Below, one piece after another: positions 1 through 49,223 of a stretch of DNA of 49,223 bases. The notes beneath the pieces were generated by a model. The model made no database searches and had not been told where the DNA came from. It saw only the letters and a program-made list of their open reading frames with translations. The DNA lies in NCBI GenBank assembly GCA_009995545.1, contig JAACPI010000001.1:66475-115697 (forward strand), given 5' to 3'. This stretch comes from a bacterium. Lineage in GTDB: Bacteria > Patescibacteriota > WWE3 > 2-01-FULL-39-13 > JAACPI01. Every line of letters begins with the position of its first letter. Position 1 is the first letter of the stretch. The position numbers and the translations under genes were made by a program.

Positions 1-2
1 TA

Positions 3-716
3 AAGGCTGGTATAGTTGTTTCTAATCTTTTAAATGGGACTATTACTCGCACAGGAGGGTCACCCGACAGTGTTAGTAGTAGTGGGGGTTCCGTTGCAAG
101 CTGTTCTTCTACTGGGGACTGTAAAGCTGGTTTGGCTAGCTATTTTGATGGTTTATTAAATAACTTATCTTGGAATACGCTGCTTTGGAGTGAAGCTGCT
201 CTTGGAGGCATAACTAACACCTCAGGTAGTACCTATACCCTAGCCCTTATGGACCATGATTTAGGACTAACCAACTTGTCTAAATTTACTAATGGTTCGG
301 GATCTGTATTTCTACTATCCGGAGGAGATTTAACTGTAAGTGGTAATGTTACAAAGGCAAGTAATGAAAGTACTTCTATAATAATTTTAGTTAATGGGGA
401 TTTAACAATTACTAAAGACGTACGAAGACTAGATACTACTTTCCTAGTTAAGGGTTCTGTTACTGTCCAGGGTGAAACTAATGGCGCTAATTTTGAGAAA
501 GATGCCCCCTTACTAGTTAATGGGGGAATTTATGCAGTACAAGGTATAACTTTAAATAGAACTACAGCTCAAAAAGCTCTTAATGAAAACCCTTATTATG
601 GTCATTACGAAAACTCTCGTCCTGTAGATACCTTTATTTTCCAACCCGAAATATTTTTAGGAATTTCTCCAACTAAGGCCCAAACAGTTAATTTATACCT
701 AAATCGAAACGATTAG
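3..716 (+). CDS. C-terminal part of a large repetitive surface protein (5' end outside window)
   Basis: The reading frame is open from the window edge (frame beginning at base 3) to the TAG at 716, so the gene is truncated by the window. A TTG at 132 is not a credible start because coding continues upstream. The visible 237 residues are rich in Gly, Ser, Thr and Asn, with repeated short strands such as GGDLTVSGNVT, NGDLTITKDV and KGSVTVQGE, a spacing typical of parallel beta-helix or adhesin-like stalks. No catalytic motif or membrane anchor is visible in this part. It ends tail-to-tail with mreB, overlapping by 4 bases. A surface or extracellular structural role is inferred from composition only. 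Confidence 0.7.
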   Translation, partial: KAGIVVSNLLNGTITRTGGSPDSVSSSGGSVASCSSTGDCKAGLASYFDGLLNNLSWNTLLWSEAALGGITNTSGSTYTLALMDHDLGLTNLSKFTNGSGSVFLLSGGDLTVSGNVTKASNESTSIIILVNGDLTITKDVRRLDTTFLVKGSVTVQGETNGANFEKDAPLLVNGGIYAVQGITLNRTTAQKALNENPYYGHYENSRPVDTFIFQPEIFLGISPTKAQTVNLYLNRND

Positions 717-1765
717 TTTACTTTCTTTTCTATCGTTTTTAGTAACTCAGTATCGTTTAAAAGTATTTCACAGCCTTTTGCAGTAATTATTTCTGAATCT
801 TTAGGCAAATTGACTTTTATTTTAGTTTCTAAAGAAATAACAGAGCTTAATCCTCTTATTTTAGATACACCACCAACAAGGTAAATACCGCTTTCAATAA
901 TGTCAGAAACTAAGTCTGGGGGAGTTTCTTCCACAACAACTTTTATCGCTTCATTTATTTGGTCTATTAATTCACCTAAAGCCGCCTCCACGTCTAGTTT
1001 AGATAGGGTAATGACCTGGGGTAAGCCAGTTTTAATATTTCTACCTCTACAGGTAATACTTTCTGAATTAGTGCGTTCCGACTTTAAGTTAAAATCCGCC
1101 ACCCGCATTTTTACATTTTCGGCGCTACTTGCTCCAATAAGAACACTAAACCGGTTTTTAACGTAGCTAACTATTGCCTCATCCATATTTATACCCGCGA
1201 TTTTTAATGACTTACCAACCACAATTCCACCCAACGATATAATTGCAATTTCTGTTGTTCCTCCACCAATATTTACAACTAAATTACCTTTTGAGGACAT
1301 AACATTTAACCCTAAACCTAGGGCTGTCGCAAAAGGGGATTCAACTAAGTTAATCTGTCTGCAACCAGCATTTTTAGCGATTTTTACAACTGCTCTCCTT
1401 TCTACCTCTGTTGTTCCGTAGGGTATTGATATCACGACTTTTGGTCTAGGAATTTTTGGAGACGATTCTTTAGATGTTTTATGTAATTCTTTAATATAGT
1501 GCTGTAGGATTTTTTCGGCTGTATCTAAGTCAGAAATAACCCCGTTTTTTATCGGGTATATAACTTCTATAGTATCGGGGGATTTGCCTAACATTTCTTT
1601 TGCTTTATCACCTACCGCTATTAATTGTTTATTTTTTTTAACTATTGATGCGACACAAGGTTGATTAACAACAATTCCTTTATCTTTTTGAGTTATATAA
1701 ATATTGGAGCTTCCCAAATCAATTCCTAAGTCGTAAGAAAAATATCCTAATAGTGAATTTAACAT
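713..1765 (-). CDS. mreB: Rod shape-determining protein MreB (actin homologue)
   Basis: This 350-residue protein matches the MreB family in length and motif order. The phosphate-1 loop is GIDLGSSNIYI (about residues 14-24), the phosphate-2 loop is VVNIGGGTTEIAI, and an adenosine-side YLVGGVSKIRG lies near the C-terminus. MreB polymerises on the inner membrane and positions cell-wall synthesis. The N-terminus (MLNSLLGYF) is short and hydrophobic and could help membrane binding. The gene is divergent from mreC-mreD-mrdA, so the mre set is split over two transcripts. A TATACT box (1772-1777) ends six bases before the ATG, so the mRNA is probably leaderless. Identification is secure. Confidence 0.95.
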   Translation of the reverse strand: MLNSLLGYFSYDLGIDLGSSNIYITQKDKGIVVNQPCVASIVKKNKQLIAVGDKAKEMLGKSPDTIEVIYPIKNGVISDLDTAEKILQHYIKELHKTSKESSPKIPRPKVVISIPYGTTEVERRAVVKIAKNAGCRQINLVESPFATALGLGLNVMSSKGNLVVNIGGGTTEIAIISLGGIVVGKSLKIAGINMDEAIVSYVKNRFSVLIGASSAENVKMRVADFNLKSERTNSESITCRGRNIKTGLPQVITLSKLDVEAALGELIDQINEAIKVVVEETPPDLVSDIIESGIYLVGGVSKIRGLSSVISLETKIKVNLPKDSEIITAKGCEILLNDTELLKTIEKKVN

Positions 1766-1861
1766 AAATTTAGTATAGCAGTAGTAGGTATTAGCTAGTA
1801 GTTGGTTTTAATCTCGACTGTTATATAAATATACTTGTTCATTGTTATAATATAAATATCT
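1766..1861. promoter_or_regulatory. Divergent promoter region mreB / mreC
   Basis: The 96-base gap drives both transcripts. On the minus strand TATACT (1772-1777) lies 6 nt before the mreB ATG. On the plus strand TATAAT (1846-1851) lies 10 nt before the mreC ATG. Neither gene has a Shine-Dalgarno sequence. The assignment is by consensus only. Confidence 0.6.
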
Positions 1862-2647
1862 ATGCCTTTAAAATCAGAAATATCCTTATTGTTGATCGGC
1901 TTGGTAATGTGTTTATTTAATTTTACCTCTTTGCCAAAGCACCTAAGAGGGGTAGCAAGCTTGGTGATATCTCCGGTAGTTTCCCCTATTAACCTCTCCT
2001 ATATTAAAATAGCCAGTCAACTATCCTTTTTTACTAAGACTCAGGATTTGGTAGAAGAAAAACTTAACTTAGAAAAGCAGGTTAAAGAGTTAGAAAAAAG
2101 ATTGTTAGTTATTAACGAACAAAAAGAGGATATTGTTATTCAATCTGAACTATCTCAGTTTTACGGATTTGACTCCCAAAAACTTGTTCCAGCTAATGTT
2201 AAAGGTTTTTACTCCTTAGAGCAAAATAATTATCTAAAATTAAATAGAGGTAGTAAAGTAGGCGTTCAAGTGGGGGATAATGTAGTAAAAGATAGGCAAC
2301 TTGTAGGTACTGTTACAAACACTACATCTTTTAGCTCTACCGTGCTTTTATTAAATTCTAAAGAAGTGCAGGTTCCTGCAAAGGTTTCTGGGGTAGAAAC
2401 GTTTGGAATATTCAGCTGCAGTAATAAAAGTTGTTTATTTAATAAGGTGTTAACAGAACAGAATTTAGAAGTTGGTGATATAGTTATTACCTCAGGAGGA
2501 GGGGACAGGTACCTACCTACTCTACTCTTAGGTTCCGTTGTTTCTGTAAATTCTGAGTCGGCTCAAGTTTTTAAATCTTCTATTGTGAACTACAGTATTG
2601 ATCCCTCTAAGTTGGGTAAAGTAGTAATTATTTTACAAGATGAATAA
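1862..2647 (+). CDS. mreC: Rod shape-determining protein MreC
   Basis: This 261-residue protein has an N-terminal membrane segment (about residues 6-22), a charged coiled coil (about 55-95, rich in Glu, Lys and Leu), and a periplasmic-type beta domain with the MreC-like elements NYLKLNRGSKVGVQVGDNVV and SGGGDRYLP. MreC links MreB filaments to the PBP2/RodA synthase. The gene overlaps mreD by 8 bases and heads the operon mreC-mreD-mrdA. The ATG at 1862 follows a TATAAT box by 10 nt. Confidence 0.9.
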   Translation: MPLKSEISLLLIGLVMCLFNFTSLPKHLRGVASLVISPVVSPINLSYIKIASQLSFFTKTQDLVEEKLNLEKQVKELEKRLLVINEQKEDIVIQSELSQFYGFDSQKLVPANVKGFYSLEQNNYLKLNRGSKVGVQVGDNVVKDRQLVGTVTNTTSFSSTVLLLNSKEVQVPAKVSGVETFGIFSCSNKSCLFNKVLTEQNLEVGDIVITSGGGDRYLPTLLLGSVVSVNSESAQVFKSSIVNYSIDPSKLGKVVIILQDE

Positions 2648-3068
2648 ACAAGATAATTCTTTAAAAATAATATTATTTTTTATTATCTGTATTATATTAG
2701 ATTTTTCACTACCTATATTGGGTCTTAACTACTATTTATTTTTAACCCCGCTGTTAATTTTATATTTTGTAACAAAAACAAATGTAAGTTTTAGTGTATG
2801 GTTATTATTTCCCTTTATAATTCTGCTAGACCTATACGAAAACATATTGTTCTTTGGTTTTTATACTCTTTACTTCGGTATAAGTTTTTTAATTATTCGT
2901 TTTCTCAAAAAGACAATTCCTAGGATTGTTTTGAGCTACTTAATTTACCTGTCTCTTTTTGCTATATTTTTTTACCTAAATTCAACCTTACCTACAGCTA
3001 AATGGTTTTTACTTAGTTTTGTTGAGTTTACTTTGGTTTGGTATATTTTGGATAAAAAAGTTTTTTAA
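2640..3068 (+). CDS. mreD: MreD-like polytopic membrane protein
   Basis: The 142 residues are almost entirely hydrophobic, with four to five predicted membrane helices and short basic loops (FLKKTIPR). MreD is poorly conserved in sequence. The call rests on its position between mreC and the PBP2 gene, its length (family about 160) and its topology. It overlaps mreC by 8 bases and ends one base before the mrdA ATG, consistent with translational coupling. Confidence 0.75.
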   Translation: MNKQDNSLKIILFFIICIILDFSLPILGLNYYLFLTPLLILYFVTKTNVSFSVWLLFPFIILLDLYENILFFGFYTLYFGISFLIIRFLKKTIPRIVLSYLIYLSLFAIFFYLNSTLPTAKWFLLSFVEFTLVWYILDKKVF

Positions 3069-3069
3069 T

Positions 3070-4959
3070 ATGAACTACTCTTTAAGATCACTGAATAATT
3101 ATCCTAAAGATACTAATTTTAAGGGCCCTGAGAAATGGAAGTTTTTTGTACTCAATTTTTTATTCGCTATTAGTTTTGTTGGATTGGTTTTTAGGTTGTT
3201 ATATTTTCAAATTTTCAAATACAGTGATCTTAGCGCAAAGGCTTCTAATAACTATACCAATCGACAATATATTTTACCAAACAGGGGAATAATATATGAC
3301 TCCAAAGGAGGTGCTTTAGTTGCTAATAAAGCCCAGTATGTTATAGCCCTGAATTTGCAATCAATAAATCGTTACAAGAAGTACTCTTCTTTGGAGCAAG
3401 TCTTAAACTCTGAAGAGATTAAAATACTTAAAAAGTATAAGGCTGTTTTTCAAGACGAGGCCAGTGCAGAAAAATTTAATGAGGACCTTGGATTAGGAAA
3501 AGAATATTTTGTATTTAAGGATTTGAATTCTGATACAGAGTACTATGAATATCTCTCAGATGTTGCAAATATTAAATCTACAAATTTAGTAGCTAAAGAA
3601 GAGGTTTATAGGAATTATGTCAGCCCCGAAGAGTATTCGCACATACTAGGATATGCGTCCTCGGTATCCGCCGAAGATTTAACTAGTGATTCTTGGTATA
3701 CACCCAACTCTAAAATAGGTATTGCAGGTATTGAAAAAAGCTATGAAACTTATTTAAGGGGCGAAAAAGGTATTTTAAAGAAGTTTGAATTTTCAAATTC
3801 TAAAACTGGTAATACGGAATACATTACTCAGAAAAAAGATGGTTATAGTCTGTATACTTCTCTAGACCCTGAACTTCAAAGGGTTTCTTACGAATCCTTA
3901 AAGCAGGTTATAGAAGATTCCAACGCAATAGGGGGAGCAGTAGTTGTACAAAAAGTTATGACAGGCGAAATTCTATCTTTAGTTAGTTTGCCTAGTTACG
4001 ATAATAATAGTTTTTCAAAAGGGATTTCCACTTCTGAATATACTAAATACCTCGAGGATAAAGGCTTGCCTTTAACTAACAGGGCTATTTCATCTAATTA
4101 CCCCCCTGGAAGTACATTCAAGTTAATTGTAGCTTACGCTGGTTTAATAGAAGGTTCGCTTACGGTTAATGATTTTATAACCGATGTTGGGGTTATTAGT
4201 GTAGGAAACTTTAATTACAAAACATGGAAGGCAGGGGGGCACGGTATTATAAATGTTGTCGGGGCGATAAAGGAATCCTCAGATACTTTTTTTTATATAC
4301 TGGGTGGGGGACACAGTAATTACCCTCAGATTAAGCCTTTAGGGGCTTGGAATATTTATAAGTATGCTAAGCTTTTTGGTTTAGGTGAAAGAACCGATGT
4401 AGATCTCCCAAACGAGGTCAGCGGTTTTGTTCCAAACCCAGATTGGAAGCAACAAGAGTTATTAGAACCTTGGTATATAGGCAATACCTACCACATGTCC
4501 ATTGGACAAGGTTTTGTTTCTGCAACTCCTATACAAACTAGTATTGCTACCTGCGCAATAGCCAATGGTGGATTTCTATATAAGCCCCATATCGTGTCTA
4601 AGGTAGTAGATGAAGCTTCTGGAGAGACCATATTTACTAATCAAGTTAGTGTGTTGAACAGCACTCGGTTTGATAGTGACGCCCTTTTAGTGTTAAAAGA
4701 GGGGATGGTTGAGGCCTCCAGTCCGGGCGGAACGGCATATCCTTTATTTAACTTTCCTATTAAGATTGCTGGTAAAACGGGAACTTCCGAGTTTGGAGAT
4801 AATGAAAACAAAAAAACTCATGCCTGGTTCACTGCTTTTGCACCAGCAGATAAGCCTGAAATTGCGGTAACAGTTTTTGTTGAAGAAGGCGGCGGAGGAG
4901 CAGATATCTCGGTCCCCGTAGCTAAAAAAATATTTGAAAGTTATTTTAAAGTAGAGTAA
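3070..4959 (+). CDS. mrdA: Penicillin-binding protein 2, peptidoglycan DD-transpeptidase
   Basis: This class B PBP crosslinks peptidoglycan during cell elongation. One N-terminal membrane helix (about residues 25-47) is followed by the pedestal domain and the transpeptidase domain. The active-site motifs are STFK (nucleophile Ser near 348), SSD (near 404) and KTGT (near 569). I place the start at the ATG at 3070, one base after the mreD stop, rather than at an in-frame TTG at 3019 that lies inside mreD. The resulting 629 residues match the family. Its location after mreC-mreD supports PBP2 over the division PBP FtsI. Confidence 0.92.
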   Translation: MNYSLRSLNNYPKDTNFKGPEKWKFFVLNFLFAISFVGLVFRLLYFQIFKYSDLSAKASNNYTNRQYILPNRGIIYDSKGGALVANKAQYVIALNLQSINRYKKYSSLEQVLNSEEIKILKKYKAVFQDEASAEKFNEDLGLGKEYFVFKDLNSDTEYYEYLSDVANIKSTNLVAKEEVYRNYVSPEEYSHILGYASSVSAEDLTSDSWYTPNSKIGIAGIEKSYETYLRGEKGILKKFEFSNSKTGNTEYITQKKDGYSLYTSLDPELQRVSYESLKQVIEDSNAIGGAVVVQKVMTGEILSLVSLPSYDNNSFSKGISTSEYTKYLEDKGLPLTNRAISSNYPPGSTFKLIVAYAGLIEGSLTVNDFITDVGVISVGNFNYKTWKAGGHGIINVVGAIKESSDTFFYILGGGHSNYPQIKPLGAWNIYKYAKLFGLGERTDVDLPNEVSGFVPNPDWKQQELLEPWYIGNTYHMSIGQGFVSATPIQTSIATCAIANGGFLYKPHIVSKVVDEASGETIFTNQVSVLNSTRFDSDALLVLKEGMVEASSPGGTAYPLFNFPIKIAGKTGTSEFGDNENKKTHAWFTAFAPADKPEIAVTVFVEEGGGGADISVPVAKKIFESYFKVE

Positions 4960-5872
4960 TGGCCGAAGGCCTTACTCATAATCGAATAGATTTAAATGAG
5001 TCTCCCGACTTAGAAGTATAAATCTCTATACTATCTGGGGGATACTTCTTTACTAAAATTGGTTAGTATTACTGTGTTTGGGCCCCGTGAAATGACCTCT
5101 TTGGTTAAAGAGTTGTGGATTGTGTTGTTGGGGGGGGGAAGTCTATCTAATTATAAAGTATCCACAGTAAGTGGTTTTGTTGAAGGAGTAGACCTACAGG
5201 TGTTAAAAAAATCACTACACTACAATGTGCCCAACATAATTTGTTTAGCTTACGGTTTGAGATGTTTTTACCCTAGTTACTTAAAGAACCTCATAAATAT
5301 AGTTGAAAATCCGAATAATTTAACTTTCAAGTATCTCTTAATTTCGAACAAAATTTTGGTTCTTTACCAATTTTCTCCAGACCAGGTAGCCGTTAAATGG
5401 ACATTTTCTAGAAGCGAAGAATTACTTTCTAGCGTGGGTTCTTGTACAATTGTGGTTGAGGGTGACAAAAAATCTGGAACCCTCTATACCGTGAATCAGG
5501 CTCTTAAAGAAAATAAAAAGATTTTTTCTGTCTCAGGTTCGCTATTCTAAGCAAGTAGCCAGGGTACCAACCTCCTGCTCGCAAAAAAGCTTTAGCAGCA
5601 GTAATATTAAACCTTTTTTAGCTATTAGCAATTTAGTTAAGGAGCTTAATTTAGTGCCCAATTCCCTAGAAATAACTGGTTCCAAAAAACTTTTCATAAA
5701 AGGACTTGAGGACACAAAAATATTGACTGCCTTAAATGGAGAAAGTATGTATATTGATGACCTCACTAAGTTACTTAAGATACCTGTTTCTAAACTAAAT
5801 AGTGACCTTACAAAGTTAGAAATACTCGGAGTAGTAAAAAAAGAAGGTGTTAAGTATTTTAGAATAAGCTAA
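4959..5872 (+). pseudogene. dprA: Decayed dprA (DNA-processing protein A) with frameshifts and an in-frame stop
   Basis: DprA loads RecA on single-stranded DNA during natural transformation. Its pieces are recognisable here but spread over several frames. An N-terminal bit starts at 4959, overlapping the mrdA stop as TAATG, and stops at 5021. The Rossmann part reads from about 5014 (SLYYLGDTSLLKLVSITVFG, then SGFVEGVDL) to a TAA at 5548. Directly after that stop the same frame gives ASSQGTNLLLAKK, the expected DprA continuation. The frame then shifts at an A6 run (5583-5588) and again at a T6 run (5614-5619), before a C-terminal winged helix (HTH part YIDDLTKLLKIPVSKL) ends at 5872. A G9 run lies at 5130-5138. 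Several independent lesions argue for a pseudogene. A sequencing error would have to recur. Confidence 0.78.
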
Positions 5873-5891
5873 ATAAGCTATAATTAAATTA

Positions 5892-6221
5892 ATGGAAATA
5901 ATTAACTACGAAGATTTTAAAAAATTAGATATTAGAGTAGGTACTGTTTTAGAGTCGGAAAAAGTAGAAAAATCAGATAAGCTTTTAAAATTCAAGCTAG
6001 ATGTAGGTAAGAAAAACCCTATCCAAATATTATCTGGAATATCTAAATACTATTCTCCCGAAAGTTTAATAGGTAAGCAGTTGTTAGTTTTAGTAAACCT
6101 AGCACCTAGGTCGATGATGGGCTTTGAGAGCCAGGGTATGGTTTTAGCTGCTTTAGATGGTGATACGGTTTTTCTGGTTCAACCTGAAAAACTTATCACC
6201 GCGGGTTCCCCGGTCAGTTAA
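5892..6221 (+). CDS. Free-standing tRNA-binding (OB-fold) domain protein, Trbp111/CsaA/MetG-C type
   Basis: The 109 residues correspond to one EMAP-II-like tRNA-binding domain: DFKKLDIRVGTVLESEKVEKSDKL at the start, with the typical ILSGI, LVLVNLAPRSMMGFESQGM and the late hydrophobic strand FLVQPE. This fold occurs as the C-terminal domain of methionyl-tRNA synthetase, in PheT, and as stand-alone dimers that bind the tRNA elbow. Here it is free-standing. A TATAAT box (5879-5884) lies 7 nt before the ATG. Whether it acts as a synthetase accessory or a CsaA-like chaperone cannot be told from sequence. Confidence 0.85.
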   Translation: MEIINYEDFKKLDIRVGTVLESEKVEKSDKLLKFKLDVGKKNPIQILSGISKYYSPESLIGKQLLVLVNLAPRSMMGFESQGMVLAALDGDTVFLVQPEKLITAGSPVS

Positions 6222-6252
6222 TGCTTTGCAGTTAATGCTTTACAGTTAATGC
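6215..6252. repeat. 14-bp tandem repeat, about 2.7 copies
   Basis: The unit CAGTTAATGCTTTG/A is repeated at 6215-6228, 6229-6242 and partly from 6243. The first copy contains the stop codon of the upstream gene. It is probably a local slippage duplication. Confidence 0.8.
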
Positions 6253-6277
6253 AATTTTGGTTTAGAATTACTTGTAT

Positions 6278-7345
6278 ATGAATCTGCTGTCCCGCAAATC
6301 GTTTCGTAAAATTACTGCTGTAGTGTTATTTGTTATTCTCGGTAACATACCCTTACTTAGTTTACACCCTAATTTAGTTAGCTCTGTCTCTCTTGCAAGT
6401 TACTCAGACACAATGTCTCGTCAAAAAATTAGTACAGACTCCTCGCACACTTTCGTATTAACCTTGGGAGCAACTACGGCTTTGGATGCTGCAGAGACCG
6501 TTGAATTTACCTTTGCTCCTGAATTTACTATTGCGGATTCTACTGATGCTACCACCGATTACACTTTTAATGATGGTACTGCAAGAACTATTACGGATGT
6601 TACCGGTTCCTGTTCTGCAGGGGCTAACAATGTTTCTGTATTGGCAAATGACACTGCCAAAACAATAACCTTTACTGCTTGTTCTGGTTTTACGTCTAGT
6701 GCTGCTGGAGCTACTATTACTATAGAAATCGGCATAGCTGCAGGTGGTGTAGATATAATTACAAATCCCGCCGTTACTAATACTTACGACATAGGCGTAG
6801 TTGCTGCGACTGAAACTGGGAATTTAAGTCAGGTAATTCTTAACGACGATCAAGTTCAAATAACTGCTTCCGTAAATCCCTCTCTGACTGTATCACTATC
6901 TTCTAACACTTGTGCTCTTGGAGACCTCACTACTGCTCAAGTAGATAGTTGTAATTATAATATTAATGTAGATACTAATTCTACAAATGGCTATACCGCA
7001 ACTATTACTGAGGATGGAAATCTGAGGACAGGCGCAGGGGATGATATCAATGATGAGACTGGTAGCGAAACTTTGGTAGCAGGTACAGAAGAATATGGGG
7101 TTGGGTCAAGCGACTCTGATGTAGCTGGGGGGTCCAACGAATTTCCAACTTATACTGATTGTGGAGACCCTGTAATTACACCTGTTGCTGGAGCTATCAC
7201 AGCCTCTCCTGCCAAAGTAGTGGGTAAAAATGCCTCTTCTGGTACGGAATCCATTACAGTTTGTCATATGGCCACAATTGGAAGTGGTACCGCCACAGGT
7301 AGTTACAGCCATTTGGTAACTATTATTGTTACTGCCTTGTACTAA
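6278..7345 (+). CDS. Secreted beta-sandwich surface protein
   Basis: This 355-residue protein (ATG at 6278) has a basic N-terminus followed by a hydrophobic core (ITAVVLFVILGNIPLLSL), a good signal peptide. The mature part is rich in Thr, Ala, Gly, Ser and Asp, with few basic residues, and appears to hold two immunoglobulin-like beta domains (about residues 45-190 and 195-350). Four to six cysteines (for example SCSAG, FTACSGF, NTCALGD, DSCNYN) could form disulfides. The second half contains NINVDTNSTNGYTATI, a pattern I associate with uncharacterised CPR surface proteins. No sortase or lipobox motif is seen. A TAGAAT box upstream suggests its own promoter. The function is unknown. Confidence 0.7.
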   Translation: MNLLSRKSFRKITAVVLFVILGNIPLLSLHPNLVSSVSLASYSDTMSRQKISTDSSHTFVLTLGATTALDAAETVEFTFAPEFTIADSTDATTDYTFNDGTARTITDVTGSCSAGANNVSVLANDTAKTITFTACSGFTSSAAGATITIEIGIAAGGVDIITNPAVTNTYDIGVVAATETGNLSQVILNDDQVQITASVNPSLTVSLSSNTCALGDLTTAQVDSCNYNINVDTNSTNGYTATITEDGNLRTGAGDDINDETGSETLVAGTEEYGVGSSDSDVAGGSNEFPTYTDCGDPVITPVAGAITASPAKVVGKNASSGTESITVCHMATIGSGTATGSYSHLVTIIVTALY

Positions 7346-7425
7346 ACTCCCTTGCAAAAAATATATTTTTACGGTATTAAGAGACGGTGTTATTAAAATT
7401 TATCTAGTGTTTGCTTATAAAAAGT

Positions 7426-9639
7426 ATGTCCAAAAAACTAAAATTATTAATTGTTGAGTCTCCCACCAAAGCTAAAACGATAAAATCATTCTTACCAAGT
7501 GATTACGAGGTAATTGCCTCTGTTGGGCATATAAGAGACTTGCCCAAAAGCGAATTGGGGGTAGATGTAGACAAAAACTTTAAGCCTAAATACGTTATAC
7601 CGGAGAGGGCCGAAAAAAATGTTAAAAAACTAATTGATAGTTATAAAAGAGCTGATGAAGTTTATCTTGCCACAGATGAGGATAGAGAGGGAGAGGCTAT
7701 TGCCTTTCATATCGCCCATGTACTAGCCTCAAAAAAATTTAAAAAAGCTCCTGTAGAAGGATTTAAACGAATTACTTTTCATGAAATTACTAAGCAAGCT
7801 ATAGAAGAAGCTATAAAGTCTCCCCGTAAGGTTTCTATACCTATGGTGGATTCTCAGCAGGCGAGGAGAGTGCTAGACAGGCTTGTAGGTTATAAGCTTA
7901 GCCCTGTTTTATGGAAAAAAATCCAGTTCGGTCTTTCCGCTGGAAGGGTTCAAAGTGTAGCTCTAAGACTAATAGTTGAAAAAGAAAAGGAAAGAGACGA
8001 CTTTGTTTCTCAGGTGTATTTTAACTTTCCTGCAATTTTTTTATCTACTAAAAAAGACAATATAAATGCTTCTCTGTTTAAGTGGGGTGCTAAAAAATTA
8101 GAGGAAAAAACTAGTAAGGGTGAGCGTAATTTTTTAGTCACTAGTCAAGAGGAGGCCGATAAGCTAATAGCTCAGGCAAAAGACCAGATCTATAAAGTTC
8201 GAGACGTTAAAGAACGGGAGTCTAACAGAAAGTCTTATGCACCGTATACAACCTCTACCTTGCAACAGGCAGGTAGTAACTTGCTAGGATTTAGCTCCCA
8301 AAGAACTATGCGAGCGGCGCAAAAGCTTTACGAGAACGGTCATATAACTTATCACAGAACCGATAGCATAATTTTAAGCACCAAATTTGTGGATCAAGCA
8401 AAAAAACACATAGAATCTAAATACGGAAAAAATTACTATCTACAAAATATTTTTAAAAACAAATCTAAGAATGCCCAAGAAGCTCATGAAGCTATTAGAC
8501 CCACAAATCTTACTTTAGATATATCTTGTGCTGAGGAGGAACTTAAGGTTTACGAGTTAATTTATGCTAGAGCAATTTCTAGTTTAATGGTTCCAATTAA
8601 AACTCTTGGTACTAGCTTAATTATTGAGGATTCAAATAAGCATTTTGAATTTAAAGCTTCCGGATTTCAAGTTACCTTTGATGGTTGGTCAAAGGCCTAC
8701 GAAAATCTCCCAAGTGTAAAATACTCTCCAATTTCGGCTGATACCTTGTTACCCTCCGTAAAAGTGGGAGAGAGTGTAGCCTTAAAAGATATTAAGTCAG
8801 AAAAAAAAGAGACACAGCCTCCTGCCAGATACAGTGAGGCTTCTTTAATTAAAACCTTAGAACAGTTCGGCATTGGTCGACCTTCTACATATGCCCCTAC
8901 AGTCACTACTATAATAAGTAGAAAGTATATTGTTAAAGAGCAGGGGTACCTACACCCTACAGACTTAGGTATCGTAGTTATGTCACTTCTTATGGATAAC
9001 TTTAGAGATATAGTAGATTATAGTTTTACCGCCTCAATTGAAGATAATTTAGACAGAGTGGCCTTAGGGGAAGAAAATTGGACAAAAGTACTTAAAGATT
9101 TTTATGCCCCTTTTAATACCAAAGTTGAGCTGGCCTCTAAGAATTTAACTAGGGATGACTATAAAATACTAGGGGATGCGCCCAAATCTACCAAGTGTCC
9201 TGACTGTAAAGGTAAAATGCTTATAAAACTTGGCAAAAATGGTCGTTTTTATACTTGTGCGAAGTTTCCTGAGTGTAAGGGGATAAGGGATATCGATGGT
9301 AACACTGACAAAGATATTGAAAAAAAGGTTTTATCTAAAGAGTTTAAATCTATGTATTTGTCGTCTCCTAAAACAGAGGATGGTCAAAGTTATATATTAA
9401 AAAAAGGTCGTTACGGTGAATTTTGGGCACACCCGAGCTACCCTAAAGTTAAAGACGCAAAACCTCTTGAATTCACAAAAAAATATTTAACTGAAAAGTA
9501 TGGCCAAGCTCCAAAAACAGATAAAGGAAAGAGTTTTGTTTTTAGACAAGGTAAATGGGGGCCCTATTGGGCACACCCAGACTATCCTAAAATAAAAGAA
9601 ACTAGGAGAATAAAGGTACAAAAAGATAAAGAAGATTAA
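7426..9639 (+). CDS. topA: DNA topoisomerase I (type IA)
   Basis: It relaxes negative supercoils through a transient 5'-phosphotyrosine. The Toprim domain has LIVESPTKAK (Glu11) and ATDEDREGE (Asp84, Asp86, Glu88). The catalytic tyrosine is Tyr309 in GHITYHRTDS. A C4 zinc ribbon (CPDC...CAKFPEC, about residues 586-612) is followed by two topoisomerase C-terminal repeats with the signature KxGRYGEFWAHPSYP and RQGKWGPYWAHPDYP. I prefer the ATG at 7426 over a TTG at 7411, giving 737 residues. It stands alone after an 80-base gap. Identification is secure. Confidence 0.96.
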   Translation: MSKKLKLLIVESPTKAKTIKSFLPSDYEVIASVGHIRDLPKSELGVDVDKNFKPKYVIPERAEKNVKKLIDSYKRADEVYLATDEDREGEAIAFHIAHVLASKKFKKAPVEGFKRITFHEITKQAIEEAIKSPRKVSIPMVDSQQARRVLDRLVGYKLSPVLWKKIQFGLSAGRVQSVALRLIVEKEKERDDFVSQVYFNFPAIFLSTKKDNINASLFKWGAKKLEEKTSKGERNFLVTSQEEADKLIAQAKDQIYKVRDVKERESNRKSYAPYTTSTLQQAGSNLLGFSSQRTMRAAQKLYENGHITYHRTDSIILSTKFVDQAKKHIESKYGKNYYLQNIFKNKSKNAQEAHEAIRPTNLTLDISCAEEELKVYELIYARAISSLMVPIKTLGTSLIIEDSNKHFEFKASGFQVTFDGWSKAYENLPSVKYSPISADTLLPSVKVGESVALKDIKSEKKETQPPARYSEASLIKTLEQFGIGRPSTYAPTVTTIISRKYIVKEQGYLHPTDLGIVVMSLLMDNFRDIVDYSFTASIEDNLDRVALGEENWTKVLKDFYAPFNTKVELASKNLTRDDYKILGDAPKSTKCPDCKGKMLIKLGKNGRFYTCAKFPECKGIRDIDGNTDKDIEKKVLSKEFKSMYLSSPKTEDGQSYILKKGRYGEFWAHPSYPKVKDAKPLEFTKKYLTEKYGQAPKTDKGKSFVFRQGKWGPYWAHPDYPKIKETRRIKVQKDKED

Positions 9640-9647
9640 GCACGTAC

Positions 9648-9676
9648 TTTACAAGTACCCCAGGTTAGGCTAAATT
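9648..9676 (+). promoter_or_regulatory. Sigma-70-type promoter for the membrane protein at 9684
   Basis: TTTACA (9648-9653) and TAAATT (9671-9676) are separated by 17 bp, and the ATG follows 7 nt later, so a leaderless transcript is predicted. A small inverted repeat, GTACTT-TAC-AAGTAC, overlaps the -35 box. Confidence 0.55.
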
Positions 9677-9683
9677 ATATTTA

Positions 9684-10286
9684 ATGTCAAAAAATACTGC
9701 CAAGTCTAATAATAGAAAACACCTTTTGCTACACCACCCAGTAAATTTAAGTCACGCAATGCACGTGCTAACGGGCGTCACCTCATTATATTTATTTGGT
9801 ATATTTTTTGCTTTAATTGGTTTTGTTAGCGGCTATGCTGCTGGGTTAACCTCTAATGTAGCTAAGCCCTCTCAAGATACTCAGAAAATGACTCAAGCCG
9901 AGGATTTAGATATTTTTGTGCAAGATATTTTTAATGATCCCGCTTTAGATGAACTAGATTCAAATGTAAAAGGTGTAGCCACCCAGTCTGATGAAGCTGA
10001 AATGGAAATTTTTAATCCAATTGACGGTGAGGTTATAAATACTCCTCCATTAGAGATACAGGTCTCAGAGCCTACAGGTATGACTCAAGAAGATTCCGTA
10101 CTGTCATCCGCCCCTGTTATCCAATCAAGTAATAACACTTCTTCCTCCATGCCGGATGATATAGCAACTTACGGTCTTATTATTTCTATGGGAGGGATGG
10201 TTTTTGGCATGAACTTAATGTACGAAGAGGATTATAAAAGCAAACCTAAGAGAAAAAAGGTTAAAAAAGTAGCCTCTATTAAATAG
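9684..10286 (+). CDS. Hypothetical protein with two hydrophobic segments
   Basis: The 200-residue protein belongs to no family I recognise. It has a His-rich basic N-terminus (RKHLLLHHPVNLSHAMH), a membrane segment (about residues 30-54), an acidic Ser/Thr/Gln-rich middle region of about 100 residues, a second hydrophobic stretch (about 158-178) and a strongly basic tail (KSKPKRKKVKKV). The topology suggests a small membrane protein with an acidic loop. It sits between topA and pth and has its own leaderless-type promoter. Confidence 0.7.
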   Translation: MSKNTAKSNNRKHLLLHHPVNLSHAMHVLTGVTSLYLFGIFFALIGFVSGYAAGLTSNVAKPSQDTQKMTQAEDLDIFVQDIFNDPALDELDSNVKGVATQSDEAEMEIFNPIDGEVINTPPLEIQVSEPTGMTQEDSVLSSAPVIQSSNNTSSSMPDDIATYGLIISMGGMVFGMNLMYEEDYKSKPKRKKVKKVASIK

Positions 10287-10344
10287 TACTTTAATTTTAC
10301 TCAACTTCATCTCAATCTTTTTCTTACTATTGTATACTTGGTAT

Positions 10345-10872
10345 ATGAAATTAATTGTAGGTTTAGGCAACATTGGAAAAGAGTACATAAATACAAGACA
10401 TAATGTGGGTTTTTTTATTTTAGATTTATTTTCTGCAGAGGGCAGTTCTACCTTTACTGAAGTCCCAAAACTTAAGGTACGAAGATGTAAAGTAGGGGAT
10501 ACCCTTTTAGTAAAACCCACCACTTTTATGAATCTTTCGGGTCAGGCAGTGCGCGCTGTGTGTGATTTTTATAAAATAAAAAACAAAGATATTTTAGTAA
10601 TTCACGATGATATTGATCAGCATATCGGAAATTATAAGTTTGTTGAGAGTGGGGGAGCAGGGGGTCATAAAGGAATTTTAAGTATTTTTCAGCATTTAGA
10701 TGTTGCAGACAACGGTCTTAAAAGACTAAAAATTGGAGTAGCCCCAGAAATTTATAATCCAATGATTCACAAAGCCGAAAATTTTGTTCTAAAACCCTTT
10801 AGTAAAAGTGAACAAGAGTCTTTGGAGAGTATTTATTTCTCTAATTTAAAAGAAAAGATACTGAATTTTTAG
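10345..10872 (+). CDS. pth: Peptidyl-tRNA hydrolase
   Basis: It releases tRNA from peptidyl-tRNAs that drop off the ribosome. The family motifs are present: IVGLGNIG (Asn9), TRHNVGF (catalytic His19), KPTTFMNLSG, and VIHDDID (Asp88/89), followed by GGAGGHKGI and RLKIGV. The length of 175 residues is slightly below the usual 185-195 because of a short C-terminal tail. The ATG at 10345 lies 6 nt after TATACT (10333-10338), favouring it over an in-frame TTG at 10330. The gene ends about 10 bases before the decayed dnaX copy, which suggests an ancestral pth-dnaX operon. Confidence 0.95.
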   Translation: MKLIVGLGNIGKEYINTRHNVGFFILDLFSAEGSSTFTEVPKLKVRRCKVGDTLLVKPTTFMNLSGQAVRAVCDFYKIKNKDILVIHDDIDQHIGNYKFVESGGAGGHKGILSIFQHLDVADNGLKRLKIGVAPEIYNPMIHKAENFVLKPFSKSEQESLESIYFSNLKEKILNF

Positions 10873-10879
10873 TTATTAC

Positions 10880-11003
10880 CCTGTGTTTGTCAAAATTTTT
10901 CGCAAGTTAACGGGAACAGCGAAATTAAAACAGGCCTAACTAATACTGTAGTTAAATGAAAATTACCCCACGATTTTATAGATTTGCGAGGGAATAGAAA
11001 AAC
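10880..11003 (+). pseudogene. Decayed duplicate of the dnaX 5' end
   Basis: Bases 10891-10972 match 12628-12709 inside dnaX at 78 of 82 positions, with no gap. Similarity continues weakly and with small deletions through the Walker A region (GAGG..AA.AG..AAAAACC, to 11003), and upstream to a matching CCTGTGTTT. The copy has lost about 16 bases after its GTG and has GGA changed to TGA, so it cannot make protein. It begins about ten bases after the pth stop, where an operonic dnaX would begin. A short hairpin (CGAGG at 10987, CCTCG at 11003) ends it. Confidence 0.9.
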
Positions 11004-11009
11004 CTCGAT

Positions 11010-12425
11010 TTAATTATCTAAATTTTTGTAACCAAACAACTTAGCTACGGTGTCCCACTTACTTATTGGTATTGAATACAGCATACCAAGATTTACTTCT
11101 CTTGAGCACAAATGTTTCTCTAGGTAGTTTGCATACTCAGTAAATTCTAATACTTCCTTATACCAGGAATTTTGATCTGTCTCAGGTGTATTTGGGTCAA
11201 AAAATTTGTACAGATTTTGCATTGTTCCTTCGGTACTTGCAAATTTTTCCACCTTTTCTACGAAGTCTTGCGAATAGACTCTAGTGCCCTCACTTAATTC
11301 CAGGGCTTTTTTTACCGAAGTTATAAAGCTATTTTGTTTTTCAGTAAAAGATTTTTTAGCTCTATAACCCTTAATTGTTAACACAATTGGGCTAAATCTT
11401 AATAGATATGCTCTTTTAATCTCCTTTGCAATGGAGTCCCAAGTAATATTTGTTTTACTAGCTTGTGCTAGCATCTCTTCTCTTATTTTGACTGCCGTTA
11501 ATTTTCTTACTAACAAAGAGTGTTCTTGTAAACATTCTTTTATAAAATCATTAATGTCAGCTTCTGGTGACTGTTCCATTTTTATTTTAAATCTGTTGAC
11601 TAGTTTGTCCGCTAATCTATCACCCAACTCCTCTTCTGATAATTCATATTCTTCTGGGCTGTATAACAGGTTGAACTGGTGAAAAACCTCGTGCTTTATT
11701 ACTTCTAGTGCCTCCTCATTATTTAATCCTATGTTTATAGTTCGGTTTACTACCGTAATTCCACTTGGCAACAATTGGCGTTGGTCACTTGTTAGTATTT
11801 TTTCCGCCTCTAAAGTGTCAAAATTACCGCTTAAGGCAAGCCCTTTCCAATCCTGATTAAATTCACCCTCAAACTCTTCTTCTCCATGTACTTTTCTCTC
11901 TAAATTATAATGGGCCCTGGCTATTTCGTTTGCATCTTTCTGCTCCCATACCTCAAAGTTTAAGCCTACAGGTGTTGGTCTTACTGTTACTATTCCCCTC
12001 AATTTAATACCAAAAAGTTCCTGTACAATATTACCTTGGTTCCTCTGATATTTTATAAACAATTTCATTGCTGCACCTGCAGTTTGCTCTAACACTTCAA
12101 TAGTATTAGCAAAACTTTGTCTGTGAGCGTTTACATCTGCATTTTTGAGGGTGTGTTTGTCAAATATAGCCATTAAGTCGTCACGGTTTGGTGTAGTGTC
12201 TTCTTGTAGGGGCGGGGCTCCATAGGTCCAGGCAGACATACTTGCAGAGTCCCAAATGCCTTTATATCTCTCCCAGTAAGTTTCAAACATTTCACGACGT
12301 ATAGATGCTAGTGTTATTAAATCTCCTCGCAGGTCTTCAAGGGTGCCCATTCCAGACTCTTGGTATAATTGCGGATCCTCTATATCTTCCGGGATACCTG
12401 CACCCTTAATTGTGGTTATAGCCAT
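11010..12425 (-). CDS. Putative zinc metallopeptidase-like protein (HEVFH)
   Basis: This 471-residue protein of no recognised family is mostly helical and lacks a signal peptide. A single HEVFH (His245, Glu246, His249) follows the strand TVVNRTINIGLN and helix NNEEALEVIK, the layout of a gluzincin active site. Acidic residues in SEEELGDRLAD, about 17-20 residues later, could supply the third ligand. I place the start at 12425 (MAITTIKG), because GATAAT (12432-12437 on the minus strand) lies 6 nt before it. An ATG at 12452 would lie upstream of that box. The gene is inserted between pth and dnaX, antiparallel to both, and is flanked by the duplicated dnaX 5' end. Peptidase activity is inferred. 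Confidence 0.6.
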   Translation of the reverse strand: MAITTIKGAGIPEDIEDPQLYQESGMGTLEDLRGDLITLASIRREMFETYWERYKGIWDSASMSAWTYGAPPLQEDTTPNRDDLMAIFDKHTLKNADVNAHRQSFANTIEVLEQTAGAAMKLFIKYQRNQGNIVQELFGIKLRGIVTVRPTPVGLNFEVWEQKDANEIARAHYNLERKVHGEEEFEGEFNQDWKGLALSGNFDTLEAEKILTSDQRQLLPSGITVVNRTINIGLNNEEALEVIKHEVFHQFNLLYSPEEYELSEEELGDRLADKLVNRFKIKMEQSPEADINDFIKECLQEHSLLVRKLTAVKIREEMLAQASKTNITWDSIAKEIKRAYLLRFSPIVLTIKGYRAKKSFTEKQNSFITSVKKALELSEGTRVYSQDFVEKVEKFASTEGTMQNLYKFFDPNTPETDQNSWYKEVLEFTEYANYLEKHLCSREVNLGMLYSIPISKWDTVAKLFGYKNLDN

Positions 12426-12603
12426 AAGTAAATTATCGCAGAAGATCCACATAACTTACAGGGATAAAGTTAATTTAAGAACCCTAATTTTATTTTGGTC
12501 TAACAAAATTATCCTTTTTTTCTAGTTGTATTTGTACTATTCTTTCTACATACAAACCTGTCTCTTAATAATTTTTTATTTTTAACTATAAAATCTACTG
12601 CCT

Positions 12604-14382
12604 GTGTTTTATCGTAAATACCGACCCCAAAATTTTTCGCAAGTTAACGGGAACAGCGAAATTAAAACAAGCCTAATTAATACTCTAGTTAAAGGAAAAT
12701 TACCCCACGCTTTTTTATTTAGTGGGCCCAGAGGAACAGGAAAAACCACACTTGCTAGAATACTCGCAAAAAGTTTGGCTTGTGAGTCTTTTACTGATAA
12801 TAATGACGCTTGCTGTAAGTGTGATACCTGTTTATCCCTACAGTCTGGTAGATACGCAGATCTAATAGAAATAGATGCAGCCAGTAATAACAGTGTAGAA
12901 AATATTAGAGACTTAAATGACAAAGTAGCCTTGGCACCAACCCATGGAAAGTTTAAATTTTATATAATTGATGAGGTTCATATGCTTTCAAAGGGAGCTT
13001 TTAATGCACTATTAAAAACTTTAGAAGAGCCTCCTAAAAATACTTATTTTGTTTTAGCTACAACGGAGCCTGATAAAGTTCCTGCTACCATTAAAAGTCG
13101 TTGTCAGTTATTTACTTTAAAACCCGCTAAAAACGAAGACATTGTTTTAAACCTAAAACGAATACTAAAAGAGGAAAAAAAAGAATTAACTGAGAAAGAC
13201 TTACTACAGATTGCTAGGGCAAGTAAAGGCGGTTACAGGGACGCCGTAACTATGTTAGAGCAGGTAATTGTTGGAGGGCTTTCTGTGAAAGATGTTATAA
13301 ACACCGAAGGTTTAGAATTTACCATAAGATTTTTTGAACAGGTATTAACAGCAAATACAGCAAATTGTATTAACTTAATTGATGACTACGCTAAGTCTGG
13401 AAACAGCCTGGAAAATTGGAATAAAGAGATACTATTTTATTTAAGGCAAGTAATTTTATTACAAAACAATCTAGTAGATTTGTGTGAAATAGAAACCAAC
13501 TTACTTTCAATTGCCAGCGACCAAGCTAAGTTATTTAGTAGGCAAATACTTTTAAAATCCCTTAAAGCTTTTTCTGAAAGCCTAGAAAATATTAAATATG
13601 CTTATGTCCCTACTTTACCTATTGAAGTAGCAACTTTGGAGGTGATCGACCTAATTCATCCAGAAGAAATTTACAGCAGTAATTCTAATGGATCACCCTC
13701 GTTAGATGATGTATCTCCTAAAGTGGATAATACTGATACTAAATCTTCTACTAAAAAATCTACCGCTGATGACGTTAAAAAAACTGAAAACTCTAAGAAG
13801 GAAGCCTCTGTATCCAAATCTACTGCCGTTAACGAATCGTCTAAAAAAGTTTTGGATCAGTTAGATGATTTACAAAAATTAGTTGATAGTCAAAAAGCGG
13901 AGGCTGAACCAGTTGCCCAGCTTCCGATAGTTACTACAACAGTAGGAAATTTTTCGTGGGGGGAGTTTACCGAAAGGGTTCAAGATTCTAAGCCAAGTTT
14001 AAGTACAGCATTAAATGCGTGTAGATATATTGGGTTTAATGAAAAAGTTTTAATTATAGAGGCTTCTTTTAGCTTTCATAAAGAGAGGATAGATTTACGG
14101 GGCACTAAAGACTTTTTAATTAAGATACTAAACGAATACTTAGATGACAAATATGATTTACAATGCAACTTACAAAATAACGCTAACACAGATCTTACCG
14201 ACAAAAATGTGGAGTATGTAACTATTAGCGAAACCGAGGTCCCCACCGGTCCTATAAAGCAGGCTAAAGACGATTTTGCAGCCCCCACTGACGATCCTAA
14301 CTTTGTTCCTAGTAACGTTTCGGACAAACTTTCCGGAACAGGTGACACCGCCCAAGATTTTGGCGGCGACTTTAACGTTTAA
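12604..14382 (+). CDS. dnaX: DNA polymerase III subunit gamma/tau
   Basis: This is the clamp-loader ATPase of the replicative polymerase. It opens with the near-universal FYRKYRPQNF from a GTG start. Walker A is GPRGTGKTT (about residues 41-49), a four-Cys zinc module follows (CESFTDNNDACCKCDTC), Walker B is IIDEVHMLS and sensor 1 is LATTEPDKVP. A Ser/Lys-rich linker (about 360-440) leads to a small C-terminal domain. The length of 592 residues is typical. The 148 bases around its start have a decayed copy about 1.73 kb upstream, so its present promoter (TATAAA about 11 nt before the GTG) was probably acquired with the insertion. Confidence 0.95.
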   Translation: MFYRKYRPQNFSQVNGNSEIKTSLINTLVKGKLPHAFLFSGPRGTGKTTLARILAKSLACESFTDNNDACCKCDTCLSLQSGRYADLIEIDAASNNSVENIRDLNDKVALAPTHGKFKFYIIDEVHMLSKGAFNALLKTLEEPPKNTYFVLATTEPDKVPATIKSRCQLFTLKPAKNEDIVLNLKRILKEEKKELTEKDLLQIARASKGGYRDAVTMLEQVIVGGLSVKDVINTEGLEFTIRFFEQVLTANTANCINLIDDYAKSGNSLENWNKEILFYLRQVILLQNNLVDLCEIETNLLSIASDQAKLFSRQILLKSLKAFSESLENIKYAYVPTLPIEVATLEVIDLIHPEEIYSSNSNGSPSLDDVSPKVDNTDTKSSTKKSTADDVKKTENSKKEASVSKSTAVNESSKKVLDQLDDLQKLVDSQKAEAEPVAQLPIVTTTVGNFSWGEFTERVQDSKPSLSTALNACRYIGFNEKVLIIEASFSFHKERIDLRGTKDFLIKILNEYLDDKYDLQCNLQNNANTDLTDKNVEYVTISETEVPTGPIKQAKDDFAAPTDDPNFVPSNVSDKLSGTGDTAQDFGGDFNV

Positions 14383-14389
14383 ACGTTAA
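14372..14389. repeat. 18-bp perfect palindrome at the dnaX stop
   Basis: TTAACGTTTAAACGTTAA spans the dnaX TAA. It could form a weak hairpin as a terminator or be a protein site. No T-run follows. Confidence 0.5.
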
Positions 14390-14445
14390 CTTTAACTAAA
14401 ATTTACACCTGACTGCAGCCCACCAATTACTGTATACTCAATAAT

Positions 14446-15063
14446 ATGAAGTTACCTTCAGCTTTAACAAAACTAATTGAACATTTCGAGTCTCTACCTG
14501 GGATTGGTACTAAAACAGCAGAGCGTCTAGCTTTTTACTTTTTAAAGGCAAGTAATATTGAGGCAGAAAGCTTTGCAAGCAGTATTAATAAAGTAAAATC
14601 CGACCTTCAACTATGTGAAGTTTGTGGAAATGTGTCAGAGAATGACCTATGCGAAATATGCGACTCTAATTCTAGAAATAAATCAGTTATCTGTGTTGTC
14701 GAAAGTGTTTTAAATTTACTTGCCCTGGAAAAAACTGGCTTTGACGGGGTATATCACGTACTTCACGGGGTTTTAAATCCTATTAATGGGGTAAATTTAG
14801 AAGATTTAAATTTAGAAACCTTATTTAAAAGAGTTAAAGATTTAGTTGAAAAGGAACAGAGTTTAGAAATTATTTTGGCAACAAACCCAACTATGGAAGG
14901 GGAGAGTACTGCTATGTTTATAAAACGAAAATTAGAACAAGATGGTTTACTTAGTAGCATAAAAATTACTCGAATAGGTAGGGGAATGCCTACAGGAGGT
15001 GATATTGAATTTGCCGATAGAACTACTTTAGATAACGCTTTGCAAGGTCGAATCGATTTCTAA
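14446..15063 (+). CDS. recR: Recombination protein RecR
   Basis: RecR works with RecO and RecF to load RecA at gaps. The 205 residues contain the N-terminal HhH (FESLPGIGTKTAERLAFY), a C4 zinc finger (CEVC...CEIC, about residues 58-72), and the Toprim core (VICVVES, LATNPTMEGEST) ending with ITRIGRGMPTGGDIEFAD. The length matches the family. TATACT (14433-14438) lies 7 nt before the ATG, so a separate leaderless transcript is likely despite the proximity to dnaX. Confidence 0.96.
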   Translation: MKLPSALTKLIEHFESLPGIGTKTAERLAFYFLKASNIEAESFASSINKVKSDLQLCEVCGNVSENDLCEICDSNSRNKSVICVVESVLNLLALEKTGFDGVYHVLHGVLNPINGVNLEDLNLETLFKRVKDLVEKEQSLEIILATNPTMEGESTAMFIKRKLEQDGLLSSIKITRIGRGMPTGGDIEFADRTTLDNALQGRIDF

Positions 15064-15079
15064 AACTTCTTTATACCTT

Positions 15080-15101
15080 AAAAACTTATTAGGTTTTTGT
15101 T
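15080..15101 (+). terminator. Weak terminator-like hairpin after recR
   Basis: AAAAACTTATTAGGTTTTT can form a 5-6 bp A/T-rich stem with a terminal T5. It is a weak candidate placed just downstream of recR. Confidence 0.3.
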
Positions 15102-15146
15102 AGGTTACCGTCCAATATTCTTTTTAAAGATCTATAGAATAGAAGT

Positions 15147-15722
15147 ATGATTGTAAAGGCTGGCAAATTTTTAGAGTTACAGGCTACTGAAAATGCTTTG
15201 TATAATTTCTTTGCGCAAGGTGGGGATACTCCCGAGATGTCAACTTTTCGTCTTCACAAAAGCTTAAACGATGTTGCGTTTAGAGATTGGGTAACTGTGC
15301 AAATGTCTTTAGAACTTAAAGAGAGAAATGAAAATTTAGGGTACCTTAATTACCCAATACCTACTTTGGAGAGGCTTTGGTTGTTAGGTTCTAGCCTCGA
15401 GACAGTAGATTTTAGTGAATCAGTCGCCCTGGGTTACAGCTGGTCTATTGATTATATTAAATTTTCCGAAAATTGGGGCATCCGAGGTATAACAGCTTTT
15501 TTACAAAATAGGAAACTTAGTTCTCCCGTTTCTTTAAGTTGCGTGGTAAGTGAGAACTCTATGTTTCCAGTCTGGTTTAAGTTAAACGGTGAAAAATTGC
15601 CAGAAACCGAGGATTGTTGGCGAGAACCAAAAACAGTTGCAACTGTAGCTTATGAACTTTTAAAGCTTTTAGCCTATTTTAATACTGAAGATGATTTATT
15701 GTACCAAGAACCCCAAATGTAA
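15147..15722 (+). CDS. Hypothetical cytosolic protein, accessory cluster
   Basis: I recognise no family. The 191 residues carry no signal peptide or membrane segment. The N-terminal half is helical and acidic. The middle has beta-prone strands (PVSLSCVVSENSMFPVWFKL) and the end is a helix (VATVAYELLKLLAYF). A TATAGA/TAGAAT box lies about 6-8 nt before the ATG. It opens a run of unrecognised genes extending to 23394 and is followed within a few bases by another unknown gene in the same direction. Confidence 0.65.
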   Translation: MIVKAGKFLELQATENALYNFFAQGGDTPEMSTFRLHKSLNDVAFRDWVTVQMSLELKERNENLGYLNYPIPTLERLWLLGSSLETVDFSESVALGYSWSIDYIKFSENWGIRGITAFLQNRKLSSPVSLSCVVSENSMFPVWFKLNGEKLPETEDCWREPKTVATVAYELLKLLAYFNTEDDLLYQEPQM

Positions 15723-15726
15723 AATT

Positions 15727-16212
15727 ATGAACAATTTACTCTTAGTTTCTTTGGGATTTGACGCTGGGGCTATAAGTAGTGTACAAGGGGAAGAATTGGT
15801 TATAAAGAATCCTTGTACCGAGTCACTTCCTTCGTTACGGCAGACAGTTGAAAGAGGGAAAGAACTATATAGGTTATTAACCACATATGGCTATTTTTTT
15901 CCTGAGGATGGGATAGAACCACGCCCTATATCAGTTTTTGACAATAAAGGCGTTTCACATAAAATTCTAATAGAAACCCCTTCTACAAACCATCGAGTTA
16001 TAATCCACAGAACGGTCGCTGATGAAATTGAGCCTGGCTATTATTATGCCTTTGTGCAATTGGATCCCAAAGGATTACATACCTCTTGTGAACTGGCCTT
16101 AATATCACCAGATTCTTGTGTCAAAATTACTTCAGTGGAGGAGCCCTTATTAATTGCTAATCTTATATTGGATGAGTGCCAGTGTTTTTTAGAGGGACTG
16201 GGTAGCTCCTAG
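15727..16212 (+). CDS. Hypothetical cytosolic protein, accessory cluster
   Basis: The 161-residue protein has no recognised family. I use the ATG at 15727 (MNNLLLVSLGF), four bases after the previous stop, rather than a TTG at 15691 inside the upstream gene. It is beta-rich in the middle (HRVIIHRTV, GYYYAFVQLDP) and ends with a helix (PLLIANLILDECQCFLEGL), the same general arrangement as its neighbour. Probably cotranscribed with 15147-15722. It overlaps the convergent regulator gene by 4 bases. Confidence 0.62.
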   Translation: MNNLLLVSLGFDAGAISSVQGEELVIKNPCTESLPSLRQTVERGKELYRLLTTYGYFFPEDGIEPRPISVFDNKGVSHKILIETPSTNHRVIIHRTVADEIEPGYYYAFVQLDPKGLHTSCELALISPDSCVKITSVEEPLLIANLILDECQCFLEGLGSS

Positions 16213-17231
16213 TTAGGGTTCGTCTCTACGTAATAACCAATACCTCTAGCAGTTACTACAGAGTAGGGGAGTTTGAGTTTTTTTAAAGCTTTTCGTATTC
16301 TGCTTACTATTTGATCAATGGCCTCATTACTCACCCCCCCTCCTTGGCTTTCAGGGCTAAGCAATACAGCTAGTTCATCTCTTTTAACTACAGCACCATT
16401 TGATTTTAGCATTTCTTTTAAAACAATTTGTTCATTTTTTGTCATATTTTTTTCAATGGTATCTATCGAGTTACCCTCTTTATTCAAAACCGATCTTTGG
16501 CTTTCTACAGGCTTTTGTATACTTAAAATGGCATCTTTTATTGAAATTCCACTAAGTTTTTGAGTTAAAATCTGTCTAATAATCCTTGGATACCCTTTAA
16601 CAACAGTTACAACTTGTTCTACTTCTGTATCTGTAATTTGCATATTTAAATTTTTAGCTAAGTTTATAGTTGTTACTATTGATTCCTCTTTTTTTAATGG
16701 CCCAAACGACACTTCAATAGGGGATATTTCAAGTAAATAGTTTAAATTGGTTTTATTTAAGCCTGTTTCTTTTTCGTACGAAAGTACAAAAGCTAACTTT
16801 CCTTTATTTGTGTCCCGGAGCGAGCGTAAAAATCTTACAGCTTGTTTATCAAATTCGTTTAAATTTTCTGCTTGGTCCAAAATAATATAAACTTTATCGC
16901 TTTTACTAAGATCTAAATTGATCTTTTTCTCTATACCCTCACCTGTGGAATTTTTACAGCCTAATATTTTACAAATGTATTTAATTAGCTGTTCTGTGGT
17001 GTTGGTATAAACCCTGTTTAGGTCTAGATAGTAAAGGGTAACATTTGAAAAATACTGGGCTTTAATGGTTTTAGAAGTGGTAATGTATCTAAAATACTTA
17101 CTTTTACCCATTCCGCTTTCCGCAGGCACCCTAAAACCTTCACCAGTTTTACAAAGATGGCTAATTTTTTTAGTAAGCTCTTGTCTATAGGTAGGGTATA
17201 AACCCTCAGGTTCTACATAACCATTGCTCAT
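16209..17231 (-). CDS. P-loop ATPase fused to an OmpR/PhoB-type winged helix (regulator 1)
   Basis: This 340-residue protein has an N-terminal ATPase module with Walker A ESGMGKSKY (Lys43, Ser44) and Walker B VYIILDQAE (Asp119). The C-terminal winged helix (about residues 262-338) has the OmpR-type layout: VKRDELAVLLSP, then the recognition helix EAIDQIVSRIRKALKKL and the wing ARGIGYYVE. No receiver or sensor domain is present. A paralogue with the same order lies at 24954-25970. A perfect-spacing promoter (TTGTCA, 17 bp, TACTAT) places the -10 box 6 nt before the ATG and is covered by TGTCAGGTA repeats, so autoregulation is likely. The ligand and regulon are unknown. The ATPase could be a STAND-like switch. 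Confidence 0.75.
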   Translation of the reverse strand: MSNGYVEPEGLYPTYRQELTKKISHLCKTGEGFRVPAESGMGKSKYFRYITTSKTIKAQYFSNVTLYYLDLNRVYTNTTEQLIKYICKILGCKNSTGEGIEKKINLDLSKSDKVYIILDQAENLNEFDKQAVRFLRSLRDTNKGKLAFVLSYEKETGLNKTNLNYLLEISPIEVSFGPLKKEESIVTTINLAKNLNMQITDTEVEQVVTVVKGYPRIIRQILTQKLSGISIKDAILSIQKPVESQRSVLNKEGNSIDTIEKNMTKNEQIVLKEMLKSNGAVVKRDELAVLLSPESQGGGVSNEAIDQIVSRIRKALKKLKLPYSVVTARGIGYYVETNPN

Positions 17232-17237
17232 TAACCT

Positions 17238-17278
17238 ATAGTACCATGATGTCAGGTATCTGACAAGAATGTCAGGTA
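17238..17278 (-). promoter_or_regulatory. Promoter and operator of regulator 1
   Basis: On the minus strand TTGTCA (17261-17266) and TACTAT (17238-17243) are spaced 17 bp. Two direct repeats of ATGTCAGGTA (plus strand 17249-17258 and 17269-17278) are exactly 20 bp apart, two helical turns, and an inverted TCTGACA lies between them, forming GTCAG-N4-CTGAC. The repeats cover the -35 box and spacer. Confidence 0.7.
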
Positions 17279-17283
17279 AGTGT

Positions 17284-18444
17284 TTAGCTTTGTAGTATTC
17301 TTTGTGCTTCCGAAGCTAGCACCCCGCCGGTTAAACAGAGAGGTATGTTTACTAAAAGATCCCCGAGCATGTAATTGTTACCTGCTGTTTCAGCCAACTC
17401 TCTTGCCTTGTTGGCTATAACTAAGTCCCTCTCAAATCTATCAATATCTAAGGCTTGATATCCGGCCACTATTAAGACTGTAGTAAGATCCCGCTTCTTT
17501 GGTTCACTTAACTGTTTTAAATTTTCTTTTGATCCTTGTATCCAGGCCGCCAAAATCTCAACCAGTTGTATTTCGGTATTTTCCCTCTCGGCTACGTCAT
17601 GCAAGTTTAGATTTTGCAGTTTACCGCAGTATAAAATTGTTAGTGGGCCAATCAAATCGTTTCGATTAATATCTTTTAAATACTGAATGGTTGTCAAAAA
17701 GTCGGGTACATCTGGTAGCGTATCCGCAATTCTTTCTCTTGTTTTTTTTGCAATTTTTTGGCTTGAGCCATGTTTTACAACTGTAGGGTCGGCGTAATCT
17801 TCATTATGGTTATTTTCTAACCAGTAAAGGGTTCTTGCAGCAATAGCATTTTCTCCTGCTCCTCGTACTTCTAGCCCAAGGTGTGGTAATACGGTGACTT
17901 CTGTATTAATTAGTTCCTGTAATTCTGCTATGTTTGCTTCGTTTGGAATAATGGAGGAAACCCTACTCACAAATAGCGTTATCTGTGCCGGTAAACTCCC
18001 CCTCTCTTTTTTTAGCGCCTCTAAAGGGTATAGACTCATCATAGTGCTAATAGCGTAGTCCCTGTATCCCCTGTGCGATGGGTCTGTCTCAAAATTAGTT
18101 AAATGGCATACCATTGCTTTTATATCTTCGGTTGTCAAAAGTCCCCGGGCATACCTATATTTTGCCGCAAGAGCTTCCGCAAATATAATTTTATGTTGCT
18201 CTCTTACGCTCAAATCGTGGAAAGTTTTAGGGTCAACTCTGGAGGTATTTAAGTGCATTAAATTTACTGTGGCGGCAACTTGTTCGGCCTGCTCGGAATT
18301 TTCTCTTGTTAGTAATCCGTGTATAGCCCTAGATGTATCTCCTAAATGTGGTGCATCAATTGTATTTATTTCTTTATTTTCTGACCATGCCTGGACTTGT
18401 GATATTAATTCTTCGGTTGGGAGAGTTTCGTCTGGATAAGCCAT
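17284..18444 (-). CDS. Hypothetical all-helical protein, accessory cluster
   Basis: The 386-residue protein has no recognised family, no signal peptide and no membrane segment. It is almost wholly alpha-helical, with repeating amphipathic helices (for example EQHKIIFAEALAAKYRYARGL, split by short turns), like a helical-repeat scaffold. It is 11 bases downstream of the 18456 gene and in the same direction, so the two are probably cotranscribed. Its stop lies 5 bases from the operator of regulator 1. A role as a protein-interaction partner is only a guess. Confidence 0.62.
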   Translation of the reverse strand: MAYPDETLPTEELISQVQAWSENKEINTIDAPHLGDTSRAIHGLLTRENSEQAEQVAATVNLMHLNTSRVDPKTFHDLSVREQHKIIFAEALAAKYRYARGLLTTEDIKAMVCHLTNFETDPSHRGYRDYAISTMMSLYPLEALKKERGSLPAQITLFVSRVSSIIPNEANIAELQELINTEVTVLPHLGLEVRGAGENAIAARTLYWLENNHNEDYADPTVVKHGSSQKIAKKTRERIADTLPDVPDFLTTIQYLKDINRNDLIGPLTILYCGKLQNLNLHDVAERENTEIQLVEILAAWIQGSKENLKQLSEPKKRDLTTVLIVAGYQALDIDRFERDLVIANKARELAETAGNNYMLGDLLVNIPLCLTGGVLASEAQRILQS

Positions 18445-18455
18445 AATTTTTTTTG

Positions 18456-19301
18456 TTAATTTAATTTTTTACTGGATACATTCGCTAAAGCTGTAATAAA
18501 TCTTGGGTCTTTTTGGTCAATTCTAGCTATTATTAGTAACCGAATTAAATCTCCTGTTATTGCAAAAGTTCCGGTTTCTACTCTTTTAAACAATATACTA
18601 AGATGTAAGTTATAGAATTCTGTCGCTAATTCTTCTACTTGTTTCCAGTATTCTGAATTATTTTTCATAGAAAACACGTGTGCAGAAAGTATATTTTGGG
18701 CTACGCTGTTAAAATTTGGATCACTGAGCTGACTAGGTAATCCAATTCCCGTAAAAATCCTAGTTGAAACTCCTACATCGGAAGGTTGTCCCATTTTATT
18801 TCTTAACTGGAATAGTGTAGATAATACTAAGGGTAAGCTAAAATCCCCTTCTATTCTCCCTGCGTTCTCAGAAGCCGTAGCTATAACATCGGATTCACCT
18901 ACATTTTGACCTAAAAACTGTAAATAGGTGGTTTGAGCCACCTGCCTTAATACTATATTAGCCATTTCTGGTTCAGTATCTATTTTAGTTACAGCCCACT
19001 CTAAGGCACTTAAAACTTGTTCTAGTGGGGGGTATAGGGGAAAGGGCCCCTTTAACATCTCAAGGGACTCTAACATCCGCACCCCTTGTTCGGTTAGCAG
19101 GTCCCTATTTTTTACTAAATCTATATCGACTCGGTTACTTAGTGCCCAAAATAAAACACCGGGAACACCTGCCTGCCTTGTAAATAAGTCCTCAGAGGTA
19201 TCCCCGAAGGCCTTTCCTACTGTATTAAGCTCTTCTGCGGTACTTTGTTCACGTTCTTGGGCCGTAAGCCCCTCCGTGCTGGCTGTGAATTTTAAATCCA
19301 T
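18456..19301 (-). CDS. Hypothetical helical protein, accessory cluster
   Basis: The 281-residue protein of no recognised family is helical and soluble. The N-terminus (LTAQEREQSTAEELN) is acidic and the rest has alternating helices like the downstream partner, which may indicate a shared fold. A TATTAT box lies about 10 nt before the ATG on the minus strand. With the 17284 gene it forms a likely two-gene unit, separate from the 19412 gene by a 110-base gap. Confidence 0.6.
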   Translation of the reverse strand: MDLKFTASTEGLTAQEREQSTAEELNTVGKAFGDTSEDLFTRQAGVPGVLFWALSNRVDIDLVKNRDLLTEQGVRMLESLEMLKGPFPLYPPLEQVLSALEWAVTKIDTEPEMANIVLRQVAQTTYLQFLGQNVGESDVIATASENAGRIEGDFSLPLVLSTLFQLRNKMGQPSDVGVSTRIFTGIGLPSQLSDPNFNSVAQNILSAHVFSMKNNSEYWKQVEELATEFYNLHLSILFKRVETGTFAITGDLIRLLIIARIDQKDPRFITALANVSSKKLN

Positions 19302-19411
19302 ATATAAAACTATAATACAACAGTAATTACTTGTCTATTAAATATATACTTTTGTATTGAAATCATAATCTGTTGGATAACTTGTAGGTCTTAAAAAGTG
19401 CGGCTAGGCTT

Positions 19412-20719
19412 TTATAACTTTAACAACTCTGCATCAATAAATTTAGGATTTATACCCAAACCTTCAGCCGCTTTTTTAGCTGCATCTAAAATAGTTTGAT
19501 CGTAGTTACTTATAGATAGGGGTAAATCTAAATCATAAGGGCTTCTTATAACATAAAAAAGGTAAGCTACTAAGGTTAGTGGTGTTAGGCAGCTATAAAC
19601 TCTTTCAACTTCTGCTTTATTTACAACTTTTGAGTTTAGCATTAATTTCCAGTAATCGTTTTCACTAACAATTCCTTTTGTTATCCTGATTTCTTCCAAC
19701 TTTTGTATAACTGTGGTTATGTGGCCCATTACAGAATCCCTACGCATATTGAGTGGTGGCGGGGTATCCTTTGAAATAGCCTGCTGCACTCCCTGAGCGT
19801 ACACTTCAAATGCCTGTGGGTTAGCTACTAGGTTTGGGTTGTTTGCTCCTAACGATAGCAATATTGTTAACATAGCGAGCTGCATTCGTTTTGGATAAGC
19901 TGAATGGTCGAACCCAACAGCATTTATTTCGTTGAAAGATCCTGGGTTTAAAATATTCTCAACTGTGGCTCCAGCCATATAAGATTGGGTCATTCCTCCT
20001 GGAAAACCATCGATTGTAGGGTTTGAAAACATAGTTGTTGCAGGGGAGTGGTACCGATAATTATATTCGTTCCAAGAAAGTATTAAGTCTGTAAGAATAG
20101 CCAGGCTCTCATCCAAATGCGAGTTGTATCTAAATAACTGCCAATATAGCTCTGGGTAGGAGTAAGAAACCCCGCAATGAAATGCCTCGTGCGCGCAGTG
20201 ACCATGTACCCTTCCGGGTAAGCCGTCGATAGCTGAGGGCATCTGGAATATAACTGGTCCTGAGTCTTGTACCCACCCTAGGCCTTCTATCCCAGACCCG
20301 TTTAAGTTAAATTTTTGTGGGAGAAAGGGGAAGACCATCATGGGCATGGGCTTGCCAAAATAACTTAGTACTTCCCTCATAGATCTTAGATATTGTAATG
20401 AAATTTCTACTGGTATGTATAAATTAGCAAAGGCATCAGGGCCATTAGGTACAAGTAGTCTTCCCTCGTCTAATGGGTGGTGTCTAGTCATTATTACTTC
20501 AAATTCGGTATTTCCAATTTTTACTTTCTCCCCGCTATATATCTGCTCAGATTGTTCGAGTATTGAATTTAAAAAAGCTTGTTGAAAAGTTACACTTTCG
20601 GGTAGACCTTGGGGACAGTGTTTTTCTGAGGCATCAATATAATCACCTAAGCCTTGTTGAAATAAAAGGTGTGGGGTTTTGTCCCCTAACTCGGTATTGT
20701 TCGTAACACCAGGTAACAT
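19412..20719 (-). CDS. Putative zinc metallopeptidase-like protein (HEAFH)
   Basis: The 435-residue cytosolic protein contains HGHCAHEAFH, giving a HExxH site (His177, Glu178, His181). The motif HLDESLAILTDL, with Glu204 about 23 residues later, is a plausible third ligand as in gluzincins. The N-terminal half is beta-rich (FEVIMTRHH, MVFPFLP) and the C-terminal half is helical. There is no signal peptide, so any substrate would be intracellular. TATAAT (20726-20731, minus strand) lies 6 nt before the ATG. It does not resemble the HEVFH protein at 11010 outside the motif. Confidence 0.6.
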   Translation of the reverse strand: MLPGVTNNTELGDKTPHLLFQQGLGDYIDASEKHCPQGLPESVTFQQAFLNSILEQSEQIYSGEKVKIGNTEFEVIMTRHHPLDEGRLLVPNGPDAFANLYIPVEISLQYLRSMREVLSYFGKPMPMMVFPFLPQKFNLNGSGIEGLGWVQDSGPVIFQMPSAIDGLPGRVHGHCAHEAFHCGVSYSYPELYWQLFRYNSHLDESLAILTDLILSWNEYNYRYHSPATTMFSNPTIDGFPGGMTQSYMAGATVENILNPGSFNEINAVGFDHSAYPKRMQLAMLTILLSLGANNPNLVANPQAFEVYAQGVQQAISKDTPPPLNMRRDSVMGHITTVIQKLEEIRITKGIVSENDYWKLMLNSKVVNKAEVERVYSCLTPLTLVAYLFYVIRSPYDLDLPLSISNYDQTILDAAKKAAEGLGINPKFIDAELLKL

Positions 20720-20865
20720 AGGTGTATTATATATGTATATTATTTAGTGTCTACTGTATTACATACTAAGGTAAGTGGCAGATATCCAGTCAACCTGACA
20801 TATGTGTTAGCTACTAGTCACCTTTTTATCCAATAACCCCTTATAGATAAAGGTAACTTGTTTAT
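20720..20865. promoter_or_regulatory. Divergent intergenic region with a TGTCAGG half-site
   Basis: This region separates the minus-strand 19412 gene (TATAAT at 20726) from the plus-strand 20866 gene. CCTGACAT at 20794-20801 is the reverse complement of ATGTCAGG, the half-site repeated in the regulator 1 operator. A second good half-site is not evident. Confidence 0.35.
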
Positions 20866-21516
20866 ATGAGCTATTCCTTAACAAACTTATCTTTTTCCGA
20901 TGCAGAGACTAGTGCCGTTTGCTTAGAAACACCCGCTGTTAAGGATGAGATGCAGTGGGTTAAGGAGTTTAATCTGACTGAATCTCAGTCAGGGGTTTTA
21001 AAACAGAGACTAACCGATTATGAACGAGCCTTGGAAAATGGAGATATTTTAAATGACTACGCGGACATTGCTTTAATAACAGTATTTTTAGATTCCCTAA
21101 TGTTTAGAGATGAGGTGATCGATCCTGATCAAACTCCCACAGGCAAAATTGATAGATACATTGAGATACTTAATCAACCGAAGTTTACACTTGATGTTTT
21201 GCCTGACGGTATTTTTTGTCTAACCTCTGCATTTACTGATGTTGAAAAATATCTTGGCTTTGTAAGACCCCTCTTCACGGTCTATGTAGATGGTTGGGGT
21301 GACTGGTATACACTTAGAAATTTTATTATCCCCGTTTTACTGCCAGAGGGTGCTGTGTTGGTTAATAAAATTAACATTAGAGATATTAAAAAATTAGAGG
21401 AAGTTAAACATTACTTACACTTGCTTGGTTTAGCAGTGCATTTTATAGAAAACATTTTAAAAGTTAACCATAAAGAAGTTGTACAAAACTTTAATTCTAC
21501 TAAATTACATTCCTAA
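20866..21516 (+). CDS. Hypothetical protein, paralogue of the next gene
   Basis: The 216-residue protein is of no known family. Its layout matches the 21520 gene: a helix-rich start (LTESQSGVLKQRLTDYERAL and YADIALITVFLDSLM), a beta-rich middle with aromatic strands (TVYVDGWGDWYTLRNF), and a C-terminal helix (VKHYLHLLGLAVHFIENIL) followed by KEVVQNFN. Soluble and without a signal peptide. It lies 3 bases upstream of its paralogue. A GATAAAGG sequence upstream is only a poor ribosome-binding match. Confidence 0.65.
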   Translation: MSYSLTNLSFSDAETSAVCLETPAVKDEMQWVKEFNLTESQSGVLKQRLTDYERALENGDILNDYADIALITVFLDSLMFRDEVIDPDQTPTGKIDRYIEILNQPKFTLDVLPDGIFCLTSAFTDVEKYLGFVRPLFTVYVDGWGDWYTLRNFIIPVLLPEGAVLVNKINIRDIKKLEEVKHYLHLLGLAVHFIENILKVNHKEVVQNFNSTKLHS

Positions 21517-21519
21517 AAT

Positions 21520-22122
21520 ATGATGGGTGCTTTAAAGGGACCGCGAGAATTGAATTTTAATGTTGTTAGTGACGGGGTAGAATTGGCTGAAGATTTAGCT
21601 TGCAGTGAAAAATTCCCACTTAAAAACATAGAGCTTACCTCTGGACAGCTTTCTGTGTGGCAATCTAGGTACGAGCAGGCCACACAAAGCGATGGGGCCC
21701 CTGCTGACGTAGCTTTGCTAGCCACTTTTTTTAACTCTCTAATTGCACTCCCACCTAACGAGGTTGAATTCTATTTAAAAACAATACTTGAGCCAAAATA
21801 TGAGCAAACTGCGTTTGTGGAGTGGGATCAGGCATCTTTTAGTTTTAAAATCGAGGTTTCTACCCCCATAAATTTTTGTAACTATAAGGTTTTAATTCGT
21901 GGTGAAGATTATGTTATCGACGATTTTATTATTTTTAAACCTAAAAAAAGACACACACCCTTATTTGCAATAGATTTTAAAGATATAAGATTTGATCAAT
22001 CTTTCATTGAGTTAGAAGACCTACAACAATACATTTATTTGATTGGTTTAGCCGCGCATTTTATTACTCAAGTTTTAGGTGAAGATACTAAAGAAGCGCT
22101 GCAAAATTTTAACAATTATTAA
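21520..22122 (+). CDS. Hypothetical protein, paralogue of the previous gene
   Basis: The 200-residue protein aligns with the upstream gene at LTSGQLSVWQSRYEQAT, ADVALLATFFNSLI, LQQYIYLIGLAAHFITQVL and KEALQNFN. Identity is low elsewhere, so the duplication is old or under diversifying change. The start is the first of two adjacent ATGs. Probably cotranscribed with 20866 and 22137. Function unknown. Confidence 0.65.
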   Translation: MMGALKGPRELNFNVVSDGVELAEDLACSEKFPLKNIELTSGQLSVWQSRYEQATQSDGAPADVALLATFFNSLIALPPNEVEFYLKTILEPKYEQTAFVEWDQASFSFKIEVSTPINFCNYKVLIRGEDYVIDDFIIFKPKKRHTPLFAIDFKDIRFDQSFIELEDLQQYIYLIGLAAHFITQVLGEDTKEALQNFNNY

Positions 22123-22136
22123 TTTTAATTATTACA

Positions 22137-22457
22137 ATGGAAAGTTTATCTGATTTATTCGAAGCATCCATCACATCACATGGTGACTTATACGTAGAGT
22201 TGGAACGAGCCTTAATTGCCCAAGTTGTTGACTGTCAAAAGGGCTTAGTGGGGGTAGCTTTTGATTGGGAAATCATCTTATCTACAGGTTATGTAGTTAG
22301 CGTTCGAAATCTGTCCCAGAGGCTTGCTGAATATTTTTTGGTTGATGGGGACGCTCAACATGTTGCTGGAGGAACGGTAGGGTTAGAAAATTACGATGGC
22401 CCCGAGCACCTTGCTTGGGATATTTCCAATAGTATAGCTGCCCAAACCCGTGCGTAG
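22137..22457 (+). CDS. Small hypothetical protein
   Basis: The 106-residue acidic protein has no recognised family and no membrane segment. It starts 14 bases after the previous stop and probably belongs to the same operon. Beta-prone stretches (GVAFDWEIILSTGYVVSV) lie between two helices. The gene uses the same codon mix as its neighbours. Confidence 0.5.
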   Translation: MESLSDLFEASITSHGDLYVELERALIAQVVDCQKGLVGVAFDWEIILSTGYVVSVRNLSQRLAEYFLVDGDAQHVAGGTVGLENYDGPEHLAWDISNSIAAQTRA

Positions 22458-22536
22458 ATTTGATATAAGGTCTGGCAGTTTCGAGCAGTACAAAAAATTG
22501 TTTGAATTTTAATCATTATTAAATTTATTTTTTATT

Positions 22537-23394
22537 ATGAGCACACCTTTAAATTTACCCAAGGAAGCACAGATTACAGAAATTACTAGTCCTGTTCCTA
22601 CAGTTGTCGATGTTAGCGAATTGCATACTCCAGGTGATCCAGGTAGCAGGGCTTTAATAACTTTCGAAGATGGTACAGAGGTAGCAGTCCACGATGCTGC
22701 CTGTACTGGGGGAGATCCCGCCCTTTTAAAATCCCTACTAGATTATGTTTTAAATTCGGGGATTCCTGAAAGTATTTCTACTCCAAAAGAAGTTACCCAA
22801 TTAAGCCCTAGCTGGGAAATTAATACCCCTTTTGGTTGGGTCCGCATAGATTCTTATGGAAGAATGACTTTGGGGGCTGTTGATATGGTGGATCAACCCT
22901 ATAATATGTTTCATCTGAATGCAGAATTACCCGCCGAAAGATACACTATTTATAGAGAATACGGCCACGTTGTTAAAATGCTTGAGGCAGTGAGGGCAAG
23001 ATATGTTCCTGAGCCCGGGATTTGGTTAGCCAGTTTATCCGATAATAAACCTTGGGCAGAGTTTGGAGGAGCTATGCCCGTACAACAGGCCACTTTTAAT
23101 TTACACGATTTTCAGTATTCTAGAAAAGTTTGTTTTTCGACTTCTAAAAATCCTTGTTTAAGAGATGGCGCCAATCCAGGCTACTATGTTCCCTATGCTG
23201 CTAAGATATTGACTACAGATTTAGGTTTGTACGCTATTTTAACTGGTGAACTTAGTTGGGATGCATCTTTTGCTAGGTGGGGTAGTTTTTTAAAGGCTTT
23301 AGAAGGTGAATCCCAGTTTTTAGCCTGGGCAAGCAGAGATACTTATATGTCCAGAGTTAAAGATTTGTATGCAAGAATATTTTTGCAAGGTTAA
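22537..23394 (+). CDS. Hypothetical cytosolic protein
   Basis: The 285-residue protein is of no recognised family. A beta-rich N-terminal region (ALITFEDGTEVAVHD) is followed by GGDPALLKSLLDYVLNSG and a Trp/Tyr-rich C-terminal part with several short strands (GWVRIDSYGRMTLGAV). No signal peptide. It is separated from the preceding gene by 79 bases in which I see no strong promoter. It closes the accessory cluster before cysS. Confidence 0.6.
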   Translation: MSTPLNLPKEAQITEITSPVPTVVDVSELHTPGDPGSRALITFEDGTEVAVHDAACTGGDPALLKSLLDYVLNSGIPESISTPKEVTQLSPSWEINTPFGWVRIDSYGRMTLGAVDMVDQPYNMFHLNAELPAERYTIYREYGHVVKMLEAVRARYVPEPGIWLASLSDNKPWAEFGGAMPVQQATFNLHDFQYSRKVCFSTSKNPCLRDGANPGYYVPYAAKILTTDLGLYAILTGELSWDASFARWGSFLKALEGESQFLAWASRDTYMSRVKDLYARIFLQG

Positions 23395-23454
23395 AGTTCT
23401 ATAGATTTTAAATCTCTGCTAGCTAACTGTTGCTAGCTACTTTATACTTTTCCC

Positions 23455-24882
23455 ATGCATAAGTTTTATTTATTTAATTCATTAACTAGTAAAAAAGAGG
23501 AGTTTATACCTTTTAATTCGCCAAATGTTGGTATGTATACCTGTGGATTTACTGTGTACGATCACACCCATATTGGGCACGTAAAAAAATACGTTGGTGA
23601 TGATATTTTACGCCGAACTTTAGAATTTTTGGGTTATAAAGTTAAACACGTTCAAAATGTTACCGATGTTGGCCATATTGTAGATGACGCTGACCAAGGC
23701 GAGGATAAACTAGAAAAAGGTGCCAAAAAGCACGGTTTAACCGTTACTCAGGTAGCCAGAACCTTTGAACAAGAATTTTATAATGCCATGGACACTGTAA
23801 ACAATTTACGCCCCACTATTGTCCAAAGAGCGGCCGATGATAAAAGCATTAAACAGCAAATTGAGCTAATTAAAACATTAATTGATAAAGAATTTGCTTA
23901 TATAACAGACAGTGCTGTTTATTTTAATGTTAAAAAACTTCCCGAGTACAATCCTTTCTCAAACCAAGTTTTAGAGGACAAAATAGCCGGAAACAGAGAA
24001 GATCTAGTTATTGATGAACAAAAAAAGTCACCAGCCGATTTTACCCTTTGGGTTTTTACAAAAGGCATTCATGCAAATCATGTTATGAAATGGGAAAGTC
24101 CTTGGGGAACCGGGTTTCCTGGTTGGCATATAGAATGTAGCGCGATTGGAATTTGTAATTTAGGTGAGCACATTGATATTCACACTGGTGGAATTGACCA
24201 TAAAGAAATTCATCACCCTAATGAAATTGCGCAAAACTTTGGAGTTACGGGGCACGAGGTTGTTAAATACTGGGTCCATAATAACTTTTTAACTGTAGAT
24301 AATAAGAAAATGAGCAAAAGTAAGGGTACAATGTACAGCTTAAAAGATGTTACTAAAAAGGGTTTTAGCCCAATGGCTTTGCGTTACTTAGTAATTCAAG
24401 CTCACTATAGATCACAATTAAACTTTACGTGGGAAGGTTTACAAGGCGCCCAGAATGCTTACGATAAGCTTGTATCTTCTGTTAAGTCTTTGGTGATTTC
24501 TTCTAGTCATTCTGGAGCAAGCGGGAGAGCAGCGATAGAATCTAGTTATCTTAAACTTTTTACTAAGGCTCTTTCCGACGACCTAAATACCTCAAAAGCT
24601 TTAGCAGTTATGTGGGATTTAATAGGGGATAGTAAAGTCGAAGATTCTATTAAATTAAATTTAATTTTAAAAATTGACGAAGTTTTTGGATTAGAGTTAA
24701 ATCAAATTGAGAGCGCTAACGTAAAAATTCCTAGCGAAATTTTAGATTTACAAAAACAATATGAAGGTGCAAGAGCTGCTAAAAATTACGTTCTTTCCGA
24801 TAAAATTAGAGACCAGGTAAAAGATTTAGGTTTTGAATTTAAAACCACTGCTACTGGAACAGAAATAACTTCCTTAAATTAA
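23455..24882 (+). CDS. cysS: Cysteinyl-tRNA synthetase
   Basis: A class I synthetase that charges tRNA-Cys. Seen are TCGFTVYDHTHIGH (zinc-binding Cys30 and HIGH at 39-42), WHIECSAIG and HTGGIDHKEIHHPNE for zinc and substrate, and KMSKSKG (about residues 282-288). The C-terminal helical anticodon-recognition part is present. The 475 residues match the family. TATACT (23443-23448) lies 6 nt before the ATG, so the transcript is probably leaderless and independent of the accessory genes on both sides. Confidence 0.96.
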   Translation: MHKFYLFNSLTSKKEEFIPFNSPNVGMYTCGFTVYDHTHIGHVKKYVGDDILRRTLEFLGYKVKHVQNVTDVGHIVDDADQGEDKLEKGAKKHGLTVTQVARTFEQEFYNAMDTVNNLRPTIVQRAADDKSIKQQIELIKTLIDKEFAYITDSAVYFNVKKLPEYNPFSNQVLEDKIAGNREDLVIDEQKKSPADFTLWVFTKGIHANHVMKWESPWGTGFPGWHIECSAIGICNLGEHIDIHTGGIDHKEIHHPNEIAQNFGVTGHEVVKYWVHNNFLTVDNKKMSKSKGTMYSLKDVTKKGFSPMALRYLVIQAHYRSQLNFTWEGLQGAQNAYDKLVSSVKSLVISSSHSGASGRAAIESSYLKLFTKALSDDLNTSKALAVMWDLIGDSKVEDSIKLNLILKIDEVFGLELNQIESANVKIPSEILDLQKQYEGARAAKNYVLSDKIRDQVKDLGFEFKTTATGTEITSLN

Positions 24883-24953
24883 AAGCCAGACTGTCCGCTT
24901 AAAGCTCTAAAACTCTAGTAAAATTATCCTAATAGCTATTTAAACTTCTGTAA

Positions 24954-25970
24954 TCAGGAAAGATTCTTCATCAAATAACCCACACCTCTTTTACTTATTA
25001 TTTGGTAGGGTAAATTTTCTTTTGTTAGTATTTGCCTAAGTCTATTTATGGTTTGGTCTACCGCATTGTTACTTACACCAGAGCCTCCACTTTCTGGGCT
25101 TAAAATAATTGCCAGCTCGTTTCGGTCTACTATTTGATTTATATGCTTTAATAACTCTACAAAAAACAAGTACTGGTTTTTGGTAAAAAACTTTCTAAAC
25201 TCTCTTACCCTTAAGTCTTCTGTTTCAGTTTTAGCGTTGTTATTATCGAGTTCTTTTTTATCTAGGCTTAAATATTTTTTTAAGGATTTTTCAAAACTAT
25301 CCCCAGATTTAATAGTTATTAAAACTTGTTTTACAAATAGGGGAGAGCCTTTAGATTTTTTAGCTAGTAAAAGTTCTTGTTCGTTTGTAAGAGCAAGATT
25401 GTACGTTTTTTTAAACTGTTGAACTGTAATTAAAATTTGTTCTGTAGACTGCGGAGTAAACAATAAGGTAGCAGTGGTGTGTTGGTTTATGTAATCCAAA
25501 CTTTCTTGTTTGCTAAAATCTAAAAAATTAGCCGAAAATATTACGGCAAACTTTCGTTTAAATTTAACTATTAAACTAGTCAAAATTCTGTGGATTTCGT
25601 CATCAAGTATTGGCAGTAACTCGGATTGATCAAGTATAAGGTAGTATTTTCCGTTTAAGTTTTCTAAGTACTGTTCAATTTGGTCAATTTTTTGTGCTGT
25701 TTTAGTGCTTAATAATATATTTAAAAATTGTTCTGCAGATAAGGTAAATATTTCGTTAAGATTTACGTAAACAAATTCAATGTTTAAATTATCTAAATAT
25801 GATTTTTTAAACGAGGACGAGTTTGCAACGTGCCTTAGGTATTTACTTTTACCAAGTCCTTTATCTCCCAATAAAACAAAACATTCTCCTGTTTCACAAA
25901 AAGATAATATCTTTCTTGTCATGTCCTCTCTGTGATTATAGGGTAGTCCTTCATCAATTTTAATATGCAT
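24954..25970 (-). CDS. P-loop ATPase fused to an OmpR/PhoB-type winged helix (regulator 2)
   Basis: A paralogue of regulator 1 with the same order: Walker A GDKGLGKSKY, Walker B YYLILDQSE, sensor-like AVIFSANFLD, then the winged helix with VDRNELAIILSPES, NNAVDQTINRLRQIL and SKRGVGYLM. The block SPESxGxGVSNxAxDQ is shared almost exactly by both proteins. I choose the ATG at 25970 (MHIKIDEG), which aligns with the start of regulator 1. An ATG at 25991 would overlap the promoter. The gene ends with TGA. Its promoter region holds a perfect 10-bp inverted repeat. Ligand and targets are unknown. Confidence 0.75.
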   Translation of the reverse strand: MHIKIDEGLPYNHREDMTRKILSFCETGECFVLLGDKGLGKSKYLRHVANSSSFKKSYLDNLNIEFVYVNLNEIFTLSAEQFLNILLSTKTAQKIDQIEQYLENLNGKYYLILDQSELLPILDDEIHRILTSLIVKFKRKFAVIFSANFLDFSKQESLDYINQHTTATLLFTPQSTEQILITVQQFKKTYNLALTNEQELLLAKKSKGSPLFVKQVLITIKSGDSFEKSLKKYLSLDKKELDNNNAKTETEDLRVREFRKFFTKNQYLFFVELLKHINQIVDRNELAIILSPESGGSGVSNNAVDQTINRLRQILTKENLPYQIISKRGVGYLMKNLS

Positions 25971-25976
25971 ATATGT

Positions 25977-26026
25977 ATCTATATTTATCATTATTTATGA
26001 CATTGTGTCAACTTATTGTCATAAAT
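25977..26026 (-). promoter_or_regulatory. Promoter and operator of regulator 2
   Basis: A perfect inverted repeat, ATTTATGACA (25993-26002) and TGTCATAAAT (26017-26026) with 14 bp between, flanks a consensus TTGACA -35 box (minus strand, within the spacer). An A/T-rich -10 (ATAAAT or similar) lies 17-18 bp further toward the gene. The TGACA/TGTCA core is shared with the regulator 1 operator. Confidence 0.7.
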
Positions 26027-26153
26027 GCCTTGTAACAGCGTTTTTAAATATCAAAATGTAATTTATTTAAAGGACACTAGGCTGTTATATGTAAATATTG
26101 TTGGTGTATCTTCTGTTAAAAATATAAGTAGGTTAATAATTTAACTAACATGT

Positions 26154-27209
26154 ATGTCTATTAAATCGGGTATTCCGAGAGGTGTTTTGGTGGGTGAAAC
26201 ATTTAAAGCGAACTATCCTTTATTAAATGGAGTTGAAGTTACAAAGGGAGCCCCAAAAAGCCCCTCGGCAGAATTTTACCAAAATGTTTTTCCAAATAGT
26301 TATGAAGCTTTACTTAGTAACGATCTTGCAGCAGAAGTAGCTTTTAATTCTGGGACTGTTCCTGTTGATATAAGTTGCTGGGGTGAGCATTTTAAAATGT
26401 GGGTAGATTTAATCATTGCTTCTAAAGATATAAATCGGTTTGCTACTAAAGAGTCTCTTGAAGAGGTGTTTACACAGGCTGCTTACTACACAGGGTTGCC
26501 TGTTCATGAAGAAGTTTTAGCAGGTTCTAATGAAGTCGTTGATGCTTTTAAAACAATAAATGTCTATGGGATAACCAGTTTAGAAGGCAACCCCGTCGAC
26601 TCTAAAGAGGGTACACCTACTTTAATATTTAGGGGTTTAAATTTACGACCTGTATATATTTCTGGTGAGGGGGATTTGCCTTTGCCTTTTTACTATAATT
26701 TATCAAGCGGAAATCACGTTAACGGGGGTGAATATGTTCCGCCTGTTATGCAAAGGCATTATATGTTCCTTTTAGAGAGACACCTAGGAAACAATGCTTT
26801 TATTGAAGATCAAAAATCCAACCCACACCTTTATGACGTTTCTGCTTTTTCTAAAACAGTTACTGATTCTTTAGTTAACCAACCCTTTAGAACTTATTTT
26901 AATAATGGAAGTTACTGGATGCAGCATATAACTCAAAATGCGGAAAACTGTATCACTGGTTTTACTCATACCTTTAGGTACGATCCCTACCTTAGACATT
27001 ATTTTACTAGGTACGAAGGGGAGGGTCTTATCCACCCAGGTAATCGTCTTGTAAATGAGGTAAAGTTAGCCGGTGATAGGGGTTTAAGGTTGTTAGGGTA
27101 CATTTTTAGCCAGGCTGAATTTTTAGTAAATTATGATAAATATCACCTATCAAATAGACTGCCTCACCCTGTTGTAACAAAGCCAGAATGCACAACATTA
27201 TCTTATTAA
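26154..27209 (+). CDS. Hypothetical protein, first of a paralogous pair
   Basis: The 351-residue soluble protein has no known family. It shares blocks with the next gene: VPVDISCWGEHFKMW against IPPDISGFGGLFTAW, TPTLIFRGLNLRPVYI against TPDLYINGLGLRPVFI, a FRYDPY/FKYDPY block, and a C-terminal GDRGLRLLGY/VERGLRLVGF helix. The regularity suggests a globular domain with conserved Asp, Arg and Tyr residues. It lies divergent from regulator 2. TAATAAT about 15 nt upstream is the best -10 candidate. Confidence 0.65.
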   Translation: MSIKSGIPRGVLVGETFKANYPLLNGVEVTKGAPKSPSAEFYQNVFPNSYEALLSNDLAAEVAFNSGTVPVDISCWGEHFKMWVDLIIASKDINRFATKESLEEVFTQAAYYTGLPVHEEVLAGSNEVVDAFKTINVYGITSLEGNPVDSKEGTPTLIFRGLNLRPVYISGEGDLPLPFYYNLSSGNHVNGGEYVPPVMQRHYMFLLERHLGNNAFIEDQKSNPHLYDVSAFSKTVTDSLVNQPFRTYFNNGSYWMQHITQNAENCITGFTHTFRYDPYLRHYFTRYEGEGLIHPGNRLVNEVKLAGDRGLRLLGYIFSQAEFLVNYDKYHLSNRLPHPVVTKPECTTLSY

Positions 27210-27228
27210 TTTGCAAACATAAACAACT

Positions 27229-28260
27229 GTGATGAAACAATTAAATCTAGCTGAAAATTCTAGTTCTCTTATAGCCGGTGGGGAAGTGTTAAAAGTTGAA
27301 GATGTCCTAAGAAAACCCGATGAAGATTTTTATAACACGTATATTTGGAAAAGTAACGAAAAACTTTTTGGTCCTACTAATCTTTTATTGTCAGAAGTAA
27401 CTGCTTTTGATTATACAGTTATACCCCCCGATATTAGTGGGTTTGGGGGACTATTTACAGCTTGGCTTGAAGCGATAAAAAGATTTAATCTTGCCGCCCC
27501 GGGATATTTTCCTTCTGAGAATGATAACTTAGAATTTGCCTCTTTTGTTGACGGTACCGACTTTTTTAAGTATAACCCCTTTTCTATTGGTACTTTCACA
27601 GTAGATGCGGCACGATCTATAGAGTTATCTCGGACTGGTGATGTGTCTACTGGAGAATTTTTACAGCAGGATAGTACTCCCGACTTATATATAAATGGTT
27701 TGGGTTTAAGGCCAGTTTTTATAGATATGGACCCCGGATTAAATAGGCCCTTGCCCCATATTCCAAGCAGTGTCTTAGATACATATTTTAGTTTGGGTTG
27801 GGCATCTACCTCGTTTATGAGTTTGTTAAAAAATTACACTAGAGATACATCCATTGCTATAGATGCCGGCATTAATAGGAATAGAAGAACGACTGATACC
27901 GCGGAACAAGTTTTGCAATTTGTAAAAAACGGCCATATATCTACCTTAGAAGATGGTGATTACTGGGGCTGTGAAAATTTTTTACCGGGGTGGTTTGATT
28001 CTATAGAAAGGGGTGGGTATGAAGCTTACTGGGAAGATCGTTTTAAATACGATCCCTATGGTTTGACCTTACACAGATCTTCTTCTCCGTACAGAAACGA
28101 TCTACTAGTTTTTCAAACTAGTGCTGGTCAACGGGTTTTACAAGAAATTGCCAATGCGGTGGAAAGAGGACTTAGGTTAGTCGGTTTTTCTGAAACACTG
28201 TGTTCGTTTACCTGCAATCCGGATATTAAAAATGCTTATTTAGATTCAGGCGAGCTTTAA
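27229..28260 (+). CDS. Hypothetical protein, second of a paralogous pair
   Basis: The 343-residue soluble protein aligns along its length with the 26154 gene at the blocks PPDIS, GLxLRPVxI, YW, KYDPY and RGLRLxG. It starts 19 bases after the first gene's stop, so the pair is an operon born by tandem duplication. No catalytic triad, P-loop or metal motif stands out. Its position beside regulator 2 makes control by that regulator plausible but unproven. A hairpin terminator follows. Confidence 0.65.
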   Translation: MMKQLNLAENSSSLIAGGEVLKVEDVLRKPDEDFYNTYIWKSNEKLFGPTNLLLSEVTAFDYTVIPPDISGFGGLFTAWLEAIKRFNLAAPGYFPSENDNLEFASFVDGTDFFKYNPFSIGTFTVDAARSIELSRTGDVSTGEFLQQDSTPDLYINGLGLRPVFIDMDPGLNRPLPHIPSSVLDTYFSLGWASTSFMSLLKNYTRDTSIAIDAGINRNRRTTDTAEQVLQFVKNGHISTLEDGDYWGCENFLPGWFDSIERGGYEAYWEDRFKYDPYGLTLHRSSSPYRNDLLVFQTSAGQRVLQEIANAVERGLRLVGFSETLCSFTCNPDIKNAYLDSGEL

Positions 28261-28281
28261 TAGTTTTTAGGTTAAAAACTA
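28261..28281. terminator. Bidirectional hairpin terminator
   Basis: TAGTTTTTA (28261-28269) and TAAAAACTA (28273-28281) form a 9-bp stem with a 3-nt loop between two convergent genes. A/T runs occur on both strands. Confidence 0.6.
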
Positions 28282-29397
28282 AGCACCAATTTTAAACTCA
28301 ATTAAGTCTCCGTCCTTAACTATGTATTCTTTTCCCTCTAGCCTTAGTTTGCCTTTTTCTTTTGCTTTTAACTTTCCACCTAAGGTTACATAGTCATTAA
28401 ATGACATAACTTCTGCTTTAATAAAGTTTTTCATAAAATCAGTATGAATAGCCCCACTTGCTTCAACAGCATTAAAGCCTTTTTTAATTTCCCATGCTCT
28501 TACTTCCATAACACCTGCTGTAAAAAAGCTTATTAAACCTAGTTTTTCAAAACAAGCGCTGGTTATTTTATCTAACCCCGCCTCTTTAATATCTAGATCC
28601 AGCATGTACTGTTTTTGATCTTCTTCGTCTAATGAAGAAAGCTCCGCTTCTAGCTTTGCGCTTATGTAAACAGTTTGTCTACCTTTGTAATTTTCGTTTT
28701 TTTCTTGTTTTAACCTTGAGTCATTTTCGGCTACATTAAAAACATAAACCATTTGTTTATCTGTAAGCAAAAACAAGGGTTTAATAAACTCTAAATATTG
28801 TTCTTTACCCACCGAACTGTCCGTAGCTAATGGATTTAAATCTATAGCCAAATTACCGTCATTTAAGTGCTTTAAATAAACATTTAACAAATTTATTTCT
28901 TCTTTAGCAGTTTGGTCTCTACCAAAGCTTTTTATGCGTTTTTCAATACTTTCAATATCTTTAATTATTAACTCGCTGTTTATCACTTCTGTATCGTCGT
29001 CGGGGTTTTTGCTGTGTTCTCTGATTATATCTGGGTCATTAAAGTCTCGAACAACCTGTAAAACCATGTCTACCTCTCTAATATTCGCTAAAAACTTGTT
29101 TCCAAGTCCTTCGCCTTTGCTTGCCCCTTCTACTAAACCTGCAATATCTACAAATTCTATGTTGGCATAAACTAGGGGAGTATCCTCTATTTTTTTACCA
29201 ATTTTGGCAAGTTCTGAGTCAAATAAAACTTTTCTAACTTCACTTAGTCGTTTATCTACTACATCTACAATACCTACATTAGGCTCTATTGTAGCAAATG
29301 GGTAATTTGCACTTAGTGCCTGTTGTCTTTTTAACACTGCATTAAATAAAGTAGATTTTCCTACGTTTGGTAAACCAACAATTCCAACTTTTAGCAT
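28279..29397 (-). CDS. ychF: Ribosome-binding ATPase YchF (OLA1 family)
   Basis: An Obg-related P-loop NTPase that associates with ribosomes and prefers ATP. The 372 residues have GLPNVGKST (about 8-16), the switch region PFATIEPNVG, VDIAGLVEGASKGEGLG, and FNVAEND in place of the G4 NKxD, which explains the ATP preference in this family. A C-terminal TGS domain ends in VKDGDLIEFKIGA. TATACT (29404-29409, minus strand) lies 6 nt before the ATG. Identification is secure. Confidence 0.96.
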   Translation of the reverse strand: MLKVGIVGLPNVGKSTLFNAVLKRQQALSANYPFATIEPNVGIVDVVDKRLSEVRKVLFDSELAKIGKKIEDTPLVYANIEFVDIAGLVEGASKGEGLGNKFLANIREVDMVLQVVRDFNDPDIIREHSKNPDDDTEVINSELIIKDIESIEKRIKSFGRDQTAKEEINLLNVYLKHLNDGNLAIDLNPLATDSSVGKEQYLEFIKPLFLLTDKQMVYVFNVAENDSRLKQEKNENYKGRQTVYISAKLEAELSSLDEEDQKQYMLDLDIKEAGLDKITSACFEKLGLISFFTAGVMEVRAWEIKKGFNAVEASGAIHTDFMKNFIKAEVMSFNDYVTLGGKLKAKEKGKLRLEGKEYIVKDGDLIEFKIGA

Positions 29398-29542
29398 GGG
29401 GATAGTATAAGACAGGATTTAGGATTTAGAAACTGGGATCTAGGTGGTAATAAATAGAATATAAGTTGTATTTACTTAGATTCTTGCCAAAAGCTTTATT
29501 ACTGCTAAAATACTACCTGTTCTAATAAATTCCATTGCTTGT

Positions 29543-29592
29543 TATACTTTTAACAGGTAGCCAACCCAAATAGGGTTTGCATTTAAATAAAT
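29543..29592 (+). promoter_or_regulatory. rpsF promoter and short leader hairpin
   Basis: TATACT near 29543 is followed by a leader of about 40 nt with a small hairpin (CAACCC, loop AAATA, GGGTTTG). Position fits a possible S6 or S6:S18 autogenous site, but the known CCG-bulge motif is not clearly present. Confidence 0.3.
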
Positions 29593-29880
29593 ATGAATGA
29601 CTACGAAATAATGATAATAGCGAAGGCTTCTTTAAAAGAAGTTGGTGCAAAAACAGAATTTAAAAAAGTTACCGACCTGCTAAACAAACATAAAGCCAAA
29701 GACATTAAAGAAGACTACTGGGGTAAAAGAGAGTTTGCTTACCCCATAGATGGAATGTTAGAGGGTTTTTACACTGTAATAAACTTTTCAATAGATCCTA
29801 AAGAAATTAATGATATTAAAAATCAGTTAAATATTGAGGAGGGCGTAGTAAGGTATTTATTAACCAGACCCGAAAAGTAA
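29593..29880 (+). CDS. rpsF: 30S ribosomal protein bS6
   Basis: The 95 residues match bS6: N-terminal NDYEIMIIAKA, then KEDYWGKREFAYPIDG (the conserved WGKRxLAYPI region) and a final VVRYLLTRPEK. S6 binds 16S rRNA together with S18. It heads the standard rpsF-ssb-rpsR order, although a 150-base gap with its own inverted repeat (ATAGTGAT, ATCACTAT) separates it from ssb. No Shine-Dalgarno sequence is seen. Confidence 0.95.
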   Translation: MNDYEIMIIAKASLKEVGAKTEFKKVTDLLNKHKAKDIKEDYWGKREFAYPIDGMLEGFYTVINFSIDPKEINDIKNQLNIEEGVVRYLLTRPEK

Positions 29881-30029
29881 AGGTTAGGGTCCAGTCGACA
29901 CTAGGTCGAATAGAACATTAAGCTTTTAAATCTTTATAGACTCGTATTTACATAACAATACAGGTCTATAGTGATTTATTTTTAACTAAGTTATATCACT
30001 ATATAGTAAAAATTTAACTACTAAGAATT

Positions 30030-30542
30030 ATGGCTGTACGATCCCTAAACTCAGCACAAGTAATAGGAAACATTACTGCTGATCCTCAAATAAGAAGTAC
30101 TAACAATGGAACCGCTGTAGCAACTTTTGCTGTCGCAACTAACCGAGAGTACACAACCTCTGAAGGAGATTATCAAGAGGCTGCAGACTTTCACAATGTT
30201 GTTGCTTTTGGTAAATTAGCCGAAATATGTCAAAATCTTTTACAAAAAGGTTCTATGGTTTACATAAAAGGTAGATTACAAACTAGAACTTGGGATGACG
30301 ATTCTGGTAAAAAGAATTACAGAACCGAAATAGTAGCAGAAGACATGATTTTACTAGCCAGGGGTAAACCTATGGCAGAAGGAGCTTCTCAAGGTTCTGG
30401 AAGTCGTTCTGACTCGAGTTCATCTACTAATGTAGGTGGAGGAATAACCGTTACTGATGATATTCCAGACGAAGATAGTGCTCCAAAAAAGAAAGACGTT
30501 AAGAAAGAAGAGCAAGTTGACGCAGAGGATATCCCCTTTTAA
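30030..30542 (+). CDS. ssb: Single-stranded DNA-binding protein
   Basis: The 170-residue SSB has an N-terminal OB fold (NSAQVIGNITADPQIRST, TFAVATNREY, GKLAEICQNLLQKGSMVYI, GRLQTRTW), a flexible Gly/Ser-rich linker and the acidic C-terminal tip EDIPF that recruits partner proteins. It sits between rpsF and rpsR as in most bacteria. The start is the ATG at 30030. Confidence 0.96.
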   Translation: MAVRSLNSAQVIGNITADPQIRSTNNGTAVATFAVATNREYTTSEGDYQEAADFHNVVAFGKLAEICQNLLQKGSMVYIKGRLQTRTWDDDSGKKNYRTEIVAEDMILLARGKPMAEGASQGSGSRSDSSSSTNVGGGITVTDDIPDEDSAPKKKDVKKEEQVDAEDIPF

Positions 30543-30547
30543 TTAAT

Positions 30548-30793
30548 ATGGAACAAAAAAAACAATACAATAAAAAACCAAATAATAATCGTCCTAAATT
30601 TGACAGAGGCAGTGTTACTTCTGAGCAGATAGATTACAAAGATCATAAGCTTTTAAGAAATTTCTTTGGTAGTAGAAATCAGATAGTACCCAGAAGATAC
30701 TCTAAGTTAACCTCCAAGCTGCAAAGAAAGCTTGCAAATGAAGTTAAAAAAGCTAGAACCATGGGATTGTTAAAATATACTGAGAGACACTAG
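30548..30793 (+). CDS. rpsR: 30S ribosomal protein bS18
   Basis: The 81 residues contain the conserved S18 core: IDYKDHKLLRNFFGSRNQIV, PRRYSKLTSKLQRKLANEVKKAR and MGLLKYTERH at the end. The N-terminus is Asn/Lys-rich and probably disordered. It starts 5 bases after the ssb stop, so it is translated from the same mRNA. Confidence 0.95.
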   Translation: MEQKKQYNKKPNNNRPKFDRGSVTSEQIDYKDHKLLRNFFGSRNQIVPRRYSKLTSKLQRKLANEVKKARTMGLLKYTERH

Positions 30794-30869
30794 TATAACT
30801 AAAAATTACTAGTGGGGTATTGAAAACTGCTTAGTTTTTAGTGTTCTCCTGTTATATCGGTTAAGGGTA

Positions 30870-30893
30870 TTTCCGCCTTCATTTAGGGCGGCA
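30870..30893 (+). terminator. Hairpin between rpsR and frr
   Basis: CCGCC and GGCGG with an approximately 8-nt loop, downstream of rpsR and upstream of the frr promoter. No T-run follows, so termination is uncertain. Confidence 0.35.
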
Positions 30894-30990
30894 AGTGTTA
30901 AATAACCTATCACCAATTGTTTTTCTATTCTCTTCGATCACCCGTACTTTTCTACTTTATAACTTTCAACTTTTCCCCTATACTAAAATT

Positions 30991-31545
30991 ATGAAAATTG
31001 AAGAATATAATAATAAACTTACTCAGACTTTTAATCACTTTAAAGAGGAGTTGTCTCAAATTAGAACGGGCAGTGCTAATAACTCGTTGGTAGAAAATAT
31101 AATGGTTACTGCTTATGAAGGGTCTCCTCCAATGCGAGTTTTAGAGCTAGCAACTATCAACGTTGTTGACCCTTACTTACTTGCTGTTTCTCCTTACGAC
31201 AAAAGCATTACAGAAAAAATTAGTAAGGCTATTAAAGAATCTAGTGCGGGTTTAAACCCTTCTGTAGATGGTTCTATTATTAAGGTTCCTGTTCCTCAGT
31301 TAAATGCTGAGCAAAGACAAAAATTTGTTAAATTTGCAAAGGACAAACTAGAAGAAGCTAGAATTGCAGTTCGAAATATTAGGCAGGATGCTATAAAGTC
31401 GGTAGAAGAGAGAGAAGAAAACGGTGTTACAAGTGAAGATGAAATGAAAAGAGAAAAAACTCAAATAGAAGAGGGTGTAAAGAATATTAATAAACAATTG
31501 GAGGATTTATTTGATAGTAAAGAAAAAGAACTTACTACTTTATAA
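30991..31545 (+). CDS. frr: Ribosome recycling factor
   Basis: RRF splits post-termination ribosomes with EF-G. The 184 residues show HFKEELSQIRTGSANNSLVE, the hinge and domain II (VTAYEGSPPMRV), and KVPVPQLNAEQRQKFVKFAKDKLEEARIAVRNIRQDA split by short segments, then a C-terminal helix. I use the ATG at 30991, 6 nt after TATACT (30979-30984). A TTG 96 bases upstream would add an unrelated hydrophobic stretch. Confidence 0.96.
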   Translation: MKIEEYNNKLTQTFNHFKEELSQIRTGSANNSLVENIMVTAYEGSPPMRVLELATINVVDPYLLAVSPYDKSITEKISKAIKESSAGLNPSVDGSIIKVPVPQLNAEQRQKFVKFAKDKLEEARIAVRNIRQDAIKSVEEREENGVTSEDEMKREKTQIEEGVKNINKQLEDLFDSKEKELTTL

Positions 31546-31666
31546 CTTTCCGTATACAATAAACTCAATGTTCAAAGAAATTCCAATAATAAACTTTAAC
31601 TAATATTATAAAAGTTATTTATTTGGATATAATTTTGTTCTTAACTGCTAATTTTAAATATTTATT

Positions 31667-32854
31667 TTGACTATAATAATATTCTTTTTAATACTTTCTG
31701 GATTAATTTTAATACATGAATTCGGGCATTTTTTTGTTGCAAAAAAAAGTGGAGTGAAAGTACATGAGTTTGGATTAGGCCTGCCTCCTAAAATCTTTGG
31801 AAAAAAATATGGGGACACTGAGTATACATTAAATTGGCTTCCTATAGGTGGTTTTGTACGCATAGAAGGTGAAGATCCTAGTGAAAAAGTAGTTGATCCT
31901 AAGCATAGTTTTCAAAACAAATCCCCTAAGACACGTTTATTTATTTTGCTAGCCGGAATTTTAATGAATACTTTTTTGGCCGTCTTTCTATTTTTTACTT
32001 ATTTTTTAGCTAACAACTTCACCTCTAGTCCTATTGTTAAAATTACAGACTTTAATTTTGTAGGAGCAAAAGTTTTAAATGTAGAAACTGTTGTGTCCCA
32101 AGTTAAAAACGATGCCTTAAAAGATAAAATCGAGCCCGGAGATGTTGTTTACAATGTTTTAGACGGCGATAGATCTTTAACCGGTTTAAAACTATCTGAT
32201 TTAAATAAACAGCCTAAAAATGTAATTGCGCAGAACTTGTCTGGTATTAGACTTACGGACTTTCAAGACTTTGTAGATAAGTCAGAGGGGGAGTTAACTG
32301 TAAATTTATACAATGTTCAAACAGGTAAGTTCAAGGATATTGTAACTACACCAACTTATAACGAAGAAGTAGGTAGAAAGCTTTTAGGAGTTTATTTGGG
32401 AAGTTTAGTGTATTTAGATTATAACCAAAACATTTTTACTAAGGCATCTTCGGGTTTTTTACAAAGCTACAATGTTATGGGTTACTCATTAAAAGCTTTT
32501 TCTGAAATAATTTCTTATTCGTTTAAGACCCGTGACGCTTCTGTAGTAAGTAGTGGGGTTAGTGGACCTGTGGGTATCTTTTCTATTATCCAGTCTGTTC
32601 TTAAAAGTGGCTCTATAAGTGTAGTCTGGACTTTGATTGATTTAACAGCGGTATTAAGTTTATCTTTGGCTTTTATGAATCTACTTCCTATACCTGCATT
32701 AGATGGAGGTAGAGCGGTATTTGTATTAGTAGAATCAATAACTAAAAAGCCTGTAAACCCTGTTATAGAAGGCCAGATTCATAAATTTGGCATGGTGTTT
32801 TTACTACTATTACTTGCTTTAATAACACTAAAAGATGTAATAAATTTATTTTAA
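31667..32854 (+). CDS. rseP: Site-2 (M50) intramembrane metalloprotease, RseP-like
   Basis: It cleaves transmembrane segments of regulators or signal peptides within the membrane. The first helix carries HEFGH (His17, Glu18, His21). The third zinc ligand is in NLLPIPALDGGR (Asp near 346). A PDZ-like region (about residues 130-230) lies between membrane helices, and the C-terminus ends in hydrophobic helices. The start appears to be TTG at 31667, because the next upstream in-frame codon groups reach TAA and the family begins immediately before the HExxH helix. The length of 395 residues is typical. Confidence 0.9.
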   Translation: MTIIIFFLILSGLILIHEFGHFFVAKKSGVKVHEFGLGLPPKIFGKKYGDTEYTLNWLPIGGFVRIEGEDPSEKVVDPKHSFQNKSPKTRLFILLAGILMNTFLAVFLFFTYFLANNFTSSPIVKITDFNFVGAKVLNVETVVSQVKNDALKDKIEPGDVVYNVLDGDRSLTGLKLSDLNKQPKNVIAQNLSGIRLTDFQDFVDKSEGELTVNLYNVQTGKFKDIVTTPTYNEEVGRKLLGVYLGSLVYLDYNQNIFTKASSGFLQSYNVMGYSLKAFSEIISYSFKTRDASVVSSGVSGPVGIFSIIQSVLKSGSISVVWTLIDLTAVLSLSLAFMNLLPIPALDGGRAVFVLVESITKKPVNPVIEGQIHKFGMVFLLLLLALITLKDVINLF

Positions 32855-32858
32855 TTCT

Positions 32859-32990
32859 ATGAACTTAGGAAAAATAGTAGAAAATGTTGCAAAAGGCTCT
32901 ATCTCTTTGCTGATAAAATTATTTACTCAAGGATTTCACATAATTAAAATGAATAGATTTTACTCGAAGAATCGTAAAGGGGTAGAATAA
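32859..32990 (+). CDS. Small ORF, 43 residues, amphipathic
   Basis: An ATG four bases after the rseP stop opens a 43-codon frame ending TAA at 32990. The peptide is basic with a hydrophobic middle (SISLLIKLFTQGFHIIK) and a tail RFYSKNRKGVE, like a small membrane-associated protein. It lies tightly between rseP and the 33004 gene, and gaps this long are rare in this operon. It could be a chance frame. Confidence 0.4.
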   Translation: MNLGKIVENVAKGSISLLIKLFTQGFHIIKMNRFYSKNRKGVE

Positions 32991-33003
32991 TTTCCAATTA
33001 ATT

Positions 33004-34125
33004 ATGCATATTGCCTTGTCCATATCGCCTCATAAGGTCACAGGACTAGCTGTTGATTCCACAAAACATTTAACTAAATCGTTTAACTTTTCTCTCCCTT
33101 TTTTTGAATTTAGAAATCTATCAAAGTCATATTGGGATGAGGTAATAGAAAGAGTTTTAGATATTTGCAAGGTGTCAAAAACGGAGGCAAAATTTATTAT
33201 AACCGCCGAGGAATCTACCTATCTATCGAAATCCGAATTAAGCCTTTTTAGTTCTACATTTGAGATTTTACCAAATATAAACCAGTCTATAATATACCTT
33301 GGTGACTACAAGGGTTACGCAAATAAAAATGAACTGCCCTTAATTTTTGACCCCCAGGATTTTTATAAATGGTTTCCTCAGGCGGAGAATATAAGCGAAA
33401 TAGAAAATACCTTTTATAACAGGCAGGCGTACGGCATTTTAAACAGAAAAGACACTTGGGTTTCTGATTTTGAACAAGCTTTATTTAGAGAAAAACTATC
33501 GTTTGTTCTCCAAAACACCTCTGTTGATTACTTAAGATCTACCCAGGATATTATCTTAACTGGCGAGGGGCTTATTGAGGTTACCGATCAAAAAAAGTTA
33601 ATTTTAAGTTTTTTAGACGGTTTGAATACCTTTGGTTTTTGGAGGCTATATGCCGATTTTGAAAATATTCTACTTAATACTCAGTTAATAAAACATTTAG
33701 ATGAGGAACTTGGTAAAAAAATTGAGGATAAAATTTTGTTTGAAGACTTATCTGGGTGTTTAGTTATTCCTGAATCCTGTAATATGGAGTTGGTATTTTC
33801 CGATGATTCTAAAATTGAGCTAAAACTTATTGAAAATAGTGTTAGCGTTGTCCCTCTAAATAAGGGAGATACAGTAAATGTTTATCAAAAGCTGTCTGGA
33901 AAAGAAGTAATTATCGAAGCTACTGGGGGCAAGTATGGATTAATAGTTGATAATAGAAAAAGACCTTTGCTTAGTAATCTTAGTAACAAAGAGAGGTTAG
34001 AATTAATTTTAAGATGGGAAAAAGAGATGAACTCTAAAGTGGATTTATCCAGCTTACCTAAAACAACTTCTTATTTAAAGAAATCAAAACCTTCAAAGCA
34101 AGTTAATAAAAAAAATGAAGCTTAA
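33004..34125 (+). CDS. Hypothetical protein, possible actin-like (ASKHA/MutL-like) fold
   Basis: The 373-residue soluble protein has a beta-rich start (HIALSISPHKVTGLAVDS) that resembles the first strands of actin-fold proteins, a mid-protein ILTGEGLIEVTDQKK, and a Lys-rich tail. The pattern reminds me of glutamate-mutase-locus MutL-like proteins found in CPR and Chloroflexi, but I cannot confirm nucleotide-binding loops. It overlaps the next gene by 11 bases, which implies coupled translation and joint function with it. Confidence 0.5.
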   Translation: MHIALSISPHKVTGLAVDSTKHLTKSFNFSLPFFEFRNLSKSYWDEVIERVLDICKVSKTEAKFIITAEESTYLSKSELSLFSSTFEILPNINQSIIYLGDYKGYANKNELPLIFDPQDFYKWFPQAENISEIENTFYNRQAYGILNRKDTWVSDFEQALFREKLSFVLQNTSVDYLRSTQDIILTGEGLIEVTDQKKLILSFLDGLNTFGFWRLYADFENILLNTQLIKHLDEELGKKIEDKILFEDLSGCLVIPESCNMELVFSDDSKIELKLIENSVSVVPLNKGDTVNVYQKLSGKEVIIEATGGKYGLIVDNRKRPLLSNLSNKERLELILRWEKEMNSKVDLSSLPKTTSYLKKSKPSKQVNKKNEA

Positions 34126-35107
34126 GATTATTAAAAAGTATTTAAATCTTTCTGAAACTTTTATTGAACGTAGAATGCCTTCTGAGGGTAAGATAAGTGT
34201 AAAAATAGGGGATAATGTAAATTCTTACGATCAGATTGGTGAGGCCACTTATTCCACTGAGGTTGAAAAAATACCCTACATAGGTTCAGTTGAGGTAAAA
34301 GAAGGAGATCGGGTTTACCCAAGTGATATTTTAGCCAAACAGAAAAAATACGTTGTTAAAAAATTAGAATATCGTACCAAAATTTCAGGTTTAGTTACCG
34401 AAATAGATAAAAAACTTTGTACTATCGAGGTAAAATCCCTGCCTAAAAAATTCGATTTAATCTCGGGAGTCACAGGCGAGGTAGTTGATGTTATTAATAA
34501 TACTAGTGTATTAATTAAGTCACCCTCCTCAGTAGTTAGGGGTGTTGCAGGTGGCGGAGAAGAGGTAGCAGGTGAGATTACTGTTTTAAAAGATTCTGAC
34601 CTTATAGATGAGAGGCTTATTAACGAAGGGGTAGCTGGTAAAATAGTTTTTGCTAATCGTATTACTGTCTCTGCAATTAAAAAGGCTAAAACCTTAGGTT
34701 GTGTAGGTTTCGTAATAGCTAGTTGTGACTACATAATGTACACAAATAGCTTAAAGGAGAATGTGTCTTTAATAGTAACTGAGGGATTTGGCAATTTAAA
34801 ATTTAACAGTTATTTACTGCAGCTTTTAGATCAGTTAACTTCTAAATTTGCTATACTAAGAACTTACGAAAAGTCATTAGTTTTACCTGTGGATAAAGTA
34901 AGTGGTAAGTTTTACTTTCCTGCAAACAGGGTCGAGGAATTCGAAGCAGAAGCCAAAATAGGGGATAGGGTTTATGTGCTAAACAGAGAACTGTTTGGTG
35001 CTGTAGGAAAAATAACAAAAATTATTGAATACGAAGAAAAAGTTGAAATTGAAGTTTTGGGTACTAAAAAAGATCTCTCTAAGGATTTAGTGGCTTTGGT
35101 GGGGTAA
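34115..35107 (+). CDS. Hypothetical protein with barrel-sandwich and KOW-like segments
   Basis: The 330-residue beta-rich protein is of unknown function. The N-terminal part has repeated hairpins with GD turns (KISVKIGDNVNSYDQIGEA, SVEVKEGDRVYPSDILA), like lipoyl/barrel-sandwich domains, but no lipoylated Lys signature (xDKA) is seen. A middle alpha/beta portion includes GCVGFVIASCDY. The C-terminal AKIGDRVYVLNRELFGAVGKI resembles a KOW motif. The 11-base overlap with the upstream gene indicates a pair. Confidence 0.55.
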   Translation: MKLKIIKKYLNLSETFIERRMPSEGKISVKIGDNVNSYDQIGEATYSTEVEKIPYIGSVEVKEGDRVYPSDILAKQKKYVVKKLEYRTKISGLVTEIDKKLCTIEVKSLPKKFDLISGVTGEVVDVINNTSVLIKSPSSVVRGVAGGGEEVAGEITVLKDSDLIDERLINEGVAGKIVFANRITVSAIKKAKTLGCVGFVIASCDYIMYTNSLKENVSLIVTEGFGNLKFNSYLLQLLDQLTSKFAILRTYEKSLVLPVDKVSGKFYFPANRVEEFEAEAKIGDRVYVLNRELFGAVGKITKIIEYEEKVEIEVLGTKKDLSKDLVALVG

Positions 35108-35224
35108 CAGTCGGTGCTTTATGTTGACCTCAAATAATCTTTTTATAGTAGAATTGTAGATCTTTACCCCCTTAATATAAACTTTACTTTTGATAATTAT
35201 ATCGTGCTATAATTCTTCAGTTCT

Positions 35225-36430
35225 ATGAAAAAAGCCAACCTTCTATTTTTAAATATACTTTTAATAATCGGTTCTGTTTTAGGCGGTTATTACTTTGGTC
35301 ATAAAGGGTATTTAATAGACATTAAAAAATCCCCAGTATCTATTAGTATCGAAAATAAAACTCCCAACCTCGATGTAAATGCTGATTTTAGTCAATTTTG
35401 GCAAGTTTGGGATGAGGTTAATCAAAGACACATTAGTAAACCTTTAAACAGCCAAGATTTAGTACAAGGAGCTATAAAGGGTATGGTTAAGGCTATTGGA
35501 GACCCTTATACTATGTATTTAGAGCCTAGAGATAATAGCTCTAACGACCAAATGCTAAGAGGGGAGTACGAAGGTATTGGTGCCGAGTTAACTATGAAAG
35601 ACGAAATAGTTACTGTTGTTTCGCCTTTTGACTCTTCCCCTGCAAAAGATGCAGGTATTAGGCCTGGTGATAAAATTCTTTCTGTTGATGGAAAAACTAC
35701 CGTTGGCGAAGAGCTTTATGATGTGGTGCAAAGAATTAAAGGGCCCGCTGACTCAAAAGTTCTTTTAACCATAGCAAGAGAGTCTAAAGATGCTCCTTTT
35801 GATGTAGAGATAACTCGAGGAAACATATCTTTAGATACAGTAACTTTTAAAATTAAAGATGACAATACTGCTTATATGAGAATCAGCAGATTTGGAGAAA
35901 AAACTAATGAAGAATGGGACAAGGCCGTACGAGAGATAATTATAAATAACCCGAACGTTAGCTCTATCGTTTTAGATTTAAGAGGTAATCCAGGGGGGTA
36001 CTTAAATAGTGCTGTCCACGTTGCCAGTGAATTTATACCTAATGGGGTTGTAGTAAGAGAAGAGTTTTACGACGGCAAAAAAAACCAGCTTAACGTGGAC
36101 CATAAGGGCCAATTTATTAATAAAAAATTGGTGGTTTTGATTGATGGCGGAAGCGCGAGTGCCAGCGAAATTATGGCAGGTGCACTAAAAGAAAGAGTTA
36201 AAGCTATTTTAGTAGGTACAAAATCTTTTGGAAAAGGTACCGTACAAGAACCTATCGATTATCCAAATGGTTCTGGCCTAAATTTAACAATTGCAAAGTG
36301 GCTAACACCCGAAGGTTTTTGGGTACATGGAGTTGGGATTGAGCCAGATACTTTAGTTGAACTTACAGACGAACAACTAGCTAATCAAGACGACAAGCAA
36401 CTAGAAAAGGCAATGGAGTTAGTGAAATAG
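35225..36430 (+). CDS. ctpA: C-terminal processing peptidase (S41 family)
   Basis: A secreted or membrane-anchored Ser/Lys protease that trims the C-termini of envelope proteins. An N-terminal membrane anchor (about residues 5-25) is followed by a PDZ domain (GIGAELTM...AGIRPGDKILSVDG, about 117-160) and the catalytic core: SSIVLDLRGNPGGYL, GGSASASEIMAGAL (catalytic Ser near 310-312) and TKSFGKGTVQE (Lys near 337). The length of 401 fits. TATAAT ends 11 nt before the ATG. Confidence 0.93.
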   Translation: MKKANLLFLNILLIIGSVLGGYYFGHKGYLIDIKKSPVSISIENKTPNLDVNADFSQFWQVWDEVNQRHISKPLNSQDLVQGAIKGMVKAIGDPYTMYLEPRDNSSNDQMLRGEYEGIGAELTMKDEIVTVVSPFDSSPAKDAGIRPGDKILSVDGKTTVGEELYDVVQRIKGPADSKVLLTIARESKDAPFDVEITRGNISLDTVTFKIKDDNTAYMRISRFGEKTNEEWDKAVREIIINNPNVSSIVLDLRGNPGGYLNSAVHVASEFIPNGVVVREEFYDGKKNQLNVDHKGQFINKKLVVLIDGGSASASEIMAGALKERVKAILVGTKSFGKGTVQEPIDYPNGSGLNLTIAKWLTPEGFWVHGVGIEPDTLVELTDEQLANQDDKQLEKAMELVK

Positions 36431-36480
36431 TTATACATTCTTTTACAGCTTTATGATGTGGGTAATGTGACGTGTTTTTA

Positions 36481-37152
36481 CTAAACTATTTTTCCGTCTG
36501 AAAGTTTTATTACACATTTTGCAGACTTAGTGTAGTCTGCTTCGTGGGTTACCATAACTATAGTTTGCCCACTTTTGTTTAGAGTGTTAATTAAGTTAAG
36601 AATCAAGGTAGTTGTTTCTGTGTCTAAGTTAGCTGTGGGTTCGTCTGCAAATACAATCTCTGGATTATTACAAATAGCTCTGGCAATACTTACCCTTTGT
36701 TGTTCTCCTCCAGATAGCTGGCTGGGGTAATTATTAAATTTTGTTTTCAATCCAACTTTATCTAAAGCATCTTGTGCTTGTTTTTTAGAAAAACTAGTTG
36801 AATTTCCTCCCATTAAAAGGGGTATCATAACGTTCTCTTGTGCATTTAAACTTGGCATTAGCGCGTAGTCTTGAAAAACGTACCCAAGTTTTGTAAGTCT
36901 AAACTCTGTTCTTTGTTTATCATTAAGCAATTTTGTATCTACCCCACTTATTTTTATGCTTCCAGAGGTAGGTTTATCCAAAAGCCCTAGTTGATATAGT
37001 AGGGTACTTTTTCCAGATCCCGATTTACCAATAATTCTTATAAATTCCCCTTTTTTAATATCAAAAGAAACATTATTAACTGCGAGTAATTCTGCGTCTC
37101 CGTTTTTAAATTTTTTAGTTAAGTTTTTAACCTCAATTATTATATTTTTCAT
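36481..37152 (-). CDS. ABC transporter ATPase (MacB/LolD type)
   Basis: The 223-residue ATPase has Walker A GKSGSGKST, Q-loop GYVFQDYALMPSLNA, signature LSGGEQQR, Walker B IVFADEPT and the H-loop VTHEAD. The MacB/LolD-like LTKKFKNGDAELLAVNNVS start and the FtsX-like permease upstream indicate a type VII (mechanotransmission) system acting on envelope lipids, peptides or lipoproteins. Its ATG overlaps the permease TGA as ATGA. Confidence 0.92.
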   Translation of the reverse strand: MKNIIIEVKNLTKKFKNGDAELLAVNNVSFDIKKGEFIRIIGKSGSGKSTLLYQLGLLDKPTSGSIKISGVDTKLLNDKQRTEFRLTKLGYVFQDYALMPSLNAQENVMIPLLMGGNSTSFSKKQAQDALDKVGLKTKFNNYPSQLSGGEQQRVSIARAICNNPEIVFADEPTANLDTETTTLILNLINTLNKSGQTIVMVTHEADYTKSAKCVIKLSDGKIV

Positions 37153-38393
37153 CTTCCAAGTATTGAGTCCAAAGTATTTTGTTTAACAATCATTCTGGCC
37201 GGCATGTAACCTGCAATAATTGCTGAGGTTATTAATATCAAGGTTCTTACAAGCGTGTCTTTTAAATCCGCGGATATAATCCCATCTGAAAACGGAAAGC
37301 TTATAGGGTTAGCAATTGAATATGGGACTATGTAACCATACAAAATTACTAGTCCTAGGATCGATCCCACTAACGAGTAAAAAGTTGCTTGTAGAACGTA
37401 AGATACTTCGATTGCCAAATTTGTTATCCCTATTCCTTTTAATATACCAATGTACCTTCTTTTTGTAATAGCATTTACAAAAATTACTATAAATAGGGTA
37501 ATAGATGCAACAATTATTCCTACAGTTCCGATTAAATCTCCTAAAATTGAAAAAGTTACTTTAATATCGGACAAAAACTGTGGTTGGGCTTTTTCCGCTG
37601 TTCTAATGTAGGCATATTTCTTATAGTGGTCTAATTTGATTTTTAAGTCATCCACAGTGTTGCCGGGTTTTACTTTTATGGAAATTTCTCCTATTTTATA
37701 ATCTGAGTCAGAAACCATAGATTTTAGCACTTTTTTTGGTATATAAACTCTTCTGTCTACTTGACTAACCTTGGTTGTAAGAACACCAATTATCGGAAGT
37801 ACCTCTTTTGTACCATTAACTACTACCTCAATTTTATCCCCAACGTCGGGGGTATTTAAAGTTTGGTTTCCTACCCCTTCAACTGAGGTGTATTTACCAA
37901 GTATACTAGAGCCTACTACAATACCTTTTTGGTAAGAGCTGTTAAAATATTCTCCTTTAACTATGTAATTAGATAGGTTTGTAACCTCATCTTCTTTATC
38001 GAAGTCTATTCCTACGAGCTCCGCATTTGTTTGGTCAATTTCTAAGGTACCCGTTTGTGCCTTTTTATAATCAGCGTTAAAGTTTGCCATTAAAATGTAC
38101 CTTGTTGAGTACCTTTGTATTGTTTGGTTTTTTTCCACCTCATCTAAAATTGTTTTTTCTCTTAGAATATTTTTCCTATTATCTAACTTTGTAATTATTA
38201 AGTCTCCTGCATATTGTGTTTTAAAAGAGTTAGTTGCTCCTTCCGGTAAGCCAATAAGTACGCCTCTTCCAACCATTAGGTTTAAAAAAGTGAGCATCAT
38301 CACCATAATAATTAGCCCATTTGCTAAAATTGAGGATTTTTTAATTTCACGTACGGCTAAAAATAAGCCAACTTTTAGAGAGTTATAAAACAT
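37149..38393 (-). CDS. ABC transporter permease, FtsX/MacB-like
   Basis: The 414 residues contain one N-terminal membrane helix, a large extracytoplasmic domain (about residues 50-285) with beta-rich segments, and three C-terminal helices with the FtsX-like RRYIGILKGIGITNLAI and GYMPARMI. It forms an operon with the ATPase. TATAAT (38400-38405, minus strand) is 6 nt before the ATG. The substrate cannot be inferred. Confidence 0.88.
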   Translation of the reverse strand: MFYNSLKVGLFLAVREIKKSSILANGLIIMVMMLTFLNLMVGRGVLIGLPEGATNSFKTQYAGDLIITKLDNRKNILREKTILDEVEKNQTIQRYSTRYILMANFNADYKKAQTGTLEIDQTNAELVGIDFDKEDEVTNLSNYIVKGEYFNSSYQKGIVVGSSILGKYTSVEGVGNQTLNTPDVGDKIEVVVNGTKEVLPIIGVLTTKVSQVDRRVYIPKKVLKSMVSDSDYKIGEISIKVKPGNTVDDLKIKLDHYKKYAYIRTAEKAQPQFLSDIKVTFSILGDLIGTVGIIVASITLFIVIFVNAITKRRYIGILKGIGITNLAIEVSYVLQATFYSLVGSILGLVILYGYIVPYSIANPISFPFSDGIISADLKDTLVRTLILITSAIIAGYMPARMIVKQNTLDSILGR

Positions 38394-38542
38394 TTGGTAA
38401 TTATAACCTAAAATTACTTTGGTTTTTTTTAATCTTTTGAATAATTCTTATTTTTTTCTTAATTTTCTTTTGTAAGTTTACTATGTATAATATTTAAGCA
38501 TTTAACACACGCAATAAGTTTTGCCCGAATTCAAAAATAACC

Positions 38543-39706
38543 ATGAAAATAATTAAATCTTTAGTTAAGAACAGTTTAATTTTAGCCGTAGTTTTTATAG
38601 TGGGGGTAAGTATTGCCGCTGTAATTTTAATTTCCGATACTCCTAATTTTAGTTTTAACTATAAAAGCCTTTTGAATTTAGACAAAGATAAACCAGGAAA
38701 AGTTGAAGAAAAAATAGCCGATAACGTTACAAAAAGAGTAGTAGTGTTAGAAGAAAATGCAGTAATAGACGTTATTGAAAAATCAAAACCCGCCGTAGTC
38801 AGTGTTGTTGCTGAAAGAACAGTGGTTAACCCCTTTTTAAGAAGTGCTACTACACAGTCTAGCGGTATTGGTACAGGTTTTATTGTTGAAGGTGGTTTTG
38901 TTTTTACTAACAAGCACGTTGTAGATGCCGATGCTAAGTATAGTGTTCTTTTAAATGACGGCGAAACTTCTATTCAAGTTATTGACGTACAAAAAGATCC
39001 TTTAAGTGATTTTGCAATTTTAAAATTAGAAACTCAAAATGATAAACTTCCCCAGCTTAATTTAGGAGATAGCGATAACTTAAAAGTTGGTCAAACTGTT
39101 ATAGCCATAGGAAATGTTTTGGGTGAGTTTAGTAACACGGCCAGCAAAGGTATTATAAGTGGTATAGGTAGAAGTATTATTGCGCAAAGTGGTGCCTACG
39201 GGGCTTCTGAACTTTTAGATAACGTTATTCAAACAGATGCCGCTTTAAATCCTGGTAATTCTGGGGGTCCTTTATTAGACTTAGATGGGAATGTTATAGG
39301 TATTAATGTAGCAAGGGCCGGTGCCGAAAACGTAGGATTTTCAATCCCAATAAACTCTATTAAGTCTGTTTATGAAAGTTATCAAAACTTTGGTGAAATA
39401 AAAAGACCTTACCTAGGTGTTTCTTATAGAATGAACACTGCACCACAAAGTAAACTAAACAGAGTTCCTGTAGGTGCTGTGATCGAACAGATACTGCCTA
39501 GTAGTCCCGCTGAAAAAGCCAAATTAGAAGAAGGTGACGTTATTCTAAAAATAAACGATATTTCTTTAGACAAAGATAATACTCTAACTAGAGTAATTTC
39601 CAAACTTAAAGTAGGGGATATTGTAAAGCTTACTATCGATAGGGGAGGAGACGAAATGATTTTAGATTTAGAGTTACAAGCCGCCGGAGAAACTGTTAAA
39701 AATTAG
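38543..39706 (+). CDS. htrA: HtrA/DegP-type serine protease
   Basis: An envelope quality-control protease. The N-terminal anchor (about residues 9-31) is followed by the trypsin-like domain with His125 (FTNKHVVDAD), Asp156 (DPLSDFAILKL) and Ser240 (NPGNSGGPLL). One PDZ domain follows (about 295-375; PYLGVSYR...LEEGDVILKIND). The 387 residues match one-PDZ HtrA proteins. TATAAT near 38487 leaves a leader of roughly 45 nt, unlike the many leaderless genes here. The gene is divergent from the ABC pair. Confidence 0.94.
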   Translation: MKIIKSLVKNSLILAVVFIVGVSIAAVILISDTPNFSFNYKSLLNLDKDKPGKVEEKIADNVTKRVVVLEENAVIDVIEKSKPAVVSVVAERTVVNPFLRSATTQSSGIGTGFIVEGGFVFTNKHVVDADAKYSVLLNDGETSIQVIDVQKDPLSDFAILKLETQNDKLPQLNLGDSDNLKVGQTVIAIGNVLGEFSNTASKGIISGIGRSIIAQSGAYGASELLDNVIQTDAALNPGNSGGPLLDLDGNVIGINVARAGAENVGFSIPINSIKSVYESYQNFGEIKRPYLGVSYRMNTAPQSKLNRVPVGAVIEQILPSSPAEKAKLEEGDVILKINDISLDKDNTLTRVISKLKVGDIVKLTIDRGGDEMILDLELQAAGETVKN

Positions 39707-39782
39707 TTTTATCCAACCTTAATAAATATTGTTATATCCCGTTGTTCTCCGTTTGTAAGGTCTAATGTATACTATTGACACT

Positions 39783-40748
39783 ATGGATTATGTAGATGAG
39801 CTAAAAAATCAGCTTTTAGAAATTGAACAAAAAATTAAAGAAACCGAAGGCTTAGCCAAAGATCCTCAAATGAAAGAAATGGCTGAAGAGGAAAAAAAGA
39901 ATTTATTAGAAAATAAATTAGACCTAGAAAAAAGTATTGATATGGCTGAGGGCGGTTATGAAGAAGACTCCGAGGATTCTGAGGATGCAAATATTAATCC
40001 AAATGTAGCAATTGTAGAAATTAGAGCTGGTGCTGGTGGAGACGAAGCTGGCTTATTTGCTGGGGATTTGTATAGAATGTACCAAAGATTTTGTAGTAGT
40101 GAGTCCTTTTCTTTAAACCAAATCGATATTAACGAAGGTGGTCTTGGAAACATTAAAAGTGTTAGTTTTGAGGTTAGGGGCCAAAATGCTTATAATTTAC
40201 TTAAGCTAGAAAGCGGTGTTCATAGAGTTCAAAGGGTTCCAGTTACTGAAAGTGGTGGCAGAATACATACAAGCACTGCAAGTGTTGTGGTATTACCCAA
40301 AGTTAAGCCAATTGCTGTGGAACTTAATATGTTTGAAATAGAAATTAGCACAATGCACAGTGGGGGAGCCGGGGGACAAAACGTTAATAAAGTTGAAACT
40401 GGAGTAAGGTTAACTCACAAGCCAACAGGTATTGTAATAGGTTGTACCCGGGAACGCAGCCAGCCCCGAAACAAAGAAATAGCTTTAGAAATACTTAGAT
40501 CTAGACTTTACGAGCTAAAGTTGGAGGAACAAAGATCTAAAATAGCGGGCCTTAGATCTGGCCAGGTAGGTACAATGGATAGAAGTGAAAAAATTAAAAC
40601 CTATAATTTTCCCCAAAACAGGGTTACTGATCATAGAATTGGCAAAAGCTGGCACAATCTAGAGCTTATTATAAGTGGTTATTCGTTAAAAAAGGTTTTA
40701 GAAGAAACCCTAGAGGCTATGAATGCACAGGCAAAAGAGGACGAATAA
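39783..40748 (+). CDS. prfA: Peptide chain release factor 1
   Basis: RF1 terminates at UAA and UAG. The codon-recognition loop has PVT ([18 protein letters not shown]), the RF1 PxT type rather than the RF2 SPF type. The catalytic loop is [15 protein letters not shown]. The N-terminal coiled-coil domain is short: 321 residues in all, against about 355-360 in E. coli. I place the start at 39783 because TATACT (39768-39773) lies 9 nt before it. An upstream ATG at 39765 would precede that box. Confidence 0.93.
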
Positions 40749-40950
40749 TTTTTTCAATCCAAATCGGTTACTGTAGAGATAGGAGAAGTAAAAACCTCTT
40801 TTAGATTTATCCGTCTACCCCTGAACTACAAACAAATAATTAAGATCCCCTTAAGTAAATCTTCCTGCTAAATTATTGGACAATAGGCTGTGTGAAATAC
40901 AAAACTGTGTATTGTAGTTCAGCCGTAATTACTTCAGCACCCTATAGTAC
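40749..40950. other. Intergenic region with a partial inverted repeat
   Basis: No coding potential is evident. Bases near 40888-40925 contain GGCTG...CAGCC enclosing AATACA...TGTATT, an imperfect hairpin. A smaller CTTAAG-type palindrome lies near 40840-40858. I see no clear terminator for prfA. Confidence 0.4.
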
Positions 40951-40979
40951 TTGACAGGTATAATAACTTATAGTATTAT
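40951..40979 (+). promoter_or_regulatory. Strong sigma-70-type promoter of the ncRNA candidate
   Basis: TTGACA (40951-40956) and TATTAT (40974-40979) with exactly 17 bp between. The expected start is near 40986. The next genes downstream are a structured RNA candidate and a tRNA, not an ORF. Confidence 0.75.
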
Positions 40980-40985
40980 ATCCCT

Positions 40986-41130
40986 GTACACTTAAAAAAT
41001 GTATATTGTCGCTTGGGGGTTTGACAGTTTCTGCTCGAAACCTGCTTCGCCCAGTTTAAGCTTCGGCTTAAACAACTTTTAGAAGCCTTGTTTTACATCG
41101 AGTAAAGCATCGGCCCCCCAGCCTTTTTTT
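40986..41130 (+). ncRNA. Candidate structured non-coding RNA with terminator
   Basis: Between a consensus promoter and a T7 run (41124-41130) lies a compact predicted fold. The closing stem is GCTTGGGGG (41011-41019) with CCCCCCAGC (41114-41122). Inside are GTTTC/GAAAC (41027-41031, 41037-41041), GCTTC/GAAGC (41044-41048, 41082-41086) enclosing GTTTAAGC-TTCG-GCTTAAAC (41054-41073), and TTTAC/GTAAA (41092-41106). The UUCG tetraloop and nested helices argue against chance. No Shine-Dalgarno or ORF is present. I tested it against tmRNA, SRP RNA (no GGAAG domain) and RNase P signatures and see no match. It may be an unrecognised small RNA or a riboswitch-like element. Confidence 0.6.
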
Positions 41131-41187
41131 GTGCCCAAAAGCAAACACAAAACCTCGATTTTTAATCTACCTCTTTATTGTAAATAC

Positions 41188-41216
41188 TTGCACTTTTTAA
41201 AATAATTTTCTATATT
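41188..41216 (+). promoter_or_regulatory. tRNA promoter
   Basis: TTGCAC (41188-41193) and TATATT (41211-41216), 17 bp spacer, start expected near 41223, eight bases before the tRNA. Confidence 0.6.
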
Positions 41217-41230
41217 AAATAAGTTTGCGC

Positions 41231-41303
41231 GGGGTGGTAGCTCAGTGGACAGAGCGTCAGACTCAAAATCTGGAGGCCGTTGGTTCGAATCCAGCCCACC
41301 CCT
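41231..41303 (+). tRNA. tRNA with anticodon CAA (Leu), short variable loop
   Basis: A complete cloverleaf can be drawn. Acceptor GGGGTGG/CCACCCC, D arm GCTC/GAGC, anticodon arm TCAGA/TCTGG with loop CTCAAAA (anticodon CAA at 41264-41266), variable loop AGGCC (5 nt), and T arm GTTGG/CCAGC with loop TTCGAAT. CAA reads the Leu codon UUG. Bacterial Leu tRNAs normally have a long variable arm and A73. This one has a class I variable loop and U73, so its amino-acid identity deserves a check. CCA is not encoded. A 14-bp hairpin begins six bases after the discriminator. Confidence 0.85.
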
Positions 41304-41309
41304 CACTGC

Positions 41310-41348
41310 GCGTCGGGCGGAGAATTTTTACCTTTCTCCGCCCGACGC
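41310..41348 (+). terminator. 14-bp GC-rich hairpin downstream of the tRNA
   Basis: GCGTCGGGCGGAGA (41310-41323) pairs perfectly with 41335-41348 around a loop of 11 nt. No T-run follows (CTTGACC). It probably defines the 3' end of the tRNA precursor, by termination or as a processing barrier. The tRNA-like RNA at 44783 has the same arrangement. Confidence 0.65.
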
Positions 41349-41408
41349 CTTGACCTTTAAGCTTTTAAAACCCTAGATACACAACACTAAATCCAGTATA
41401 TTTAACCC

Positions 41409-41861
41409 ATGAACAAATATTTACAAATGCAGGCAGATTTATTGCAGTCAATGAAACAAAAAAATGCTATGTCGGTGGAAGTTTATAGATATACGCTTTC
41501 GCAGCTAAAAAATGCAGCTCTAGAGGCCAAAATAGAGCCAGAAAAGCTTTTAGATAAAGATATTGATGTAATACTTACCAAAGTTGTAAAGCAACGCCAG
41601 GAAAGCATAAATAGTTTTAAACAAGGTAATAGACAAGACTTAGTTGATCACGAACAAAGTCAGCTAAATATCTTACAAAAATATGTTCCCAAACAAATGG
41701 GGGATGAAGAAATTAAACAAGCGGTAGAATTGGCCATTAAAGAATCTGAAGCATCAGGTATTCAGGACATGGGAAAAGTAATGGGTAAATTAAAAGTAAA
41801 ATTTGGGGCCGAGTTCGATATGGGCAAAGCTTCTGGGTTTGTAAAACAGCACTTTAGTTAA
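41409..41861 (+). CDS. yqeY: YqeY/GatB-tail domain protein
   Basis: The 150 residues match the YqeY family: an N-terminal helical domain (MSVEVYRYTLSQLKNAALEAKI, split after SQL) and a C-terminal GatB-tail-like domain (MGKVMGKLKVKF...ASGFVKQHF). These proteins are thought to aid tRNA-dependent amidation or bind tRNA, but their role is not settled. TATATT lies a few bases upstream of the ATG. It converges with rpsU. Confidence 0.9.
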   Translation: MNKYLQMQADLLQSMKQKNAMSVEVYRYTLSQLKNAALEAKIEPEKLLDKDIDVILTKVVKQRQESINSFKQGNRQDLVDHEQSQLNILQKYVPKQMGDEEIKQAVELAIKESEASGIQDMGKVMGKLKVKFGAEFDMGKASGFVKQHFS

Positions 41862-41884
41862 AATCTGTCTCACTTTGTCGCATA

Positions 41885-41930
41885 AAACTAAAGGTCGGAC
41901 CTTGAAAAGGCCCGACCATAAGTTTAGTTT
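41885..41930. terminator. Bidirectional terminator between yqeY and rpsU
   Basis: AAACTAAA (41885-41892) pairs with TTTAGTTT (41923-41930), enclosing GGTCGG/CCGACC and CCTT/AAGG. T-rich ends exist on both strands, as expected between convergent genes. The rpsU stop lies in the arm. Confidence 0.8.
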
Positions 41931-42121
41931 TGGTTATTTCTATTGCTTATCTTTATTGTTAAAGCACGGGCTTTTTTAGCCTCTCTTCTTTTAGCTGCTG
42001 GTTTTTTTCTATACCTAAGTTCGCCAAGTTTTTCATTTAAACCAGAGTCTTTTAGTTTACGCATGAAGTCTTTTACGGCGTTATCGAAACCACCTGCTTT
42101 GTCTACTTGTATGTATACCAT
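41924..42121 (-). CDS. rpsU: 30S ribosomal protein bS21
   Basis: The 65-residue basic protein matches S21: VYIQVDKAGGFDNAVKDFMRKL (split after GGF), then GLNEKLGELRYRKKPAAKRREAKKAR in segments. It has a strong Shine-Dalgarno GGAGGTG (42131-42137) 9 nt from the ATG, one of only two found in this window. A leader of about 150 nt precedes it. Confidence 0.93.
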   Translation of the reverse strand: MVYIQVDKAGGFDNAVKDFMRKLKDSGLNEKLGELRYRKKPAAKRREAKKARALTIKISNRNNQN

Positions 42122-42287
42122 TAATTAAAACACCTCCAAATCAAAATTGAGTAAGCTTAAAATCAGTTAATTTAAAGCCCACCTATAGCTGTTACCCGGG
42201 TGTTTTTAAACACCTTCCTTGCACAATGCTATAAATTAATATTAAGACACCTACCTGAGAATTTTTGCTAATTGTAATTATAGTATA
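42122..42287 (-). promoter_or_regulatory. rpsU long 5' leader and promoter
   Basis: On the minus strand a TATAAT (42277-42282) or overlapping TATACT (42282-42287) box gives a leader of about 150 nt. It contains a GGTGTTT/AAACACC hairpin (42199-42214) and ends in the Shine-Dalgarno sequence. Long leaders of ribosomal protein genes often hold autogenous sites. None is recognised here. Confidence 0.5.
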
Positions 42288-42327
42288 CAAAAGGATTTAA
42301 TCAAAATGTGGCAGTAGAAATCCGTTA

Positions 42328-42430
42328 TTGACTAAATTATCCTACAGTAGCAGTATTGTTATTGCGCGATGAGCTGGGGTCGAGAGGGGGTGTGACGCCT
42401 TTTTTATCTCCCCCTGCTCATCGCGTTATT
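42328..42430 (+). ncRNA. Candidate small RNA or stable hairpin
   Basis: TTGACT (42328-42333) and CAGTAT (42351-42356), 17 bp apart, precede a long inverted repeat. CGCGATGAGC (42365-42374) pairs perfectly with 42416-42425, extended after one T-T mismatch by GGGG/CCCC. The loop carries GGTG-TGA-CGCC followed by T6 (42400-42405). No ORF is associated. It may be a small RNA or an inserted palindromic element. The promoter match is moderate. Confidence 0.45.
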
Positions 42431-42570
42431 CTTTAATTATTTTTCCAAATTTTAAATACTGTTGAGTAGGATACCTGTTAGTAGCCTTATTGGTACGGGT
42501 TTGCCTACTTGGATCTAATTAGAATTGAACAAGGGTGTCCTCTCTTCCTTATTTTCCATTAACCAACCCT

Positions 42571-42639
42571 TTGACCCAAAACTTTTATAGGTTTATATTT
42601 TAAGTAATGGTAATAGATAATTTTATTCATCTAAAGTAG
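42571..42639 (+). CDS. Possible 10-codon leader ORF with its own promoter
   Basis: TTGACC (42571-42576) and TATATT (42594-42599) are spaced 17 bp. An ATG follows 7 nt later (42607), matching the leaderless pattern of the window, and opens MVIDNFIHLK, ending TAG at 42639. A separate 29-codon frame (42642-42731) ends in TAA overlapping the next ATG. The rest of 42431-42570 shows nothing I can assign. A leader peptide is possible but unproven. The frame may only mark the transcript start. Confidence 0.3.
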
Positions 42640-42730
42640 CCATGACTGCGGTTTGCAAATGCCAAATCGACCTCCAAAAACCCTCAACGTCTAAATTTTC
42701 TAAAACTTTATTAATTTTTATATATTCCTA

Positions 42731-43756
42731 ATGGCTAGATCTATACACATGCCTTTGCCTACCCAGCCCTCCGGCTCCTCTTTTACCCCTAACAGATTTG
42801 TACAAGCAATAGACTATTCTCAATCTTTTGAAACCCCTGACCCCAAGTCTATTTTTGAAGAATACACCCCCTTAAATCTAGAAAATTCGGCGGGGGACAA
42901 AAAGATAATGTTTTCTAGAGAAGACTTAGGTACAGACCCTGATTTAGTTCAAACTTTAGTACTCAACAGAATTTATCAAGGCATAACAGACCCTGATGGT
43001 TTTTGCGCACATGCTTGCAATAGGCACGGTTCCGCAGTGATTAGCGAAATTTGCGAGACCCTTGGTTCGATTAACCCGGATAAAAATGCTCTAAGAATAC
43101 AAGTACAGACCCGAAAAGGTGTACCCGAACATTCTTGGGGTATTATTGTTTCTTCTGAGCACCCTATACACTTAAATACAGGTCAGATTTGGGATGGGGG
43201 CGAGGTCCCTCTCCCCGTTGTTCTTTCGGCTTTACTGAGGTACGACTCCGAAAATCTTATAAAATCTCCCATACACTGTGATCCTAATTATATTGTTACC
43301 GCTTTCGCTATGGCTGGAGTTCCCGCGGAATTTTTGTTTGCTGATAATCCTAACAGCGCTTTCTACCTCCCGATAAGCTGTTTTCCGGGATTAACGATAG
43401 AGAAATATCATGAAATTTACGAGCAAGCTTACCTTATGTCCGAAGATGGAGTGCGAATACACGATATCTGTAGTCAGCTATTAATTTTACTTGGCCACAC
43501 GGCAAGGGTTCCTGTAGCAAAAGGGTGGAATTTAGCTCTATCTCCTGTGATAATTTTTGCCTCGGCTTATAAGGGTGGTTTTGATAAAGGGTTTAGCACT
43601 GAAGCACTTAATCAAGTATATAAATCTAAGCTAGGGGGTCCCTGGTACACTAATGAGCCTGTCACTGCTTTTGGAAAAGTTTATGCTACGCGTCCTGGGG
43701 TTTCTGGTAAAAGAAGCATGTATCACTTACTTAATGAACTAGGTATAGTTAATTAA
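42731..43756 (+). CDS. Hypothetical protein, Cys/His-rich, possible papain-like fold
   Basis: The 341-residue soluble protein is of no recognised family. A segment FCAHACNRHGSAVISEIC is followed about 45 residues later by VPEHSWGIIV and HLNTGQIWD. The Cys-helix, then His-strand, then polar residue order resembles transglutaminase or papain-like enzymes, but I cannot align a full domain. A TATATA box lies 6 nt before the ATG. The next gene starts 20 bases after its stop, so they are probably cotranscribed. Confidence 0.5.
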   Translation: MARSIHMPLPTQPSGSSFTPNRFVQAIDYSQSFETPDPKSIFEEYTPLNLENSAGDKKIMFSREDLGTDPDLVQTLVLNRIYQGITDPDGFCAHACNRHGSAVISEICETLGSINPDKNALRIQVQTRKGVPEHSWGIIVSSEHPIHLNTGQIWDGGEVPLPVVLSALLRYDSENLIKSPIHCDPNYIVTAFAMAGVPAEFLFADNPNSAFYLPISCFPGLTIEKYHEIYEQAYLMSEDGVRIHDICSQLLILLGHTARVPVAKGWNLALSPVIIFASAYKGGFDKGFSTEALNQVYKSKLGGPWYTNEPVTAFGKVYATRPGVSGKRSMYHLLNELGIVN

Positions 43757-43776
43757 GAAGTAAAAATACTATCGTT

Positions 43777-44688
43777 ATGAAAACTTCACCTTCCTGCTTA
43801 AACAATAATGAGGAAGAGGGTATAAAAGCCGACAGTAATGTTTGTTACTGGGATGAGGCATTAACAACTTTGGCCATGGTTCAAAGTTTGTTTTACCAAC
43901 CGCTTTGTGAAAAATTTGTTCACATAGGGGGTTACGCTGTATATCAAAACCTAAAAGCGGCTTATGGCAGTGACTTTACAGATTTTCACAGAAATGTTGC
44001 AACAATAAACTTAGTTTGTCTGGATAAAACCCCTGTTACCCCTTTTGTAAGTTCCGCCAACTATGTTAGGCCAAATACTTTTTTACAGTTTGAAAGTATC
44101 GACCCCTATCTTGCGGGGTTTTACCTTTTAAGTAATCCATGTGCCCCTGAAGTTATTTTTCACTTAATGCAACCCAGTGGTGACGTAGGGTTATACGATA
44201 GATACATTAAGCCCAACACTATAAAATTTTTAAATAACTTTATTGTCGAGCCCCCAGTATCTGTAGATATGTACGTTGGACAAGAATCAAAGTTTAGAAT
44301 TTTAGTAAGTTCTGTGCTAGACACTTTATTACTAAAGCTGGATTTAGTTTACAATTTGCAAAACTCTAGTGAGGTGCTGCCACACGATTTAGACCTAATC
44401 GCCTTGTTGCATTTATACGTAAATGGAGCAGATGGTGGTAGGGGATCTAAGGCAGGTCGTGTAAGCAGAATTTTTGGCTCAATGCCTCGGGGATTTCACT
44501 ATCCTGTTACATTGCTATATATTAAGTCTTTGTCCTTCGCACTTAGGGGGTCTCTGCACAGGTATACTTTATTTTCAGAACTAGATGGTATATCTAAAGA
44601 GTCTCCCTGTTACCTCCCTAGCCTAACCGAAGCCAAAGAACTTCTTAAAAGGATTGATCTTTATCTAATAAATCATTTTTCTCTTTAA
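43777..44688 (+). CDS. Hypothetical protein with faint AbiEii-type nucleotidyltransferase resemblance
   Basis: The 303-residue protein is soluble. FVHIGGYAVYQNLKAAYG followed by FHRNVATINLVCLD has the spacing of minimal nucleotidyltransferases (GG...R.T.DID), and LLLKLDLVYNLQ...HDLDLIALL resembles their later K..DL.DL block. The catalytic Asp pair would be replaced by Thr and Asn, so if related it is probably inactive. Cotranscribed with 42731. The resemblance is weak and may be accidental. Confidence 0.45.
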   Translation: MKTSPSCLNNNEEEGIKADSNVCYWDEALTTLAMVQSLFYQPLCEKFVHIGGYAVYQNLKAAYGSDFTDFHRNVATINLVCLDKTPVTPFVSSANYVRPNTFLQFESIDPYLAGFYLLSNPCAPEVIFHLMQPSGDVGLYDRYIKPNTIKFLNNFIVEPPVSVDMYVGQESKFRILVSSVLDTLLLKLDLVYNLQNSSEVLPHDLDLIALLHLYVNGADGGRGSKAGRVSRIFGSMPRGFHYPVTLLYIKSLSFALRGSLHRYTLFSELDGISKESPCYLPSLTEAKELLKRIDLYLINHFSL

Positions 44689-44741
44689 AAATAGTAATAA
44701 TATACTTTTGTATAACTTATTACACTCAAACTAAAAACAAT

Positions 44742-44770
44742 TTGCAATATAGAATTCTATAACTTACAAT
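44742..44770 (+). promoter_or_regulatory. Promoter of the tRNA-like RNA
   Basis: TTGCAA (44742-44747) and TACAAT (44765-44770), 17 bp apart, predict a start about 5-6 bases before the RNA. The -35 type resembles that of the tRNA at 41231 (TTGCAC). Confidence 0.55.
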
Positions 44771-44782
44771 ATATGTCATTAG

Positions 44783-44860
44783 GGGGCTGAGCCTTGGCAA
44801 AATTCTTTTTCCCACAATGGCGTGGATTCAAGAACTGTGGTTTCAAAACCACCAGCCCCA
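44783..44860 (+). ncRNA. tRNA-like structured RNA
   Basis: A 78-nt unit closed by a seven-pair acceptor-like stem, GGGGCTG (44783-44789) with CAGCCCC (44853-44859), followed by A like a discriminator base. A 3' hairpin GTGGT-TTCAAA-ACCAC resembles a T arm or a CAA anticodon arm. A middle CTTG...CAAG encloses CCAC/GTGG. The D-arm and the T8 position do not fit a normal tRNA. It has a tRNA-type promoter and, like the tRNA at 41231, is followed within a few bases (ACTC) by a long hairpin. It could be a degenerate tRNA or a dedicated tRNA-like RNA. Confidence 0.6.
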
Positions 44861-44863
44861 CTC

Positions 44864-44903
44864 GTCGTTGAACGGGTGTAAATATTTATATCCGTTCAAC
44901 GAC
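44864..44903 (+). terminator. 12-bp hairpin downstream of the tRNA-like RNA
   Basis: GTCGTTGAACGG (44864-44875) pairs perfectly with 44892-44903 around a 16-nt A/T-rich loop. As after the tRNA at 41231, there is no strong T-run. Confidence 0.65.
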
Positions 44904-44981
44904 TTACCAACTTAATTAATTTACAAAATTGTTATTTAACATTTATTGACAAACATATTTGTTAAGTATATTTTTAAAATC

Positions 44982-45566
44982 ATGCGAAATACTAGATTTA
45001 CAACAAAACCTGGAAACCTTAGGAACGGAGAAGACGGGACTTTAAATGTAATGTTGCCTACAACTTACGCCTATCTGCTAGAGCGAAAAAAAGAATACGA
45101 GATTCGCCTGCACCAGACTTTCGCAAGAAGTGTGGTAGACAGTGACGGAGATTCTTCTGCTGATACTGTTCAGGCTGATAGAAGGCGTAACGCTGAAACT
45201 GAAAGTGATCATCTAACTAGGGTCACCAGAGCTCTTTTGGATGCTGTAGTTTTAGAAGCACCTACTCAAGTAGAAACTGTGCAAGTAGGCCATACTGTTT
45301 TTATAGACTTTGGGTTCGACCCAGAACCCGTTCATATCTTAGGTTGTGCAGATGCTGCCTACGCTAGTTTATACTGCGGTACTTGTAATGTTTTATCGCC
45401 AGAAACGGCTTTAGGGCAAGCTATTATTGGTGCCAAACCCGGAGATGCGATTAACTACACAGTTGGCGGTAGAGACTTTATAGCGCATATCCCCAATGAT
45501 CCTGAGGCTATACAGGTATCCTCATTATTCGCATTTACATTCGATTCCCCTGAGCAAGTTGAGTAA
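44982..45566 (+). CDS. GreA/GreB-like transcription factor
   Basis: The 194-residue protein has a C-terminal domain matching GreA: VQVGHTVFIDF, then VHILGCADA, LSPETALGQAIIGAKPGDAINY and DFIAHI (GreA: SPLG.ALLGK..GD). The N-terminal half fits the Gre coiled coil, with GDSSAD in place of the tip GDLSEN, so Asp41 is kept but Glu44 is not aligned. Gre factors stimulate RNA cleavage in backtracked RNA polymerase. The changed tip suggests altered or lost cleavage activity. TTGACA (44946) and TATATT or TATTTT place the start at the ATG 44982, not the TTG inside the -35 box. The tRNA-like RNA is upstream and the RtcB-like gene downstream. Confidence 0.7.
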   Translation: MRNTRFTTKPGNLRNGEDGTLNVMLPTTYAYLLERKKEYEIRLHQTFARSVVDSDGDSSADTVQADRRRNAETESDHLTRVTRALLDAVVLEAPTQVETVQVGHTVFIDFGFDPEPVHILGCADAAYASLYCGTCNVLSPETALGQAIIGAKPGDAINYTVGGRDFIAHIPNDPEAIQVSSLFAFTFDSPEQVE

Positions 45567-45664
45567 ACATAAGCGATTTTTGCATTTTAAGTTGCGAGAG
45601 TTTACGCTCTGTTTTTATATTTGTTAAACACGACAGCGCTAAATATGTGTAATATACTTTAATT

Positions 45665-46780
45665 ATGAGTACAAGTTTGCCTCTTCGTCAGACTGAATCT
45701 ATAATCACGCCCCAAATTCCCAGAATTTTTGAAGGTGAACAAGGTTGGGAGCATACCGAAGTAGTAAATCTTTCCGGCTATACCGGCAATGATCAATATT
45801 TAGTAGAAACTAATTTAAGGCCTTGGTTAGGGTTTTTAGCAGGGGAGGCCACAAAATTAGTAGTTTTTCCCGATGTAAGCCCTACTCAGGGCGGCATTAT
45901 TCCAACGGGTGTAGCTGCAGAATTTAATGTTGAAAAAACACCAGGTTATTTAGAATACTTTAGGGGTGCAGACGTAGGTTGTGGAATGTACGTTGCGGCC
46001 TTAAACAAAGATAAATGGTCTCAAGAAAGTTTTAGAGCCAACCCCCAAAATTTAGACAGATTATATGATTTAATGGCTAGGCATAATAAAGAATTCGCCT
46101 TAGGTGGGGGAAACCACTTTTTAGATTTTTCGTACGATATTGAATCCGAGGAGGTTTTTGTTGTAATACATACTGGGTCGTTTGGTGATTTGCAGTTACA
46201 GCTTGGTGGTTTATATCAGGACCCTTCAAAATATTGGGATACGTATGAGAGAACAATAGCAAGTGCGGTTTCAAATAGACTTAAAATCGCTGCAGTAGTG
46301 CAAGATATATTTGGACCTGTTATGTGGTCAAGTGATACTATTCACAACTCCATTGATACGACATCCGTAGATAACACAGGACATGTGCGTGTTTATAAGG
46401 GTGTAGTTCAGGTATCGGATACCTCTAAGCCCTTAATTTTACCAAGTAGTGCAGATGGCTTAATGCTACTTTACTCTGCCGGAGAAGGAATAAATGGAGA
46501 GGTTTTATATGGTACATCCCATGGTACAGGTCGAAGAATTAAAAGAGGGGATGCAAAAGGGGATCAGTTCATTAGTGATAATAGTTTACAGGTGGATATA
46601 AGTGGAAGGGTTCATTTATCGCAAGTTATGTTGCCAAGGCAAATTTCCGGTATTCCCTTAACAGAGTCTCCTGTAGTTTATCACTCTATAGACAGGTCCG
46701 AAGATTTAATGGAAAGATATAGTTTAATGGGCCCATCTGCTAGATATCTTCAAGCATTCGCTTACTTAGGCCATATATAA
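45665..46780 (+). CDS. Divergent RtcB-like RNA ligase
   Basis: RtcB joins RNA 2',3'-cyclic phosphate or 3'-phosphate ends to 5'-OH ends using GTP and Mn2+. All core motifs are in order: GADVGCGM (Asp103, Cys106), LGGGNHF (Asn150, His151), VIHTGSFG (His169), TIHNSID (His227), VYKGVVQ with LILPSSADG, and SHGTGRR (His286, the guanylylated His). Two differences from classic RtcB are visible. The early PDvH.G motif is FPDVSPTQGG, with Ser for His, and the C-terminus ends in YLGHI without the conserved Lys. The length of 371 is short (family about 400-480). TATACT (45653-45658) lies 6 nt before the ATG. It is probably a distinct subfamily. Confidence 0.85.
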   Translation: MSTSLPLRQTESIITPQIPRIFEGEQGWEHTEVVNLSGYTGNDQYLVETNLRPWLGFLAGEATKLVVFPDVSPTQGGIIPTGVAAEFNVEKTPGYLEYFRGADVGCGMYVAALNKDKWSQESFRANPQNLDRLYDLMARHNKEFALGGGNHFLDFSYDIESEEVFVVIHTGSFGDLQLQLGGLYQDPSKYWDTYERTIASAVSNRLKIAAVVQDIFGPVMWSSDTIHNSIDTTSVDNTGHVRVYKGVVQVSDTSKPLILPSSADGLMLLYSAGEGINGEVLYGTSHGTGRRIKRGDAKGDQFISDNSLQVDISGRVHLSQVMLPRQISGIPLTESPVVYHSIDRSEDLMERYSLMGPSARYLQAFAYLGHI

Positions 46781-46806
46781 TGAGACTTTTTTGAGGGAAT
46801 ATTTTT

Positions 46807-46860
46807 AAAAACTACCTCTGGGGATTTGTTGGTGTAGACACCAGTCCAAATCCCCAGAGG
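46807..46860 (-). terminator. Long hairpin terminator for the minus-strand gene
   Basis: CCTCTGGGGATTTG (46815-46828) pairs perfectly with 46847-46860, enclosing a second stem TGGTGT/ACACCA (46830-46843). On the minus strand it is followed by TAGTTTTT. It lies between two convergent genes. Confidence 0.75.
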
Positions 46861-46873
46861 GTACTAATTACTT

Positions 46874-48904
46874 CTACTTGTACAGAACGAACACGGGTAT
46901 CGTAAGACCATATAAAACTTTGGTCTGTTCCCATTTGGCCAGGCCCTCGACGATTGGTAGAAGCTCAGCTTCTGCCTTACGTTCTTTTCCAATCATTCGG
47001 GACATGAACCACGCACAGCGCCATTCGACCGTAAAGGGAGAGTAATAGTATGCACTCTCACCAAGACGCTTGAGGCCTTGTCCTGGTCCAACCTGGACTG
47101 GGGTTTGGAAAGCAAAATAGGCAACCTTATTGGTGGCAATGTAAATGCCTCCAATCGTCGCTACCATTGTCTCGCTGTCCACACCTGCCCAAATCTGAAC
47201 ACTCCCGTTGGAATGTCCATCTCCCTTTGACTGAATGTTTCCATTCAAAGCGGATTGGATTCCGGAACTTTCGTCGTGCCTTACGCTCATCCACCAGTTG
47301 TCCATCATCTCGGTGGTGAGCAAGTTCAACGTGTCTACGGAATTTCCCAAGGCTTGTGTGCCCTCAACGACAAGGTCTCCGCCGTTGTCGCCGATGCTCT
47401 CTACCAGCAGCCAGCTAACTCCGGTTGCTGTTTGAATCAATGCCTTTTCAGACCCATTGGGATATGGTCTACTGGCAGCTGTAACTACGGACACATACTT
47501 GGCTGAGGACCACGTGTCATAGTCTTTGACAGCAATGTTTCCACTGTCAGTTCGTCGAATGTTATACGGCTGGAATGGCCACAGTCCCGTTGGGGGATTA
47601 GTCTGTGCCATAATCCACTCTTTGGCTAGCGTTTGGCTATTCATCACTGTGTAGTTGGGAGAAGGGACCTCTCCTTCGTAGTTCACGATGACGTAAACTA
47701 CCGTTGCAACTCCCACCGCAGCAACAGTGATTCCTATTACTGTCACCGTTGCGGGTAAAGCCGCCAAAAAGGCTGCCGCCATTAAGGCGTCCAACGTTAC
47801 TACTGCAATCGCAGCTCCATTGTCTGCAGATGCTGCCGACGTTGCGTTACAACTGTAGTTTTTAGCAACCGCTTTCCCGCCAGACACGACCTGCGACTCG
47901 ACGTTAATTTCGCCACAAGCAAGCTTGATTGCCTGCTCTAGCGACATTGATACAGGCATACATGCTGGTAAACTCGCCAGGTAGGCAGTTGCCGCGTTTG
48001 TGCCGGCACTGCTAACTGCAGCACCTGTGCTACAGCTCTGTGTGTTGCCTAGTGTTGCAAGAGTAGGCAAGAACATATCCGACCGGCATTGTGCTCCATT
48101 AACAACGGAACCAAATGCCTCAGCCGTCGCTGTCGGCGTCGCCGTTGGGCCAGGTGTCCAAGTTGGACAAGGCGTAGCCGTTTTCGTTGCTGTCGGGCTT
48201 GGCGTAGCCGTTTTCGTAGTAGTTGCTGTTGGAGTTGGGGTCGTGGATGCCTCTTTTCGATACTTAACAGTTAGCGAAAAGTCGTCATAATAAATCCGAT
48301 CTGTAGATCCCTCCGCAGAGATATCCGTTGATCCCAATGCCAAGAGTAGAAGACCTGTAAGGTCCTCTGCTGGCCACATAAGTTGAACGTGGTGCCACTC
48401 TCCGTGTGGTGAAGTACCTGACTCTTGGTCAGTATTAGTTGACCACACATAAAGCGACTCCAAACCAGAGCTTTCGACTTTTGTAACTCTAGACCCTGGG
48501 GAACCTGCTTGAACTGCCAGCCAAAAGCTACTTTTGGCCTCGTAGGCTAACCACCCTTCTTCGAGGGGATTAAACTTCAGGTGGCACGCTGCGACTACAC
48601 TGCCGGGATTCGTATCTTGGGTTAAGGAACCCCAATAGTTGCCTTCTCTTGATCCTCCCCCATATACTCCCCAGTTGCCGCAGTTGATCGGATTCCAACT
48701 ATATACAATAGTTGTCTCCTCTGTGGTCGATGAGGTAACATTTTCCTCTGCCTGCATAGTGCCAGACAGAGATTCGGGAGCTTGGGGTACCTTTTCCAAT
48801 ACCGTCGTAGGTTCTAGCTCTTGAGAGAACGAAATCCTAGGTACAAGAATACCGGAAAAAGCGATAACAATAGACAGGACGACTGCGAACAATTTTCTGT
48901 TCAT
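46874..48904 (-). CDS. Secreted protein with Thr/Pro-rich linker, probably acquired
   Basis: The 676-residue protein has a signal peptide (MNRKLFAVVLSIVIAFSG), an N-terminal beta-sandwich with a carbohydrate-binding-like look (YDDFSLTVKY at its end), a Thr/Pro linker (about residues 220-262, with PTPTATTT and PTWTPGPTATP units), a cysteine-containing region, and a hydrophobic segment (about 365-405) before a final domain of about 260 residues. No catalytic motif is recognised. Base composition is unlike its neighbours: 31 of 60 G+C at 47281-47340, against 22 of 60 at 46081-46140. It also has a Shine-Dalgarno GGAGAG (48914-48919). Such linkers are common in Anaerolineae. Transfer is likely. 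Confidence 0.8.
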   Translation of the reverse strand: MNRKLFAVVLSIVIAFSGILVPRISFSQELEPTTVLEKVPQAPESLSGTMQAEENVTSSTTEETTIVYSWNPINCGNWGVYGGGSREGNYWGSLTQDTNPGSVVAACHLKFNPLEEGWLAYEAKSSFWLAVQAGSPGSRVTKVESSGLESLYVWSTNTDQESGTSPHGEWHHVQLMWPAEDLTGLLLLALGSTDISAEGSTDRIYYDDFSLTVKYRKEASTTPTPTATTTKTATPSPTATKTATPCPTWTPGPTATPTATAEAFGSVVNGAQCRSDMFLPTLATLGNTQSCSTGAAVSSAGTNAATAYLASLPACMPVSMSLEQAIKLACGEINVESQVVSGGKAVAKNYSCNATSAASADNGAAIAVVTLDALMAAAFLAALPATVTVIGITVAAVGVATVVYVIVNYEGEVPSPNYTVMNSQTLAKEWIMAQTNPPTGLWPFQPYNIRRTDSGNIAVKDYDTWSSAKYVSVVTAASRPYPNGSEKALIQTATGVSWLLVESIGDNGGDLVVEGTQALGNSVDTLNLLTTEMMDNWWMSVRHDESSGIQSALNGNIQSKGDGHSNGSVQIWAGVDSETMVATIGGIYIATNKVAYFAFQTPVQVGPGQGLKRLGESAYYYSPFTVEWRCAWFMSRMIGKERKAEAELLPIVEGLAKWEQTKVLYGLTIPVFVLYK

Positions 48905-48974
48905 GTGATATAACTCTCCTATTTCTGCTGGATAAGATTCCCAAGCCTCAAGTGAGGTGGGTTAGGACGATTGA

Positions 48975-49003
48975 TTTATACTTCGGATAAACACTTATGT
49001 GAA
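48975..49003 (-). promoter_or_regulatory. Promoter of the secreted protein gene
   Basis: TTCACA (minus strand, 48998-49003) and TATAAA (48975-48980), 17 bp spacer, leaving a leader of about 65 nt. This is conventional architecture, unlike the leaderless genes around it. Confidence 0.5.
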
Positions 49004-49038
49004 CGCCTAAAACGTGTGTTTTAGAGCGTAATTGTTAA

Positions 49039-49121
49039 GCAAGGCTCTGTAAAAACCTTTGGTTTTTAAGTATCTAGTAACTAGTATTAAGTATCTGGCA
49101 AAGATCTTTACAGAGCCTTGC
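49039..49121. repeat. 15-bp inverted repeat flanking a short spacer
   Basis: GCAAGGCTCTGTAAA (49039-49053) and its perfect complement TTTACAGAGCCTTGC (49107-49121) enclose 53 bases that include CTAGTAACTAG and two TAAGTATCT repeats. It could be a structured RNA, a terminator or the end of an inserted element. The remaining 49122-49223 shows nothing I can assign. Confidence 0.6.
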
Positions 49122-49223
49122 CTGTATACATAAGTATTTCGCTCAAAGTTTTTATTTTCAATCGATTAGAGGGGGTTTTAGCCACAGTAAGTCTGTGTTT
49201 GTAGAAGTATTTAGTTATAAAGG

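Follow-up and report, generated by a model that had tools for sequence, protein, structure and literature searches.

Three genes that follow one another directly on the plus strand of the window (the whole 49,223-nt stretch of DNA analyzed here) specify a 78-nt tRNA-like RNA (positions 44783–44860), a Gre-like protein (44982–45566) and a divergent RtcB-family RNA ligase (45665–46780). These are probably neighboring genes that are expressed separately: a ligase that is likely active and falls in a divergent RtcB clade, an unrelated, lineage-specific tRNA-like RNA and a divergent Gre copy. The original prediction had read the three parts as one possible RNA-repair locus; its observations are right in nearly every detail, whereas that interpretation is not supported. 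Two points are of lasting value: an orphan tRNA-like RNA, and a small RtcB clade whose active sites carry unusual changes. The source genome (872 kb in 16 contigs, 92% complete) is that of a patescibacterium (CPR), the phylum that also contains a Levybacteria MAG with a homologue of the ligase, and was compared with six other genomes of its order, each from another family than its own and none of its genus; the search for the RNA covered 45 genomes of the class (the source genome and 44 others), and RtcB proteins were surveyed in a sample of 380 patescibacterial genomes.

The 371-residue product of 45665–46780 is a genuine but extreme RtcB. Its PF01139 score of 35.8 bits exceeds the cut-off of 27, and it matches an RtcB profile from the PDB at 4.5e-59. 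Structure prediction, which had been proposed as a check, yielded a model of moderate confidence (pLDDT 67) for which the PDB structures matched at E≤0.001 are exclusively those of RtcB. With residue roles assigned from human RTCB (PMC8668186), D103, C106, N150, H151, H169, H227, K245, H286, R290 and R294 are all retained. The ligands of the two metals (one Asp, one Cys and three His, namely D103, C106, H151, H169 and H227) are invariant in the alignment, and the histidine that receives the guanylate in the HGxGR motif is present as H286 in HGTGR, so that the full metal and guanylate motif set is in place as predicted. Also as predicted, a serine (S72) stands where the early histidine of the PDxH motif is expected. 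The absence of the C-terminal lysine holds as an observation; it is not specific, since six patescibacterial RtcBs of the ordinary kind (L018, L019, L021, L025, L030 and L031) lack this lysine as well. A further change, which did not figure in the original prediction, replaces the near-invariant arginine of HxGSR with F173.

Measured against 13 diverse RtcBs, the protein retains 33 of 45 near-invariant positions and departs at 12, among which are the C-terminal lysine position, the histidine of PDxH and the arginine of HxGSR. These changes, together with a very long branch in the tree (4.3), would fit a decaying or repurposed RtcB that has lost ligase activity and now, for example, binds RNA or acts as a nucleotide-binding regulator. 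We consider this unlikely, given that every metal ligand, the guanylated histidine, N150, K245, R290 and R294 have been kept in a protein whose identity to other RtcBs is about 28% at most, a pattern that points to selection on catalysis. Activity is nevertheless not certain, because F173 takes the place of a near-invariant arginine. The protein is very likely an RNA 3′-phosphate/5′-OH ligase. Such an enzyme would transfer GMP from GTP to His286, within a site for two metals formed by Cys106, His169 and His227 on the one hand and Asp103, Cys106 and His151 on the other; once guanylylated, it would activate an RNA 3′-phosphate and join it to a 5′-OH end, its task most likely being the mending of cleaved tRNA or other RNA.

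Phylogenetic analysis groups the ligase with one protein each from Levybacteria (L094) and Parcubacteria (L095) in a clade of three long-branched members (support 90/97). At the PDxH histidine position these carry Ser in the window's ligase, Asn in L094 and Cys in L095, and loss of this histidine marks a small clade comprising one Levybacteria and one Parcubacteria protein besides the ligase itself; Phe173 is peculiar to the window's protein within this clade. RtcB is present in 32 of the 380 genomes sampled, among which the weakest and most divergent PF01139 matches come from the source genome and from the Levybacteria MAG that encodes L094 (G368). The divergent ligase was found in no other genome of the order or of the class. 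Pattern searches built on a single protein retrieved no relatives from genomes or viral contigs, and a pattern derived from the ligase paired with the Levybacteria protein was the sole route to the second relative. Matches in viral, phage and plasmid sequences proved to be ordinary RtcBs (21–30% identity) and were set aside. The ligase is best read as a member of a small, fast-evolving patescibacterial RtcB clade that has lost both the C-terminal lysine for guanine binding and the histidine of PDxH. Separately, pattern matches in two other patescibacterial proteins show QAGSG (L031, 1495–2670) and NTGSF (L027, 868–2304) where the HxGSR metal-ligand motif is expected, and some patescibacterial RtcBs may accordingly lack one metal ligand.

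The 194-residue protein encoded at 44982–45566 on the plus strand, immediately upstream of the ligase gene, was predicted to be GreA-like with a changed tip, and this description is borne out. It matches PF01272, the C-terminal domain of Gre factors, below threshold (20.8 bits against a cut-off of 26.9), and its coiled-coil tip reads GDSSAD, as opposed to GDLSEN in the GreA of the same genome. A single-sequence model of low confidence (pLDDT 42) outlines two long helices and is informative only as a helix outline. Like GreA and GreB, then, the protein has the C-terminal domain match and, in this low-confidence model, the two helices; unlike them, it falls below the PF01272 gathering score, lacks the acidic tip and bears extensions at both its N- and C-termini. 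Three better Gre genes, a tandem GreA pair and a further paralog, reside elsewhere in the genome, making this a fourth and divergent copy, which would represent an extra RNA-polymerase secondary-channel factor with an altered tip. No relative was found in viral contigs, and neither this protein nor the two orphan proteins upstream of it matched a defense-system or phage family.

A 78-nt tRNA-like RNA had been predicted at 44783–44860, and the region is indeed tRNA-sized and forms a closed multi-arm fold (−28.5 kcal/mol, z −2.8; z −7.5 when a downstream hairpin is included). An acceptor-like stem of 7 bp closes the fold. Of its three arms, the first is tiny, the second is long and interrupted by a symmetric internal loop, and the third, which is T-like, is contiguous with the acceptor-like stem; a discriminator-like A follows, and no CCA is encoded. 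When both strands of the window were scanned for a tRNA-like outline, defined as a 7-bp GC-rich terminal stem, a span of 66–91 nt, an adjacent T-like arm and TTC in its loop, this RNA was the sole match; 60 simulated strands gave none, a figure that is flattering because the criteria were chosen with the RNA in view.

The RNA is not a standard tRNA. No tRNA was called at this position by ARAGORN, by Rfam or by a search of the whole genome with RF00005 at E≤10, and no other Rfam family matched it. Its size, acceptor-like stem, discriminator-like A and T-like arm would suit a degenerate tRNA (a pseudogene) or an unusually folded tRNA that still serves translation, the more so as several isoacceptors, tRNA-Cys among them, are not seen in the incomplete assembly. 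This reading is possible but doubtful: the D-like arm is only 8 nt long, the T-like loop has 8 nt in the tRNA-like pairing (4 nt in the minimum-energy fold), the elongated middle arm with its internal loop presents no clear anticodon, tRNA models give no score, and the perfectly paired stems are unlike those of a decaying gene. The possibility of a minimal tmRNA was also discarded, since the genome has a likely tmRNA elsewhere, at the end of contig C6, in which a tag-like frame was read by eye and which scores below the Rfam cut-off; the 78-nt RNA, moreover, matches no tmRNA model. Covariance-model searches in the 45 genomes of the class produced no convincing relative (the best other E value was 0.7), and the exact pattern of its 3′ end was not matched in viral sequences. 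It is best read as a separate, lineage-specific and presumably expressed stable RNA. The small RNAs of this bacterial group are poorly known, and the orphan is a candidate for a new tRNA-like member.

Directly 3′ of the RNA, after a gap of 3 nt, lies an 18-bp hairpin (44864–44903, plus strand) with no T-run behind it, and its position matches that of a hairpin following an odd tRNA gene in the same window. This gene, at 41231–41304, specifies a class-I tRNA with the anticodon CAA (Leu), a discriminator T and no encoded CCA, the only one of 36 tRNA sequences listed by ARAGORN to lack CCA; an ordinary class-II tRNA-Leu(CAA) with CCA is also present in the genome. A hairpin of 15–17 bp follows it within a few nucleotides, tRNA and hairpin together lying within 41231–41350, and hairpins within 70 nt of the other tRNA genes whose flanks could be read never exceed 13 bp. 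Its matches elsewhere in the class include no CAA tRNA of the same kind. Because the 78-nt RNA shares this 3′ anatomy, a CCA-less end followed by a hairpin, the tRNA gene at 41231, and not a Y RNA, offers the best comparison for it; the same resemblance also counts toward the doubtful reading as an aberrant tRNA. Other structured segments were noted in the window: a possible structured RNA of about 110 nt, closed by a strong stem and containing seven consecutive T (41011–41131, z −3.0), which has no Rfam match; a hairpin structure of very high stability in the spacer that separates rpsU from an orphan gene (42364–42426, −38 kcal/mol, z −6.0); and a 15-bp inverted repeat enclosing about 50 nt (49039–49121, z −3.4), upstream of a minus-strand gene for a threonine-rich secreted protein.

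Promoter-like elements found by consensus scanning of the plus strand precede each of the three genes. The tRNA-type promoter claimed for the RNA corresponds to the promoter-like element TTGCAA-17-TACAAT (44742–44770, 9 of 12 matches), with the reservation that such sites occur in the region at a near-chance number (15 found against 11.6 expected, counting consensus matches only). TTGACA-17-TATTTT (44946–44974, 10 of 12 matches) ends 7 nt before the ATG of the gre-like gene, and ACGACA-17-TATACT (45630–45658) lies 6 nt before that of rtcB. Across the window, 7 of 28 genes have a −10-like hexamer ending exactly 6 nt before the start codon, compared with 0–2 at other distances, and Shine-Dalgarno-like motifs are rare at gene starts. 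The peak at 6 nt is suggestive of separate units with leaderless transcripts; transcription without a leader may be widespread in this lineage. From the promoter-like signals that each possesses, we infer that the RNA, the gre-like gene and rtcB are expressed separately.

The arrangement is not conserved in the two clade relatives. The L094 gene is flanked by a methyltransferase gene and genes for proteins without a family. In L095 (Parcubacteria, stretch 7201–8876) a guanylate kinase gene (87.6 bits) ends 8 nt before rtcB, and its product could recycle GMP released by ligation. Beside neither rtcB gene was a tRNA gene, a covariance-model match to the 78-nt RNA or a recognized Gre gene found. 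In two relatives from the order, the stretch around yqeY shares an rpsU-like gene with the window, and gre and rtcB are absent from it. The predicted absence of Ro60, RtcA and PrfH from the vicinity also holds: Ro60 (TROVE) and RtcA were not recognized in adjacent proteins by Pfam or NCBIfam or, by eye, in downstream open reading frames, and prfH was not among the frames adjoining rtcB.

The proposal of a single RNA-repair locus fails because the neighborhood is not kept in either clade homologue, and it is further opposed by the 44 other class genomes, in which the RNA was not found, and by the separate promoter-like elements. A true RNA-repair unit, with the RNA acting as an RtcB substrate, decoy or scaffold and the Gre-like factor coupling repair to stalled RNA polymerase, would draw on the adjacency of the three parts on one strand and on the Y RNAs with a tRNA-like domain carried by rtcBA operons elsewhere (PMC7790460). 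Given the unconserved arrangement, the separate promoter-like elements and the lack of recognized Ro60, RtcA or PrfH genes among the neighbors, such a unit is quite improbable. As the comparison involved two clade relatives and no close genomes, a very young association or a recent co-adaptation of the three parts may exist. Highly improbable is the specific notion that the orphan RNA, an RtcB whose nucleotide recognition has changed and a Gre-type factor form a module for RNA repair or decoy action specific to this lineage, with the RNA serving the ligase. Taken as a locus, the region does not so far widen the set of known RNA-repair operons, and three separately expressed neighbors are the likeliest reading.

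Among those operons, rsr-yrlBA-rtcBA combines Ro60 and RtcA with Y RNAs; the tRNA-like domain of these RNAs has been proposed to inhibit the anticodon nuclease competitively (PMC7790460). The window resembles it in placing an rtcB gene near a tRNA-like RNA; it differs in that no Ro60/Rsr or RtcA is recognized nearby, the RNA has no Rfam match and the arrangement is not conserved. By score, the nearest named subfamily to the ligase is RtcB2-PrfH, known from the rtcB2-prfH pair (PMC1586002). RtcB2 (TIGR03073 and PRK09588) supplies its best NCBIfam matches, at 47.2 and 34.8 bits, and has a similarly short length, but these scores fall well short of the respective cut-offs (407 and 271.8 bits), no prfH adjoins the gene, and RtcB2 branches elsewhere in the tree and keeps PDxH, so that the ligase does not belong to this subfamily. 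Compared with RtcB in general (PF01139), the ligase is set apart by its shortness, its low identity, the serine in place of the PDxH histidine, the phenylalanine in place of the HxGSR arginine and the missing C-terminal lysine, and it agrees in fold, in both metal sites and in the guanylated histidine, K245 and R290. If it is active, RtcB chemistry would be shown to work without the guanine-binding lysine, the histidine of PDxH and the arginine of HxGSR, which would bring the role of each of these residues into sharper focus.
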